Assembly: GCA_947378785.1 (NCBI GenBank)
Contig: CANCLK010000012.1
Span: 1-54,438 of the forward strand
Source: Comamonadaceae bacterium
GTDB lineage: Bacteria; Pseudomonadota; Gammaproteobacteria; Burkholderiales; Burkholderiaceae_C
DNA length: 54,438 nucleotides
Direction: 5' to 3'
This document shows positions 1 through 54,438 of this stretch, in pieces; position 1 is the stretch's first letter, and the number at the start of each line of letters is the position of its first letter. Position numbers and translations under genes: made by a program. The notes below the pieces were generated by a model. The model did not search any database. It saw nothing but the letters and a program-made list of their open reading frames with translations, and was not told the DNA's origin.

Positions 1-116
1 TCGCTCAGCATGGCGTTGACATCGGCCTCGCTGGCGAGGCGCACCAAGCTGAGGGCCTTGGCAACGATGCCAAAGGTGTTGTAGGACTGGAGGGGAACGT
101 TTTTCTCGACTAACAT
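1..116 (-). CDS. murB: UDP-N-acetylenolpyruvoylglucosamine reductase, N-terminal fragment (MurB)
   Basis: Only the first 38 codons are inside the window; the gene runs off the left edge. The reverse strand reads [16 protein letters not shown] and continues IVAKA, the hallmark N-terminus of MurB, in which the NTFG segment opens the FAD-binding domain. MurB is the cytoplasmic NADPH-dependent flavoenzyme that reduces UDP-GlcNAc-enolpyruvate to UDP-MurNAc for peptidoglycan synthesis. The ATG is at 116-114, 44 nt from the divergently transcribed yajQ start, so the two genes probably share a compact promoter region. The call rests on one short but characteristic motif. Confidence 0.85.
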
Positions 117-160
117 CTGAAGATTGTCGCACCCACGATTTCAACGAAAACGAAAAAACC

Positions 161-646
161 ATGCCCTCATTTGATACCGTGCTTGAAGCCGACCTGGTCA
201 AGGTCAAAAATGCCGTCGAAAACGCTGCCAAAGAGATTGGCACCCGCTTTGATTTCAAAGGCACGCCCGCGTCGATTGAACTGAAAGACAAAGAGATCAC
301 GTCGATCGGAGACAGTGACTTTCAGATCGATCAGATCAACGACATCTTGCGCAACAAACTGTCGAAGGCCGGCGTCGATGCCCGCTTTCTGGACGTCGGC
401 AAAGTCGAGAAAATCGGCGGCGACAAGGTCAAGCAGATCAGCAAGGTGCGCAACGGCATTGAAATCGAACAATCGAAAAAGATCCAGCAACTCCTCAAAG
501 GCAGCAAGATCAAAGTGCAAGGTGCCATTCAGGGCGACGCGGTGCGTGTGACGGGCGCCAAGCGCGACGACCTTCAAGCGGCGATGGCGCTCATCAAAGC
601 GGAAATCAGCGAATTCCCGCTGAGCTTCAACAATTTCAGAGATTAA
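161..646 (+). CDS. yajQ: YajQ-family nucleotide-binding protein
   Basis: The 161-aa product begins [19 protein letters not shown] and contains the RFDFKGT segment and the C-terminal [10 protein letters not shown]-type ending (here [10 protein letters not shown]) that define the YajQ/UPF0234 family. Members are small cytoplasmic proteins with two RRM-like alpha/beta folds; some bind cyclic di-GMP and act as transcriptional cofactors, others bind tRNA or GTP. The length matches the family (about 160 aa). It is divergent from murB. A GGDEF cyclase is encoded at 39066-39875, so c-di-GMP is made in this organism, but a link between the two is inference. No strong Shine-Dalgarno precedes the ATG. 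Confidence 0.93.
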
Positions 647-670
647 AACCGGCCGGCCGCGCCCAAGCTT

Positions 671-1303
671 TTAGGCTTTGCGCCCGCTGCCGATCTTTGA
701 CTCTTTGCCCTGCAGCAACTTGCCGATGTTCTCGCGGTGCCGGTAAATGAGCAGCGCACTGATGACGATCAGCATCATCAAGACGTATTTATCGACATAC
801 CAAAGCGCGCGGTCGCCCAGCAAGTAGTAGAGGGGTACGGCCAAGGCACTCAGCAGCGCCGACAGCGACGAATAGCGTGAGAAATAAGCCACCAGCAACC
901 ACGTGCCGATGCAAGCCAGCCCCAGCATCCAATGCACGCCAAACAGCAGGCCTGCCGCCGTGGCCACGCCTTTGCCACCCTTGAATTGAAAAAACACCGG
1001 GTACAAGTGGCCTAGGAAAACGGCCAGACCTGCGGCCGCCAGCGCGCCTTCCCCTAAGCCATACTCAGCGCCCTTCCACTGAATGAGCGCGAGAGGCACC
1101 CAACCTTTGATGGCGTCGAGCAGCAGCGTTGCAACGGCTGCAGCCTTGTTACCGGAACGCAGCACATTGGTGGCACCCGGGTTTTTGCTGCCGTAGCTGC
1201 GCGGATCGTTCAGGCCGAGCAAACGGCTGACGATGACGGCAAATGACAAAGAACCAACCAGGTAGGCCGCGAGAACGGCACCCGCAAAATAAAGTGGCTG
1301 CAC
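671..1303 (-). CDS. plsY: Glycerol-3-phosphate acyltransferase PlsY
   Basis: An integral membrane protein with about five hydrophobic segments. It carries the PlsY motifs GSLSFAVIVSRLLG near the N-terminus, GSKNPGATNVLR (about residue 40), and GHLYPVFFQFKGGKGVAT (about residue 100). PlsY transfers the acyl group from acyl-phosphate to sn-glycerol 3-phosphate, the first step of phospholipid synthesis. An in-frame TTG exists at 1315, but a GGAG sits six bases before the GTG at 1303. I therefore chose GTG, giving 210 aa, close to the usual 200-215. It is convergent with yajQ (24 nt between stops) and 24 nt downstream of the aldo/keto reductase gene on the same strand. Confidence 0.92.
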   Translation of the reverse strand: MQPLYFAGAVLAAYLVGSLSFAVIVSRLLGLNDPRSYGSKNPGATNVLRSGNKAAAVATLLLDAIKGWVPLALIQWKGAEYGLGEGALAAAGLAVFLGHLYPVFFQFKGGKGVATAAGLLFGVHWMLGLACIGTWLLVAYFSRYSSLSALLSALAVPLYYLLGDRALWYVDKYVLMMLIVISALLIYRHRENIGKLLQGKESKIGSGRKA

Positions 1304-1327
1304 AACAGTCTCCAATATTGAGTTGAC

Positions 1328-2389
1328 TCAGACCGCCGGGTCGCGCATCTGCCAGCGCACGGCGTCAATCTCTGCCAGCAGTTCAGCTGGCAACGTGGTG
1401 CCAAAGGCGTCCACATCTTCGTCCAACTGGGCCACCGAGGTCACGCCAATGATGGTGCTGGCGACCTGCCATTTGGTATAGCAAAAAGCCAAGGCCATTT
1501 GCGTTGGGGTGAGGCCGTGTTGACGGGCCAGCGCGTTGTAACGCCGCGCTGCTTCCAATGCATCGATCCGGCCCCAGCGCTGCTTCCGCACAGAGTCGTA
1601 AAGCGCTATGCGACCGTTGGGCGCGCCTTCACCGGTGGTGCCGCTGGCATCGTACTTGCCGCTGAGCAAACCAAACCCGAGCGGTGAATAACCCAGCAAA
1701 GAAACGCCCAGCCGGTACAAGGTCTCGTCAAGCGCATTCTCAACCGTGCGGTTGATCAGGCAATACGGGTTTTGCACGGTGGCCACGCGCGGCAAGCCGT
1801 GCTGCTCGGCCAGACGCACAAACTCATGCACGCCATACGGCGTTTCATTCGACAAGCCAATGGCGCGTACTTTGCCCGCCTTGACCAAGGTCCCGAAGGC
1901 CTCGAGTTGCTCATGAATAGACGTCACCGGCAAGTCCTTGGCCGGGTCAAAGTACTGGACACCAAAAGACGGCACGTGGCGCACTGGCCAATGAATTTGG
2001 TACAGATCAATCACGTCGGTCTGCAGCCGTTTGAGGCTGGCGTTGCAAGCGGCCACGATGTCGGCACCCGTCAGATCGGGGCTGCCATTGCGCACCCAAG
2101 GCATGCCGCGCGCAGGGCCAGCCACTTTGGTCGCCAGCACCACCTGTTTGCGTGCGGCCGGGTTTTTACCGAACCAGTTGCCGAGGATGGTTTCGGTCAG
2201 GTTGAAGGTTTCAGCCCGCGTTGGCACCGAATACATCTCGGCGGTGTCCATGAAGTTGATGCCACGCGCCAAGGCGCGGTCGAGGATGGCATGCGCTGTG
2301 GGTTCGTCGACTTGCTCGCCAAAAGTCATGGTGCCTAGGCAGATAGGCGTCACCAGCAAGTCGCTGGCGCCTAGTTTGATTTTTTTCAT
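1328..2389 (-). CDS. Aldo/keto reductase, Tas-like
   Basis: The 353-aa protein starts MKKIKLGASDLLVTPICLGT and has the aldo/keto reductase (beta/alpha)8 signatures: the MDTAEMYS segment with catalytic Asp/Tyr (about residues 48-55), the lysine region LATKVAG (about 85) and the histidine in LYQIHWPVR (about 130). The NADP-binding C-terminal part includes GVTSVAQLDEDVDAF. Length and the extended YSVPT loop match the Tas/YajO group of NADPH-dependent reductases; the physiological aldehyde or ketone substrate cannot be read from the sequence. It lies just upstream of plsY on the same strand, and no functional link is evident. Confidence 0.9.
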   Translation of the reverse strand: MKKIKLGASDLLVTPICLGTMTFGEQVDEPTAHAILDRALARGINFMDTAEMYSVPTRAETFNLTETILGNWFGKNPAARKQVVLATKVAGPARGMPWVRNGSPDLTGADIVAACNASLKRLQTDVIDLYQIHWPVRHVPSFGVQYFDPAKDLPVTSIHEQLEAFGTLVKAGKVRAIGLSNETPYGVHEFVRLAEQHGLPRVATVQNPYCLINRTVENALDETLYRLGVSLLGYSPLGFGLLSGKYDASGTTGEGAPNGRIALYDSVRKQRWGRIDALEAARRYNALARQHGLTPTQMALAFCYTKWQVASTIIGVTSVAQLDEDVDAFGTTLPAELLAEIDAVRWQMRDPAV

Positions 2390-2528
2390 GGACGTTTACG
2401 TTCTAGTGATGAAGTCAGCGGGGGTCTTGAGCTCTGAGAGCCCAGCAAGACAGGAGTTTAAAGCCACGGTCTGCCTGCTGGCGCTTTCTGCCATCTGGGG
2501 AGCCGACCTCGCAAGCGAAACCCGCACG

Positions 2529-4337
2529 CTAAAGGCGCGCGCGGTTGAAGCGTTCTTCTTCCTGCAAGCGCAACACGCGGCGCTGCACCTTGCCGGTCGT
2601 CGTCATGGGCAAGGCCTCGATGAACTCGATCTCCTTCGGGTACTCATAAGGCGCCAGCAAGCCTTTGACGTGCGCCTGCAGGGCGGTGATCAGGTCGCGC
2701 TCAAACGCATCACTTGAGACGCCGCTTGTTGAAGCCCGTCGGGCTGTCGCTCTTTGCAGGCTAAATTCTGGCGACAGCACCACATACGCCTTCACCACAG
2801 CGCCGCGCTCCAAGTCAGGCTTGGGCACCACCGCTGCATTGGCCACCGCCGGGTGTTTGACCAAACAGTTTTCGATCTCGCCAGGACCGATTCGGTAACC
2901 CGACGACTTGAAGACATCGTCAGCCCGGCCTTCATACCAAAGGTAGCCGTCCTCGTCGCGAGTCGCCATGTCGCCCGTGCGGCACCAGTCACCGGTGAAC
3001 TTGGCGTTGGTCGCGGCTGGATTTTTCCAGTAGCCCATGAAAAAAATCGGGTCGGGGACGCCATGCACATCAAAGCGGTTGACGGCCACGTCGCCCGGCA
3101 CACCGACGGCGCATTCAAGGCCGGCGTCATCAATCACTTTGACCTGATGCCCCGGGTAAGCTTTGCCCATGCTGCCAGGCTTAGCCGGCCAACGCTGCTG
3201 ACAATTTCCGACCACGTAATTGATTTCTGTTTGCCCGAACATCTCATTGATGACGACACCCATCTCGTCACGCGCGTAGGCAAAAACCGCATCCCCCACA
3301 GCTTCGCCGGCACTCATGATGGCTTCCAACTCCAACGTGAAATGCGCGCGTGGGTGCGGGTACGCTTTCATCATGGCTTTGAGCGCTGTCGGGAACAAGA
3401 AGGTGTGCGTCACGCCTTGTGCCGCGATCAAGTTGAAGGCCAGTTCAGGGCTGAAGCGCCCGTTGTAGGCGACGATGGGCCGACCAAAATACAGCGTCGG
3501 CAGCAAGGCGTCCATCAACCCGCCGGTCCAAGCCCAATCGGCGGGTGACCAAAACACCGCGTGCGAACTCGCATTGCTCAGTCCGTCAAAACCAAACCAG
3601 TTCTGGCTGCAGACAAAACCCGGCAAGTTGCCGAGCAAGGCGCTGTGCGCCAACAGCGCCCCTTTGGGAGGGCCGGTGGTGCCGCTGGTGTAGATCAGAA
3701 TGGCGGCCTCCGCGGCCTTGGTGCGCACGGCCGTGAAGGCGCTTTGCTGCGCCGCCAGCGCGGTGTCGTAGTCCACATCGGCCTGGCCTTTGGCGCTGCC
3801 AGCGGCCATCACGGTGCGCAACGCGGGGCATTGACGGCGAATCATTTGCAAGTTGGCCATTGAGCTTTCGTCACCAATCGCCAGCACGGCCTCGCTGTCC
3901 TGCAAACGGTATTCCAGCGCCTCCGGGCCAAACAATATCGACAACGGCATGGCCACCGCGCCCATTTGCAGCACCGCCATATAGGCCACAGCAGTTTCAA
4001 AGCGTTGCGGCATGACGATGGCCACGCGGTCGCCACGCTTCACGCCGAGCGCCCGCAATGCGTGGCTCAACGCATCAGCGGCTTGCTGCAGTTCTGCGTA
4101 GGTATAAAAAACGCTTTCAGAATCCGGATGGTGGGCACGGATGGCGGTTCTACGGATGGCCGGTGAATGACCATCCGTGGCCGGTATGTCGCTGGCCCAG
4201 CGGCGACAGCACACATCAGCGATATTGAAATAGGTGCCAACCTGCCAACGAAAACCAGCGTGCAGTGCGGCGTAGTCATCCTCCGCACCGGCGCCGTTGC
4301 CGTTGCCGTTTAAATCTTTGTCTTGACTGTGTTTCAC
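2529..4337 (-). CDS. AMP-forming acyl-CoA synthetase (medium-chain/acetyl-CoA synthetase-like)
   Basis: ANL-superfamily ligase that activates a carboxylate as acyl-AMP and then acyl-CoA. The phosphate loop YTSGTTGPPKG is at about residue 216, the EMFGQTE adenine/acyl motif is mid-protein, YEGRADDVFKSSGYRIGP is the A8 hinge, and TTTGKVQRRVLR near the C-terminus supplies the catalytic Lys. A TTG exists at 4370, but AAGGAG followed by seven bases and GTG at 4337 is the better start (602 aa). The C-terminal domain carries an unusual Arg/Ser/Thr-rich stretch (QRATARRASTSGVSS, encoded near 2700-2760) that looks like an in-frame insertion. The divergent hydrolase starts only 25 nt away. Acyl-chain preference is unknown. 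Confidence 0.88.
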   Translation of the reverse strand: MKHSQDKDLNGNGNGAGAEDDYAALHAGFRWQVGTYFNIADVCCRRWASDIPATDGHSPAIRRTAIRAHHPDSESVFYTYAELQQAADALSHALRALGVKRGDRVAIVMPQRFETAVAYMAVLQMGAVAMPLSILFGPEALEYRLQDSEAVLAIGDESSMANLQMIRRQCPALRTVMAAGSAKGQADVDYDTALAAQQSAFTAVRTKAAEAAILIYTSGTTGPPKGALLAHSALLGNLPGFVCSQNWFGFDGLSNASSHAVFWSPADWAWTGGLMDALLPTLYFGRPIVAYNGRFSPELAFNLIAAQGVTHTFLFPTALKAMMKAYPHPRAHFTLELEAIMSAGEAVGDAVFAYARDEMGVVINEMFGQTEINYVVGNCQQRWPAKPGSMGKAYPGHQVKVIDDAGLECAVGVPGDVAVNRFDVHGVPDPIFFMGYWKNPAATNAKFTGDWCRTGDMATRDEDGYLWYEGRADDVFKSSGYRIGPGEIENCLVKHPAVANAAVVPKPDLERGAVVKAYVVLSPEFSLQRATARRASTSGVSSDAFERDLITALQAHVKGLLAPYEYPKEIEFIEALPMTTTGKVQRRVLRLQEEERFNRARL

Positions 4338-4362
4338 CACACCGCTCCTTATGATCTGCTGA

Positions 4363-5286
4363 ATGTACAAAGAAAAACGCCAGCCCCAAAGCGAGTTTGT
4401 CCCTATACGCGGCCTGAACTACCACGTTCAGCACTGGGGGCCGGCCTTGCCTGCCCCCCACAGCGTGCCGCCATTGGTGCTGTTGCACGGCTGGATGGAC
4501 GTCGCCGCGTCTTATCAGTTCATGGTGGACGCCTTCTCAAGCGCCTTTGCCGAGGGCCGCAGCGTGATCGCGCCCGACTGGCGTGGTTTTGGCCAGACCA
4601 GCGCGGAAAATACCGACAACTTCTGGTTTCCCGACTACGTCGCTGACCTCGACTTTTTGCTCGACCACTTCTGCCCCGGCCAGCCAGTGGACTTGGTGGG
4701 CCACAGCATGGGTGGCAATGTTGCCATGATGTACGCGGGCGTTCGCCCGGAACGCATTCGCCGCTTGGTGAACCTCGAAGGCTTTGGTCTGGCCGCCTCG
4801 CGCCCAAGTCAGGCGCCAGGGCGTTACGCCCAGTGGATGGACGAATTGAAGCATCTGCACCGCGGCGAAACGACGCTCAAAAGCTACGATGGCGCGGACG
4901 GTGTGGCCGAGCGACTGATGAAAACCAACCCACGTCTGCCCGCCGACAAAGCCGCTTGGCTGGCCAGCCGCTGGGCCCGGCCTGATGACGCAGGGCAGTG
5001 GAAAATCTTGGGCCACGCAGCGCACAAAGTCACCAGCGCGCATATTTACCGGGCTGACGAAATGCTGGAAATCTACCGACGCATCACGGCGCCGCTGCTC
5101 GCTGTCGAGGCCTCCAGCGACTCGCTGACCCAGTGGTGGAAGGGCCGCTACACGCTGGCCGACTACCACGAACGCCTGAAAAACGTGGCCGATGCGCGCA
5201 CCGCCGTCATCCATGACGCCGGCCACATGCTGCACCATGACCAACCTGAACAATTGGCCCGCTTGATCGAAGACTTCCTGGCGTGA
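4363..5286 (+). CDS. Alpha/beta-hydrolase fold protein
   Basis: The 307-aa protein has the alpha/beta hydrolase core: an oxyanion-hole motif LLHGWMD (about residues 40-46), the nucleophile elbow GHSMGG with Ser115, and a C-terminal His in DAGHMLHHDQPEQLA. Members hydrolyse esters, amides, epoxides or C-C bonds; the substrate is not predictable. It is divergent from an acyl-CoA synthetase whose likely start is only 25 nt away, so each promoter must lie inside or at the edge of the other gene. No clear Shine-Dalgarno precedes the ATG. A role in handling acyl/ester compounds with the neighbouring ligase is only suggestive. Confidence 0.88.
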   Translation: MYKEKRQPQSEFVPIRGLNYHVQHWGPALPAPHSVPPLVLLHGWMDVAASYQFMVDAFSSAFAEGRSVIAPDWRGFGQTSAENTDNFWFPDYVADLDFLLDHFCPGQPVDLVGHSMGGNVAMMYAGVRPERIRRLVNLEGFGLAASRPSQAPGRYAQWMDELKHLHRGETTLKSYDGADGVAERLMKTNPRLPADKAAWLASRWARPDDAGQWKILGHAAHKVTSAHIYRADEMLEIYRRITAPLLAVEASSDSLTQWWKGRYTLADYHERLKNVADARTAVIHDAGHMLHHDQPEQLARLIEDFLA

Positions 5287-5343
5287 GAAAATGTCGGGTT
5301 GCGGCTAGTCAGCCCCCACTCACACAACCCACTGGAATGAATC

Positions 5344-6448
5344 ATGGAAGCAGAACGCATCAACCTCATCAACAACCAACTGGTCGGTCTGACGGAGCGC
5401 GTGCACGAGCTCAGGGGGTATCTTTGACTACCCTGCCAAAGAACGTAAATTAAGCGAAGTCAACGCCGCCCTAGAAGACCCGAAGGTCTGGGACAACCCA
5501 AAGCGCGCGCAAGAACTCGGCAAAGAGAAAAAATCCCTCGAAGACGTGGTGCTGGTCATTGACCGCCTGACACAGGAGCTCGCTGACAACGCGGAGTTGT
5601 TCGAGATGTCGCGCGAAGAAGAGGACGAGTCCGGCATGGTCGGCATCGAAGGCGAAGTCGCCACGATGGCTGGCGAAGTCGAGAAGATGGAATTCCGCCG
5701 GATGTTCAACAACCCGGCAGACCCGCTGAATGCCTTCCTAGACATTCAGGCCGGCGCTGGCGGCACCGAAGCCTGCGACTGGGCCAGCATGTTGCTGCGC
5801 CAGTACCTGCGCTACGCTGAGCGCAAAGGCTTCAAAGCCCAAATCGAAGACGAGTCGGCTGGCGACACTGCCGGCATCAAGGGCGCGACCATCAAGATCG
5901 AAGGCGAATACGCGTTTGGTCTGCTGCGCACAGAAACCGGTGTGCACCGGCTGGTGCGCAAGTCACCGTTCGATTCATCGGGCGGTCGCCACACTTCATT
6001 CGCCTCCGTCTTCGTCTATCCAGAAATTGACGATTCGATCGAGATTGACATCAATCCGTCGGATGTGCGGGTCGACACCTTCCGCGCCAGTGGCGCGGGT
6101 GGCCAGCACATCAACAAGACCGACTCTGCGGTGCGCCTGACCCACCTGCCCACCGGCATCGTGGTGCAGTGTCAAGACGGCCGTTCCCAACACGGCAACC
6201 GTGACGTCGCGTGGAAACGCCTGCGTTCCCGCCTCTATGACTTCGAAATGCGCAAGCGTCAGGCTGAACAGCAAAAGCTCGAAGACAGCAAAACGGATGT
6301 CGGCTGGGGTCACCAGATCCGCAGCTATGTGCTGGACCAAAGTCGCATCAAAGACCTGCGCACCAACTATGAAACATCGGCCACGCAAAAAGTGCTCGAT
6401 GGTGATCTAGACCCCTTTATTGAAGCGTCGCTAAAGCAAGGCGTCTGA
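5344..6448 (+). CDS. prfB: Peptide chain release factor 2 with programmed +1 frameshift
   Basis: Translation begins at the ATG at 5344 ([16 protein letters not shown]). It reaches an in-frame TGA at 5425-5427 after 27 codons and continues in the +1 frame from 5426 to 6448, giving 367 aa. The slip site is the canonical one: an internal Shine-Dalgarno AGGGGG, then TAT CTT TGA C. The RF2-specific SPF tripeptide is at about residues 207-209 ([12 protein letters not shown]) and the peptidyl-tRNA hydrolysis motif GGQ at about 252-254, within two residues of the E. coli positions. RF2 reads UGA and UAA, so the UGA at the slip site makes synthesis autoregulatory: low RF2 lets ribosomes shift. The continuous downstream frame alone would look N-terminally truncated, which is wrong. 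Confidence 0.97.
5411..5428 (+). promoter_or_regulatory. RF2 programmed +1 ribosomal frameshift site
   Basis: Within prfB the mRNA reads CTCAGGGGGTATCTTTGAC. It has a purine-rich SD-like AGGGGG three bases before the slippery CTT codon (5422-5424), followed by the weak UGA-C stop context (5425-5428). This arrangement is known to drive +1 slippage from CUU to UUU in most bacterial prfB genes and to respond to RF2 level. Confidence 0.95.
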
Positions 6449-6475
6449 TGAACAACCATTTTTGGAGGACGCCCC

Positions 6476-9184
6476 ATGCGTGACGGACAAGCTCAGGCCA
6501 CGGCCATTCACCGCGCCGACTACACCGCGCCCGCTTACTGGATCGACTCGGTCGACCTGTGTTTTGACCTCGACCCGGCGAAGACCCGCGTGCTCAACAA
6601 GATGCGCCTGCGTCGCAACCCGGATGTGCCGTCGCAAGCGCTCAAACTGGATGGCGAAGAACTGAACTTGGCACGCGTGCTGGTCAACGGCCAGGGCACC
6701 TCGTTCAAGCTCGAAGGCAGTCAACTGGTGCTGGAGAACCTGCCTGAAGGCGATGCGCCTTTTGATCTGGAAATTTTCACCACCACCTGCCCCGCCAAAA
6801 ACACCAAGCTGATGGGCTTGTACGTCAGCAACGATTCTTTTTTCACGCAGTGTGAAGCTGAAGGTTTCAGGCGCATCACTTACTTCCTGGACCGCCCGGA
6901 TGTGATGACGCACTTCACAGTGACGCTGCGCGCCGAGAAAGCCAAGTACCCGGTGCTGCTGTCCAACGGCAATCTGGTCGAGCAAGGCGACTTGCAAGGT
7001 CCTGGCAACGAAGGTCGACATTTCGCCAAATGGGTCGACCCGCACAAAAAACCAAGCTACCTGTTCGCCTTGGTCGCTGGTCAATTGGTCGCACGTGAAC
7101 AGCGCATCACGGCCCGCAACGGACAAGACCACCTGCTGCAGGTGTATGTACGTCCGGGCGATCTGGACAAAACCGAACACGCGATGAACTCGTTGATGGC
7201 GTCGGTCGTATGGGACGAAGCACGCTTTGGCTTGGCGCTTGACTTGGAGCGTTTCATGATCGTCGCCACCAGCGACTTCAACATGGGCGCGATGGAAAAC
7301 AAAGGCCTCAACATCTTCAACACCAAGTACGTGTTGGCGAGTCAAGCCACCGCCACCGATGCGGACTTCAGCAACATCGAAAGCGTGGTTGGCCACGAGT
7401 ACTTTCACAACTGGACCGGCAACCGCATCACCTGCCGAGACTGGTTTCAGCTGAGCCTGAAAGAAGGCTTGACGGTGTTCCGGGACCAAGAGTTTTCGCA
7501 AGACCTCTGCCGCGAAGCATCGGCCCGCGCCGTCAAGCGCATTGAAGATGTGCGCGTGCTGCGCACGGCGCAGTTCCCCGAAGATGCCGGCCCGATGGCG
7601 CATCCGGTGCGCCCCGACAGCTACATCGAGATCAACAACTTCTACACCGTCACGATTTACGAAAAAGGTGCGGAGGTTGTCCGCATGATGCAGACCTTGG
7701 TCGGCCGCGATGGCTTTGCCAAAGGCATGACCCTGTACTTCGAACGCCACGACGGTCACGCCGTGACCTGCGATGACTTTGTGCAAGCCATTGCCGATGC
7801 CAACCCCACGTCAAAGCTGGCCCAGCTGCTGCCGCAATTCAAGCGCTGGTACAGCCAAGCCGGCACGCCGCGCGTGCAAGCCGAAGGTCGCTTTGATGCG
7901 CAAGCCCGCAGCTACACGCTGCAACTCTCACAACACTGCACCCCGACCACCGGCCAGAGCGTCAAAGAACCCTTTGTGATTCCGGTCAGCCTGGGCCTGC
8001 TGGGCGCCGACGGTACCGACTTGCCGCTGCAACTGTCAGGCGAAGACAGCGCGGCCTCTGCACCGGGCACCTTGGTGCTGACGCAGCCAAGCGAGAGCTT
8101 CACCTTTGTCAACATTGACACCGAACCCGTGCCGTCCATCCTGCGTGGTTTCACAGCGCCGGTGGTGCTCGAGTTTGACTACAGCAACGCGCAACTGCTG
8201 CACCTGCTGGCCCACGACAGTGACGCCTTCAACCGCTGGGAAGCCGGCCAGCGTCTGGCCATTCGTCTGGCGATCAAGTCGATCACCGACACCACTGCGC
8301 CATTCAGCCCTGCAGCGCTGGACGACAGCTATGTTCAAGCCATGCGCGCCGTGCTGCGACACCCCACGTTGGACGCCGCCTTCAAAGAACTGGTGCTGAC
8401 GCTGCCGTCTGAAACCTATCTGGCCGAACAACTTGACGTGGTCGATCCGCAGCGCATTCATGCGGTGCGCGAGTCCATGCGCCAGCAACTGGCCGTGGCA
8501 CTGGCAGCAGACTGGGCGGAGGCTTATGAGAGCTGCCACGACAACGGCGCGTATTCGCCCGATCCGCTGTCGGCCGGTCGCCGCGCGCTGGCCGGCATGG
8601 CGCTGACGAATCTCTGTCTGGCGGCGCAAGCCTCTGGCGAACAGACCTGGCCAGAACGCACGCTGCAGACCTTCACCCACGCCGGCAACATGACCGACCG
8701 CTTCAACGCCCTCTCGGCACTGACCTCCAGCGGTCACGCCTTGGCCAACGTGGCACTCACGCGTTTTCATGCGCTGTTCAAAGACGAAGCGCTGGTCATC
8801 GACAAATGGTTCAGCCTGCAAGCCGGTGCCACCGACCGCGCCGGCAGCGTGCTGCCCGCCGTGCGTCAGCTCATGAAGCACACCGACTTCAGCCTGCGCA
8901 ACCCGAACCGCGCCCGCAGTGTCATCAGCACCTTCTGCCAAGGCAACCCCGGGGCGTTCCATCGCGCCGATGCCGCCGGCTACGTGTTCTGGGCCGACCG
9001 CGTGATCGAGCTTGACACCATGAACCCGCAAGTCGCAGCCCGCTTGGCACGGGCGCTTGACCGCTGGAAAAAGCTCGCTGAGCCTTACCGCAACGCCGCC
9101 CGCGAAGCCATCGCCCGCGTCGCGGCACGCTCAGACTTGAGCAACGATGTTCGAGAAGTCGTTTCACGCGCCTTGGCTGATTGA
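6476..9184 (+). CDS. pepN: Aminopeptidase N (M1 family zinc metallopeptidase)
   Basis: A 902-aa cytoplasmic M1 peptidase that removes N-terminal residues from peptides. The substrate-anchoring GAMEN motif is at residues 271-275 and the zinc site [11 protein letters not shown] starts at His307 (HExxH), followed by the downstream Glu in [13 protein letters not shown]. The alternatively predicted C-terminal domains (DUF3458-type Ig-like and ARM-like helical) are intact, and the length matches E. coli PepN (870) with a normal proteobacterial extension. A GGAGG seven bases before the ATG at 6476 supports the start. It follows prfB by 27 nt and precedes fbp by 11 nt, suggesting a prfB-pepN-fbp co-transcript. 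Confidence 0.96.
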
Positions 9185-9195
9185 TCAGGAAAAAC

Positions 9196-10212
9196 ATGAC
9201 TCAAAAAATCTCACTCACCCGCTACCTCGTCGAACAGCAACGCTCTGCCGGGCATATCCCTGCGCAGCTGCGCTTGCTGATTGAAGTCGTTGCACGCGCC
9301 TGCAAGGGCATCAGCCAAGCCGTCAGCAAAGGCGCACTGGGCGGCGAAAACAGCGTCATGGGCTCCGCCGGCAGTGAGAACGTCCAAGGCGAAGTGCAGA
9401 AAAAACTCGACATCATCGCCAACGAAGTCCTGATCGAAGCCAACGAATGGGGTGGTCACCTGGCGGCCATGGCGTCTGAAGAAATGGACGACATCTACGT
9501 CGTGCCCAACCGCTACCCGCAAGGCGAATACCTGCTGCTGTTTGACCCACTCGACGGCTCCAGCAACATTGACATCAACGGCGGCATCGGCACCATCTTC
9601 AGCGTGCTCAAAAAGCCCGAAGGCAACACCGGCGTTGACCAACAAGACTTCTTGCAGCCTGGCAAGCAACAAGTGGCGGCGGGTTACTGCATCTACGGTC
9701 CACAAACCACGCTGGTGCTGACCGTGGGCGATGGCGTGGCCATGTTCACGCTCGACCGCGAGCAAGGCTCCTTTGTGCTGATCACCGAGAACGTGCAAAT
9801 TCCAGAAGACACCCAGGAATTTGCCATCAACATGAGCAACATGCGGCACTGGGATGAGCCCGTCAAGCGCTACATCGACGAATGCCTGCAAGGCAAAGCA
9901 GGCCCACGCGGCAAAGACTTCAACATGCGCTGGGTTGCGGCGATGGTGGCTGACGTGCACCGCATCCTGACACGCGGTGGCGTCTTTTTGTACCCCTGGG
10001 ACAAACGCGAACCCGAGAAAGCCGGCAAGCTGCGCCTGCTCTATGAAGCCAATCCCATGAGCTGGCTGGTCGAACAAGCCGGCGGCGCCGCGACCAATAC
10101 GAAGCAACGCATTCTGGACATTCAGCCCGACAAACTGCACCAACGCGTCAGCGTGGTGCTGGGTTCTAAGAACGAAGTTGAGCGTATTACCGGCTACCAC
10201 TCCGGTCTATAA
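9196..10212 (+). CDS. fbp: Fructose-1,6-bisphosphatase class I
   Basis: A 338-aa protein, [15 protein letters not shown], with the class I FBPase metal/phosphate signature [14 protein letters not shown] (about residue 115) and the substrate-site segment [20 protein letters not shown] near the C-terminus. It hydrolyses fructose 1,6-bisphosphate to fructose 6-phosphate in gluconeogenesis and, where present, the Calvin cycle. An AGGA five bases upstream supports ATG 9196 over the TTG at 9181. The gene starts 11 nt after pepN. The -10 element proposed for the downstream tRNA-Thr overlaps its stop codon. Confidence 0.96.
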
Positions 10213-10213
10213 T
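10208..10213 (+). promoter_or_regulatory. -10 hexamer of the tRNA-Thr promoter
   Basis: A perfect TATAAT overlaps the fbp stop codon and lies 11 nt before the first base of the mature tRNA, the usual spacing for a tRNA promoter with a short 5' leader. No good -35 hexamer is found at 16-18 nt; TTGAGC at 10178 is too far upstream. The promoter call therefore rests on the -10 and its position. Confidence 0.5.
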
Positions 10214-10224
10214 CTCGCCCTTGT

Positions 10225-10300
10225 GCCGCTTTAGCTCAGTTGGTAGAGCAGCTCCTTCGTAAGGAGAAGGTCGTCAGTTCGACTCCGACAAGTGGCACCA
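10225..10300 (+). tRNA. tRNA-Thr(CGT)
   Basis: A 76-nt cloverleaf with encoded CCA. The acceptor stem is GCCGCTT with AAGTGGC, the D-arm is AGCTCAGTTGGTAGAGC, the anticodon loop is TTCGTAA with anticodon CGT at 10258-10260, and the T-arm loop is TTCGACT. Anticodon CGT reads ACG threonine codons. The sequence closely resembles enterobacterial thrW. The tRNA is followed by a strong terminator and then by a more A+T-rich accessory stretch; tRNA 3' ends are common integration sites, but no integrase or second copy of the tRNA end is visible here. Confidence 0.97.
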
Positions 10301-10310
10301 ATCAACATCA

Positions 10311-10347
10311 AGGTTTGTTGCTATTCATTTAGCAGCAGACCTTTTTT
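10311..10347 (+). terminator. Rho-independent terminator after tRNA-Thr
   Basis: AGGTTTGTTGCT pairs with AGCAGCAGACCT over 12 bp (two G-U pairs) across an 8-nt loop, and is followed at once by a T-run (10342-10347). It lies 10 nt after the tRNA CCA end. Confidence 0.9.
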
Positions 10348-11015
10348 GTTTTGTGGGGTTGTTGGCAATCTGTAGGCAACTTGTCCAAATGCGGCGCGCT
10401 GACACTTTCAGTACTACGGCCCCGACATTACCGACTCGTGTTCACCTCAAATGAAAAATCCAACGCATGGTGGACTTGAGTGTTGGTGCTAGCTTGCCCC
10501 AATGGCGACAAGAGCCTATCCCTGCACGCCGAAATATGCAGGACTTGCCCTCAATGAGTATGGACTCAGCTTTCAGCCCAAGTTATTTAGCTCCCCGCTA
10601 GCTCGAGGAACGCTGAAAGATGCAACGCCCAAGGGTGCCCGTTACGATGCTCAACCCGCCCACCATCCGCACATAACTGGAGTGACGCTGAGCGCGACTC
10701 ACCTCCATCCAACGTAAACGCAAATTTACGCTGACGTAAATCGCTGCTCTGGCAACTTGCGGTCTCCACTTCGCTCTCATTTAAGCGTGCAAGTGATGAT
10801 TCTGCGACGACTATGGCTGCCCCAGCCTATGGCATAGATGCCTGCCAAGAGCATCACGTCAGAGCAATCGCGCGCGGCAACCAACATCTGTCACCAGACT
10901 GAATTTGACGCTGACAGCCTCGTGACCGGCCAAGGGTTTTCCCTAGTTGAGTTAATTTTTGATAATCATTAAAAACACGGCACTAATTGATTGTCTTTTA
11001 AGTAATTTTTTACCT
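10348..11015. other. Non-coding stretch between tRNA-Thr and the hybrid kinase
   Basis: About 670 bases with no convincing gene. A 71-codon frame at 10502-10717 has no ribosome-binding site and no recognisable content. Two symmetric sites are visible: a perfect ATTTACG-CTGA-CGTAAAT palindrome at 10724-10741, and an A+T-rich TGATAATCA (10960-10968) flanked by T- and A-runs just upstream of the kinase. The latter resembles the core of a Fur box or a promoter -10 region. The stretch follows a tRNA gene and precedes accessory genes, so it may be the scar of past insertions. Confidence 0.45.
10724..10741. repeat. 18-bp perfect palindrome ATTTACG-N4-CGTAAAT
   Basis: ATTTACG and its exact complement CGTAAAT flank CTGA. 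A further CGTAAA copy lies at 10713-10718. The size and symmetry suit a dimeric regulator binding site, or a weak hairpin without a T-run. It is about 275 nt upstream of the hybrid kinase start, far for a simple operator. Function unknown. Confidence 0.4.
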
Positions 11016-12614
11016 ATGGCAACCGTACATATCAACACTGACCGACGCCGATCGCAAAAAGGGTTCATCGCCCAATCTAGACCGTTGAAAGATTGGTATT
11101 TTCGGCCTTACGCTTTGTCAGTTTTGTGTTTGGTCGCAGTGGCGATATTCCAACGTTTCATTTTGTTTCCCTTTGGTATCGGAGCCCCCTTGGCACTGAT
11201 GCTGCCGATCGTGTTCGCGGCGATGTATTTTGGATTCAGACCTGCAGCCGTTGTGACTGCCTTAGGCGGATTGATTCTCATTAGTTACGGCACAGGGTTG
11301 CCGATTAGTGCTCACACGAACACGCGAATCTTGATGTATCTGATTGTCGGAACATTGGTCAGCTTTCTCGGTGGTATGCACAAGAGAGCGCAGACCAAGT
11401 TAACGGAAATTGCCGTCAAAACAGATCAACGTAAAGACGACTTTTTGGCCATGCTCGGCCATGAACTACGCAATCCCTTGTCGGGCATCAGCACTGCCGC
11501 CCGACTGTTGGTGAATCCCGCACTGGATCAGCGCGGTTTGACGGAGAACGCCAACATCATTCACCGGCAGGCCGCACACATGACGAATTTGATCAGTGAC
11601 TTGCTGGACGTCTCGCGGGTGACCCGAGGCCAAGTTGTGATCGAGAAAGCGCCGGTTGACTTGGTTGCGGTGATTCACGCCGCAGTAGAACAAGTGAGTG
11701 ACCTTATCGAGCACCGCGAGCACCAGCTAGTCTTGAACTTGCCAACTTCGCCAGTCTGGTTACTGGGCGACAAAACCCGCTTGGTGCAGGTGGTTACCAA
11801 TTTACTAGTGAATGCTGCACGCTACACGCCGCACAAAGGCGTGTTGACATTGGCCCTGTCTTTGGCCGAAGGCCAAGCGGACTTGAGCGTGCAAGATAAC
11901 GGTATTGGTATCGCTCCGGAGATGATTGCAAATGTGTTTGATATTTTTGTGCAGGCCAACCGGAGCACTGACGGCGAAAAGGGTGGCTTGGGCTTGGGGC
12001 TGACCTTGGTCAAGAGCATGGTCGAAGCACATGGCGGCAAGGTGAGCGTTTACAGCGCAGGCTTGAGCCACGGCAGCACCTTTTACGTGACGTTGCCACG
12101 ATCTGCTGAGGCACGGAAAAGCATGGAGTCTCAGTCTCAGTCTCAGTCTCAGTCTCAGTCTCAGTCTCAGTCTCAGTCTCAGTCTCAGTCTGCAGACGAG
12201 ACCAAGTCATTAGACATATTGTTGGTCGATGACAACCGAGATGCAGCGCAACCACTGGCGATGTTTCTGGAGTTTGAAGGTTATCGAGTGGTCGTGGCGT
12301 ACAGCGGAAAAGAGGCCTTGGTGCAGGCCGAGCAGAAGCGGTTCGATGTGGCCATTTTGGACATCGGTTTGCCCGATATGGACGGCTACACCTTGGCACG
12401 AAAAATGAAAATGATTCCGCAGCACTTATCTACAAGGCTGATCGCTGTGACGGGTTATGGCACAGCACAGGACAAAGCAAGAGCCTTTGACGCGGGTTTC
12501 GATAAGCACATCGTCAAGCCTGTCCATATCGACCTGCTGTTGAAGGAACTGGCTCATGTGTCACAACGGGACAAACCTGCTTTACAGGCCTCACCACTGG
12601 CATCCACAAACTGA
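11016..12614 (+). CDS. Membrane-bound hybrid sensor histidine kinase/response regulator
   Basis: A 532-aa hybrid kinase. Four hydrophobic helices at about residues 31-121 resemble the KdpD-type DUF4118 membrane domain (YFGFRPAAVVTALGG). A HisKA dimerisation domain follows with phospho-acceptor His149 in FLAMLGHELRNPLSG, then an HATPase domain with N-box LLVNAARYTP, G1 DNGIGIAPEM and G2 GLGLGLTLVK. A linker of ten Ser-Gln pairs comes next. The C-terminal receiver has acidic pair Asp405/Asp406, phospho-acceptor Asp449 in AILDIGLPDMDGY, and the conserved Lys in HIVKPVH. No dedicated input domain other than the membrane region is visible. A TTG 19 codons upstream (10959) is an alternative start; neither has a good Shine-Dalgarno. 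The partner regulator is not in the window. Confidence 0.9.
   Translation: MATVHINTDRRRSQKGFIAQSRPLKDWYFRPYALSVLCLVAVAIFQRFILFPFGIGAPLALMLPIVFAAMYFGFRPAAVVTALGGLILISYGTGLPISAHTNTRILMYLIVGTLVSFLGGMHKRAQTKLTEIAVKTDQRKDDFLAMLGHELRNPLSGISTAARLLVNPALDQRGLTENANIIHRQAAHMTNLISDLLDVSRVTRGQVVIEKAPVDLVAVIHAAVEQVSDLIEHREHQLVLNLPTSPVWLLGDKTRLVQVVTNLLVNAARYTPHKGVLTLALSLAEGQADLSVQDNGIGIAPEMIANVFDIFVQANRSTDGEKGGLGLGLTLVKSMVEAHGGKVSVYSAGLSHGSTFYVTLPRSAEARKSMESQSQSQSQSQSQSQSQSQSQSADETKSLDILLVDDNRDAAQPLAMFLEFEGYRVVVAYSGKEALVQAEQKRFDVAILDIGLPDMDGYTLARKMKMIPQHLSTRLIAVTGYGTAQDKARAFDAGFDKHIVKPVHIDLLLKELAHVSQRDKPALQASPLASTN
12129..12188 (+). repeat. In-frame hexanucleotide microsatellite (TCTCAG)x10
   Basis: Ten perfect tandem copies of TCTCAG encode Ser-Gln dipeptides between the HATPase and receiver domains of the hybrid kinase. 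Because the unit is six bases, slippage changes linker length without breaking the frame. Confidence 0.97.
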
Positions 12615-13021
12615 AGATTACCGAGACAACTGTTGTCGTAATGCGGCAGCGAGTTCAAGGCAAACGCAGAATACTGCGAATTTCTTGATTGTGATTTCAT
12701 CAAAAGGCTACGGCTTATGTAGTGGACTGAGCTATATTTAAGTCACCGGATAAATGGCTCGAATCGGGCCGAACAAAAGAAGCGGGCACTATCGATAGAT
12801 AGCCGCCTTCAAACGATTCAAACCAATGCCTCGACGCACATCGCCTCGAGGCTTTTTTGCTTACGAACCGCACTACGTCCATCCGTCCATGACTTGCCGA
12901 TGCAGCCATCGGTGGGCTGTGAAAGACGGGGTGGGGGGCGGTAAAAGTCTACGCCCAAGCGTCGGAAACCGACAGGTTATGAGCGTGTGCACAAAGGCGA
13001 AACGTGAACTGGGTATTCAGT
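12615..13021. other. Non-coding stretch downstream of the hybrid kinase
   Basis: About 400 bases without a supported gene. The first 75 bases, read in the frame of AAA CTG AAG at 12608, give KLKITETTVVVMRQRV. This weakly resembles the helix-turn-helix of LuxR/FixJ response regulators (typical pattern ITExTVxxHRxxVM), as if a regulator gene had decayed after the kinase. A terminator hairpin follows at 12828. A 65-codon frame at 12826-13023 starts inside that hairpin and is not believed. The right end adjoins the IS remnant. Confidence 0.35.
12828..12858 (+). terminator. Rho-independent terminator
   Basis: GCCTCGA and TCGAGGC pair perfectly over 7 bp across an 11-nt loop and are followed by six T residues. 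It is about 215 nt after the hybrid kinase stop and may end that transcript. Confidence 0.8.
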
Positions 13022-13172
13022 AACGGGGATGCGGCGTAAAACTTGGACTGGTTTATGCCGTTATTCCGAGACTCGCCCGGTATTCGATGGGACTGAGTGA
13101 GCCAAGGGATATTTTGATGCGCTTTTCGTTGTACCAGCGGATGTAGGCGTCAACAACGCTGTCCACGATGGG
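13022..13172 (-). mobile_element. IS3-family transposase (OrfB) C-terminal remnant
   Basis: The reverse strand encodes DAYIRWYNEKRIKISLGSLS and continues PIEYRASLG before a stop at 13053-13055. This is the extreme C-terminus of IS3-type DDE transposases (typically YIRWYNExRIKxxLGxxSPxEYR). Only about 40 codons remain; the catalytic core and the other end of the element are gone. The bases after the stop (13022-13052) probably include the old terminal inverted repeat, but this cannot be confirmed without a second copy. It abuts the promoter of the small secreted protein gene at 13219. Confidence 0.8.
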
Positions 13173-13218
13173 CTGAAATATGCAATAAACTTTCAAATTT
13201 GATCCAAACGGAGCCGCT

Positions 13219-13617
13219 ATGACCGGATTTTTCTTAGTAGCCCTCATCAGCATTGTTTTGACGCCAATGGCCTCAGCTCAAAGCAGAGCGCCTCTGAATT
13301 CCTTTTCGGACAAAGACCTGATGGTCAAGCGCATCAACTGCCCTGCCGGTAATGTTCAATTCGCAAGGGGCGTGCGTTGGGCCCCTGCCAACAACGGAGT
13401 CAGCCTCTCTATCAACGATTCTGATGAAGTGCTGCTGCCTGCGGCTTGCTATGGAGAAATGTATTGCGCCCGGTACAAGGGGGCTTCCTCCGTAGTCATC
13501 GTAGAGTCGCCTGCCTGCGGCGGCAATGCGGTGGCAGAGGAATACATCGTCATTGACCTGATCTCCAAGCGCAAGGTCACACTCAACTACGCGCAATTAA
13601 AGGCGAATGTGCGCTAG
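13219..13617 (+). CDS. Small secreted hypothetical protein
   Basis: A 132-aa protein with a typical Sec signal peptide: MTGFFLVALISIVLTPMASA with cleavage likely after ASAQS (about residue 20). The mature part is about 110 aa and contains four cysteines (CPAG, AACYGEMYC, PACGG) that could form two disulfides in the periplasm. GGAG six bases before the ATG supports the start. I do not recognise the family. It follows an IS remnant and lies in the A+T-richer accessory stretch, so it may be strain-specific. Confidence 0.65.
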   Translation: MTGFFLVALISIVLTPMASAQSRAPLNSFSDKDLMVKRINCPAGNVQFARGVRWAPANNGVSLSINDSDEVLLPAACYGEMYCARYKGASSVVIVESPACGGNAVAEEYIVIDLISKRKVTLNYAQLKANVR

Positions 13618-13889
13618 TGCCAGCAGGGCTGCGCAGTGCCCGATACAAGTCAGCCCCATGAGTTCGTGCCGCAGCGTGGGAAGTCCACCAACTGAGCTAA
13701 AACGGCACAAGGGGCTGCCCCTCTTCCTCTATATTTTCAATTTGCGTAAGCTCAACACAAAACGGCAGCGACCATCAGGTAGATTGATAGCGCTTACTTG
13801 TCCTTGGTGGTGTGCGGCAACTTCGCCTTGAGTCAAACCAACGCGGCTTCGGGCAGCAATCATTTCACGGGCCATCTCGAAATCATGGG

Positions 13890-14204
13890 CTATGGCACCA
13901 TCGCAGGCGCTGGCTGAACGCGCATGGGCTTAGCCTTGAAACGCTCAGATGCTTGCCAAACGTCGTACGCGCTTTGTTCCGCCAGCCATAGTCGGGCTTC
14001 GCCGCCGCGCTCTACACCCAACCAGACCTCGATACGCAGGGCCATTTCGGGCGAGATGGCAGCGCGGCCATTCAGCACACGGGAAAGTGCCACTCGAGAC
14101 ACATCCAACTGCTGCGCCGCTTCAGTGACATTTAGTCTCAGCGCGGGCAACACATCATCACGTAGCGTCAGGCCGGGGTGCGAGGGGTTAAACATCTTGG
14201 TCAT
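13890..14204 (-). CDS. higA: HigA-type antitoxin (XRE HTH)
   Basis: The 104-aa protein MTKMFNPSHPGLTLRDDVLP matches the HigA/VapI antitoxin family: the N-terminal PSHPGLTLRDD motif precedes an XRE helix-turn-helix (AAQQLDVSRVALSRVLNGRA, about residues 30-50). It should neutralise the adjacent HigB and repress the operon. An AGGAG six bases before ATG 14204 supports the start. It begins 9 nt after the higB stop, giving the toxin-first order typical of higBA. Confidence 0.92.
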   Translation of the reverse strand: MTKMFNPSHPGLTLRDDVLPALRLNVTEAAQQLDVSRVALSRVLNGRAAISPEMALRIEVWLGVERGGEARLWLAEQSAYDVWQASERFKAKPMRVQPAPAMVP

Positions 14205-14213
14205 CGGATGCTC

Positions 14214-14492
14214 CTAGTGGTAATCCATGTAATCAACCAGCACAGCGTCTGTGCCGTCAAAGGTGAACGTCATCCGCCAATTGCCATTCACAGAAACGGC
14301 CCCGTGCCCCCTCAAATCGTCTGACAACGGGTGCAAGCCCCAGCCCGGCAGGTTCATGTCTTGGTCTCGGGTAGCCACATCAAGACGTGCCAAAAGTCGA
14401 GCCAGCTTGGACGCGTGGTCTGGCCGAATGCCCGCTTTTGTGCCCCGTTCAAAGAATGCCTGCAGCCCTTTATGGCCGAATGACTTAATCAT
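14214..14492 (-). CDS. higB: HigB-type toxin (RelE/ParE superfamily mRNA interferase)
   Basis: The 92-aa product begins MIKSFGHKGLQAFFERGT and ends with WRMTFTFDGTDAVLVDYMDY, the N- and C-terminal signatures of HigB. Length matches the family (about 92 aa). HigB cleaves mRNA on the ribosome. The ATG at 14492 has no Shine-Dalgarno; a -10 hexamer TACAAT ends five bases before it, suggesting a leaderless transcript. The toxin precedes higA in one operon. Confidence 0.92.
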   Translation of the reverse strand: MIKSFGHKGLQAFFERGTKAGIRPDHASKLARLLARLDVATRDQDMNLPGWGLHPLSDDLRGHGAVSVNGNWRMTFTFDGTDAVLVDYMDYH

Positions 14493-14497
14493 ATTTT

Positions 14498-14526
14498 ATT
14501 GTATCTCGTAACGTTACACGACGCAA
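14498..14526 (-). promoter_or_regulatory. higBA promoter with embedded palindromic operator
   Basis: On the reverse strand, TTGCGT (14526-14521) and TACAAT (14503-14498) are separated by 17 nt. The perfect palindrome GTAACGTTAC (14508-14517) fills the spacer. An HTH antitoxin bound there would block RNA polymerase, fitting HigA autorepression. The -35 is a poor match (3/6). The -10 is 5 nt from the toxin ATG. Confidence 0.6.
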
Positions 14527-14757
14527 ATTGCTGTTGACCACGCGCCGCTTGTCTGGTGGCGCCTTGAGCCTGCCGATGTGCGCACAACAAAGCCAACACG
14601 ATTGCTTACCCTTTAAAAGGCAGGCCACCCACATGGTTTATACCTAAAGTAGAACTTTTAAAAATTTAATCGTCAGAATGTGGTTGTTATTCATTACTTA
14701 ATGATGACAAAAGCAAAATGAATGTCATTTAGCCTCACAACCACAAAGGAAATTAAG

Positions 14758-15366
14758 ATGAAAAAAGTTCTGATCGCAGCTGCTGTAGCGGCTTCATGTA
14801 TTGCGCCACAGGCGTTTGCACAAACCAACGGAGCCAGTGGTTTCACCGGCTTCAGTGTTGGCGCCAATGCCAATGCGTCCACATCCTCGACTGAGGTACG
14901 CAACGGCAGCGACTACGGCGACATGGGCAAAAGCTCGCAAGACGTGAGCTTGCAAGCCGCCTATGGTTTCGCCTTGGGCAACAACTACGTTCTGGGCCTC
15001 GGAGCCACGTATGCACTGGGTGATTTGAAATTTGGCTCGGCTAACGTGAGTGCACTCAGCGGCAGCATGAAAGGGAAAGACGCCTACTCTATTTACCTTG
15101 AGCCCGGCTACGCCTTCAGCAATTCGACACTGGTCTATGCCAAGCTGGCCTACCTTGGCATGAAGGGGGAACTTGAAGGCTCTGCTCGCGGCAGCAGAGA
15201 CTTTAGCGGCGTTGGCTATGGTGTTGGTGTTCGCCACAAGCTGAGCAAAAACCTGTTTCTCCAAGGTGAAATTGCACAGTCAGAGTACAGTGACGAAGCC
15301 GTCGGGAGCACAACGTTCAAGCCTTCATCAACCACTGGAACAGTGGGTATCGGCTACCAGTTCTAA
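14758..15366 (+). CDS. Outer-membrane beta-barrel protein
   Basis: A 202-aa protein with signal peptide MKKVLIAAAVAASCIAPQAFA (cleaved before QTNGAS). The mature part has alternating amphipathic strands rich in Gly, Tyr and Ser (LEPGYAFSNSTLVYAKLAYL) and ends in a terminal aromatic residue (GTVGIGYQF), the usual BAM recognition signal. This suits an eight-stranded barrel of the OmpW/OmpX/opacity type. ATG 14758 is preceded by AAGGAA; an ATG 36 bases upstream (14722) would add a non-signal N-terminus and is rejected. A terminator follows at 15386. Cargo or ligand unknown. Confidence 0.85.
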   Translation: MKKVLIAAAVAASCIAPQAFAQTNGASGFTGFSVGANANASTSSTEVRNGSDYGDMGKSSQDVSLQAAYGFALGNNYVLGLGATYALGDLKFGSANVSALSGSMKGKDAYSIYLEPGYAFSNSTLVYAKLAYLGMKGELEGSARGSRDFSGVGYGVGVRHKLSKNLFLQGEIAQSEYSDEAVGSTTFKPSSTTGTVGIGYQF

Positions 15367-15385
15367 TCCAACTCGCAGTTCATCA

Positions 15386-15409
15386 AAAACCCGCTTCGGC
15401 GGGTTTTTT
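15386..15409 (+). terminator. Rho-independent terminator after the outer-membrane protein gene
   Basis: AAACCCGC-TTCG-GCGGGTTT forms a UUCG-tetraloop hairpin followed by T residues to 15409, 20 nt after the stop codon. Confidence 0.93.
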
Positions 15410-15438
15410 CATGCGGCAACTGAACCCACTAGATGCCG

Positions 15439-16284
15439 TCACGGGCGCCCGCGAGGCGCCGGTGGAGAGAAGCTTTGCTCTAGAAGTCTTCTGCGTTCCA
15501 CCAGTTTCGGTCCGACAACACGTTTCATTATTTCCGTGGAGGCGAGGGTTGCCGGCCCGGCGCATGTGAGCGAATACAACTGCCCGTTGAAGCTTAGCGG
15601 CGTGCTCACAGCATTGATACCGCTACCGTTCACATTGAACGCACTGCAGTAGCCAAACTGCGCATATTCCTTGAACGCAACCTTGGTCGCTTGCTCCTGT
15701 GCGGGCCAGCCTCGGCTGTCGGCTAGCGCCAGTTCCTTTAGAAGTGACGCACGAACCGGAAGGATGCAACCAGCCAGATAGGCGCGACCGCCAGCTGAAA
15801 TCGCCAACGGTATGCGCGAGCCGATAGCGACGTTGATCATCAGCCGCGCCGAACGGCTACGCGCCTGCGATAAATAAATCATCTCCAGATCTTCACGCGC
15901 AACCAGCGATGCCGCCACGGGAAACTCGTCGGCGATCTCTCGCAGCAAGGGGCGCACTATTTCGCTGACGTCGTGCAGCGCAAGATACGAATACCCAAGC
16001 GCCACCGCGCGCGATGCAATTTGGTAACCGCGGCCGCCGGCACCTTCAGCCACATAGCCAAGGCGCAACAGCGTGCCAGTGATACGGGCAACAGTCGACT
16101 TGGCCAACCCCGTGGCCTCGGCCAGTTCCGCATTTCCTTGTGCCCCGCCCGTGCCGATGACTTCGAGCACGGCCAGTCCACGCTCGATGGCTGCAACGTG
16201 TTCTCCGGATGGCGCAACACGTTTCCCGGAAGGGGGAGTATCGTTTGAATGCTCAAGCAATGAACGGCGATTGGAACGAGGCAA
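15439..16284 (-). CDS. IclR-family transcriptional regulator
   Basis: A 281-aa regulator: an N-terminal winged HTH (AIERGLAVLEVIGTGGAQGN then ELAEATGLAKSTVARITGTL, about residues 33-75) and a C-terminal IclR effector-binding domain (IAISAGGRAYLAG-like LAISAGGRAYLAGCIL, GYCSAFNVNGSGINAVSTPL). The frame extends upstream to a GTG at 16335, but AGGAG (16297-16293) eight bases before TTG 16284 marks the better start. It is divergent from the cupin-ThDP-Bug operon, which it most likely controls in response to a catabolite. TTG initiation would keep the regulator at a low level. Confidence 0.9.
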   Translation of the reverse strand: MPRSNRRSLLEHSNDTPPSGKRVAPSGEHVAAIERGLAVLEVIGTGGAQGNAELAEATGLAKSTVARITGTLLRLGYVAEGAGGRGYQIASRAVALGYSYLALHDVSEIVRPLLREIADEFPVAASLVAREDLEMIYLSQARSRSARLMINVAIGSRIPLAISAGGRAYLAGCILPVRASLLKELALADSRGWPAQEQATKVAFKEYAQFGYCSAFNVNGSGINAVSTPLSFNGQLYSLTCAGPATLASTEIMKRVVGPKLVERRRLLEQSFSPPAPRGRP

Positions 16285-16329
16285 AAGAGAAGCTCCTGTA
16301 CGTGACTGAATCGAAATATACCGGATTAA

Positions 16330-16344
16330 TTCCACTGAGCGGAA
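16330..16344. promoter_or_regulatory. Candidate IclR operator TTCC-N7-GGAA
   Basis: A TTCC/GGAA dyad with a 7-nt centre lies between the divergent IclR gene and the cupin operon. IclR-family sites are often short palindromes of this sort in the divergent control region. Arms are only 4 bp, so this is tentative. Confidence 0.3.
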
Positions 16345-16427
16345 CTAAAAACCGAAGTAGTTGACCCTCTGAGCTGCGATATCCATCATCCGCACACACC
16401 CCAACTCCAAGGCAAGGAACCAGAGAT

Positions 16428-17018
16428 ATGACCCATACGATTAGCGTCGAAGAAATGGAGAGCACGCGCGTCGCGCGCTTCAAAGACCTAACGCCCTTCA
16501 AGGTAGCGTACCTGGACGCGGTGCTGCCTGAGTACCGTCGAGAGAACATGAAAGTGATCGGCCGCGGCGTTGCCGAGCGTGCGGATCAGTTGTCCCCCAT
16601 CCAAGGTGATCACGAATATTCGATGACCATCGTCCGAATGGAAGCTAACGGTGGCGTTGCACCGCATGCCCACCCAACCTCCGAAGTGTTCATGCCACTC
16701 GCTGGACGATGCACCGTGTTTTGGGGTGAGTCCGAAGGGAAGTTCGAGCAGATCGAACTCGGTCCCTGGGACACCATGTCGGTCCCCGTGGGCGTCATGC
16801 GCTGGTTTAGAAACCTCGGCGACGAAACCGTACTGCTCCTCGCCATGACCGGGGGTAAACAGAGCACAGTCACTTGGCACCCCGACATCGTGAGGCGCGT
16901 GGAAGAACTCGGTGTCGTGCGTGTGGGCGATCAGATCATGGCCGTCGGTGCATTCCAAGACGTTGACGGTTTGAAACAGGGCGATATCCCGTCCCTCAAA
17001 GCGAGCAACAGTCTATGA
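16428..17018 (+). CDS. Cupin-domain protein
   Basis: A 196-aa single-cupin protein. Cupin motif 1 is clear: GGVAPHAHPTSEVFMPLAG (about residues 75-93) gives the metal ligands His-x-His and Glu. Motif 2 (SVPVGVMRWFRN) has Arg where the third His is usual, so the metal site may have only two His plus Glu. Such cupins include dioxygenases, isomerases and non-catalytic small-molecule binders. It starts the operon opposite the IclR gene with AAGGAA before the ATG, and its stop overlaps the next start (ATGA at 17015), implying translational coupling to the ThDP enzyme. A direct enzymatic role in the same pathway is inferred. Confidence 0.85.
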   Translation: MTHTISVEEMESTRVARFKDLTPFKVAYLDAVLPEYRRENMKVIGRGVAERADQLSPIQGDHEYSMTIVRMEANGGVAPHAHPTSEVFMPLAGRCTVFWGESEGKFEQIELGPWDTMSVPVGVMRWFRNLGDETVLLLAMTGGKQSTVTWHPDIVRRVEELGVVRVGDQIMAVGAFQDVDGLKQGDIPSLKASNSL

Positions 17019-18760
17019 ATTCGAAAAACCCTGGGCTGTCAGTCGCTCATGCCTTGGCTGCTGGTCTGAAGCGCCACGGTGTGACAGAAGTATTCGGTCA
17101 AAGCATTCCCTCTGTGCTGCATTTGGTGGGACCGGAATTCGGCATCCGCCAGATCGCCTACAGGTCGGAAAACGCAGGCGGTGCGATGGCCGATGGCTAT
17201 GCCCGCATCTCGCACAAAGTTGCCGTCATCACCGCCCAGAATGGACCTGCCGCGACGCTGCTTGTGGCCCCACTCGCCGAGGCACTGAAGGCCTCTGTGC
17301 CCATCGTCGCCATCGTTCAAGACGTTTCGCGCGCAACGGTGGATCGGAATGCATTTCAGGAGCTTGATCACATCTCGCTGTTCCAGGCCTGCACGAAATG
17401 GGTGCGACGGGTCGACCGGGCTGATCGGGTTGAAGACTATCTTGACATGGCATTCACCGCCGCTGCGACTGGGCGCTGCGGACCCGCGGTGTTGATCGTG
17501 CCGATGGACTTGCTGCGAGAGCCTGCACCAACGGGCGGCAAGCGGTCGGCCAGTTATGGCACCTACCCGATGGACCCGGTGGTCCCGACGGCGGATCGCA
17601 TTGCGGAGGCAGCACAACTGCTGGCCGGTGCCAAGCGGCCGCTCATCATGGCAGGCGGTGGCGTGCACCTGTCAGGCGCAGTGGCCGAACTCGTGGCGCT
17701 CAGCGCCGCGCTCCAGATTCCAGTCGCTACCACCAACATGGGAAAGGGTGCGTTTGACGAGCTGAACCCACTTTCTGCAGGGGTCTTCGGCAACGCGATG
17801 GGCGACGGAACGCTGGGCAAGAAACTGCGCCACCTTTGCACAGACGCCGATGTTGTGCTGTTGGTCGGCACGCGCACCAATCAGAACGGGACAGACGGCT
17901 GGAGCCTCCTACCGAAGGCAGGCAACAGCGCGAGGCTGATACACATTGACGCCGACAGCATGGAGATAGGCCGCAACTACGAGGCTCTGCGCTTAGCGGG
18001 AGACGCAAAATTCACGCTACAACGACTACTTGACCAATGCAACACGCTCGATCTTGGCGCTCGTCTCAAGTCAGCCACGACAGTCAAAGAAGAAATCGCA
18101 GCGGCAAAAGCAGCCGTTGCGAGTCACCCGCTACACCCAGAGCCAGGCACAGTGGGTTCTATTCGACCTGAGTTTTTGATGCGGCAGATCGACGCGCGCC
18201 TCGGTCCCGATGACATCGTGACGGCCGATGCCAGTTATGCGACTAACTGGGTCGCGGGGTTCCTGACCTCGAAGAAGGCGGGGATGCGCTTTTTAACCCC
18301 GCGCGGTCTGGCAGGGCTGGGCTGGGGGCTGCCAATGGCGATGGGTGCCAAGCTTGCACGACCAGGGAGCCGCGTGATCAGCATCGTCGGCGACGGCGGC
18401 TTTGCACACTGCTGGTCAGAGCTCGAAACCTTGCGCCGCGAGCGTCTGGATATCTTGGTGATTGTTCTGCACAACCGCATCCTCGGCTATCAAGCGCATG
18501 CTGAGAATGTCATGTACGGAAACCACAGCTCAGCCTGCATGCTGACGGATGTGAACCACGCCGCCATCGCGGTCGCATGTGGTTGCCTTGGCACACGCAT
18601 CGACGATCCAGCGCAACTTGCGCCTGCGCTGGACACTTGGTTCCGCGAGGGCGGGCCGTGCCTGCTAGATGTCAGCATAGATCCGGCAGCATACCCACCC
18701 CTCGGGCTCTACGATGGAAAAGATCCCATGGCATCCGTGCCACTGCACATCGTCGTCTGA
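17015..18760 (+). CDS. Thiamine-diphosphate-dependent enzyme (acetolactate synthase/benzoylformate decarboxylase family)
   Basis: A 581-aa protein with the three-domain POX/AHAS architecture: PYR domain with the cofactor-activating Glu52 in YRSENAGGAMADGYAR, a central Rossmann-like domain (RPLIMAGGGVHLSGA), and a PP domain whose Mg/ThDP motif is GDGGFAHCWSEL through LHNRILGY. The family covers acetolactate synthase, benzoylformate and phenylpyruvate decarboxylases, sulfoacetaldehyde acetyltransferase and cyclohexane-1,2-dione hydrolase. The catabolic context (IclR, cupin, Bug) argues against a biosynthetic acetolactate synthase, and no small regulatory subunit gene is nearby. It overlaps the cupin gene by 4 nt. 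The substrate is probably a 2-oxo acid or 1,2-dione. Confidence 0.88.
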   Translation: MNSKNPGLSVAHALAAGLKRHGVTEVFGQSIPSVLHLVGPEFGIRQIAYRSENAGGAMADGYARISHKVAVITAQNGPAATLLVAPLAEALKASVPIVAIVQDVSRATVDRNAFQELDHISLFQACTKWVRRVDRADRVEDYLDMAFTAAATGRCGPAVLIVPMDLLREPAPTGGKRSASYGTYPMDPVVPTADRIAEAAQLLAGAKRPLIMAGGGVHLSGAVAELVALSAALQIPVATTNMGKGAFDELNPLSAGVFGNAMGDGTLGKKLRHLCTDADVVLLVGTRTNQNGTDGWSLLPKAGNSARLIHIDADSMEIGRNYEALRLAGDAKFTLQRLLDQCNTLDLGARLKSATTVKEEIAAAKAAVASHPLHPEPGTVGSIRPEFLMRQIDARLGPDDIVTADASYATNWVAGFLTSKKAGMRFLTPRGLAGLGWGLPMAMGAKLARPGSRVISIVGDGGFAHCWSELETLRRERLDILVIVLHNRILGYQAHAENVMYGNHSSACMLTDVNHAAIAVACGCLGTRIDDPAQLAPALDTWFREGGPCLLDVSIDPAAYPPLGLYDGKDPMASVPLHIVV

Positions 18761-18793
18761 GCTAACGATAAAAAATAGTGATGGAGACCACCC

Positions 18794-19768
18794 ATGAGAC
18801 TTGACAAGAAATTTTTACGCATTGCGTTGCTCACGTTGTTTGCGATCAACGTGCCTCTTGATGCCGTCGCACAGGTCTACCCCACAAAACCTATTCGCAT
18901 GATCATCCCGTTCGCGGCGGGGGGTATCACCGACTCGGCGGGCCGACTGATCGCCGAGAGGCTGAGCATCAAACTCGGCAAGCCGGTTATTGTTGATAAC
19001 CGCGGCGGCGGGGGCTCACGCATCGGTGCCGACATGGCAGCCAAGTCAGTGGCAGATGGCTACACGCTGCTCTACGCGAATTCATCGTCACACGCATCCC
19101 TGGTGGCGACCAGCAAGGATCTGCCGTATGACCCGATCAAAGATTTCGCTCACATCGTGCAGGCGTTCTCTTATCCATCAGTCCTCGTCTGCGGACCGAA
19201 TGTGCCCTACAACAATGTGCAGGAGATGATCGAGTACGCCAAAAAAAATCCGGACGTTGTCACCAACGGCAGCGCTGGCAAAGGTAGCGGAAATCACTTC
19301 ATGAACGAATTGTTCAATTCGATGGCCAACGTGAAGATCACGCATGTCCCCTACCGCGGTAGCAGTCAGGCGCTGATCGACACATTGGCCGGCACCACCA
19401 GTTGCACTTTCGACGGTTCTTCCAAACAGTTTGTGGACACCGGGAAGTTGAAGGCCATCGCCGTGACAGGCCTGGTGCGCGACCCACGCTTTCCAACTGT
19501 TCCAACGCTCAACGAGGCAGGCCTTAAAGGGTACAACATCGTGACTTGGCAGGGCTTGGTAGCGCCTAAGGGAACGCCGGAGGGCATCGTGCAAAAGCTC
19601 AACCAAGCTGTCAACGAAATACTGCAGGAACCCACCACAAGGGCAAAGGCTGCAGAGTTGGGCCTGATGCTCGGCGGCGGGACGCCAGAAAAATTCAGGA
19701 CAACTATTCAAGAGGACATCGCTCGATACCAAAAAATTTCGAAGGATGCTAACCTGACTTTCGACTGA
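18794..19768 (+). CDS. Bug-family periplasmic solute receptor (TctC-like)
   Basis: A 324-aa tripartite-tricarboxylate-transporter receptor. The signal peptide MRLDKKFLRIALLTLFAIN... is cleaved after AVAQ, and the mature chain begins with the family hallmark YPTKPIRMIIPFAAGG, followed by NRGGGGSRIGAD and a DPIKDF segment. Bug proteins bind carboxylates or related small metabolites between two lobes. GGAG eight bases before the ATG supports the start. It is 33 nt downstream of the ThDP enzyme and is the last gene of that operon. No TctA/TctB membrane subunits are encoded in the window. Confidence 0.92.
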   Translation: MRLDKKFLRIALLTLFAINVPLDAVAQVYPTKPIRMIIPFAAGGITDSAGRLIAERLSIKLGKPVIVDNRGGGGSRIGADMAAKSVADGYTLLYANSSSHASLVATSKDLPYDPIKDFAHIVQAFSYPSVLVCGPNVPYNNVQEMIEYAKKNPDVVTNGSAGKGSGNHFMNELFNSMANVKITHVPYRGSSQALIDTLAGTTSCTFDGSSKQFVDTGKLKAIAVTGLVRDPRFPTVPTLNEAGLKGYNIVTWQGLVAPKGTPEGIVQKLNQAVNEILQEPTTRAKAAELGLMLGGGTPEKFRTTIQEDIARYQKISKDANLTFD

Positions 19769-19808
19769 ACAGGCCGCCGCGTCTTATACGCGACCCCACG
19801 GTTAGCGT

Positions 19809-20789
19809 TCACGCGGGCACCGGCAGATTCATCAGCGGATGCCAGCAAGCCATCCGCGTGTTGCCTTGGTTGACCATCGGCGGAATCTCCGCCCTGCACT
19901 GCGCGCTGGCGTGAGCACAACGCGGTGCAAAGCTGCAACCAGCTGGCAAGTCGGACAAATTCGGCGGACTGCCGGGGATAGCCCGCAAGGGTTGGCCGCG
20001 GTTGTCACTGCTGACCGTGGACGCCAGCAAGCCAGCACTGTAGGGGTGGCGGGCTCCGTACACCATGCCGGCGGCCGAGTTTTCTTCGACGATGCGGCCG
20101 GCATACATGACAGCAATTCGGTCGGCCACTTCAACTGCCGCGCCGATGTCGTGGGTGACAAAAATCACCGCCATGCCGGTTTCGCGTTGAAGCTCACGCA
20201 GCAGCAGCAAAATCTGAATCTGCACCGTGGCGTCAAGTGCGGTGGTGGGTTCGTCGGCCAGCAACAGTTTGGGTTTGCAGGCCAGCGCCAGCGCGATCAT
20301 GGCGCGTTGTCGCATGCCGCCAGAGAGTTCGTGCGGGTAGGCATCGAAGCGTCGCTTGGCTTGCGGTATTTGTACCCGCTCCAACATGTGCAGCGCCTGA
20401 CTTCGGGCCGCAGTTTCATTGATGGATTCGTGCGCGCGAATGGCTTCGGTGATTTGTTGACCGATGGTGTAAACCGGGTCAAAGGCCAGCCCAGCCTCTT
20501 GAAACACCATCGAGACAACACCGCCCCGATAGGCGTCCAGCGGCCGGCCTTGCAAGGCCATCACGTCAATCCCGTCGACGTGAATCTGGCCACTGACACG
20601 CGTTGTTTTCGGCGAGTACAGTTTCAACAAGGTGCGCAAGGTGACGCTCTTGCCTGAGCCAGATTCCCCAAGTAAACCCAAGACCTCACCGGCCTTCAAG
20701 TCAAAGCTGACTTGGTTTAATGCACTGGCATGGCGGCTGCCATGAAATTCGACACTCAGGTCTTTGACCGAAACCAAGGGCGCGTTCAT
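19809..20789 (-). CDS. Peptide/nickel-type ABC transporter ATP-binding protein (DppD/OppD)
   Basis: A 326-aa ATPase: Walker A GESGSGKS (about residue 39), signature LSGGMRQRAMIAL, Walker B LLLADEPTTALD, switch His in VTHD, and the C-terminal oligopeptide-transporter extension with a Cys-rich GSPPNLSDLPAGCSFAPRCA motif. That motif binds an Fe-S cluster in some DppD proteins. It is the last gene of the five-gene operon and overlaps the DppF-like gene by ATGA. It drives inner-membrane import together with its partner. Confidence 0.94.
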   Translation of the reverse strand: MNAPLVSVKDLSVEFHGSRHASALNQVSFDLKAGEVLGLLGESGSGKSVTLRTLLKLYSPKTTRVSGQIHVDGIDVMALQGRPLDAYRGGVVSMVFQEAGLAFDPVYTIGQQITEAIRAHESINETAARSQALHMLERVQIPQAKRRFDAYPHELSGGMRQRAMIALALACKPKLLLADEPTTALDATVQIQILLLLRELQRETGMAVIFVTHDIGAAVEVADRIAVMYAGRIVEENSAAGMVYGARHPYSAGLLASTVSSDNRGQPLRAIPGSPPNLSDLPAGCSFAPRCAHASAQCRAEIPPMVNQGNTRMACWHPLMNLPVPA

Positions 20790-21859
20790 GTGGCGCTTTC
20801 TAGTGTTGTGGCGGTATGCCCTGACGCAGCGTCATTCATGTGACAAGCGACCAAATGACCAACCAACTGTGCGGCAGGCACTAGGGATGGTGCGCGCTCA
20901 GTACAGACCGCTTCTGCGTGCACGCAACGCTCCCGAAAACGACATCCGGCGGGCGGGTTGATCGGGTTCGGAGGGTCACCGCTCAAAGGCGATTTTTGGG
21001 TGCGATGGGCCGGGTCCATGGACGGTACCGCCGACAGCAAAGCGCGCGTGTACGGATGCGCAGCTTGACCATAAATTTGGTCCACCGGGCCAATTTCCAC
21101 CACCTGACCGAGGTACATCACCATCACTTCGTCGCAGATGTAATGCACCACATGCAGGTCATGCGAGATGAACAAGTAAGTCAACTGATGTTCGGCTTTG
21201 AGCTCTTGCAGCAGGTTCAGCACCTGCGCTTGCACTGACTTGTCCAGCGCAGCCACGGCTTCGTCCAGAATCACCAAGCGCGGGTTGAAGGCGAGCGCGC
21301 GGGCAATGTTGACGCGCTGGCGTTGGCCGCCCGAGAGTTCATGCGGATAGCGCGAAGCGAACTGTTCGGGCTCAAGCCCGACCCGAGCCAGCAGTTGGCG
21401 GGCACGCTCGTTGGCTTGTGCTTCAGTCAAGCCATGTTCACGCGGCCCGTAGGCGATGGTCTCGAGGATGGTCAAGCGCGGGTTCAGTGATGCAAACGAA
21501 TCCTGAAAAACCATTTGCAGGTTGCGCCTGAAGGCTTTGAGTTCAATGCCACCAAACTCACCGACGCCCTCACCATCAAAAATCAAGGTGCCGCTGTCGG
21601 GATCCATCAGACGCGCAATCAACCTCGCCGTGGTCGACTTGCCGCAACCGGATTCACCCACGATACCCAGCGTTTTGCCTTTGGCCACCGTGAAGTTAAT
21701 GCCATCGACAGCATGCACAAATTTTTTCTCGCGCTCCAGCAGTCCCCCCCGCACCGGAAAGTACTTTTTTAAATTTCGCACGATCAACAGCGGTTGCGCC
21801 GGGCCACCGCGGTCTACTGAATCGGTCATATCGTCCCTATTGCTCAGGTTGCTGCTCAT
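20786..21859 (-). CDS. Peptide/nickel-type ABC transporter ATP-binding protein (DppF/OppF)
   Basis: A 357-aa ATPase of the OppF subgroup: the typical LKKYFPVRGGLLER N-terminus, Walker A GESGCGKSTTARLI, signature LSGGQRQRVNIARAL, Walker B LVILDEAVAALD and C-terminal PPAGCRFRERCVHAE. The Walker B region has AVAALD instead of the usual AVSALD. The frame is open further upstream, but ATG 21859 overlaps the permease stop (ATGA), giving a coupled start; ATG 21826, preceded by AGGGA, is a second option. It pairs with the DppD-like subunit encoded next. Confidence 0.93.
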   Translation of the reverse strand: MSSNLSNRDDMTDSVDRGGPAQPLLIVRNLKKYFPVRGGLLEREKKFVHAVDGINFTVAKGKTLGIVGESGCGKSTTARLIARLMDPDSGTLIFDGEGVGEFGGIELKAFRRNLQMVFQDSFASLNPRLTILETIAYGPREHGLTEAQANERARQLLARVGLEPEQFASRYPHELSGGQRQRVNIARALAFNPRLVILDEAVAALDKSVQAQVLNLLQELKAEHQLTYLFISHDLHVVHYICDEVMVMYLGQVVEIGPVDQIYGQAAHPYTRALLSAVPSMDPAHRTQKSPLSGDPPNPINPPAGCRFRERCVHAEAVCTERAPSLVPAAQLVGHLVACHMNDAASGHTATTLESAT

Positions 21860-22755
21860 CGTCGAACGTCCATGGCAGACCGCACACCATCTGCCAGCAG
21901 ATTGAAGGCGATTGAAGTGATAAAAATCATCGCCCCCGGGAGCGCGGCAACCCAAGGGTTGCGAAAGATGGCCGAGCGCAATGTGTTGAGCATCAGGCCC
22001 CACTCAGGTTCAGGCGGTTTGACACCCAAGCCCAAAAAGGACAAGCCCGAACCCAAAATCATGCTGACGCTCAGCAAACCGGTGGCGTACACAAACACAG
22101 GGCCGAGCACGTTGCCCAGCACATGCACACGAATGATCGAGAAGGCGCCAGCGCCACTCATTCTTGCAGCCTCGATGTAGTCGAGGCGACGCACTTGGGT
22201 CGTCACGCTTTCAGCGACCCGCACCATCTGCGGCACAAACACCAGTGTCAACGCAATCAGGCTATTGCTCATGCCCGGGCCCAAGGCGCCGGCAATCGCC
22301 ACGGCCAAGAGCACCGACGGAAACGCATAAAAAACGTCCAGCACGCGCATCGTCAGCATGTTGGTGCGGCCGCCGACATAGCCTGCCAACAAACCGATAG
22401 ACGTGCCGATGACAAAAGCCGACAGCACCGGCACGACACCCATCAGCAAAGACAGACGTCCGCCGTACATCAGGCGCGTCAGCATGTCGCGCCCCAATTC
22501 GTCGGTGCCCAGCCAGTGACCCGGCGAACCGATGGGCAGCAGACGGTTCATCATGCTGGCTTTGAAGGGATCGGCCGGCGCGATCCAGGGCGCAAAAATA
22601 GCCGCGCCAATGATGATCGCCAAGACAACAATGCTGATCATGGCCACGCGGTCTTGCCGCAACTGACGCAAGACCACCATCCAAAAACTGCGGCTTGGCG
22701 CTGGCGCAATAGCAGCAGGCATAGCCACATGGGTAGAAGACAAGGTGGTTTTCAT
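21856..22755 (-). CDS. Peptide/nickel-type ABC transporter permease (DppC)
   Basis: A 299-aa inner-membrane protein with about six helices. It has the OppC N-terminal motif IVVLAIIIGAAIFAPWIAP and HWLGTDELGRDMLTRLMYGG, plus the cytoplasmic EAA loop (YIEAARMSGAGAFSIIRVHV) that contacts the ATPases. It starts immediately after the DppB stop (22756) and overlaps the ATPase gene downstream, so the genes form one operon. Confidence 0.94.
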   Translation of the reverse strand: MKTTLSSTHVAMPAAIAPAPSRSFWMVVLRQLRQDRVAMISIVVLAIIIGAAIFAPWIAPADPFKASMMNRLLPIGSPGHWLGTDELGRDMLTRLMYGGRLSLLMGVVPVLSAFVIGTSIGLLAGYVGGRTNMLTMRVLDVFYAFPSVLLAVAIAGALGPGMSNSLIALTLVFVPQMVRVAESVTTQVRRLDYIEAARMSGAGAFSIIRVHVLGNVLGPVFVYATGLLSVSMILGSGLSFLGLGVKPPEPEWGLMLNTLRSAIFRNPWVAALPGAMIFITSIAFNLLADGVRSAMDVRR

Positions 22756-23709
22756 TCAGGTACGTCCCATGCGGGGATCAATCAGCGGCTGCAAAATATC
22801 CACCAACAAATTCAAAGCCACAAAGAAAAGGCAAAGCACCAAAATCGTTCCCTGCAACAGCGGAATGTCACGTTGAAAGATGGCGGTGTTCAACAAGAAA
22901 CCCGTGCCAGGCCAAGCAAAAACGGTCTCGACCAAGATCGATCCGCCCATCAAATAACCCAGTTGCAAACCCGCCACGGCCAGCACGGTGGGCGCTGTGT
23001 TTTTGGCCACATGCCGAAAGATCGCCTGATGACTCAAACCACGGGCTCTGAGCGCCATGACAAATTCTTGTTCCAACATGTCGGCCACCAGCGCCCTCAC
23101 AGTGCGCGTGATGATGCCCAAGGGAATCACCGACAGCGTCAAAGCCGGCAGCACCAAGTAACGCATGTGCTCAAGGTCCCAAAGCCATTCCGCCGAGCCA
23201 CCCGGACCCGCACCCATCGCTGGGAACCAGCCCAGCCAAGTCGAGAAAATAATCGTCAGTACCAAGCCTAGCCAGTAGTGCGGAATGCTGACGCCAATGA
23301 CCGAGAGCACCGTCGCCAGCCGGTCTATCCAGCTGCCATGCCAATAGCCTGCCAATGCGCCCAAGATGCAACCCAGCAGCACACCCGCAAAACCGGCAAC
23401 ACCAGCCAATACGAGTGTGTTGCTAACGGCACTCAAGACCTCAGTGGCGACCTCGCGGCCCGAGGCAATGGACTTGCCGAGATCGCCCTGCACGGCCCGC
23501 AGCAACCATTTCCCGTATTGAACAGGAATCGGTTGGTCCAGACCGTAAGCGGCTTTCAACGCTTCAACCACTTCAGCTGGTGCATCGGCCGGCGCGATGG
23601 CGTTCAAGGGGTCACCCGGTGCCAGATAAACCAACATGAACGACACCAACGTCACACTTAGCGCAATCGGAATGGTGTAGAGAAGGCGCTTCAAAACATA
23701 CGACAACAT
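22756..23709 (-). CDS. Peptide/nickel-type ABC transporter permease (DppB)
   Basis: A 317-aa permease with the OppB N-terminus MLSYVLKRLLYTIPIALSVT, PGDPLNAI, and the EAA motif FVMALRARGLSHQAIFRHVA. About six transmembrane helices. It lies 6 nt downstream of the substrate-binding protein gene and directly abuts dppC. Confidence 0.94.
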   Translation of the reverse strand: MLSYVLKRLLYTIPIALSVTLVSFMLVYLAPGDPLNAIAPADAPAEVVEALKAAYGLDQPIPVQYGKWLLRAVQGDLGKSIASGREVATEVLSAVSNTLVLAGVAGFAGVLLGCILGALAGYWHGSWIDRLATVLSVIGVSIPHYWLGLVLTIIFSTWLGWFPAMGAGPGGSAEWLWDLEHMRYLVLPALTLSVIPLGIITRTVRALVADMLEQEFVMALRARGLSHQAIFRHVAKNTAPTVLAVAGLQLGYLMGGSILVETVFAWPGTGFLLNTAIFQRDIPLLQGTILVLCLFFVALNLLVDILQPLIDPRMGRT

Positions 23710-23715
23710 CAGCGT

Positions 23716-25326
23716 TTACATCTTCAGCGTGGTCAGGTCTTGGAACCAATGCTGAGCCTGCACAAAGCCTTTGACTTTGGAAGACAGAACGTGCGGATTG
23801 ACGTCATGCACCACCCACAGCATCAGCGCTTCATCCACCATCGTTTGGTGCACGGTGGCCAGCAAAGCATCCTGAACTTTTGGGCTGAAGCTGGTGCGAA
23901 CTTTGTCGAGTGCGGCATCCACTTTAGGGTTGTTGTAGCCACCCCAATTGACGCCATTGGGCGCGACGTAACGGCTGTCCACAAAACGGGTGATGCCGTA
24001 GAACGGGTCAGACGTGACATAGCCCAGATTGATCGCGCTGATACCTTTGCCGGCGTTCATCTCGGCCTTGACACCGCTGCGCCAGTGCAGGTAGAGCGTT
24101 TCAAGTTCGACCACTTCAAACTCAAGCTGAATACCCACTTCTGCCAGACTTTGCTGGATGTATTCGTTCATCGGCAAGGACAGCATCTGACCCGTGCCGC
24201 CTTGGGCGATGATGACCTTGGCTTTCAGTGGCTTTTCTTTGCTATAGCCGGCTTGCTTCATCAGCGCTTTGGCAGCAGCAACGTCGTAGCCGAGCTTGAA
24301 AGTAGGCTTGCCAAACCAAGGGCTGGAGCTGTCAAGTTGGCCTTTGGCCGGAACCGCCAAACCATTGAGCAGTTTCACAATACCGTCGCGGTCAATCGCC
24401 AAGTTTGCGGCTTTGCGCACGCGAATATCAACCCAAGGTGAACCGGGCTGGGTGCTGAAGTGATATGGCCAAACGTGTGGCGTGACATTTTTCACCAGCT
24501 TGAAACCGGCGCTCACCAGTTGCGGCACCACATCAGGCGGCGGTGTTTCGATCAGGTCAACCTGGCCGCTGAGCAGTGCGTTGGAACGCGTCAAGGCGTC
24601 AGGGATGGGGATGAGCACAATGCGGTCGGTTTGCGCCATCCGGGTCTTGTCCCAGTAGGTGGCGTTTTTAACCAACTCAGCACGTTCGCGGGGCACCAGT
24701 TTGTCCAGCTTGAATGGGCCTGTGCCCGATGGCTGCGTGGCAAATTTATTCCAGTCACGGCCGAGTTTTTCCCACTGCGCAGGGCTCGAAATCAGGAACC
24801 ACGGGAGTTGATACGGAAAGAGAGCGTCAATGACTTTGGTGGTGATCTCCACCGTGTAGTCGTCCACCTTGGTATAGCTGGCAATCGACGGAATACGTGG
24901 CCGCACCTGAGCGCTTTGTTTGGCATCGAACTGCGGTGACTTGTCGTTCAGGACCTTGTCCAGATTCCAAATGACAGCATCGGCCTTGAACTCGGACCCG
25001 TCATGAAACTTCGCACCCTTGCGCAATTTAAAGACCCATTTTTTGTTGTCTTTGGCGTCAACTTTCCATTCGCTGGCCAGGCCAGGCATCAACTTGCCGG
25101 GGCGCGTGCCTATGTTGGATTCCCAAGACACCAGTGGGTCATACAGGGTGTGGCCTGTGAACTGATAGGCACCAGCGCCGCGGTCTGGTTGCCCCGTGGT
25201 GAGCGGAATGTCGGCCATTGAAATGCCGTAGCGTGCAACGGTTTCAGCCATCACCCCGGAATGCATGGCAAGAGCGACTGGAACAGACAGCAGCCAACGA
25301 GAAAGTTGCTTGGGCAACACGTGCAT
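23716..25326 (-). CDS. ABC transporter periplasmic substrate-binding protein, family 5 (DppA/OppA-like)
   Basis: A 536-aa extracytoplasmic solute-binding protein. The signal peptide MHVLPKQLSRWLLSVPVALA precedes an MAE cleavage region. SBP_bac_5 landmarks include LASEWKVDAKDNKKWVFKLR, GAKFHDGSEFKADAVIWNLD and GTGPFKLDKLVPRERAEL. The family imports oligopeptides, nickel complexes, glutathione or opines; ligand not predictable. An in-frame TTG at 25395 is open, but GGAG eight bases before ATG 25326 and the signal peptide fix the start. First gene of the SBP-B-C-F-D operon, with palindromes upstream at 25347 and 25485. Confidence 0.92.
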   Translation of the reverse strand: MHVLPKQLSRWLLSVPVALAMHSGVMAETVARYGISMADIPLTTGQPDRGAGAYQFTGHTLYDPLVSWESNIGTRPGKLMPGLASEWKVDAKDNKKWVFKLRKGAKFHDGSEFKADAVIWNLDKVLNDKSPQFDAKQSAQVRPRIPSIASYTKVDDYTVEITTKVIDALFPYQLPWFLISSPAQWEKLGRDWNKFATQPSGTGPFKLDKLVPRERAELVKNATYWDKTRMAQTDRIVLIPIPDALTRSNALLSGQVDLIETPPPDVVPQLVSAGFKLVKNVTPHVWPYHFSTQPGSPWVDIRVRKAANLAIDRDGIVKLLNGLAVPAKGQLDSSSPWFGKPTFKLGYDVAAAKALMKQAGYSKEKPLKAKVIIAQGGTGQMLSLPMNEYIQQSLAEVGIQLEFEVVELETLYLHWRSGVKAEMNAGKGISAINLGYVTSDPFYGITRFVDSRYVAPNGVNWGGYNNPKVDAALDKVRTSFSPKVQDALLATVHQTMVDEALMLWVVHDVNPHVLSSKVKGFVQAQHWFQDLTTLKM

Positions 25327-25346
25327 GAAAGAACTCCAAAAGTTGA

Positions 25347-25360
25347 GAGGTACATACCTC
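25347..25360. promoter_or_regulatory. Leader palindrome GAGGTA-CA-TACCTC
   Basis: A perfect 6-bp-arm dyad lies 20-35 nt before the substrate-binding protein ATG. On the reverse strand it includes an AGGAGG-like stretch. It could be an operator or a leader hairpin that affects translation of the ABC transporter operon. Confidence 0.35.
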
Positions 25361-25484
25361 CTATTGCACGCAATGTGCCAACTCTTGAAAAACAATCAGA
25401 TTCTCAAATAACTCACGGTCTCCATTGGGCCAACGATGAAAATAAACCGCTGCTCATTTTTTTGTGCGTGCAGAATATGTGTTG

Positions 25485-25500
25485 GCACCCATAAGGGTGC
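25485..25500. promoter_or_regulatory. 16-bp perfect palindrome GCACCC-ATAA-GGGTGC
   Basis: Perfect 6-bp arms lie in the 236-nt gap between the ABC transporter operon and the MDR gene, about 160 nt upstream of the substrate-binding protein start. No T-run follows on either strand, so an operator is more likely than a terminator. Confidence 0.45.
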
Positions 25501-25562
25501 ACGAATGCGCACCAAAAAGGACCGCTTCTGTCTGCAGTCAGTGATTCATATTTTTAAGATGG

Positions 25563-26555
25563 TCATGGCGTCATCAGCAGCTTACCGAGCACCTTGCCGC
25601 TTTCGAACAGCGCATGCGCTCGGCGGACTTCTCGCAAGGGAATCTTGTCAAAGATAGGCGGCTTGATAAGCCCCTTGACCAGCAGGGGCACTAACGCGTC
25701 CATCGCGGCGCGACGTTGGGCGGGTTGATTGTCAAATGTGTGCATCGAGAAGTAGCGCAGTCCCACCGAGTCCCCAAAGCGGGCCAACATGGCCGGCGCA
25801 AAAGCAGCATCGGGACTCCCTTCCAGCAAGCCGTAATTAATGACCATCCCAAGCGGAGCGAGCCAAGCAAAATTACGACCAAAGCGTGGGCCACCCACAC
25901 AATCGAGAATGAGATCTACACCACGGCCAGCCGTCAGGTCGTCCACCGCTTGGCCAATATCTTGGGTCTTGTAATCAATGCAGGCGTGCGCACCTTGCGC
26001 TAAAACGAAATCACACCGGTCGGTGCCGCTGGCAAGGCCAATCACTTTTTTTCCAGCCAGTCGGGCCAGTTGAACTACGGCTGTTCCAACGCCTCCCGCA
26101 GCAGCCCAGACCAGCACAGAGTCAAACTGAAAACCCTTGGTTGCACTGTTTAAAAGATGCCAAGCCACTTGGTAGTTAGACAGGCAGGCGGCGGCATCTA
26201 GGTCAGTTCCTTCAGGCAGCAAATAAACAGCCGCCGCATCTGCCTTTAGGTACTCGGCATAACAGCCACCTCGAACGGGTAATTCGCGCGCACTGACAAA
26301 AACAGCATCGCCCACTGTCAAATGTCGCACCCCCGACCCGACTGCCGAAATACGACCCGCCATCTCGATACCGAGCACTGCCGGCAAAGGGGGCATCCAG
26401 GCATAGGAGCCGTTGCGGACCAACATTTCCGGCATGCTCACGCCGATAGCCTCTGCCCTGACAACGACGTCGGTGCCGTCAGGCTCAGGAATGGGTCGCT
26501 CAACATAGTCGAGCACCTCAGGCCCCCCGGTCTGGCTCAGTTGCACAACCTTCAT
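25563..26555 (-). CDS. Zinc-independent MDR oxidoreductase (quinone oxidoreductase-like)
   Basis: A 330-aa medium-chain dehydrogenase/reductase. It has a GroES-like N-terminal half (PAVLGIEMAGRISAVGSGVR) and a Rossmann half with WAAAGGVGTAVVQLARLAG. The zinc-ligand Cys/His residues of alcohol dehydrogenases are absent, matching the NADPH:quinone reductase/enoyl reductase group. It ends a reverse-strand run bicupin-Bug-PanE-Bug-MDR, with 3 nt to the preceding Bug gene. It probably reduces an enone or quinone intermediate of the same pathway (inference). Confidence 0.9.
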   Translation of the reverse strand: MKVVQLSQTGGPEVLDYVERPIPEPDGTDVVVRAEAIGVSMPEMLVRNGSYAWMPPLPAVLGIEMAGRISAVGSGVRHLTVGDAVFVSARELPVRGGCYAEYLKADAAAVYLLPEGTDLDAAACLSNYQVAWHLLNSATKGFQFDSVLVWAAAGGVGTAVVQLARLAGKKVIGLASGTDRCDFVLAQGAHACIDYKTQDIGQAVDDLTAGRGVDLILDCVGGPRFGRNFAWLAPLGMVINYGLLEGSPDAAFAPAMLARFGDSVGLRYFSMHTFDNQPAQRRAAMDALVPLLVKGLIKPPIFDKIPLREVRRAHALFESGKVLGKLLMTP

Positions 26556-26558
26556 TTT

Positions 26559-27536
26559 TTACTCCACCGGAATCTTGGCCTGAGCGACTATTTTTTTAAA
26601 TTTGTCGATCGATTCCATCATCTGCTTACCCATGTCCGGCGTGCTCAGGTACTGGACGTTGAGTCCGATCTCGTAAGCCCGGAGTCTTGTGTCGGGATCG
26701 GCCAGTGCGGTCTGTGCGGCCTGGGCCAACTTGGCAATCACCTCAGGCGGCGTCCCCGCCGGAGCCGTCAAGCCTTGCCACCAGGTGACGTTGTAGCCTT
26801 TCAATCCGGACTCATCCACAGTGGGGAGGTTGGGAAAGCGCGGGTCACGTTGCAGCCCGGTGGTCGCAATGGCCTTGACTCTTCCGGCATCGACGTATTG
26901 CTTAGCCGTCCCATCGTGCGTGCAACTCGCCACCCCAGCGATCACATCGGCCATGGCCGGTCCACTGCCCTTGTAGGGGACGTGCAATATTTGAACGCCC
27001 GCCATTGAGTTGAACAGCTCTCCAGAAAGGTGATTACCGCTGCCTTGCCCCGCACTTGCGTTGCTCAGCTTGTCGGGATTTTTCTTGGCGTAGGCGATCA
27101 TTTCGTTGACGTTATTCACAGGCACTGAGGGATTGCAAACGATGGTGGAGGCATACCAAAACAAGCCCGCGATGGGTGTGAAGTCTTTTATAGGATCGTA
27201 GGGCAAGGACTTGGACAATGCAGACAGCGTGCCATGCGTGACCGAGTACGCGTAGAGCAAGGTATACCCGTCGGCAGGTGCCCTCGCCACGTATTCCGAG
27301 CCGATTCGCGTACCACCACCAGCCTTGTTTTCCACGAAGACGGTCTGCCCCAGCAGAACGCTCATCTTGGCGGCAATCAAGCGTGCCGCAATGTCCGTGA
27401 CGGCACCCGCAGCCGTAGGCACAATCAGGCGAATTGGCTTAGCCGGATACGCTTGGGCAGAGGCGCTGCAAGCGACCACAGCCAAGCCAGCGATCAAAAG
27501 GACATGGCGCATCCATTGGAAGATCGAATGTGGCAT
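26559..27536 (-). CDS. Bug-family periplasmic solute receptor
   Basis: A 325-aa TctC-like receptor: signal peptide ending ACSASAQ, then YPAKPIRLIVPTAAGAVTDI, NKAGGGTRIGSEYV and DPIKDFTPI. AGGAG five bases before ATG 27536 supports the start. It is fourth in the reverse-strand operon and closely resembles the receptor at 28588-29559 (same motif order and shared GVASCTHDGTAKQYVDAGR-type segment), suggesting local duplication or recruitment of paralogues. No TctAB subunits nearby. Confidence 0.92.
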   Translation of the reverse strand: MPHSIFQWMRHVLLIAGLAVVACSASAQAYPAKPIRLIVPTAAGAVTDIAARLIAAKMSVLLGQTVFVENKAGGGTRIGSEYVARAPADGYTLLYAYSVTHGTLSALSKSLPYDPIKDFTPIAGLFWYASTIVCNPSVPVNNVNEMIAYAKKNPDKLSNASAGQGSGNHLSGELFNSMAGVQILHVPYKGSGPAMADVIAGVASCTHDGTAKQYVDAGRVKAIATTGLQRDPRFPNLPTVDESGLKGYNVTWWQGLTAPAGTPPEVIAKLAQAAQTALADPDTRLRAYEIGLNVQYLSTPDMGKQMMESIDKFKKIVAQAKIPVE

Positions 27537-27568
27537 CTTGTCTCCTGTATTTTTAGAAAATCACTTGT

Positions 27569-28582
27569 TCAAATGACCACACCCGGACCAATCGGCAACC
27601 GGTCTCGCGTCAGGGTCTCGTTCAGAACATCGAGGCAGGCTGCAATGGACTTCAAGGTCGGAACCGGCACGCCAGTGAATGAAGCCAGTTCCACCACCGC
27701 ATTGACGATCGCATCGCACTCCAGTGGCCTTCCGGCCCTGACGTCTTGCAGCATGGAGGGTTGCTGGTCCATGTTGCCAGCGACCCGACGGAGTTCTTCA
27801 TCGGCATCCAAGCTGAGATCCATGCCGACGCTATGGGCGACTGCAAGACCCTCTGCGATGATGTTTCTGACCAGCACTGCGGCCTTTTCACTGGCAGCGA
27901 TACGTCCCGAGGTTGACTGCGTGATGGCACACAAGCTGTTCCACACCAGATTAATCATCAACTTGCGCCATTTGGCCAGGCGGATATTTTGCGTTCCCGT
28001 TGTCGGTAGTCCCGCCTGACTTATCAACGTCGCTATATTTTCCAGCCGTGATGATTTTTGATTCTGGACCTCGCCAATGACGAGCGACGCAGGAGCCGCT
28101 TCCGGAAGAAAAATTCGACCGGGCCCGATTTGCATCACGGGCTTGTAAATAACGGCTCCGATGACTTGCGCAAGTGGCAGGCCGGAGCGCAGTTTCCCAG
28201 TGCGGTCAAGGCAGGACAAATGCGCACCCGGCAAGGGTGAATCCGCACCATCCAGATACCACCAAGGTAGGCCATTCTGGATCATGACGGCCACACCGTC
28301 AGCTGCCAGCAGCGATGAAATGTCAGCAGCTGAAGCCTCCAGATGCATCGATTTCAAGGTGACAATAATCAGGTCATAAGGCCCATGACAGTCACCGCGA
28401 GCACGTGCCATCACGTGCGTTTTTCGGTCGGCTTGTCCATGGCACCCAACAATCAGCCCATGCGCACTCAGCGCCTCAAGCTGAGCACCCCGAGCCATGA
28501 GGGTGACGTCTTGTCCCACCTCTGTCAGCAGACCCCCTAAGTAGCTTCCAATCGCGCCCGCGCCATAAATTAAGATCTTCAT
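27569..28582 (-). CDS. Ketopantoate reductase-like 2-oxo acid/ketone reductase (PanE/ApbA family)
   Basis: A 337-aa protein, MKILIYGAGAIGSYLGGLL, with the N-terminal NAD(P)-binding GxGxxG motif and the C-terminal ApbA helical domain (LAKWRKLMINLVWNSLCAIT, with the catalytic-type Lys). PanE reduces ketopantoate to pantoate, but paralogues in catabolic clusters reduce other 2-oxo compounds; the context between two Bug genes and a bicupin favours a catabolic role. A GTG at 28591 is an alternative start, but the ATG at 28582 matches the conserved family N-terminus. Its 5' end nearly overlaps the upstream Bug stop (28588). Confidence 0.87.
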   Translation of the reverse strand: MKILIYGAGAIGSYLGGLLTEVGQDVTLMARGAQLEALSAHGLIVGCHGQADRKTHVMARARGDCHGPYDLIIVTLKSMHLEASAADISSLLAADGVAVMIQNGLPWWYLDGADSPLPGAHLSCLDRTGKLRSGLPLAQVIGAVIYKPVMQIGPGRIFLPEAAPASLVIGEVQNQKSSRLENIATLISQAGLPTTGTQNIRLAKWRKLMINLVWNSLCAITQSTSGRIAASEKAAVLVRNIIAEGLAVAHSVGMDLSLDADEELRRVAGNMDQQPSMLQDVRAGRPLECDAIVNAVVELASFTGVPVPTLKSIAACLDVLNETLTRDRLPIGPGVVI

Positions 28583-28587
28583 CAAAC

Positions 28588-29559
28588 TCACTCGGTCGGA
28601 ATATTGGCATCTTTGACGACTCTACTGAATTTTGCAATATCAGTGCGCATCAATTGTCCTAATTTGTCAGGCGTCCCACCATAAATATTCAGACTCAGAT
28701 CGAAGGTTCGCTTCTGCAAGGCAGGATCTTTCAACGCCTCATTGGCTGCTGCATTGAGTCTGGCAATGATCTCTGGGGGCGTTCCGGCGGGGGCTGCAAT
28801 CCCTTGCCAGACCACAAAACTGAAATCCTTGACACCAGCAGCATCCATCGTGGGGGTGGAGGGGAAACGCGGGTCAACCTGAAGGCCGGTGGTAGCCAAT
28901 GCTTTGAGGCGTCCCGCATCGACATGAGGCTTGGCCGCGCTATCGCCATAGATACAGTTGACGTTTCCCGCAAGCACGTCTTGCAAACCGGGACCGCCCC
29001 CTTTGTAGTGGACCTGCGTGATATCCACGCCCGCCATGCTGTTAAAAAGCGAACCCGCCAAATGGTGGCCAGAACCTGGTCCCGCTGTGGCATTGGTCAC
29101 GCGTCCTGGGTTCTTTTTGGCATAGGCGATCAGTTCAACAATGTTATTGAATGGGGCGGCAGCATTGCAAACGTAAATGTTTGCATACCAAAACAAAGGC
29201 ACCACCGGCGCGAAGTCCTTGATGGGATCGAAAGGCAACGACTTCGCCATGGCTGGCATGGTGCCATGCGTGATGGAGTTGGCAAACAACAGGGTGTACC
29301 CGTCGGGCTGGGCCGTCGCAACGTGCTGAACCCCAATGCGTGTGCCCGCACCGCCACGGTTATCCACAATCATGGATTGGCCAAGCAGCGCCGTCATTCT
29401 TTCAGCCGCCAATCGCGCGGCAATGTCGGTGATAGCCCCTGGCGCGTAGGGCACCACAAGCTTCACAGGGCGGCTAGGGTAACTTTGAGAAAAAGCCCAA
29501 AGAGGCAACAACACGGAGCCCGCCGACAACAGAAGCGAACGCAAGATTGAGAGATTCAT
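28588..29559 (-). CDS. Bug-family periplasmic solute receptor
   Basis: A 323-aa TctC-like receptor with an N-terminal signal peptide (LLPLWAFSQS cleavage region), YPSRPVKLVVPYAPGAITDI, NRGGAGTRIGVQHV and DPIKDFAPV. Second gene of the bicupin operon, 13 nt after the bicupin stop and directly followed by the PanE-like gene. Probably captures the substrate or a related carboxylate in the periplasm; ligand unknown. Confidence 0.92.
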   Translation of the reverse strand: MNLSILRSLLLSAGSVLLPLWAFSQSYPSRPVKLVVPYAPGAITDIAARLAAERMTALLGQSMIVDNRGGAGTRIGVQHVATAQPDGYTLLFANSITHGTMPAMAKSLPFDPIKDFAPVVPLFWYANIYVCNAAAPFNNIVELIAYAKKNPGRVTNATAGPGSGHHLAGSLFNSMAGVDITQVHYKGGGPGLQDVLAGNVNCIYGDSAAKPHVDAGRLKALATTGLQVDPRFPSTPTMDAAGVKDFSFVVWQGIAAPAGTPPEIIARLNAAANEALKDPALQKRTFDLSLNIYGGTPDKLGQLMRTDIAKFSRVVKDANIPTE

Positions 29560-29572
29560 GCCTGCCTTTCAG

Positions 29573-30511
29573 TTAGTGAGAAATGGCATCTTTGCTTTGT
29601 CTGGCAAGCAGCAAGCGTGTGGACTTCTTGCCGACGTTCCGTGCATGCCACGCGGTTCCGGGCTCAATGCAGATCACATCAAGTTGCTTGAGAACAATGG
29701 GCTCACCCTCTATTGAAACTTCACAGGCGCCAGCATCCAAGTTAAAAACCCACAGACGATTTTCAGTACCGACCTTTTGATCATCCTGACTGCCGGGTCC
29801 CATGCTCAATATCGATACATCGAGCCCGGGCCAGCAGGTCACCGGCGCGGCATTTTTATTGCCCGGTGAACTCATCACGGCGGTTTCCTGAACCGGACCC
29901 ATCGGATTCAATGTCGACAGTTTGGTTTGTCGTGCAATACGCTCTTGCATTTGCGACCAAGAGAATTCAGGCTCATCTTCGCCTTGGAACCGCATGTTGA
30001 TCGCCGCCAATTTTTCGATGACGTTGGGTCCGTATTTTTCGTTCAGCGCCAATCCGATGGCGCGTGGCATTTCGATCTTGTCACTCATGTTTTTATCGCC
30101 CTGAATCAGGACAAGGAGTCGACCGTCGTGATCTGACAAATTATGGAAGGTCCGGTACATCCGCGGTGGCACCGAACATAAATCGCCGGGTTCGAGGGTA
30201 ACCTTGTGCTCGAGCTTGTTGCCCCAAGAAATCTCGAACTGACCATCGATACAAAAAAATGTCTCAAGAGTCCCAGTGTGGTCGTGCGCCACGGGGCCGT
30301 CTTTGGGTGTGCATTCAGCAATGGTGATGCAAAGACCTGGCCATCCTCGGAGGGGTGCCATGGCGTTTCGGCCGACCAGACCCTGCGGACACACCACGGG
30401 AAACACACGTGTCGCGGCGAGGTGCTCCATGACCTCCCGTGGGATTCCATTGTTGGCGTGTTGCGATTGGTACGGAACCAACTCTTCATATTTAGCCATG
30501 ATGTGCGTCAT
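29573..30511 (-). CDS. Bicupin protein, gentisate 1,2-dioxygenase-like
   Basis: A 312-aa protein with two cupin domains. The first has a full motif 1, HDHTGTLETFFCIDG (His-x-His, Glu; about residues 76-90), and motif 2 SVPPRMYRTFHN with the third His, so it can bind a catalytic Fe or Mn. The second keeps EPGTAWHARN but lacks the His-x-His pair (QDDQKVGTENRL), so it is probably structural. This one-metal bicupin layout is that of gentisate/1-hydroxy-2-naphthoate and related ring-cleaving dioxygenases, but the substrate is not fixed. AGGAG eight bases before ATG 30511 supports the start. First gene of its operon and divergent from a LysR gene. Confidence 0.82.
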   Translation of the reverse strand: MTHIMAKYEELVPYQSQHANNGIPREVMEHLAATRVFPVVCPQGLVGRNAMAPLRGWPGLCITIAECTPKDGPVAHDHTGTLETFFCIDGQFEISWGNKLEHKVTLEPGDLCSVPPRMYRTFHNLSDHDGRLLVLIQGDKNMSDKIEMPRAIGLALNEKYGPNVIEKLAAINMRFQGEDEPEFSWSQMQERIARQTKLSTLNPMGPVQETAVMSSPGNKNAAPVTCWPGLDVSILSMGPGSQDDQKVGTENRLWVFNLDAGACEVSIEGEPIVLKQLDVICIEPGTAWHARNVGKKSTRLLLARQSKDAISH

Positions 30512-30560
30512 TTACGTTCTCCTAGATTGAATAAGGTCGGGACAGATGCCTGCGTTAACA

Positions 30561-30579
30561 ACTGCTCATTTCTCGCAGT
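30561..30579. promoter_or_regulatory. Candidate LysR operator ACTGC-N9-GCAGT
   Basis: A 19-bp dyad with perfect 5-bp arms lies in the 150-nt divergent region between the bicupin and LysR genes. LysR activators normally bind such a site and repress themselves. The T-N11-A core is not exact. Confidence 0.35.
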
Positions 30580-30661
30580 AGCACCTTTGCTAAGATGCCG
30601 CGAGGTGAGGAAAAGGTCAGTTTTGACTTGCATTGAAAACCGCCAAAAGCTTGAAATTGCA

Positions 30662-31573
30662 ATGGATGAAAACCTAAAAAAACTCGATCTTTTCCAGCTC
30701 AAGTGTTTGTCCACACTTGTATCGGAGGCGCATGTGACCAGGGCGGCGGAGCAACTTGGCTTGAGCCAGCCGGCCATGAGCGCGGTCTTGTCGAAGTTAC
30801 GCCGCATTTTTCAGAATCCTCTTTTGGTACGCACCACCAAGGGCATGGTGGCCACGCCCGTGGCGATTGAAATTGCTGCCCATGCCCGCGATGCATTGAT
30901 TCATGTTGAACTTGCGCTGAATCTGAACAGGACGTTCAGCCCCACCGATTCTCGAACCACATTCAAGATCGGTGCCACGGAGTCTGTCGCCTTTGTCCTC
31001 ATGCCTTTGCTCGTCAGTGCGCTCGAAGCCGAGGCACCGCATGTCCGGATATTGGTCGTGTCTTTGGAACCCAGTCGTGTGCGCGAACAGTTGGAAGATG
31101 GGGAAATCGATCTGGTTGTGGCTTATCTTGGAACGCCTCCAGAGGGGCTGCACACAACATCCCTGTATCAGCAGGTGTTGAAAGTCGTCGCCTCGAAGAG
31201 TCACCCGGTCATTCAGGGGAAGCTCTCGCTGCGGCAATATACCGACGCCGGTCACATTTATTACAAGCCGCGCGTTGGAACTTCGACGATTGAAGATCAA
31301 GTGGATGCCGCGTTCACCGCCGTGGGCGAGACACGCACAGTCAAAGTGACCGTGCCCTCGGCCATGTCGTCCCCTCAAATTGCTGCCAACTCGCGCCTGC
31401 TGGCGACATTGACCTTGGCCGTTGCGCAAGAAGCATCGCGGGCTTACAACCTTCAAATCCTTGAGCCTCCGCTTCCGCTGAAACTGGTTCATGTCTCGAT
31501 GTACTGGCATGAACGAACGCATGCCATGGTGCCGCAAACGTGGTTCCGGCAATTCATCAAAAAGCTGTTTTGA
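30662..31573 (+). CDS. LysR-family transcriptional regulator
   Basis: A 303-aa regulator: MDENLKKLDLFQLKCLSTLV, with the winged-HTH HVTRAAEQLGLSQPAMSAVL at about residues 25-45 and a LysR substrate-binding domain after about residue 90 (FKIGATESVAFVLMPLLVSA). The N-terminal DENLKKLDLFQLK form recalls NodD/NahR/SyrM-type activators of aromatic-compound pathways. The frame is open far upstream, but ATG 30662 gives a normal LysR length and N-terminus. It is divergent from the bicupin operon, which it very probably activates. Confidence 0.9.
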   Translation: MDENLKKLDLFQLKCLSTLVSEAHVTRAAEQLGLSQPAMSAVLSKLRRIFQNPLLVRTTKGMVATPVAIEIAAHARDALIHVELALNLNRTFSPTDSRTTFKIGATESVAFVLMPLLVSALEAEAPHVRILVVSLEPSRVREQLEDGEIDLVVAYLGTPPEGLHTTSLYQQVLKVVASKSHPVIQGKLSLRQYTDAGHIYYKPRVGTSTIEDQVDAAFTAVGETRTVKVTVPSAMSSPQIAANSRLLATLTLAVAQEASRAYNLQILEPPLPLKLVHVSMYWHERTHAMVPQTWFRQFIKKLF

Positions 31574-31707
31574 CAAACTAAGAGAAGACTTAAACCCAGC
31601 ACGGGTAAAGATAAAAAAGCATGGCCGCATTAGAACGGCGGCCCAGCTTATCCGCCATCGCAAATCAATGATGTGGCTATGCGTTTCTTTAGATAATGGC
31701 CTTCAAC

Positions 31708-32595
31708 TCAACCCAGTAGCGCCGCTAAACCGCCTTCGGGCTCGAAACGATTGTTCCGAAAGACCAGCCGCGTCGGTCCTGCCCACAATGGTCGTGTCAC
31801 CGCATGGCGTGGGTCACCCGGGTAACAGATGTTGCGCTCACCTTCGTTCACGAACGACTCGGGCTCAACCAGCTGGGGCGAGCGAGCGCTGGCCGCGTTC
31901 ATCACGTCGGCAGCTGTGGCGTGCTGAACCAACTGACTCAAATTCAAAATTTGTGCCGGTACCAGCCCGATCTCGCCAGACCAGTACTGGCGCAAGCCTG
32001 CCTCAGGCGTTAACCAAACAGTTTCGGTGACCTCATGGTCATCGTGCAGAACTTCTTGACCCGCCGGTGCCAATGCCACGAAAAAACGCACATCGAAGCG
32101 CCGATTGGTCACCGATGGCACGCGCGGCGTGATCCAGCGGGCCCATGGCTTGAGGCAGCTGGTCTGCATCGGCAAGCCGAGTTGGGCCATCGCCGCAGCA
32201 AAACCCATACCGTCCTTCAGGTGCTGACGCAACTCAGCAGGCATGTGCAGCGGCAGCTCCCGATGCAGCAGCAGCCCACACTCTTCAAAAGTCTCACGCA
32301 AAGCCGCCACGTACAGACCAGCGCCGGTAGCGGCATCAAGCGCCGCCTCACCCAAACTGGCTGCCAGGGTTTCTGCACTTTGGTCCAATTGCGAGGCTGG
32401 CGTCTGGCAATCCAGCGCATCCAACTTGCCGCCTGGAAAAACATGGACGCCACCCAGCACATTGGAGTTGCCGTGGCGCCTGACCATCAACACCTCAAGT
32501 CCCTGGGGACTGTCGCGCAGCACCATGACGGTGGCTGAGTGTGCCGGGGGGGTTAAGACTTCCTGATCATTGAGTTCGATGGCCATGATCTGCAT
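31708..32595 (-). CDS. Nudix hydrolase, NUDT19-like with split Nudix box
   Basis: A 295-aa protein. The Nudix box is interrupted: GGVHVFPGGKLDALD (about residues 47-61) is separated by about 35 residues from AALRETFEECGLLL (about 97-110), which carries the REUxEExGU metal-binding half. A long insertion between the two halves is a feature of the NUDT19/RP2p-type group, some of which hydrolyse CoA and CoA derivatives. The ATG at 32595 shares one base with the purH stop (TGATG), so translation is coupled to purH. Substrate uncertain. Confidence 0.85.
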   Translation of the reverse strand: MQIMAIELNDQEVLTPPAHSATVMVLRDSPQGLEVLMVRRHGNSNVLGGVHVFPGGKLDALDCQTPASQLDQSAETLAASLGEAALDAATGAGLYVAALRETFEECGLLLHRELPLHMPAELRQHLKDGMGFAAAMAQLGLPMQTSCLKPWARWITPRVPSVTNRRFDVRFFVALAPAGQEVLHDDHEVTETVWLTPEAGLRQYWSGEIGLVPAQILNLSQLVQHATAADVMNAASARSPQLVEPESFVNEGERNICYPGDPRHAVTRPLWAGPTRLVFRNNRFEPEGGLAALLG

Positions 32596-34193
32596 CAATG
32601 ACGAAAGTGCCGCACGCCGGTCGTCACCATCACCACGCCGCGTTCGTCTGCCGCCGCAATCACTTCAGCGTCGCGCATGCTGCCGCCGGGCTGGATGATG
32701 CAGCTGGCGCCGACATCGACCACCACATCGAGGCCATCACGAAATGGGAAGAAAGCGTCGCTGGCCACGGCTGAGCCTTGTAGGTCAAGGTTGGCATTCG
32801 CCGCTTTGATGGCCGCGATCCGGGCCGAGTCGATGCGGCTCATCTGGCCGGCCCCCACGCCCAGCGTCATGCCACCACCGCAGAAGACGATGGCGTTGGA
32901 CTTGACGAATTTCGCGACCTTCCAGGCGAACAGCAAATCTTGCAGTTGCGCAGGCGTCGGTTGCAGCTGGGTGACGACTTTCAGGTCGGCCAGTGTGATC
33001 TCGTGGTTGTCAGCGGTTTGCATCAACAAGCCAGAGCCAACGCGCTTGACGTCGATGAGATTGCGGCCTTGCTGGGCGGCGCTGTCGCCGCCGGTTGGTA
33101 ACGAGATTTCAAGAATCCGCACATTGACTTTGCTCTTGAAGACCGCCAGCGCTTCGGGGGTGAAGGCCGGTGCCATCAGCACCTCAACGAACTGTTTTGA
33201 TATCTCCAACGCCGCCTTTTCGTCGAGCGGACAGTTCAGCGCGATGATGCCGCCGAAGGCAGATGTCGGGTCGGTCTTAAAGGCTTTGCTATACGCATCC
33301 AGCGCGTCAACGCCGATGGCGACACCGCAGGGATTGGCATGCTTGACGATGACGCAAGCAGTTTCGCCCAAGAGTGAATCAAAGCTCTTGACGCATTCCC
33401 AAGCGGCGTCGGCATCGGCGATGTTGTTGTACGAGAGTTCCTTACCCTGCAACTGCCGCGCCGTGACAAGCGAGCCGGTGGCAGGGTTCAGGTCGCGATA
33501 AAACGCAGCTTGCTGATGTGGGTTTTCGCCGTAACGCAGGTCTTGCAACTTGATGAAGCGTCCATTGGACTGGCCCGGGAACAGGTTGCGGGTGCCGCCT
33601 GCCTGCAGGCTAGACAGGTAGTCGCTGATGGCGCCGTCGTACTGGCTGATGCGGTTGAACGCTGCGACTGAGAGCGCGAATTTGGTGGCGTCTTTCAGTT
33701 GACCGTCGGCTTTGAGTTCGGCCAGAACACCGGCGTATTGCGAAGCGTCGGTCAATACACCGACGTCTTTCCAGTTCTTGGCAGCCGACCGCACCATGGC
33801 CGGGCCACCGATGTCGATGTTTTCAATCGCGTCTTCCAGCGTGCAACCGGGCTTGGCAACCGTCGCTTCAAACGGGTAGAGGTTGACCACCAACAGGTCG
33901 ATGGTGCTGATGCCGTGCGCCTTCAGCGCGGCCATGTGCTCAGGCACATCGCGGCGAGCCAGCAAGCCGCCATGCACTTTCGGGTGCAAGGTTTTGACAC
34001 GGCCGTCGAGCATTTCAGGAAAGCCGGTCAGCTCCGCCACTTCGGTCACGGGCAAGCCTTGGTCGGCCAACAACTTGGCAGTGCCGCCGGTCGACAGCAG
34101 CTTGATGCCAAGGGCGTGCAGGCTTTTGGCGAATTCGACAACACCGGTCTTGTCGGACCCGGAAATCAGGGCGGTCAAAGTAGAGGCAGTCAT
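32595..34193 (-). CDS. purH: Bifunctional AICAR formyltransferase/IMP cyclohydrolase
   Basis: A 532-aa enzyme catalysing the last two steps of de novo IMP synthesis. The N-terminal IMP cyclohydrolase (MGS-like) domain has [29 protein letters not shown] and [19 protein letters not shown]. The C-terminal transformylase domain has the catalytic Lys-His pair in [12 protein letters not shown] and ends in [10 protein letters not shown] and QPGGSMRD. Length matches the family (about 525-530). It precedes the Nudix gene with a one-base overlap. Confidence 0.97.
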
Positions 34194-34255
34194 AGCGAGT
34201 CAGGGTCCGGGTTGAATCTAAAAATAAGAGGGATAAATTACAAACGTATCAGTGG

Positions 34256-34380
34256 CGTCATTGCGAGCGTAGCGACTGCCGTCATTGCGAGCGTAGCGAC
34301 TGCCGTCATTGCGAGCGTAGCGCGGCAATCTATCACCGAGGTGCGCCGTCATGGACTGCCGCGCTGAGCTCGCAGTGACG
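34256..34380. repeat. REP-like palindromic element with triplicated left arm (copy A)
   Basis: Two full 24-bp units GTCATTGCGAGCGTAGCGAC TGCC at 34257 and 34281 are followed by a third partial unit at 34305. That third unit pairs with a single right arm, GACTGCCGCGCTGAGCTCGC..GTGAC at 34354-34379: 26 positions, of which about 22 are complementary plus G-U pairs. The loop is 23 nt. It lies between purH and fis on their shared strand. Related to copy B at 36361-36479. Confidence 0.88.
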
Positions 34381-34393
34381 GTCATGCTGGATA

Positions 34394-34630
34394 TCATTTC
34401 AAAAGCTTGTGCTCGAGTAATTTCTTACGCAGCGTGTTGCGGTTCAGGCCCAGCCATTCGGCGGCGCGCGACTGGTTGTGGTCAGCCTGCTGCATGACCA
34501 TTTCAAGCAGCGGCTTTTCGACAACGTTCACCATCATGTTGTACATGCCGGCTGGCTCGGTGCCACGCAAATCTTGGAAATAGCCCTCAAGGCTGGTGCG
34601 AACGCACTCTTCAATCTGTTTCTTGCTCAT
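34394..34630 (-). CDS. fis: Fis-family DNA-binding protein
   Basis: A 78-aa protein ending in the Fis helix-turn-helix: ADHNQSRAAEWLGLNRNTLR then KKLLEHKLL. The short N-terminal part and the MVNVVEKPLLEMVMQQ dimerisation helices match betaproteobacterial Fis (about 75-80 aa). It is a nucleoid protein and regulator of stable RNA and recombination. The ATG overlaps the dusB stop (ATGA), the conserved dusB-fis arrangement of proteobacteria. Confidence 0.95.
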   Translation of the reverse strand: MSKKQIEECVRTSLEGYFQDLRGTEPAGMYNMMVNVVEKPLLEMVMQQADHNQSRAAEWLGLNRNTLRKKLLEHKLLK

Positions 34631-35679
34631 GCGGAGGCTTTCTCTTTTTTTTCTGTGTGCGGCCTTGCCTGAGACGGCAAGGCTGCAGGCACACGGTCCA
34701 TGCTGGACTCAAGGCTATTGAAATAGTCGGCGACTGCGGCGATCTGCAGTTCGCAGCTTTCAAGCAGATTCATACGCGCCCGAAAGTCTTCGCCCCCGGG
34801 CAGGCTTTTGACATACCAACCAATGTGTTTGCGCGCCGTGCGCACGCCTGAAAACTCACCATACAGCTCGTAATGGTCGACCAAATGGTCCAGCAGCAGA
34901 CGCTTGACTTCGGCCACCAAAGGCGGCGCCAAGTGGGTGCCGGTCTCCAGAAAATGGCTGATCTCGCGGAAGATCCAAGGGCGCCCCTGCGCTGCACGGC
35001 CGACCATCACAGCGTCAGCGCCCGTCCAAGTCAGCACATCGCGGGCTTTCTCTGGTGAATCAATATCACCGTTGGCCACGACAGGGATTTTCAGTGCGGC
35101 TTTCACGGCAGTGATGGTGTCGTATTCGGCAAAGCCTTTGTAGCCCTGCTCACGCGTGCGACCATGCACAGCAATCATCTGCACGCCGGCGTCTTCAAAG
35201 GCACGCGCCAAGCGCACTGCATTTTTATGGGATTCCGACCAGCCGGTTCGCATTTTCAGCGTCACGGGGACGCCGTGCGGGGCGCAAGCAGCCACCACGG
35301 CTTGCACGATGGCAAGAGCCAACGGCTCGTCCTGCATCAGAGCGGAACCCGCCCATTTGTTGCAGACTTTTTTGGCCGGGCAACCCATGTTGATGTCAAT
35401 GATCTGGGCGCCACGGGCCACGTTGTAGGCAGCAGCATCGGCCATCATGGGGGCATCTGTGCCGGCGATTTGCACCGCAATCGGTTCGACTTCACCGTCA
35501 TGGTTGGCTCGGCGTGAAGTCTTCAGCGTGTCCCACAGGTCGCGGCGCGAGGTGACCATCTCACTGACGGCGTAAGCGGCCCCGAGCTTTTTGCAAAGCT
35601 GGCGAAATGGCCTGTCGGTGACACCGGCCATGGGCGCCACGAACACGCGGTTTGCCAGAGCGTAAGGACCGATGTTCAT
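34627..35679 (-). CDS. dusB: tRNA-dihydrouridine synthase B
   Basis: A 350-aa flavoenzyme of the Dus TIM-barrel family. It has FVAPMAGVTDRPFRQLCKKL at the FMN site, the catalytic Cys in NMGCPAKKVCNKWAGSALM (about residue 105), VHGRTREQGYKG and GADAVMVGRAAQGRPWIF. DusB reduces uridine in the tRNA D-loop. Directly upstream of fis with a 4-nt overlap, the conserved operon. Confidence 0.96.
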   Translation of the reverse strand: MNIGPYALANRVFVAPMAGVTDRPFRQLCKKLGAAYAVSEMVTSRRDLWDTLKTSRRANHDGEVEPIAVQIAGTDAPMMADAAAYNVARGAQIIDINMGCPAKKVCNKWAGSALMQDEPLALAIVQAVVAACAPHGVPVTLKMRTGWSESHKNAVRLARAFEDAGVQMIAVHGRTREQGYKGFAEYDTITAVKAALKIPVVANGDIDSPEKARDVLTWTGADAVMVGRAAQGRPWIFREISHFLETGTHLAPPLVAEVKRLLLDHLVDHYELYGEFSGVRTARKHIGWYVKSLPGGEDFRARMNLLESCELQIAAVADYFNSLESSMDRVPAALPSQARPHTEKKEKASA

Positions 35680-35797
35680 GTGGAGGGGCGGGTGGGAAAA
35701 GGAGGAGGGTCAAGAAAAGCGAGGGGCCATTGTATCTGCCTAAAATTTCAGCAACACACAAAAATACACGAAAATAATTTCCCCTCTCATCACGTCC

Positions 35798-36310
35798 ATG
35801 TCCGCTCTTTATACTGACACCCACATGGACCCTTGGATCATCCGACTGACCGAACTGCTGGCGCTGCCCGAATACGGTCTCAGCACTGTTTTCGTGGTCT
35901 CGTTTATCTCCGCCACCTTGCTGCCACTGGGCTCCGAACCCGTGGTGTTTGGTCTCGTCAAAATCAACCCAGCATTGTTTTGGCCCGCCGTGCTGGTGGC
36001 CACGGCCGGCAACACCTTGGGCGGAGCGCTCGACTGGTGGATGGGCTTTGGCGCACACAAGGTGGTGAACAAATACAAAGATTCTTCAAACCATGGCCGC
36101 GCCCTGCGCTGGCTTGAAAAACTCGGCCCCAAAGCTTGCTTGCTCGCTTGGCTGCCCGCAGTGGGCGACCCGCTGTGCGCAGTGGCGGGCTGGCTGAAGT
36201 TGCCGTTTTGGCCGTGTTTGGTCTACATGGCGGTTGGCAAGTTTTTCCGCTACCTGCTCTTAACGGGCGGGCTGATCTGGGCTTTTCCTGGCGGCTTTCA
36301 CTTGTCTTGA
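35798..36310 (+). CDS. YqaA/DedA-like (SNARE-associated/VTT) membrane protein
   Basis: A 170-aa inner-membrane protein with about four helices. It has LSTVFVVSFISATLLPLGSEP at the N-terminus, VATAGNTLGGALDWWMGFGA, and the proline-containing FLAWLPAVGDPLCAVAGWL-like segment (LLAWLPAVGDPLCAVAGWLK). These are characteristic of YqaA, the short relative of DedA proteins that are linked to lipid flipping and proton gradients. ATG 35825 is a possible second start. Divergent from dusB and convergent with the pseudouridine-synthase-like gene, with REP copy B between. Confidence 0.87.
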   Translation: MSALYTDTHMDPWIIRLTELLALPEYGLSTVFVVSFISATLLPLGSEPVVFGLVKINPALFWPAVLVATAGNTLGGALDWWMGFGAHKVVNKYKDSSNHGRALRWLEKLGPKACLLAWLPAVGDPLCAVAGWLKLPFWPCLVYMAVGKFFRYLLLTGGLIWAFPGGFHLS

Positions 36311-36360
36311 ACCGACGTTTTCCGTCTCAGGAAATTCCATCACTGCAATTAGAGATGCCA

Positions 36361-36479
36361 GTCACTGCGAGTGGTGATGTCCGTCACTGCGAGTGGTGAT
36401 GCCCGTCACTGCGAGTGAAGCGCGGCAGTCCAGAGCCCGAATTCGCAGTCATGGATTGCCGCGCTGCGCTCGCAAAGAC
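36361..36479. repeat. REP-like palindromic element with triplicated left arm (copy B)
   Basis: Two 22-bp units beginning GTCACTGCGAGTGGTGATG (36361 and 36383) precede a third left arm at 36405-36430 that reads into CGCGGCAGTC. The right arm GATTGCCGCGCTGCGCTCGC AAAGAC (36454-36479) pairs with it. It lies between convergent stop codons (36310 and 36503). The core GTCAYTGCGAG..GCGCGGCARTC is shared with copy A, but the tandem unit length differs (22 against 24 bp). Confidence 0.88.
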
Positions 36480-36502
36480 GGACGCTTGCGCTCGCAACGA
36501 CT

Positions 36503-37246
36503 CTAGAACTTCTCGTGCGGCAGCAAATAGCGCCACTGGCCCACGGGCAAGCTGCTCATCGCGACGCGGCCGATGCGGATGCGCTTCATGCCCTCGACTT
36601 GCAAGCCGACGCTTTCGCACAGAAAGGCAATTTGCCCTGGCCGTTCGCCCTTGAGCGCAAAGCGCAAACGCTTTTCGCTTTGCCAACTGACCTTGGCAGC
36701 ACCCAGCAAGATGCCGTTGAAGGTATAGCCGTGGTCGACCCGGTTCAAACGATCCAGACCGCCCGACTTGATCTCGCCACTGACTTCGACCAGCACTTCG
36801 TTTTCCATCACGCTGGCGTCTTCACTGAGCTTGCGCGCAATACGCCAGTCTTGCGTGAACACCACCAAGCCACTGGCGCGCGGTGCGAGCGGCGTCACCA
36901 ACACTTGATCGGCAAAATGTTTTTTCAACGGACTCAACTCTGAAAGATCGTCTTTCCAAAGGTTGCCAGGCACTAACAAGCCCGCAGCACTGGCAGCACC
37001 GCGCTGCGCACCCAAGCCGGCTTCCACATCTGCGGGCTTGTGCAAGAGAATCGTCACCGGCACCACACCCAGCAAGGTGGCGTCAGGGCTGACATCAATC
37101 TTCTGGTCTTGCACGCGAAACTGCGGCTCTTCAATCACCACGCCGTCGACACGTACGTAACCGCCCGTGATGTACTGTTCGGCCTCACGGCGCGAGCAGG
37201 GCAAGATTTCGGCCAAGCGTTTGGCCAGGCGGGTCGGCTCTGTCAT
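36503..37246 (-). CDS. RsuA/RluF-family pseudouridine-synthase-like protein lacking the catalytic Asp
   Basis: A 247-aa protein with an N-terminal S4 RNA-binding domain (RLAKRLAEILPCSRREAEQY then ITGGYVRVDG) and an RsuA/RluF-type synthase domain. In active enzymes the motif is GRLDxDTxGL, with Asp as nucleophile. Here the aligned stretch is TPLAPRASGLVVFTQD (about residues 118-133), so Ala121 replaces the nucleophile and Pro replaces the Arg. It may be an inactive RNA binder, or use another residue. The rest (NEVLVEVSGEI, KGERPGQIAFLCESVGLQV) looks intact, so it is not a decayed gene. Unlinked functionally to neighbours. Confidence 0.78.
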   Translation of the reverse strand: MTEPTRLAKRLAEILPCSRREAEQYITGGYVRVDGVVIEEPQFRVQDQKIDVSPDATLLGVVPVTILLHKPADVEAGLGAQRGAASAAGLLVPGNLWKDDLSELSPLKKHFADQVLVTPLAPRASGLVVFTQDWRIARKLSEDASVMENEVLVEVSGEIKSGGLDRLNRVDHGYTFNGILLGAAKVSWQSEKRLRFALKGERPGQIAFLCESVGLQVEGMKRIRIGRVAMSSLPVGQWRYLLPHEKF

Positions 37247-37274
37247 GTCAACAATCTTTGCAGGTTGTGCTGAA

Positions 37275-38366
37275 TCAGGAGCTGAAAAGGAAGTTCATCA
37301 CGTCGCCGTCTTTAACGACGTAGTCTTTGCCTTCAGCGCGCATTTTGCCGGCGTCTTTGGCACCCTGCTCGCCTTTGAAAGCGATGAAGTCTTCAAACGC
37401 GATGGTCTGCGCGCGGATGTAGCCTTTTTCAAAGTCGGTGTGAATCACGCCGGCCGCCTGCGGACCGGTGTCGCCCACATGGATGGTCCAGGCGCGCACT
37501 TCTTTAACGCCAGCAGTGAAGTAAGTTTGCAGACCCAGCAGCTTGTAAGCGGCGCGAATCAAACGGTTCAGACCCGGCTCAGACTGACCAAGTTCTTCGA
37601 GGAACATCTGCCGATCTTCGTCACTCATCTCCGACATCTCGGCTTCCATCTTGGCGCTGATGGCGACCACTGGGGCATTTTGCGAAGCGGCGTAGGCCTT
37701 CAAGCGATCCAGAAAGGGATTGTTCTCAAAACCGTCTTCAGCCACGTTAGCGACAAACATCGCCGGCTTGGCCGTGATCATGAAAAACTGCTGCAACAGC
37801 GGCAGTTCTTCTTTGGTGAATTCAAGTGTGCGCACAGGCTTGGCTTCGTTCAGTGCGGCTTGGCACTTCTCCAAAATAGCGACCAGCTTGACCGACTCCT
37901 TGTCGCCCGAGCGCGCCAGTTTGGTGACACGGTGCAAGGCTTTTTCAACCGCGGCCAAGTCAGCCAAGCAAAGTTCGGTCTGGATCACTTCAATGTCATC
38001 AATCGGGTCGACCTTGCCGGAGACGTGGATCACGTTGTCGTCTTCGAAGCAGCGCACCACATTGATGATGGCGTCGGTCTCGCGGATGTGCGCCAAAAAC
38101 TTGTTGCCCAAACCTTCGCCCGTGCTGGCACCAGCCACCAAACCGGCGATGTCCACAAACTCAACAATCGCGCGCTGAACCTTTTGCGGGTTGACGATGG
38201 CAGACAGCGCATCCAGTCGCTCGTCAGGCACCTCAACGATGCCGACATTCGGCTCGATCGTACAGAAGGGGTAGTTCTCCGCCGCGATGCCCGCGTTGGT
38301 CAAAGCGTTGAACAAAGTTGATTTACCGACGTTGGGCAGGCCGACGATGCCGCACTTCAAACTCAT
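37275..38366 (-). CDS. ychF: Redox-regulated ATPase YchF (Obg-family)
   Basis: A 363-aa protein, exactly the E. coli length. G1 is [12 protein letters not shown] (residues 9-20), G3 is DIAGLV, and the G4 position has NVAE instead of NKxD, which gives YchF/OLA1 its ATP preference. The C-terminal TGS domain includes [16 protein letters not shown]. It binds ribosomes and acts in stress and translation control. The frame is open 80 codons upstream, but ATG 38366 with AAGGA eight bases before it is the start. Codons 38-47 are exactly complementary to a 29-nt stretch of the leader (38406-38434). Confidence 0.96.
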
Positions 38367-38434
38367 GAAAATATCCTTAGAAATCAATGTCCCGATTGCA
38401 TCATTGAGCCGAATGTCGGCATCGTTGAGGTGCC
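38227..38434. repeat. Perfect 29-bp inverted repeat bracketing the ychF start
   Basis: The arms are 38227-38255 (inside ychF, codons 38-47) and 38406-38434 (ychF leader, 40-68 nt before the ATG). The 29 bases beginning GGCACCTCAACGATGCCGAC in one arm are exactly the reverse complement of the other, with 150 nt between. The spacer holds the ychF Shine-Dalgarno and start codon. Confidence 0.95.
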
Positions 38435-38661
38435 GAATACGCCCCATGAGCCAATGGCGCGACCAGCAAGCAAACCCGAAAAGCGGGCGGGGAAAGGGTG
38501 GTTTGAACTGGTGCAGATTGTACTGATCAGTGAAGCCCTCCTGCAGAAGACCCCGCCGCGATTGCAACAGACAGACGCATGTGTCACCAAACGCAAAAAT
38601 CACCAAAAAAAATTAATCAATCGATAAACTGAAAATTCATCACTTTCGATTGGCGTTATTT

Positions 38662-39009
38662 ATGAAAAATTTTGCTCTGGTGGGTGCCCTTGCACTAGCC
38701 TCAATCTCTGTGTCAGCCAGCGCGGACACAGGCGTTTTTGTCGGCGTTTCCTACGCCTTCGGTGGAAATAATGGACTGGGCTTGACGGTCCAAGCCACTT
38801 CGACACGAAAGGAAGACCGTGGTTTCGCTGCGGCTGGTTTTAGCTATTACCCCTATGCGGTCGGCAACAAGTTCGGCATCCCTGTCGGCATCGGCTATCA
38901 AGGCAAGAACGCAGCGCTCACAGGCAACTACGACCTTCTGCTCAAAGCGCCAACGATCGGCGGCGGTTATGTCAACACACGCGAAGAGGCAACATCACCC
39001 GTGTTGTGA
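38662..39009 (+). CDS. Small exported Gly-rich hypothetical protein
   Basis: A 115-aa protein with signal peptide MKNFALVGALALASISVSAS (cleavage before ADTGVF). The mature chain is Gly/Tyr-rich (VGVSYAFGGNNGLGLTVQA, AAGFSYYPYAVGNKFGIPVG), like beta-strands of an outer-membrane or surface protein, but it is too short for a full barrel. ATG 38662 is chosen because the signal peptide begins there; a TTG at 38650 is in frame. Family not recognised. Confidence 0.6.
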   Translation: MKNFALVGALALASISVSASADTGVFVGVSYAFGGNNGLGLTVQATSTRKEDRGFAAAGFSYYPYAVGNKFGIPVGIGYQGKNAALTGNYDLLLKAPTIGGGYVNTREEATSPVL

Positions 39010-39065
39010 TTCTGTGAGCCGTTAAATCGTCAGGGTGTTTGACTGATTGAGTCAGCTTTTCCACC

Positions 39066-39875
39066 ATGATGCTGGACCTCATGCATGAAGCCACCCCGCT
39101 GGCCGTGATCCTATTGCTGTCAGCGACCCTGCAAGCAATGGCCGCATTCATGGCATTGAAACAGGTTTCCACAGTCGATGGCCGTTACCGGCTGGCTTGG
39201 TTTATTGTGGCGCTGGCATTGGTCTTGATGGTGGAACGACGCATGGTTCCTTTGTGGCGGCTGATACATATTGATGAGGTCAGCAGCTTGATGGATGCCT
39301 GGTTTGGCCTAGCCATCTCGACACTCATGGTCGCAGGCGTCTATGGCGTCACCGAATTAGTAACCGGCCTCAAGTCACTGGCGGACACAGATGTGCTGAC
39401 GGGTTTGGCCAGCCGGGCCGCTGTGCTTCGACAAGCTCAATATGAAATCGATCGGTCCTTAAGGACCAAGCACCCTGTCGCCATCTTGATGTTTGATCTT
39501 GACCACTTCAAGCTTGTCAACGATACGCATGGTCACCTTGCAGGTGACATGGTGCTGCGCGGCGTGGCCGACATTGCGCTCGCCACTTTCCGTCACATTG
39601 ACTTCGTCGGACGCATTGGCGGGGAAGAGTTCTTGGCGATACTGCCAGGCAGCGATCCAGACAAGGCAAGGGCTGCCGCTGAGCGCTTTCGAATCGCTAT
39701 TGCCGCCCATGCGTTCGCATTGGGTGAAGCTCGAATTTCCATCACCATCAGCATTGGCATGGTTGTTCCCGACACAGCGGCCACTTCCCTCAGTGCCCAA
39801 GATGTCATGAATGCCGCAGACAAAGCGCTCTATGCAGCCAAGAAGGCGGGGCGTAACCGCGTCGTTGTGATGTGA
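39066..39875 (+). CDS. Membrane-anchored diguanylate cyclase (GGDEF domain)
   Basis: A 269-aa protein with three N-terminal hydrophobic helices (about residues 10-30, 44-60, 80-98) and a C-terminal GGDEF domain: TDVLTGLASRAAV, FDLDHFKLVNDTHGHLAGD, active-site RIGGEEFLAILPG, and ADKALYAAKKAGRNRV. The GGEEF signature is catalytically competent and should make c-di-GMP from two GTP. No RxxD inhibitory site is evident five residues before it. ATGs at 39066, 39069 and 39081 are all possible starts. No sensor domain other than the membrane part. Confidence 0.92.
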   Translation: MMLDLMHEATPLAVILLLSATLQAMAAFMALKQVSTVDGRYRLAWFIVALALVLMVERRMVPLWRLIHIDEVSSLMDAWFGLAISTLMVAGVYGVTELVTGLKSLADTDVLTGLASRAAVLRQAQYEIDRSLRTKHPVAILMFDLDHFKLVNDTHGHLAGDMVLRGVADIALATFRHIDFVGRIGGEEFLAILPGSDPDKARAAAERFRIAIAAHAFALGEARISITISIGMVVPDTAATSLSAQDVMNAADKALYAAKKAGRNRVVVM

Positions 39876-39920
39876 CTATTCGCTACACTGGGCGTCCAAA
39901 GAAATAGAGGGGGGGCGACC

Positions 39921-40799
39921 ATGAAGTCTTTTGTCAGCCGAGCCAAGTTAGAGGCCATCTTTTCCGCAACATTGCACTTGTCGGTAGCGCTCTCCATCAG
40001 CGCTTGCACGACTGTGAGCACCGTGCCGTCTGCATCGTCAAATGCGCCTGTGCTGAGCAAAGAACGAATTTCTGAGATCATCGCCAGCCCAGATCGCAGT
40101 GCGGCCGACCGAGGTAACGATGCCCGACGACAACCAGAGCAATTGCTGACGCTCATCGGCGTACGTCCAGGCATGGTCGCCTTGGACTTGAGCGCTGGTG
40201 GCGGCTACACCACTGAACTTGTAGCGCGTGCTGTGGGGCCGATGGGGCGGGTCTATGGTCAAAGCGCACCGCGCGCACCCGTCAGTCCACAACGTCCGCC
40301 TGTGGAACCTGAAGGCGGAGTGGCGCCCATGGCGGCACCTTCGCCCGTGCGACTCACCTCGCCCCAAGCCTTGGCGGAACGAGCCAAAAAGCCGCTGGTC
40401 GCCAACATCATTCCAGTTGTTCGAAAATTTGAAGACCCCGTCCCCCCGGAAGTAGCGTCGAGCGGGCTCGACCTTGTGACCCTGATTTTTAATTATCACG
40501 ACCTTGGCCACATGGGCGTGGATCGTGGGCACATGAACAAAGCTTTGTTTGCGGCGCTCAAGCCAGGCGGGATCTATGTGATTGCTGACCACGCAGGCCG
40601 CCCGGGGACGGGCATCTCGGAAGCCGGTACGCTGCATCGTATTGAAGAAGCCTTCCTACGCCAAGAGGTGGAGTCCGTAGGCTTCAAACTGGCGGACCAG
40701 GGAAGTTTTGCGCGCAACCCGTCAGACCCCCGCGACAAAAACACCCCGGTGCCACCGCAGCCCAAAGACGGGTTTGTCCTGAAGTTTGTCAAACCGTGA
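39921..40799 (+). CDS. Exported/lipoprotein-like SAM-dependent methyltransferase (COG4798-type)
   Basis: A 292-aa protein with an N-terminal export signal ending in a lipobox-like ISAC (Cys29). A class I methyltransferase motif I follows: VALDLSAGGGYTTELVARAV (about residues 86-105), then MGRVYGQ; later GLDLVTLIFNYHDLGHMGVD and GGIYVIADHAG. Predicted methyltransferases of this group commonly have signal sequences, which is odd because SAM is cytoplasmic. Substrate unknown. Starts 46 nt after the cyclase gene. Confidence 0.8.
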   Translation: MKSFVSRAKLEAIFSATLHLSVALSISACTTVSTVPSASSNAPVLSKERISEIIASPDRSAADRGNDARRQPEQLLTLIGVRPGMVALDLSAGGGYTTELVARAVGPMGRVYGQSAPRAPVSPQRPPVEPEGGVAPMAAPSPVRLTSPQALAERAKKPLVANIIPVVRKFEDPVPPEVASSGLDLVTLIFNYHDLGHMGVDRGHMNKALFAALKPGGIYVIADHAGRPGTGISEAGTLHRIEEAFLRQEVESVGFKLADQGSFARNPSDPRDKNTPVPPQPKDGFVLKFVKP

Positions 40800-40817
40800 G
40801 ATAGCTTTCGAGCTGGC

Positions 40818-42260
40818 TCAGCAGTTCATCGTTAGCCGCCGTCTAGATTTAACATCCAGATAGCCGATCGTCGATTTTTTAAATTTCAGGTCGACGAACA
40901 AATCGCAATAAAACTCGCCGTGACGCCAGCACATCGAGACGCTGGTTTCATTGGAGTACTTCAGGTGGAAAACACCGTCGAAGGCCGGGTAGGTGCAGCG
41001 AAATTCCATCAGCTTCAGCAGCCGCCGAACCACCGGCGTCTTGACGGCCTCGTCGACCTCGTCAAGGGTGTAGTGGTGCCGGTTGATGTCGCGCATTTCG
41101 CCGGTGGACTCCATCAGTTCGAGGTCGTTGCTGCCGGCCAGCAAGCCGACGTAGTAGACCTGCGGAATACCGGGCGCAAAGAACTGAACGGCACGCGCAG
41201 CCATGTAGGCGTCGTCATTTCTCTTGAGCGCGTCGTAGTAGGTGCAGGTCAGCTGGTAGATCGCACCCACGCTGTGCACATTGGCCGCAGAGCGACGCAA
41301 GATCGGGTCGACACTGCGCTGGCTGACGTTGTCGATGACCGCCTGGATTTCGGCTTTTGGCAAGACACCTTCGACGTCCGGAATGCAAATACCATCGTGG
41401 GTGTCGAGCACGGTGAGCTGGTTGCGCGGGCACATGCGCAGCCATTGCTTGAGGTGGACGCTGTTGCATTCGAGCAGCGAATAAAGCAGCAGCGGCGACA
41501 GCGCGAACCCATACGGGTGCATACCGTGCAGCGCAATAGCGTACTGAAAACTGGCGTGGTCATGCACCTCTGGCACGGTTTCGGCACCGTGGTCACGCGC
41601 CACACTGTCAACCCACTTGAGAATGTCGTAGACGTCAGGCTCGACCAGAAAACAGCTGGTGCCGATTTCTTTGGTGGTGTAACCAAACGCGTCTAGTCGA
41701 AATAGCTTGACGCCGCGTGCGGCCAAGAAGGTCATGTAATCCTCCATCAGGGCATAGGTCTTGGGTGAGCGGTAATTCAGATCTATCTGGTTTTCAGTGA
41801 AAGTGCACCAGACCCGACCGGTGCTGCCATCGGCAAAAGTGATCTCGCGAAAGGGCTCTTTCTCTTTGCGAATATGAATTCGCGCGAGATCATCCGCCGA
41901 AATGGGACCGAGCCGATCGACGTGGACAAACAGGTCTGCGTGCTCAGAGGCGTAGCCCTTGTCCAGAAAGTCTTTGAACTCCTCGGACTCATCCGAAATA
42001 TGGTTCAGTGTCAGGTCCAGGCACAAGTCGAAGCGGCTGGAAATTTTCTCAATGTCTTCCCACGTGCCGTACTTCGGATCGATCTCTTTGTGCGTCAGTG
42101 GTGAAAACCCGCCATCAGCATTCGACGGGTAAGGCGGCAAGATGTGCACGCCGCCGATCACGCGCGAAAAATGCTTGTCAATGGTGTTGTACAAGTCGGT
42201 GAGGTTGTTCCCCATGCGGTCGGGATAGGCAATCAACTGGATCTTGTTGCGTAATGTCAT
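40818..42260 (-). CDS. Sucrose phosphorylase-type glycoside hydrolase (GH13 subfamily 18)
   Basis: A 480-aa cytoplasmic alpha-amylase-fold enzyme: N-terminus KIQLIAYPDRMGNNLTDLYN, nucleophile Asp in RLDAFGYTTKEIGTSCF (about residue 190), acid/base Glu in VPEVHDH, and transition-state Asp in VLDTHDGI. These are sucrose phosphorylase landmarks. Relatives act on sucrose 6'-phosphate, glucosylglycerate or glucosylglycerol, so the glucosyl acceptor is uncertain. There is no carbohydrate transporter or kinase next to it. Convergent with the methyltransferase gene. Confidence 0.9.
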   Translation of the reverse strand: MTLRNKIQLIAYPDRMGNNLTDLYNTIDKHFSRVIGGVHILPPYPSNADGGFSPLTHKEIDPKYGTWEDIEKISSRFDLCLDLTLNHISDESEEFKDFLDKGYASEHADLFVHVDRLGPISADDLARIHIRKEKEPFREITFADGSTGRVWCTFTENQIDLNYRSPKTYALMEDYMTFLAARGVKLFRLDAFGYTTKEIGTSCFLVEPDVYDILKWVDSVARDHGAETVPEVHDHASFQYAIALHGMHPYGFALSPLLLYSLLECNSVHLKQWLRMCPRNQLTVLDTHDGICIPDVEGVLPKAEIQAVIDNVSQRSVDPILRRSAANVHSVGAIYQLTCTYYDALKRNDDAYMAARAVQFFAPGIPQVYYVGLLAGSNDLELMESTGEMRDINRHHYTLDEVDEAVKTPVVRRLLKLMEFRCTYPAFDGVFHLKYSNETSVSMCWRHGEFYCDLFVDLKFKKSTIGYLDVKSRRRLTMNC

Positions 42261-42377
42261 GGTGGGGCTCCTGCGTGTTGCCTCCCATCATGGCCATTTT
42301 CTATAACCTTTGCGCTCAATAGGCTCTTAGACTACGCATTTAATACTCACCCAAGCGCTCAAATTTTGCCGGGGTCG

Positions 42378-43133
42378 CTACTGATGCAACAGGCGAGTCA
42401 CTTCCCTCACCGCCGTTTTCAACATCGGCAATATCGTTGCAATCCGGCGCTCCGTCATGCGGGACTGGGTGGCCGCAACCGTGATGGCTGCAATGGGGCT
42501 TTTGGCCAAATTAAAGATGGGCAGACCGATCGCTCTGACGCCGGGTACGGCGTGATTCCCGGTTGACGCGTAGCCATAGACTCTTGTCATCGCACAGAGC
42601 TCCAACAACTTGTCGGCCTCAAGATCGCCATAAGCCCCCAACCGCGGCTCAACGGCCTTGATCACCACGTCGATCTCGGACTCCGTCAGTGCGCTCAACA
42701 AAGCGAGTCCACCCGCGCTGACGCCCAATGGTTGGCGGCTCCCCACCGGCACGGAAGGTGTCTGTATGGGATAAGTACCCTGCGTGCGTGAAAGACAAAC
42801 AGCGTCGTAGCCGCTGCGCAGAAATAGGAACGAGGTGTCGCCAGTTTGCTCTGAGAGTGCGCTGCAAGCCGGCTGACAGATGTCCTTCAAATTGAATTGG
42901 TGGGTTGCTGTGATCCCCAACTCAAACAACAACGGACCCAAACTGTATCTGCGAGTTTTTGCATCCTGCACCAGCATGCCCTCGGCCGTCAGGGCCTTGA
43001 GCAGACGATGGGCGGTGGGACGCTGAAGATCCATTTGCGCAGACACGTCAACCAGCCTCATACCCTCGGGCGCTTGGGTAGCGACCAGCCGCAGGGCACG
43101 AATGGCCCTGCCAATGCTCTGCGTCCCAGCCAC
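42378..43133 (-). CDS. IclR-family transcriptional regulator
   Basis: A 251-aa regulator starting with GTG at 43133: SIGRAIRALRLVATQAPEGM then LVDVSAQMDLQRPTAHRLL is the winged HTH (residues 5-60), and GVSAGGLALLSALTESE with GYASTGNHAVPGVRAIGLPI is the effector domain. It follows the Bug gene on the same strand (52-nt gap) and probably controls the divergent promoters at 44164-44549, regulating both Bug and the deacetylase-asparaginase operon. Confidence 0.92.
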   Translation of the reverse strand: MAGTQSIGRAIRALRLVATQAPEGMRLVDVSAQMDLQRPTAHRLLKALTAEGMLVQDAKTRRYSLGPLLFELGITATHQFNLKDICQPACSALSEQTGDTSFLFLRSGYDAVCLSRTQGTYPIQTPSVPVGSRQPLGVSAGGLALLSALTESEIDVVIKAVEPRLGAYGDLEADKLLELCAMTRVYGYASTGNHAVPGVRAIGLPIFNLAKSPIAAITVAATQSRMTERRIATILPMLKTAVREVTRLLHQ

Positions 43134-43185
43134 GTCTTTTGATTGCGATGAAATAACCTACCTCCAGAACAAAACGACCGACAGG

Positions 43186-44163
43186 TCAATCAAGCACGAC
43201 GCCAGCGAGCTCAACCGCCTTCGCTATCTTGGCCGCCTCGACCTTCATTAACGCGGCAAATTCGGCAGGCGAGCTGGCCAGGTCTTCCGCACCAGCATTG
43301 AGCAGGGTGAGTTTCATCTCAGGGCTGGCCAGTGCTTTCTTGATTTCTAGGCCTAGCCGTTCGACGATGGCTGGCGGCAGACCCTTTGGGCCAAGGATGC
43401 CGCTGTACAAGACGATTTCCATGGGCACGCCAGCCTCCTTCATTGTTGGCACATCAGGCGCAGCGCTCACCCGCTTGGACGACGTAACGGCAAGGCCATA
43501 GACTTTTCCAGCCTTCATCTGGTTGATCGCAGGGGGCATCGTCGAGAAGGTGTAAGCGACCTCACCGCTGATCACGGCAGTGGTTGCCGGCGAACTGCCT
43601 TTGTACGGCGCATGCAGTGTTTTGGTGCCAATCAGGTGGCCATAAGACTCACCCGCTAGGTGGGTGATGGTGCCATTGCCCGATGACGCATAGGCCGTCT
43701 GCTGGGGTTTTGCCTTCGCAAGCGCAGTCAACCCCTTCACATCTTTGGCACCTGAGGCCAGGCTGGAAATCAGCATCAAAGGCGTCGATGCCACCAGACT
43801 CACCATCGAAAAATCATTCCACGAATCGTACTTGAGGTTTTTGTAGGCAGCCGCGTTAATGGCGTGACTCGTCATGTCTTGAAAGAACAAGGTGTAGCCA
43901 TCTGGCGCCGCATTGGCCACATAACCCGACGCGATGACGGTGGCAGCGCCCGCCTTGTTTTCCACCACCACGGTTTGCCCCATCTGCGCCGTCAGTCTTG
44001 CGGCGAGCGCACGGGACAGCACATCGGAAATTCCCCCGGGCGTGAAGCCGACCACCAGAGTGATCGGTTTTGAGGGATAGGCCTTGGTCTGGGCTACAGC
44101 GGGCGCAGCCATGAAAACCGCGCACAAAACAGCAGCTGAAAATTGACGATACTGAGTTTTCAT
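43186..44163 (-). CDS. Bug-family periplasmic solute receptor
   Basis: A 325-aa TctC-like receptor: signal peptide MKTQYRQFSAAVLCAVFMAA with cleavage after PAVAQ, then YPSKPITLVVGFTPGGISDV, NKAGAATVIASGYV and KYDSWNDFSMV (the latter replaces the usual DPIKDF). It is divergent from the deacetylase operon, with its own -35/-10 (44287-44258). It probably captures the substrate degraded by that operon. No TctAB present. Confidence 0.92.
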   Translation of the reverse strand: MKTQYRQFSAAVLCAVFMAAPAVAQTKAYPSKPITLVVGFTPGGISDVLSRALAARLTAQMGQTVVVENKAGAATVIASGYVANAAPDGYTLFFQDMTSHAINAAAYKNLKYDSWNDFSMVSLVASTPLMLISSLASGAKDVKGLTALAKAKPQQTAYASSGNGTITHLAGESYGHLIGTKTLHAPYKGSSPATTAVISGEVAYTFSTMPPAINQMKAGKVYGLAVTSSKRVSAAPDVPTMKEAGVPMEIVLYSGILGPKGLPPAIVERLGLEIKKALASPEMKLTLLNAGAEDLASSPAEFAALMKVEAAKIAKAVELAGVVLD

Positions 44164-44257
44164 GTGAGTGTCCTGTTATGGGTTGATCGACGATAAAACG
44201 AATCAGGCGGCAGGTACAAAACTCCACATTTGCAACCACTTTGAAGCGCATGAATTC

Positions 44258-44287
44258 ATATTAAGTTGCGCCAAGTTTCGCTGTCAA
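44258..44287 (-). promoter_or_regulatory. Promoter of the Bug gene
   Basis: On the reverse strand a perfect TTGACA (44287-44282) is followed after 18 nt by TAATAT (44263-44258), about 95 nt before the Bug ATG. Confidence 0.55.
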
Positions 44288-44455
44288 GACAACTCTTCGC
44301 TGTTCCACCAAATGGACCTTTTTTTCGGCCATGACCGCTTGAGTGCACCAATTTTGTGAAGGAAACGGCATATTAGGGCGCATTTGGTGACCTTGTCTAC
44401 GGACGCCACAAAAAGGGGCATCTGATTTCAATATATGGACTTAATGAAGTCAGCG

Positions 44456-44485
44456 TTGACAACGGTTTTAGCCACGGAGTACGAT
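44456..44485 (+). promoter_or_regulatory. Promoter of the deacetylase-asparaginase operon
   Basis: A perfect TTGACA (44456-44461) is followed after 18 nt by TACGAT (44480-44485, 4/6), about 64 nt before the GTG start at 44550. Confidence 0.55.
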
Positions 44486-44549
44486 CATTTTTAAATTAAG
44501 CCTTCCGCTTGATATCGACAACGCAGCTCCGTACAACCAAGGATCGCCA

Positions 44550-45461
44550 GTGAACCGACCCCTTTTGCCACGACACAATCGCTACGATTACGTCCCGCTG
44601 AACGAACGCAAAGATTACGACTGGCCTGGTGGCGCTCGGCTCGCATTTGTCTTCACCACCAACATTGAATGTTTTGCATTTGGCGCCGGCTTAGGCCATG
44701 ACCCAGCCAAGGTGGGAGAGCCACAAACCCATCGGAACTACTCTTGGCGCGATTACGGTAACCGCATCGGCATTTGGCGATTTTTTGAAATGCTGGACGC
44801 GCTCCAAATGCCGGCAGCACACAATGTCAACAGCCTGTTGTATGACTACGCACCTCAAATCATGGACGAGATCAGGCGGCGCGGCGACGAAATTGTGGGG
44901 CACGGTCGGAGCAACGCCGAGAACCATCGCGGCATGTGGGAAGCCGACGAAGAACGCATCATCAAAGAGATAGTGGACACCTTCGTCGCGCACGAAGGCA
45001 AGGCACCCACCGGTTGGATGGGCTCGGGCGCCTACGAAACCCCGAACACGCCCGACTTGCTCAAAGAAGCCGGCTTCAAGTACCTGATGGACTGGCCGAT
45101 GGACGACCAACCCATTTGGATGCGCACGCGCAGCGGACCTATCTTGTCGGTTCCCTACCCTGTGGAGCTGAATGATGCACAGATCATCACCCACCGGAAA
45201 CAAGATGCGAGTGAGTTTTGCGACATGATCGTCCAGCAATTTGACGAGATGGTCGAGCAATCCGAACGCCATCCACTGGTCATGAACATCTCAGTGCACC
45301 CCCACGTTTTTGGACAACCGTTTCGCCTTCGCATGCTGCGCGCGGCCATGAAGCACTGCCTGGAAGGGCCGCATCGCTCAAAGCTCTGGCTGGCACGACC
45401 CGGAGAGATCGCAGACTATTGCTACAGCCTGCCCGCTGGAACGATTCCAGGGAGTGACTGA
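44550..45461 (+). CDS. Polysaccharide-deacetylase-fold hydrolase, PuuE/cyclic-imidase type (1)
   Basis: A 303-aa protein of the NodB-fold group that includes PuuE allantoinase and cyclic imide hydrolases. The NodB DDG motif is replaced by NIE in FVFTTNIECFAFG (about residue 37); the His motif is DEIVGHGRSNAENH; the C-terminal motif is NISVHPHVFGQPFRLRML. Such enzymes hydrolyse cyclic amide C-N bonds, not sugars. GTG start with AAGGA six bases upstream. First gene of a three-gene operon with a paralogue and an asparaginase-type gene. Substrate is inferred to be a cyclic ureide/imide. Confidence 0.82.
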   Translation: MNRPLLPRHNRYDYVPLNERKDYDWPGGARLAFVFTTNIECFAFGAGLGHDPAKVGEPQTHRNYSWRDYGNRIGIWRFFEMLDALQMPAAHNVNSLLYDYAPQIMDEIRRRGDEIVGHGRSNAENHRGMWEADEERIIKEIVDTFVAHEGKAPTGWMGSGAYETPNTPDLLKEAGFKYLMDWPMDDQPIWMRTRSGPILSVPYPVELNDAQIITHRKQDASEFCDMIVQQFDEMVEQSERHPLVMNISVHPHVFGQPFRLRMLRAAMKHCLEGPHRSKLWLARPGEIADYCYSLPAGTIPGSD

Positions 45462-45521
45462 GCACAATCAAAGACCTGTCCACAAGCGCTTGAGCATCAC
45501 ACAACTAAAACGGAATCCATC

Positions 45522-46421
45522 ATGACAAATCCTCTCGGAAGCAGCATCAGGGCGCGCGCGCCTTACCAATCCATCGTCAACCGCCCGCGCTTGACGCTCC
45601 CCGATGGCGCACGGGTGGTGCTGTGGAACATCGTCAACGTCGAAGTCTGGGAGCCCACCGGTTCCATGCCGCGGGCTGTGCTGTCGCCCCCCATGGGAAG
45701 CCCACTCTTGCCCGACGTCCCGAACTGGTCTTGGCATGAATACGGCATGCGCGTTGGCTTTTGGCGAATCCTCGATGCATTGAGTGATCGAAAAATGAAA
45801 GCCACCTTTGCACTGAACGGCGCCACCTGCAAGATGTACGAGGAAGTCTGCACCGCAGCTCTGAACGCAGGCTGGGAATTCATGGGACACGGACTGGTGC
45901 AGCGACCGATGCACAAAGTCGAAGATCAGCTCAGTGCCATTCGTGAAACGATGGAAGAAATTCGGAAGTTCACCGGCAAACCACCGCGCGGCTGGGAAAG
46001 TCCTGGACTCACCGAAACGGACGAGACCCTTGATCACCTCGCCGAGTGCGGCATCGAGTATGTGGCCGACTGGGTCTTCGATGATCAACCCGTCAGCCTG
46101 AAGTCGTCCAAGGGGACCATCACCTCACTCCCTTACACCGTTGAATTGAACGACGTGGTGATATCCGCCGTGCAGCAACACCCTTCTGACGAGATGCTCA
46201 AACGCGGCAAGGCGCATTTTGACCGCTTGTACCTAGACGGAGCCAAGTCACCGCGCGTGATGGCTCTCTCTGTTCATCCCTACCTGAGTGGCGTACCGCA
46301 CAGAATTGGCTACCTAGAACAACTCTACGATTATGTTTTGAGCCATGAGGGCGTTGTGGTGTGGACGGGTGACCAGATCTTGGACTGGTTCTTGGCCCAA
46401 CAACGCACCAACGCCAAATGA
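45522..46421 (+). CDS. Polysaccharide-deacetylase-fold hydrolase, PuuE/cyclic-imidase type (2)
   Basis: A 299-aa paralogue of the preceding gene. It shares the NVE variant of motif 1 (NIVNVEVWEPTGS), YGMRVGFWRILDAL (against YGNRIGIWRFFEML), the His motif EFMGHGLVQRPMH, and SVHPYLSGVPHRIGYLEQL. The catalytic framework is intact but the surrounding residues differ, so the two may act on successive or stereochemically different substrates, or form a heteromer. Its stop overlaps the asparaginase start (ATGA at 46418). Confidence 0.82.
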   Translation: MTNPLGSSIRARAPYQSIVNRPRLTLPDGARVVLWNIVNVEVWEPTGSMPRAVLSPPMGSPLLPDVPNWSWHEYGMRVGFWRILDALSDRKMKATFALNGATCKMYEEVCTAALNAGWEFMGHGLVQRPMHKVEDQLSAIRETMEEIRKFTGKPPRGWESPGLTETDETLDHLAECGIEYVADWVFDDQPVSLKSSKGTITSLPYTVELNDVVISAVQQHPSDEMLKRGKAHFDRLYLDGAKSPRVMALSVHPYLSGVPHRIGYLEQLYDYVLSHEGVVVWTGDQILDWFLAQQRTNAK

Positions 46422-47419
46422 CCTTACCGCGCATTCTGATCGTCTCGCTGGGTGGGACGATCACCATGACCAGCAGCGCGACGGGCGGTATTGCGCCCAC
46501 GCTGACCGCTGAGAACCTGATTGAGAGCGTGCCCCAATTGGCGCATGTCGCCAGCTTGGAGGCCATCACCCAATTCAGCATGCCGGGCGCATCGCTCAGC
46601 ATCCAGAATCTGGCCGAGGTCGCTCGACTTTTGCATCAGAAATTTGCTGAGGGCATTGACGGTGCAGTAGTGGTTCAAGGCACCGACACCATAGAAGACA
46701 CCGCCTTTTTGCTGGACTTGCTGGCTGGGCACGCGCGACCCGTGGTGGTCACGGGCGCCATGCGCGGGCCTCAGGCTGCTGGTGCTGACGGGCCGGCCAA
46801 TTTGTTGGCGGCCGTCACTGTCGCGGCAGACCGCCGCATCTCAGAATTGGGCGTGGTGGTGGTTCTCAATGATGAAATCCACGCCGCTCGCTGGGTTCAA
46901 AAGTCACACACCTCCTTGACCAGCGCTTTTGAGTCGCCAGGCGCCGGCCGCGTTGGCCTCGTGGCCGAAGGTCAGGTCGAAATTTTCATGCGCCCCCCAA
47001 GAGACCTGCTGCCAATCACAACCTCGCTGGACCACATCAGCCGCGTGGCCCAGGTGTCCCTTGGGCTAGGGGAAGAAGGCTGGCTTTTGTCCGCACTGCC
47101 CGGACTTGGCTACACGGGTGCCATCATTGAAGGGATGGGCGCAGGGCATGTGCCCGTCTCGGCCGTCGATGCCATCTCACAACTGGTCGGGCAGATGCCG
47201 GTCATCTTGTGCAGCCGTGTTCGTGCCGGCCGCGTGTTCACGCATACCTACGGATTTGCGGGGTCTGAAATGGACTTGATCAAACGTGGCGCCATCCCCT
47301 GCGGTCACTTGAGCAGCGCCAAGGCCAGGCTGCTCCTGACCTTGCTGCAATCCACGGGCGCCACGAACGAGGCGATTCGCACAGCCTTTGAGAGAACTAC
47401 CCCCAGCCCATCAAGATGA
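46418..47419 (+). CDS. Asparaginase/glutaminase-family amidohydrolase
   Basis: A 333-aa bacterial type II-like L-asparaginase fold. Nucleophile Thr14 lies in VSLGGTITM, the second Thr-Asp pair in VVVQGTDTIEDTAFLLDLL (about residues 83-101), TGAMRGPQAAGADGPANL follows, and the catalytic Lys is in ARWVQKSHTS. No signal peptide, so it is cytoplasmic. The flexible loop lacks the usual Tyr, which suggests altered specificity. Translationally coupled to two cyclic-amidase-like genes, it may hydrolyse the half-amide they produce. Convergent with livH, stops 19 nt apart. Confidence 0.88.
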   Translation: MTLPRILIVSLGGTITMTSSATGGIAPTLTAENLIESVPQLAHVASLEAITQFSMPGASLSIQNLAEVARLLHQKFAEGIDGAVVVQGTDTIEDTAFLLDLLAGHARPVVVTGAMRGPQAAGADGPANLLAAVTVAADRRISELGVVVVLNDEIHAARWVQKSHTSLTSAFESPGAGRVGLVAEGQVEIFMRPPRDLLPITTSLDHISRVAQVSLGLGEEGWLLSALPGLGYTGAIIEGMGAGHVPVSAVDAISQLVGQMPVILCSRVRAGRVFTHTYGFAGSEMDLIKRGAIPCGHLSSAKARLLLTLLQSTGATNEAIRTAFERTTPSPSR

Positions 47420-47438
47420 GCCCGCAGCGTTGAAAAGA

Positions 47439-48305
47439 TTATTTGGACAGCGGCGCGCCAAACAACCCTGTCGGCCGCACCAGCAAGATCAGCAGCATGA
47501 TGGCAAACGGGGCCATGGTGGCCAACGGTGCGTAGATCAACGAGCCCAAGGACACGACTTGACCAACCAGTAAAGAGGAGTAGAGCGTTCCCTTGATGCT
47601 GCCCAAGCCGCCAATGATCACGACCATGAAGACAAAGGCCAGAATTTCCAGTCCCATGTGCGGATCAACCATGATCAAGGGCGCATAAATACCACCGGCC
47701 AAAGCCGATAAGGCACCCGCCAGCACGAAAGTAATGGTGAACAGTCGGGCTGCGTTGATGCCGAGTCCTTCGACATGTTCCATGTCCTCAATGCCAGCAC
47801 GTATGGCTTTGCCAATGATGGTTCGGTTCAAAAATAGCCAGATGCCGCCATAAACCAGCGCGGCCGCCAAAATGACGAACAAACGATAGACAGGAATGTC
47901 GGTTCCCAGCAAATTGATTTGCTCATTCAGCGGCATGCGTACCGGCCGAGGGACCACGCCCCAAATAGCTTTCACCGAGCCGATCCCAGCCAACAAGATA
48001 CCAAAAGAAGTGATCATGCTGAAGGTCAGTTCGCGTGCGTAGATGCGCCTAAAAACGAGACGCTCCACCGCAAAGGCCAGCAATCCCCCCACGAAGACAC
48101 CCAACACAATGCCCAGCCACAGGTTGCCGACAGCCGCACTGATGGTGTATGCCAGGTAGCCGCCAACGGTAAAGTAGAGCAGTTGGTCAAGGCTGATGAT
48201 TCGCATCAGGCCGAAGCAAAGAGACAAGCCGATGGAAATCAAAAAATAAATACTGGCGAGACTTAAACCAAAGATGACGCCTGAAATCAGAAGTTGCGAG
48301 CTCAT
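47439..48305 (-). CDS. Branched-chain amino acid-type ABC permease (LivH)
   Basis: A 288-aa inner-membrane protein with about eight helices. It starts MSSQLLISGVIFGLSLASIY and has the LivH-type signature GLGINAARLFTITFVLAGAL and PLIMVDPHMGLEILAFVFMV, then IIGGLGSIKGTL. ATG 48305 overlaps the livM stop (ATGA); a longer open frame upstream is not used. Last gene of the operon. Confidence 0.93.
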   Translation of the reverse strand: MSSQLLISGVIFGLSLASIYFLISIGLSLCFGLMRIISLDQLLYFTVGGYLAYTISAAVGNLWLGIVLGVFVGGLLAFAVERLVFRRIYARELTFSMITSFGILLAGIGSVKAIWGVVPRPVRMPLNEQINLLGTDIPVYRLFVILAAALVYGGIWLFLNRTIIGKAIRAGIEDMEHVEGLGINAARLFTITFVLAGALSALAGGIYAPLIMVDPHMGLEILAFVFMVVIIGGLGSIKGTLYSSLLVGQVVSLGSLIYAPLATMAPFAIMLLILLVRPTGLFGAPLSK

Positions 48306-49267
48306 GCGCCGCCTTTCAAAGCCACCACGCGGCGCCACAAACGTTTGCTCCAGCTTTCAAGCGTGCCATACAGACCCACCGAGTTGGTCATCATGATGGT
48401 GACCAGAATCACGCCGACTATCAGCTCCCAGTTACCAATGAATTTACTGGCAACGTCGCGAAGCCCTGTGTAGGCCAAGGCACCCACCAGGGGACCCCAC
48501 AAGGAACCCACGCCGCCCAAAATCGTCACGATCACCGGGTCGGCAGCGCGTGACACGCTGGTCATCTCTGGGCTGACGAAGCCAAGGTAGATGGCGTAAA
48601 GGCTGCCCGCCAAGGCGGTTGTGGTGTTGGCAATCGTGAACGCCGTCAGCCTGATTTTGAAGTTGTCGTAGCCAATGAATTCCAACTTGGTTTCGTTGAT
48701 TTTGCTGGCCAAGCAACAGGCGCCAAAGAGTGTGTCATCGAGGTATTTGTAAAGTGCCCAGACCAAGCCGCCAAGAAACACACAGAAGGTGAAGAATTCC
48801 GCTGGGCGGGTCAAATTGAACACCGGTGTTGCATCAATATTGGTCAAGAACCAAAGGCCGTTGTCGCCCTTTGTGACATCGACCAAGACCTTTTGCAGCA
48901 TGTAAAAAACAATCACAGCCAAAGCCAGATTGACCAAGGCGAAGTAGTCGCTGCGCAGACGCACAAACAACAAGCCAACCAACACCGAAAAGACGAAACC
49001 GGCCCCCAGCCCCACCAACAGTCCAACATAAGGATTGGTGCCGAAGTACGACAAATAGAAGGCTGTACCGTAGGCGCCTACCGCCAGATAGGCGGGTTGA
49101 CCAAACGAAATGAAACCGACACGGCCCAGCAAAAAATTGCATCCGATGGTGTAGATGGAGAAGATCAACACCTCATTCATGAAAGGCAGCGGCAACACCC
49201 AACGGGCCAGCCACAGTGCACTGAATGCGATCAGGATTTCGCGCCACCAGCGCAGGGTGTTCAACAT
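48302..49267 (-). CDS. Branched-chain amino acid-type ABC permease (LivM)
   Basis: A 321-aa LivM-type permease: MLNTLRWWREILIAF, NFLLGRVGFISFGQPAYLAV, GAYGTAFYLSYFG, and the C-terminal VTILGGVGSLWGPLVGAL. About ten helices. The frame is open to 49333, but AGGA five bases before ATG 49267 fixes the start just after the livF stop. Couples to LivH in the membrane. Confidence 0.93.
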   Translation of the reverse strand: MLNTLRWWREILIAFSALWLARWVLPLPFMNEVLIFSIYTIGCNFLLGRVGFISFGQPAYLAVGAYGTAFYLSYFGTNPYVGLLVGLGAGFVFSVLVGLLFVRLRSDYFALVNLALAVIVFYMLQKVLVDVTKGDNGLWFLTNIDATPVFNLTRPAEFFTFCVFLGGLVWALYKYLDDTLFGACCLASKINETKLEFIGYDNFKIRLTAFTIANTTTALAGSLYAIYLGFVSPEMTSVSRAADPVIVTILGGVGSLWGPLVGALAYTGLRDVASKFIGNWELIVGVILVTIMMTNSVGLYGTLESWSKRLWRRVVALKGGA

Positions 49268-49274
49268 GGCAGTC

Positions 49275-49967
49275 CTAGAGGTAATGCTCACACACATCGG
49301 TGCGAATTTGGTCGCCTTGCAGTTCGGCCACAAAGCGACCTTCCTTGAGTGCGTACACGCGCTGGGAGATCGCGCAAACCAAGGGCAGGTTTTGCTCGAC
49401 GATCAAAATGGCGGCGGTTTTACTCAGCTCTTTGAAGACGTGTTTGAGGTGGATGACGATGATCGGGGCCAGACCTTCCGTCGGCTCATCAATCAGCAGT
49501 ACCTTGGGTTTTCCCAAAATAGCGCGCCCGATCATGAGCATCTGCCGCTCGCCACCGCTCAGGTGTCCGGCTTTTCTATCCATCAAAATTTTTAGTTTTG
49601 GGAAGAAACTGATCACCGGATCCCAGTCGTAGTCGCCACTGGCATAGCTACCCAGTTCCAGATTTTCCCGAACCGTCAGATCTGAAAAAACACGCTTATC
49701 TTGCGGTACGTACTTGACCCCCAAGCGGGCCACCTCATAAGGTCTCAATCCGCTGAGTGGCTGTCCATGCCCTTCCACAGTCCCGCTGTCTGCGGGTAGG
49801 AAACCACAAATGCTTTTAAGCAAGGTTGATTTACCCGCCCCATTGCGGCCCACACAGGCAATGATTTCGTTGGGTGCCAAGTGCAGGTTAATGTCGAATA
49901 AAACACGCGCTTCTCCGCGGGAGACATTCAAATCTTTCACGACAAGGTGGTCACTGCGCTCAAGCAT
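49275..49967 (-). CDS. Branched-chain amino acid-type ABC ATP-binding protein (LivF)
   Basis: A 230-aa ATPase: MLERSDHLVVKDLNV, Walker A GRNGAGKST, the LivF motif GVKYVPQDKRVFSDLTVREN, signature LSGGERQMLMIGRAI, Walker B LLIDEPTEGLAP and a Gln-containing VEQN switch. It overlaps the livG stop by 8 nt (ATG 49967), indicating coupling. The frame extending to 50042 belongs to livG. Confidence 0.94.
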   Translation of the reverse strand: MLERSDHLVVKDLNVSRGEARVLFDINLHLAPNEIIACVGRNGAGKSTLLKSICGFLPADSGTVEGHGQPLSGLRPYEVARLGVKYVPQDKRVFSDLTVRENLELGSYASGDYDWDPVISFFPKLKILMDRKAGHLSGGERQMLMIGRAILGKPKVLLIDEPTEGLAPIIVIHLKHVFKELSKTAAILIVEQNLPLVCAISQRVYALKEGRFVAELQGDQIRTDVCEHYL

Positions 49968-50748
49968 TTTCGTCTTCCGTCGCCTCAATCTGCCAATAAC
50001 TGCGTCTGACTTCGGGATGCTTGAGACACTCCTCGTAGCCACCTTCAGCGATGACCCGTCCTTCGTGCATCACGACGAGGCGCTGTGCAAAGTCTTGAAT
50101 ATGCGAAATCTTGTGCTCCACGATCAGAATCGTTTGCCGCCCAATCTGGTTGCGCAAGACCTTCATCACACCCTTGATCTCGGACTCAGCAAGTCCGGCC
50201 AAAGGTTCGTCCAACAAGAGCACTTCGGGATCAGCCAAAATCGCCATGGCTATTTCCAGACGCCGCTTTTCGCCGAGGCTCAAACTGCGGACAAAACGGG
50301 ACTGAATGTCTTGCAGGTCAAAGGTCTCGATCGCCTCTAAGATTTTGGATTCCTTGTGCAGGCTGTTGGTTCGAGTGGTCAGCAATGACCAGATCGACGT
50401 TGTGCAGTGCGAGCGGTAATAAGCCAGCACCAGGTTGTCAATCACTCGCAGTGTGTCAAACGTCGATGTCAACTGGAACGACCGCGTCAGCCCCTTGGCC
50501 ACTCGCTCAGCTGGACTCAAGCGCGTGATGTCCTCACCCTTGTATCGGATCGAGCCTTCATCCGGGGCGAACATGCCCGTGAGCAGATTAAAGAATGTCG
50601 TCTTGCCAGCACCGTTGGACCCCAGAATGGCAACAACTTCGTGTTCGGCCATCTGAAAGTCCACATGATCGACGGCTACCAAGACCCCAAAGCGTTTGGT
50701 CACGCCATGGGCTTGTAGGACGGGGGTCTGTTGCCGCTGATGTGCCAT
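49960..50748 (-). CDS. Branched-chain amino acid-type ABC ATP-binding protein (LivG)
   Basis: A 262-aa LivG-type ATPase: Walker A GSNGAGKTTFFNLLTGMF, the LivG motif GLTRSFQLTSTFDTLRVIDN, signature LSLGEKRRLEIAMAI, Walker B LLLDEPLAGL and the VEHK switch. ATG 50748 is chosen over a TTG at 50757. It lies 13 nt after the binding-protein gene and overlaps livF. Confidence 0.93.
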   Translation of the reverse strand: MAHQRQQTPVLQAHGVTKRFGVLVAVDHVDFQMAEHEVVAILGSNGAGKTTFFNLLTGMFAPDEGSIRYKGEDITRLSPAERVAKGLTRSFQLTSTFDTLRVIDNLVLAYYRSHCTTSIWSLLTTRTNSLHKESKILEAIETFDLQDIQSRFVRSLSLGEKRRLEIAMAILADPEVLLLDEPLAGLAESEIKGVMKVLRNQIGRQTILIVEHKISHIQDFAQRLVVMHEGRVIAEGGYEECLKHPEVRRSYWQIEATEDENA

Positions 50749-50761
50749 CGGGGACAAAAAA

Positions 50762-51994
50762 TCAATAACCGAGTGACTTGAGCGACGGCATCACTTGGTC
50801 ACCACCAACGGCATTGATCACGCTGAACAGGTCCCATTCATTTTTCTGATCTTTCGCGCCTTTTCCTTTGACAAGGAAAGCCGCATATTTGTACTCTGCG
50901 GCATGGTCTTCACGCCAGCGCGCAGGGCCCTTGAGGGTCTGGAAGTTGCCATTGCCCGCACGCATCGCGGCAGATACCTTGGCAGGATCGAATGTCTTAG
51001 CGGTCTCGAAACCCCTGAACATTTCCATATAGGCAATGTAGGCAATCGCCGCGTAGGCGTCTGGTGGGCGACCATACTTGGCGCGGTAGAGGTCGGTAAA
51101 TTCCTTCGACGACTTAGCGACTTCTTTGTCGGCGAAGCCTGACAAGTCGTAGTAGTAGTAATGCATGGCATAAACATTTTCCAAGGCCTCAGGTGGCAGG
51201 CCTTTGGCGACGACATTGGTGATGAATGCATTAAAAATTGTCGTCTCTTTGTTCAAGCCCATTTGCTGGACCTGCTTTAGCAACGCTACGGCGTCAGCCG
51301 CAAATTGAGCCGAAATAAAGACATCCGGTTTCGCGGCACGCACCTTTTGTAAAACCGTGGTGAAGTCAGAGGTTCCAAGAGAAACTTCGTCATAGCCGAC
51401 GATTTCAGCACCATATTCTTTGGCGGCTGCGTAGACGCCGTCACGAATGTCCCAGCCAAAGCTATCGGAACGCGCCAAGAAAAATATCTTTTTCTTGCCC
51501 AAGGTTTTGATGGCTGACTGGCCTGCCATCCAACCGACCGTCCATGGGCTGTACGCAGTGGCAAAAGTGGAGTCCGCCAATTTGCCTTTCTGAAAAGCTT
51601 CCTTGGACATCACGCAAATGGGAAAGTAGGGCAACGGATCTTTGCCAACCAATGCGTTGACCGCATAGGCCAAAGGTGCAAAGGTTTGTCCGCCTAGACC
51701 TTTGATGCCTTCGTCACGCATATAACGGTAGCGACGGACACCCACATCCTGCTTGGCCTCGTCATCAGCGACGACGCCTTCTACCAATACTTTTCCGCCG
51801 GGCATGTTCAGCCCACCTTTTTTATTGACCACATCAATGGCCAACAGCGCACCTTCTTTTTGCGTCTCGGCAACGGCCGCAAACGTTCCGGTGAGCGGCA
51901 ACAAAATCCCCACTTTTATTTTGTCCGCAGCGAATACTTGACCGGCCATTGCACCGCACAGTGCAATGATCCCTGAGGCGAGAAGTTTTTTCAT
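50762..51994 (-). CDS. Periplasmic binding protein, LivJ/K-type (Peripla_BP_6)
   Basis: A 410-aa receptor. The signal peptide MKKLLASGIIALCGAMAGQV ends FAADK, followed by IKVGILLPLTGTFAAVAETQ, the family N-terminus. AGGG eight bases before ATG 51994 fixes the start. First gene of the livK-G-F-M-H operon. Such systems also import amides, urea and aromatic or aliphatic acids, so the ligand may be the amide substrate of the neighbouring hydrolases. Confidence 0.92.
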   Translation of the reverse strand: MKKLLASGIIALCGAMAGQVFAADKIKVGILLPLTGTFAAVAETQKEGALLAIDVVNKKGGLNMPGGKVLVEGVVADDEAKQDVGVRRYRYMRDEGIKGLGGQTFAPLAYAVNALVGKDPLPYFPICVMSKEAFQKGKLADSTFATAYSPWTVGWMAGQSAIKTLGKKKIFFLARSDSFGWDIRDGVYAAAKEYGAEIVGYDEVSLGTSDFTTVLQKVRAAKPDVFISAQFAADAVALLKQVQQMGLNKETTIFNAFITNVVAKGLPPEALENVYAMHYYYYDLSGFADKEVAKSSKEFTDLYRAKYGRPPDAYAAIAYIAYMEMFRGFETAKTFDPAKVSAAMRAGNGNFQTLKGPARWREDHAAEYKYAAFLVKGKGAKDQKNEWDLFSVINAVGGDQVMPSLKSLGY

Positions 51995-52320
51995 GGCGTG
52001 AACCCTGTAGATTACAAAAAAAATGGGGCGCCCTCTGCTTAGATGGCGACCCGCCCTCGGCAATAATTTTCTTGACGCTCTCGATTAAATCCGGAGTCTT
52101 CGACGCACGGATAAAGACCATGATCATTGTAGAAAGCGACATCATCGACAATGGGGTTTTTACTGATAGCTCGACGATCAGTCGCCACTTTTAAAAAAAC
52201 CATCTCGAAAGCATTGTTTGTCTTGGCCTCTTTCTTTGACCGCGGCTGTTAGAACACCTCATATTTGATGCCCGGGTAACATCTATCCGCCCGCTGAAAG
52301 CCTTATTTCCTCTTCACCGT
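51995..52320. other. Divergent gap between the liv operon and the MFS gene
   Basis: 326 nt with no established gene. A possible 54-codon reverse frame (52039-52203, ATG at 52203) begins MVFLKVATDRRAISKNP and includes DDVAFYNDHGLYPCVEDSGF. It reads protein-like but has no good Shine-Dalgarno and no recognised family. It could be a leader peptide or a gene fragment. Promoters for both flanking transcripts should lie here; none is clear enough to name. Confidence 0.3.
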
Positions 52321-53520
52321 TTGACCACTCTTCCTGCTTCCACCCAACGCTCCGCTTTACTCTTGTCATTTGCCACTTTCGGCAGCATGGCGATTCAGCG
52401 TATCTGCGATCCCATGCTGCCGGAGCTGTCGCGGGTCTTCAGCGTCAGCATCACGGAAGCCTCAAAGGTGGTTTGGATGTTTGCAGTGGTCTATGGCACA
52501 GCACAGCTTTTTTACGGTCCGTTAGGAGACCGCCTTGGAAAACTCCGCATCATCACCTACGCCACGATAGGCTGCTGCCTAGCCAGTCTGGGTGCGGTAT
52601 TCGCTGGCAACCTGAACGCACTGGTAGTGGCACGCATCGTCATGGCCTTGTGCGCTGCCGCCATCATTCCGCTGTCGTTGGCCTGGGTCGGCGATGCCGT
52701 GCCTTACAGTCAGCGCCAAGAAACGCTGGCCAAGGTCGGACTGGGCACCACGCTGGGCTTGGTAGGCGGCCAATTGATGGGTGGCCTGCTGACCGATCTC
52801 TTGGGCTGGCGTTGGGCGTTTGTGCTGTTGACCGTTCTGTTTGCGGTGGTTGGTTTCCTGATGTTTACCGACTTCAAGCAGCAACCCACGCCGACCACAT
52901 TATCAGAAATGGACGAACAGAATCGAGCGACTTTCCTAGGTCAAGCGCTGCGAATACTAGAGGACCCGTGGTCGCGCTACGTGCTTTTGATTGCCTGCGC
53001 GGAGGGTGCAGCCGGCTTTGGTGTACTGGCCATCATTGCGTCTCATCTGCATCAGATGCTCGGGCTGTCTTTGACACTCTCCGGGGCCATCGTGGCGATG
53101 TTCGGACTCGGCGGGGTAGCCTACATGGCGCTGGCCCGCCCGATGATCAGCCGCTTCGGTGAAATCGGATTGGCGCAAGTTGGGGGCTGCGTGATGGGCG
53201 TATCGCTCTCTGTTCTCGGGTTTTCGACTTGGTGGCCCTTGACCCCGTTGGTCAGTCTGACCGCGGGATTCGGTTTTTTCATGTTTCACAACACGATGCA
53301 GGCCAATGCAACGCAAATGGCCCCGAAGGCTAGGGGTACGGCTGTGTCCCTATTTTCAGCCAGCTTATTTTTAGGTCAGGCTCTGGGGGTTCTCTTGGCG
53401 GCCCACCTGATCGCCCTGGTGGGCTCCGGGACCGTGGTTGCCATGGGCGGCGGCGGCATCACGGTGCTGGGCCTACTGCTTGCCAGAGGCCTGCGGCAAC
53501 GCGCGCTTAAAACTGCTTAA
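52321..53520 (+). CDS. MFS transporter (DHA1-like)
   Basis: A 399-aa protein with about 12 transmembrane helices. Motif A YGPLGDRLGKLRIITY follows helix 2, a second half-repeat motif is at RPMISRFGEIGLAQ, and the central loop (FKQQPTPTTLSEMDEQNRA) separates the halves. This is the drug/sugar/acid antiporter pattern of the DHA1 group (Bcr/AraJ-like). The start is uncertain: TTG at 52321 keeps the whole first helix, while the first ATG (52387) is inside it. Divergent from the liv operon and followed by a ThDP enzyme gene. Confidence 0.87.
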   Translation: MTTLPASTQRSALLLSFATFGSMAIQRICDPMLPELSRVFSVSITEASKVVWMFAVVYGTAQLFYGPLGDRLGKLRIITYATIGCCLASLGAVFAGNLNALVVARIVMALCAAAIIPLSLAWVGDAVPYSQRQETLAKVGLGTTLGLVGGQLMGGLLTDLLGWRWAFVLLTVLFAVVGFLMFTDFKQQPTPTTLSEMDEQNRATFLGQALRILEDPWSRYVLLIACAEGAAGFGVLAIIASHLHQMLGLSLTLSGAIVAMFGLGGVAYMALARPMISRFGEIGLAQVGGCVMGVSLSVLGFSTWWPLTPLVSLTAGFGFFMFHNTMQANATQMAPKARGTAVSLFSASLFLGQALGVLLAAHLIALVGSGTVVAMGGGGITVLGLLLARGLRQRALKTA

Positions 53521-53636
53521 GCCTCTTGGCTTCGCTCAACCGGGCTGTCGCGACCGACCTAATTTATAGGGATGGTGCGGAATTTTTTGGGCATGGCCAC
53601 TAGACCCAAAGGAACTAGCTCCATAAATAAGAAATC

Positions 53637-53670
53637 ATGTCCCAAAAGACATCTTGCACGTACGATGCAA
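53637..53670. promoter_or_regulatory. Two adjacent operator-like palindromes before the ThDP gene
   Basis: ATGTC-CCAAAA-GACAT (53637-53652) and TTGCA-CGTACGA-TGCAA (53654-53670) lie back to back 21 nt before the ATG at 53692. Two dyads in tandem near a start suggest regulator sites. Confidence 0.45.
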
Positions 53671-53691
53671 AAACGTTTTGAGGATTAAGAC

Positions 53692-54438
53692 ATGCCAGAA
53701 ATTCAAGAAATAACCGGTTCGCGGTTGTTCGCAGAGATGCTAGAAGGATATGGCGTCAGCCATGTTTTTTACCTACCGGCCATCATGTTGGGCGGGCTCG
53801 CAGAAATGGAGGACATGGGCATCCGCCGCATCATGACGCATGGCGAAAAATCGGCGGCTTACATGGCAGATGGATATGCTCGGGCCAGCGGGAAACCGGG
53901 TATTTGCATGTCGCAACAAATTGGCGCTTCTAATTTGGCTGCTGGTTTGCGCGATGCATTCATGGCCAACGCGCCCCTGATTGCAATCACTGGTGGACCA
54001 CCGCTGAATGCGCACTACCGCAATGGCTATCAAGAAGTTGAGGATATGTCGCAGTTCGACGCCGTGACGAAATTCAATGCACGGGTTGATGATGTGTCCC
54101 GGCTACCTGATCTTCTGCGTCAAGCCTTTCGAGCGGCAACTACCGGTGCACCAGGTCCCGTGCATTTAGAAATTCGAGGCCCACATGGACAGGCCGCAAA
54201 CGCCAAAACAACCCTGAAGCCGCAGATCGAACCGCAGTTTTCGCGTACCCCGCCTTTTCGCCCACGCGCGGAAGATTTGCACGTCCATGAAGCCCTGAAT
54301 CTGCTGCAGCGTGCAGAGCGTCCAGTCATCATTGCTGGCGGTGGCGTTACCGCGTCAAGGGCGCAAGCAGAACTCGTGCGCTTTGCCGAGCTGCTGCAAA
54401 TTCCGGTTGCCACCTCGCTCAACGCCAAGGGGGCGATT
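53692..54438 (+). CDS. Thiamine-diphosphate-dependent enzyme, N-terminal part
   Basis: A frame of 249 codons from ATG 53692 (GAGG eight bases upstream) runs off the right edge. MPEIQEITGSRLFAEMLEGY begins the PYR domain; the cofactor-activating Glu52 is in HGEKSAAYMADGYARASG. The central domain begins with RPVIIAGGGVTASRAQAEL. The PP domain with the GDG motif is outside the window. Same superfamily as the enzyme at 17015-18760 but clearly divergent (EKSAAYMADGYAR against ENAGGAMADGYAR). Candidates are acetolactate synthase-like, sulfoacetaldehyde acetyltransferase-like or oxalyl-CoA-decarboxylase-like enzymes. Confidence 0.85.
   Translation, partial: MPEIQEITGSRLFAEMLEGYGVSHVFYLPAIMLGGLAEMEDMGIRRIMTHGEKSAAYMADGYARASGKPGICMSQQIGASNLAAGLRDAFMANAPLIAITGGPPLNAHYRNGYQEVEDMSQFDAVTKFNARVDDVSRLPDLLRQAFRAATTGAPGPVHLEIRGPHGQAANAKTTLKPQIEPQFSRTPPFRPRAEDLHVHEALNLLQRAERPVIIAGGGVTASRAQAELVRFAELLQIPVATSLNAKGAI

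Follow-up and report, generated by a model that had tools for sequence, protein, structure and literature searches.

A perfect inverted repeat at the 5′ end of ychF as the probable scar of an integrative element in Burkholderiales

Genomic islands inserted in the 5′ end of dusA have been reported to replace the start of the gene and to supply a promoter (PMC4482086, PMC8409611), and SXT is described as doing likewise in the 5′ end of prfC (PMC8409611). In pneumococci, the sites of prophages and satellite prophages adjoin ychF, and according to the published accounts their integration or excision alters the ychF promoter and ychF expression (PMC6375853, PMC10383233). In the KplE1 prophage, the integrase gene intS, the promoter of which overlaps the attachment site, is reported to be autoregulated (PMC2951348). 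Our search of open-access papers for elements at ychF returned the pneumococcal sites and nothing in Burkholderiales. The ychF locus described here lies in a stretch of 54,438 nucleotides (hereafter, the window), which is the complete contig 12 of the draft genome of a Comamonadaceae bacterium (G000).

The earlier note had drawn attention to a perfect 29-bp inverted repeat linking the ychF leader to the coding sequence, and this observation was confirmed: positions 38406-38434 are the exact reverse complement of positions 38227-38255 (29/29 bases). Relative to ychF, the ATG of which occupies 38366-38364 on the minus strand, the arms lie at −68 to −40 and at nt 111-139, and the repeat, when extended, comprises 32 nt with 97% identity. 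That an exact match of 29 bases in 54 kb is far beyond chance, as the note had held, is borne out by our own estimate of 4^-29 per position pair. An assembly error, which the note had raised as a possible source of the repeat, is ruled out because numerous separate assemblies share this geometry and because the nearest relative, G005, has an identical 29-bp pair. The arm is also present in other close relatives rather than being confined to this genome and, as argued below, this is because of a mobile element. At Rfam gathering scores, the window yielded only a tRNA at 10225-10297 and no match for the repeat.

We conclude, with a probability of roughly 0.9, that an integrative element with ychF as its target left the 29-bp repeat behind as a scar. 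In the window, the leader has been domesticated and the arm within it is a relic, and the element together with nearly all of its integrase gene (int) is gone. This reading supports the suggestion in the note that the leader arm derives from the coding arm by inverted copying. What was viewed as a puzzling hairpin becomes a diagnostic scar. The coordinates of the features are collected in Table 1.

Table 1. Features of the ychF locus in the window
Feature	Position	Strand	Basis
ychF coding sequence including stop; target gene of the element	37275..38366	-	ORF; relatives in 60/61 genomes
ychF nt 1-99, segment carried and duplicated by the elements as a direct repeat	38268..38366	-	Repeats with ends at nt 99-102 in six other genomes; sole copy left in the window
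Putative crossover region, nt 94-99 (TAYCCC)	38268..38273	-	Deduced from the ends of direct repeats in relatives
Coding arm in the wide sense, ychF nt 103-149 (codons 35-50)	38218..38264	-	Exact 29-bp part 38227-38255; boundaries from comparison of loci with intact int
Leader arm, inverted copy of ychF nt 103-142, 34/40 identical	38397..38436	-	Exact 29-bp part 38406-38434
Shine-Dalgarno-like TAAGGA of the element-derived leader	38374..38379	-	Sequence; common to carriers
TACAAT, likely −10 box of the element-brought ychF promoter, antisense to the first int codons	38517..38522	-	By eye; common to carriers
Remnant of the 5′ end of the integrase gene, about 12 codons	38511..38544	+	Alignment with G092; ORF 38430-38627

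The distribution of the leader arm was determined in ychF loci from related genomes. The 5′ end of ychF could be oriented in 154 of 156 loci (L001-L030, L046-L171), two having no usable start, and 153 were scored for an inverted match between leader and coding sequence, one having been left out for too little upstream sequence. Of the 153 loci, 19, with 18 distinct sequences among them, gave a match with a score of at least 22; the best of 760 shuffles reached 18, the lowest carrier scored 22 and the next loci scored 17. Each of the 19 carriers has a leader arm whose end falls 13-37 nt upstream of the start position used, and the match of that arm in ychF begins at nt 88-109. Among the 74 Polaromonas loci scored, which were retrieved by means of the ychF protein or the 3′ end of the gene and thus independently of the leader, 13 bear this signature of a mobile element in the ychF leader. 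In a larger set, 40 of 207 distinct ychF 5′ regions scored at least 19 (maximum of 2,070 shuffles, 18), a set that is enriched for carriers because a carrier leader served as the query. Named records of Polaromonas, Rhodoferax and Limnohabitans are among the carriers.

Other leader types were observed. In four loci (L007, L010, L012, L139) showing another type of Polaromonas leader, a tiny ORF (ATGATTTCTAAGGAATA..) covers the Shine-Dalgarno sequence, with its end at the ychF start or adjacent to it; translational coupling to ychF is possible. At L013, a different and imperfect inverted repeat with arms of 31 nt lies at about −178 to −67 of ychF and resembles a small dispersed repeat.

The element itself can be recognized at loci other than the window, where, in six genomes, a truncated original gene start remains at the far end as a direct repeat. 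Over nt 7-99 the repeat is identical at 93/93 positions in G476, G071, G510 (on two contigs) and G466, at 92/93 in G573 and at 83/93 in G237. The two ychF copies are 7.0 kb apart in G476 and 9.6 kb apart in G573, and the spacing of the repeats ranges from 4.3 kb (G071) to 10.4 kb (G466); in L020 and L021, nt 1-98 of ychF recur as a truncated direct copy about 0.9 kb upstream of the working gene. The truncated copies stop at nt 97-102, and most of them continue into a conserved left end, which was detected in 4 of 89 genomes of a related genus and in 7 of 87 Polaromonas genomes. At the other end of the element, beside ychF, lies a gene for a tyrosine recombinase, as judged from Pfam domains in G476, G573 and G567; in G476 and G573 this gene (Phage_integrase and Arm-DNA-bind_3) adjoins the working ychF and is divergently oriented.

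The leader and start of the working gene differ from those of the truncated host copy. In G004, which carries an older insertion, resemblance to the host relative L023 over nt 1-36 and 68-98 is seen in the truncated copy but not in the working copy, which indicates that the element brings a new gene start; the middle part of this relic resembles the working copy. The swapped first codons of ychF look foreign in at least one lineage. In five loci (L257, L259, L279, L280, L297), the truncated ychF copy already has a leader of the element type; these are second-wave insertions, and some ychF genes have therefore been hit more than once.

With the integrase of G476 as the query, matches were obtained in 3 of 87 Polaromonas genomes (G071, G092, G101), all of them damaged, and in 4 of 399 genomes of the family (G476, G237, G466, G415). 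The integrase adjoins a ychF gene with a leader arm in six of these seven genomes; the seventh, G415, holds only a broken integrase fragment, with no ychF start within the 15 kb examined. Searches of known plasmids and phages with the integrase gave no match at 1e-40 and 1e-20. Among L255, L256 and L299, the integrases are 60-72% identical, and a serine resolvase with 65-81% identity is common to the three. A protein of about 365 residues without a Pfam match, encoded at L256:3844-4944 and L299:17084-18172 (about 34% identity between the two) and also present in L050, may be a core gene of three ychF elements. In G237, neither the resolvase-domain protein nor a 358-aa protein matches these shared proteins. 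The 10.4-kb element of G466 contains a type I restriction-modification set, HsdM, HsdS and HsdR, at L299:9937-16132 (Pfam, PADLOC). Because intact elements carry cargo such as this complete set, the scar marks an island site in Burkholderiales. A separate observation concerns L277 of G071, where a 4.3-kb insertion holds a truncated int and catalase-, rhodanese- and cytochrome c′-like genes between perfect repeats of nt 1-99.

The window fits at the far end of a series of decay. In its nearest relatives, int is of full length with one stop (G092), split in two fragments (G101) or reduced to short remnants (G104, G005, G103). The remnant in the window amounts to 46 aligned bases, 38499-38544, against G092, with the int start at 38511 (score 32, as compared with a maximum of 17 in 500 shuffles). 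No left end, second ychF copy or working integrase was found in the window or in the G000 genome, which is 85% complete. The promoter listed in Table 1 was assigned by eye because a consensus promoter scan found none at the TACAAT sequence.

From these comparisons, the following mechanism can be envisioned. The tyrosine recombinase of the element would join the element to ychF at about nt 94-99, in codon 33, a position that the ends of the repeats suggest. Comparison of loci shows that the truncated start of the chromosomal gene stays at the far end of the element and that the working ychF gains the promoter region, the leader and codons 1-33 of the element, the activity of this promoter being presumed. 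It also shows that the element carries, between int and the new ychF start, an inverted copy of nt 103-149 of its target.

What this inverted copy does is the part of the scheme that we hold less firmly. All eight ychF loci with an intact int carry the leader arm (scores 26-45), and in these the arm matches ychF at 271/320 positions over nt 103-142, at 46/64 over nt 143-150 and at 43/120 thereafter; codon 34, beside the putative crossover, gives only 6/24 matches. Mismatches of the arm with its own target at codon positions 1, 2 and 3 number 7/112, 6/104 and 36/104 in the loci with an intact int, and 66/434, 48/403 and 122/403 in 31 decayed loci. Positions 1 and 2 taken together thus differ between the two groups (13/216 vs 114/837), with a p of 0.0015 that is optimistic because the sequences are related, and position 3 shows no such difference (36/104 vs 122/403, p=0.41). 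Three loci with a long damaged int and five carriers or near-carriers with an arm below 26/40 were left out of this test. Arm identity was slightly higher where int encodes at least 200 aa (34.6 vs 32.6 of 40, one-sided p=0.033). Two further genera have another target sequence, and their arms vary with it (38/40 and 30/40).

The constraint on the invariant bases, the freedom at the wobble positions and the decay after loss of int are more in keeping with a protein recognition site than with RNA pairing. A DNA recognition site is, in our view, the most likely role of the arm, although we would put it somewhat short of even odds, given that the eight loci with an intact int are few and mutually related, that loss of int is confounded with the age of the insertion, and that in G237 the arm has only 30/40 matches despite an intact int. 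The integrase or a partner would read the conserved non-wobble bases of ychF when choosing its target, and the same site beside int may allow binding there, for autoregulation of int or for assembly of an attachment complex. Tn7 offers a precedent for the reading of conserved codons, since its TnsD recognizes conserved glmS codons, but it is a transposon with a dedicated targeting protein and not a tyrosine recombinase. A fuller version, which we advance tentatively, is that the arm is an inverted mimic of the approximately 47 bp of ychF that follow the crossover, and that it is read by the recombinase or a partner with the wobble positions ignored. Lacking the half-site of codon 34, the mimic would bind the protein without being a recombination site; because mimic and target lie symmetrically on either side of the ychF start after integration, a single protein could govern ychF transcription along with excision and the expression of int. 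Such a mimic makes it testable by what means a tyrosine recombinase holds on to a target that codes for protein while its synonymous positions change.

The alternative that survives best is that the arm was captured accidentally and has no function, its likeness to ychF arising from repeated or recent capture and from exchange with host genes. We regard this as a real possibility that we do not favour. The arms do resemble the ychF of the host clade, their third codon positions in the loci with an intact int are as variable as among hosts, and six of the eight such loci derive from a leader-based search. An accidental capture does not readily account for the difference between intact and decayed loci at codon positions 1 and 2, for the presence of the arm in every locus with an intact int, or for its sharp boundaries at nt 103 and about nt 149, with codon 34 unlike the target, in a flanking leader that by eye cannot be aligned between elements.

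Another hypothesis, implied by the proposal of a regulatory stem in the earlier note, is that a cis-acting mRNA hairpin regulates ychF translation or decay and that its base pairing is under selection. The note had called for folding of the mRNA, and the predicted RNA does include the stem (−111.4 kcal/mol, z −5.07; 0/200 dinucleotide shuffles equally stable); a hairpin can still form physically in the mRNA and may affect ychF expression. Mismatches lean overall toward G-U (105, vs 49 A-C). Furthermore, in 40 carriers the arms match their own coding sequence better than shuffled partners (32.9 vs 31.2 of 40, 0/10,000 permutations), a result that still includes relatedness; this, together with the corresponding difference of the arms in the two further genera, shows that the arm tracks its target between clades. 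Between close relatives, however, co-variation was not observed: at coding sites that differ between a carrier and its nearest relative, the arm agrees with its own coding sequence 74 times and with that of the relative 63 times (39 carriers, p=0.39), and in the window it agrees with its own at 0 sites and with the relative at 3. The G-U share stays the same when arms are paired with non-own coding sequences (0.66 against 0.68); at invariant coding sites the G-U excess is weak and transversions are the commonest mismatch (29 G-U, 14 A-C, 45 transversions). Moreover, arms are less target-like where int has been lost. Neither the co-variation test nor the comparison of G-U with A-C mismatches supports a conserved regulatory hairpin, which we judge improbable.

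It is slightly less probable still that the arm is translated in some recombination product, extending ychF codons 1-33 toward int. Read in that direction, the arm keeps YchF residues 35-47 in five of the eight intact loci, and the frame from arm to int is often open to near the int start. These features lend weak support, whereas no peptide is conserved after the arm, the frame of G237 stops directly after it, the arm and int do not stand in a constant frame relation, and neither a joined nor a flipped junction was found.

The note had also proposed a recombinational inversion between the arms that flips the ychF start, and relatives do show, next to a recombinase gene, inverted repeats with about 145 nt between them. 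Such a switch would be expected in both orientations, but a flipped junction was seen neither in the retrieved loci nor, by an exact pattern search, in 89 genomes of one related genus; moreover, codon 34, beside the putative crossover, is not preserved in the arm, and we consider inversion very unlikely. That a local template switch or gene conversion made the arm anew in this genome is hardly credible: a perfect block of 29 bp with weaker flanks does have the look of a copy tract, but the same arm position recurs in several genera alongside element features, and the arm sequence of the window is shared with leaders of its clade and fits the coding arms of relatives better than its own.

Having favoured the scar of an integrative element over these alternatives, we can place the ychF elements among known systems. 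They work like the dusA islands on another target: like those, they combine a tyrosine recombinase with insertion in the 5′ end of a conserved gene, the original 5′ end of which is retained at the other end (PMC4482086, PMC8409611). They are not dusA islands proper, being inserted in ychF and not in dusA, and their direct repeat is about 93-99 bp, whereas att sequences of 21 bp are reported for the dusA islands in those papers. The pneumococcal sites, in Streptococcus, are described as intergenic, upstream of ychF, with an att of 14 bp or 26 bp and without entry into the coding sequence (PMC6375853, PMC10383233). The autoregulation of KplE1 intS is a model for the role proposed for the arm; the abstract of that study concerns tRNA-associated integrases and describes no inverted copy of the target (PMC2951348).

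The inverted mimic does not seem to be a general trait of elements that target a 5′ end, although two comparators are few. It was absent from one E. coli dusA with an adjacent int (score 14, shuffle maximum 16) and from one E. coli prfC insertion (score 9, shuffle maximum 13), where no int is annotated in the stretch; the Nissle dusA has no adjacent int and was uninformative, and VG48B2, a truncated dusA copy, was left out of this comparison. Nowhere in its main text does PMC4482086 use the word 'inverted'. Islands that rebuild the 5′ end of their target gene are already known from dusA and prfC; ychF as a target in Burkholderiales, and the inverted mimic of that target, appear to be new.
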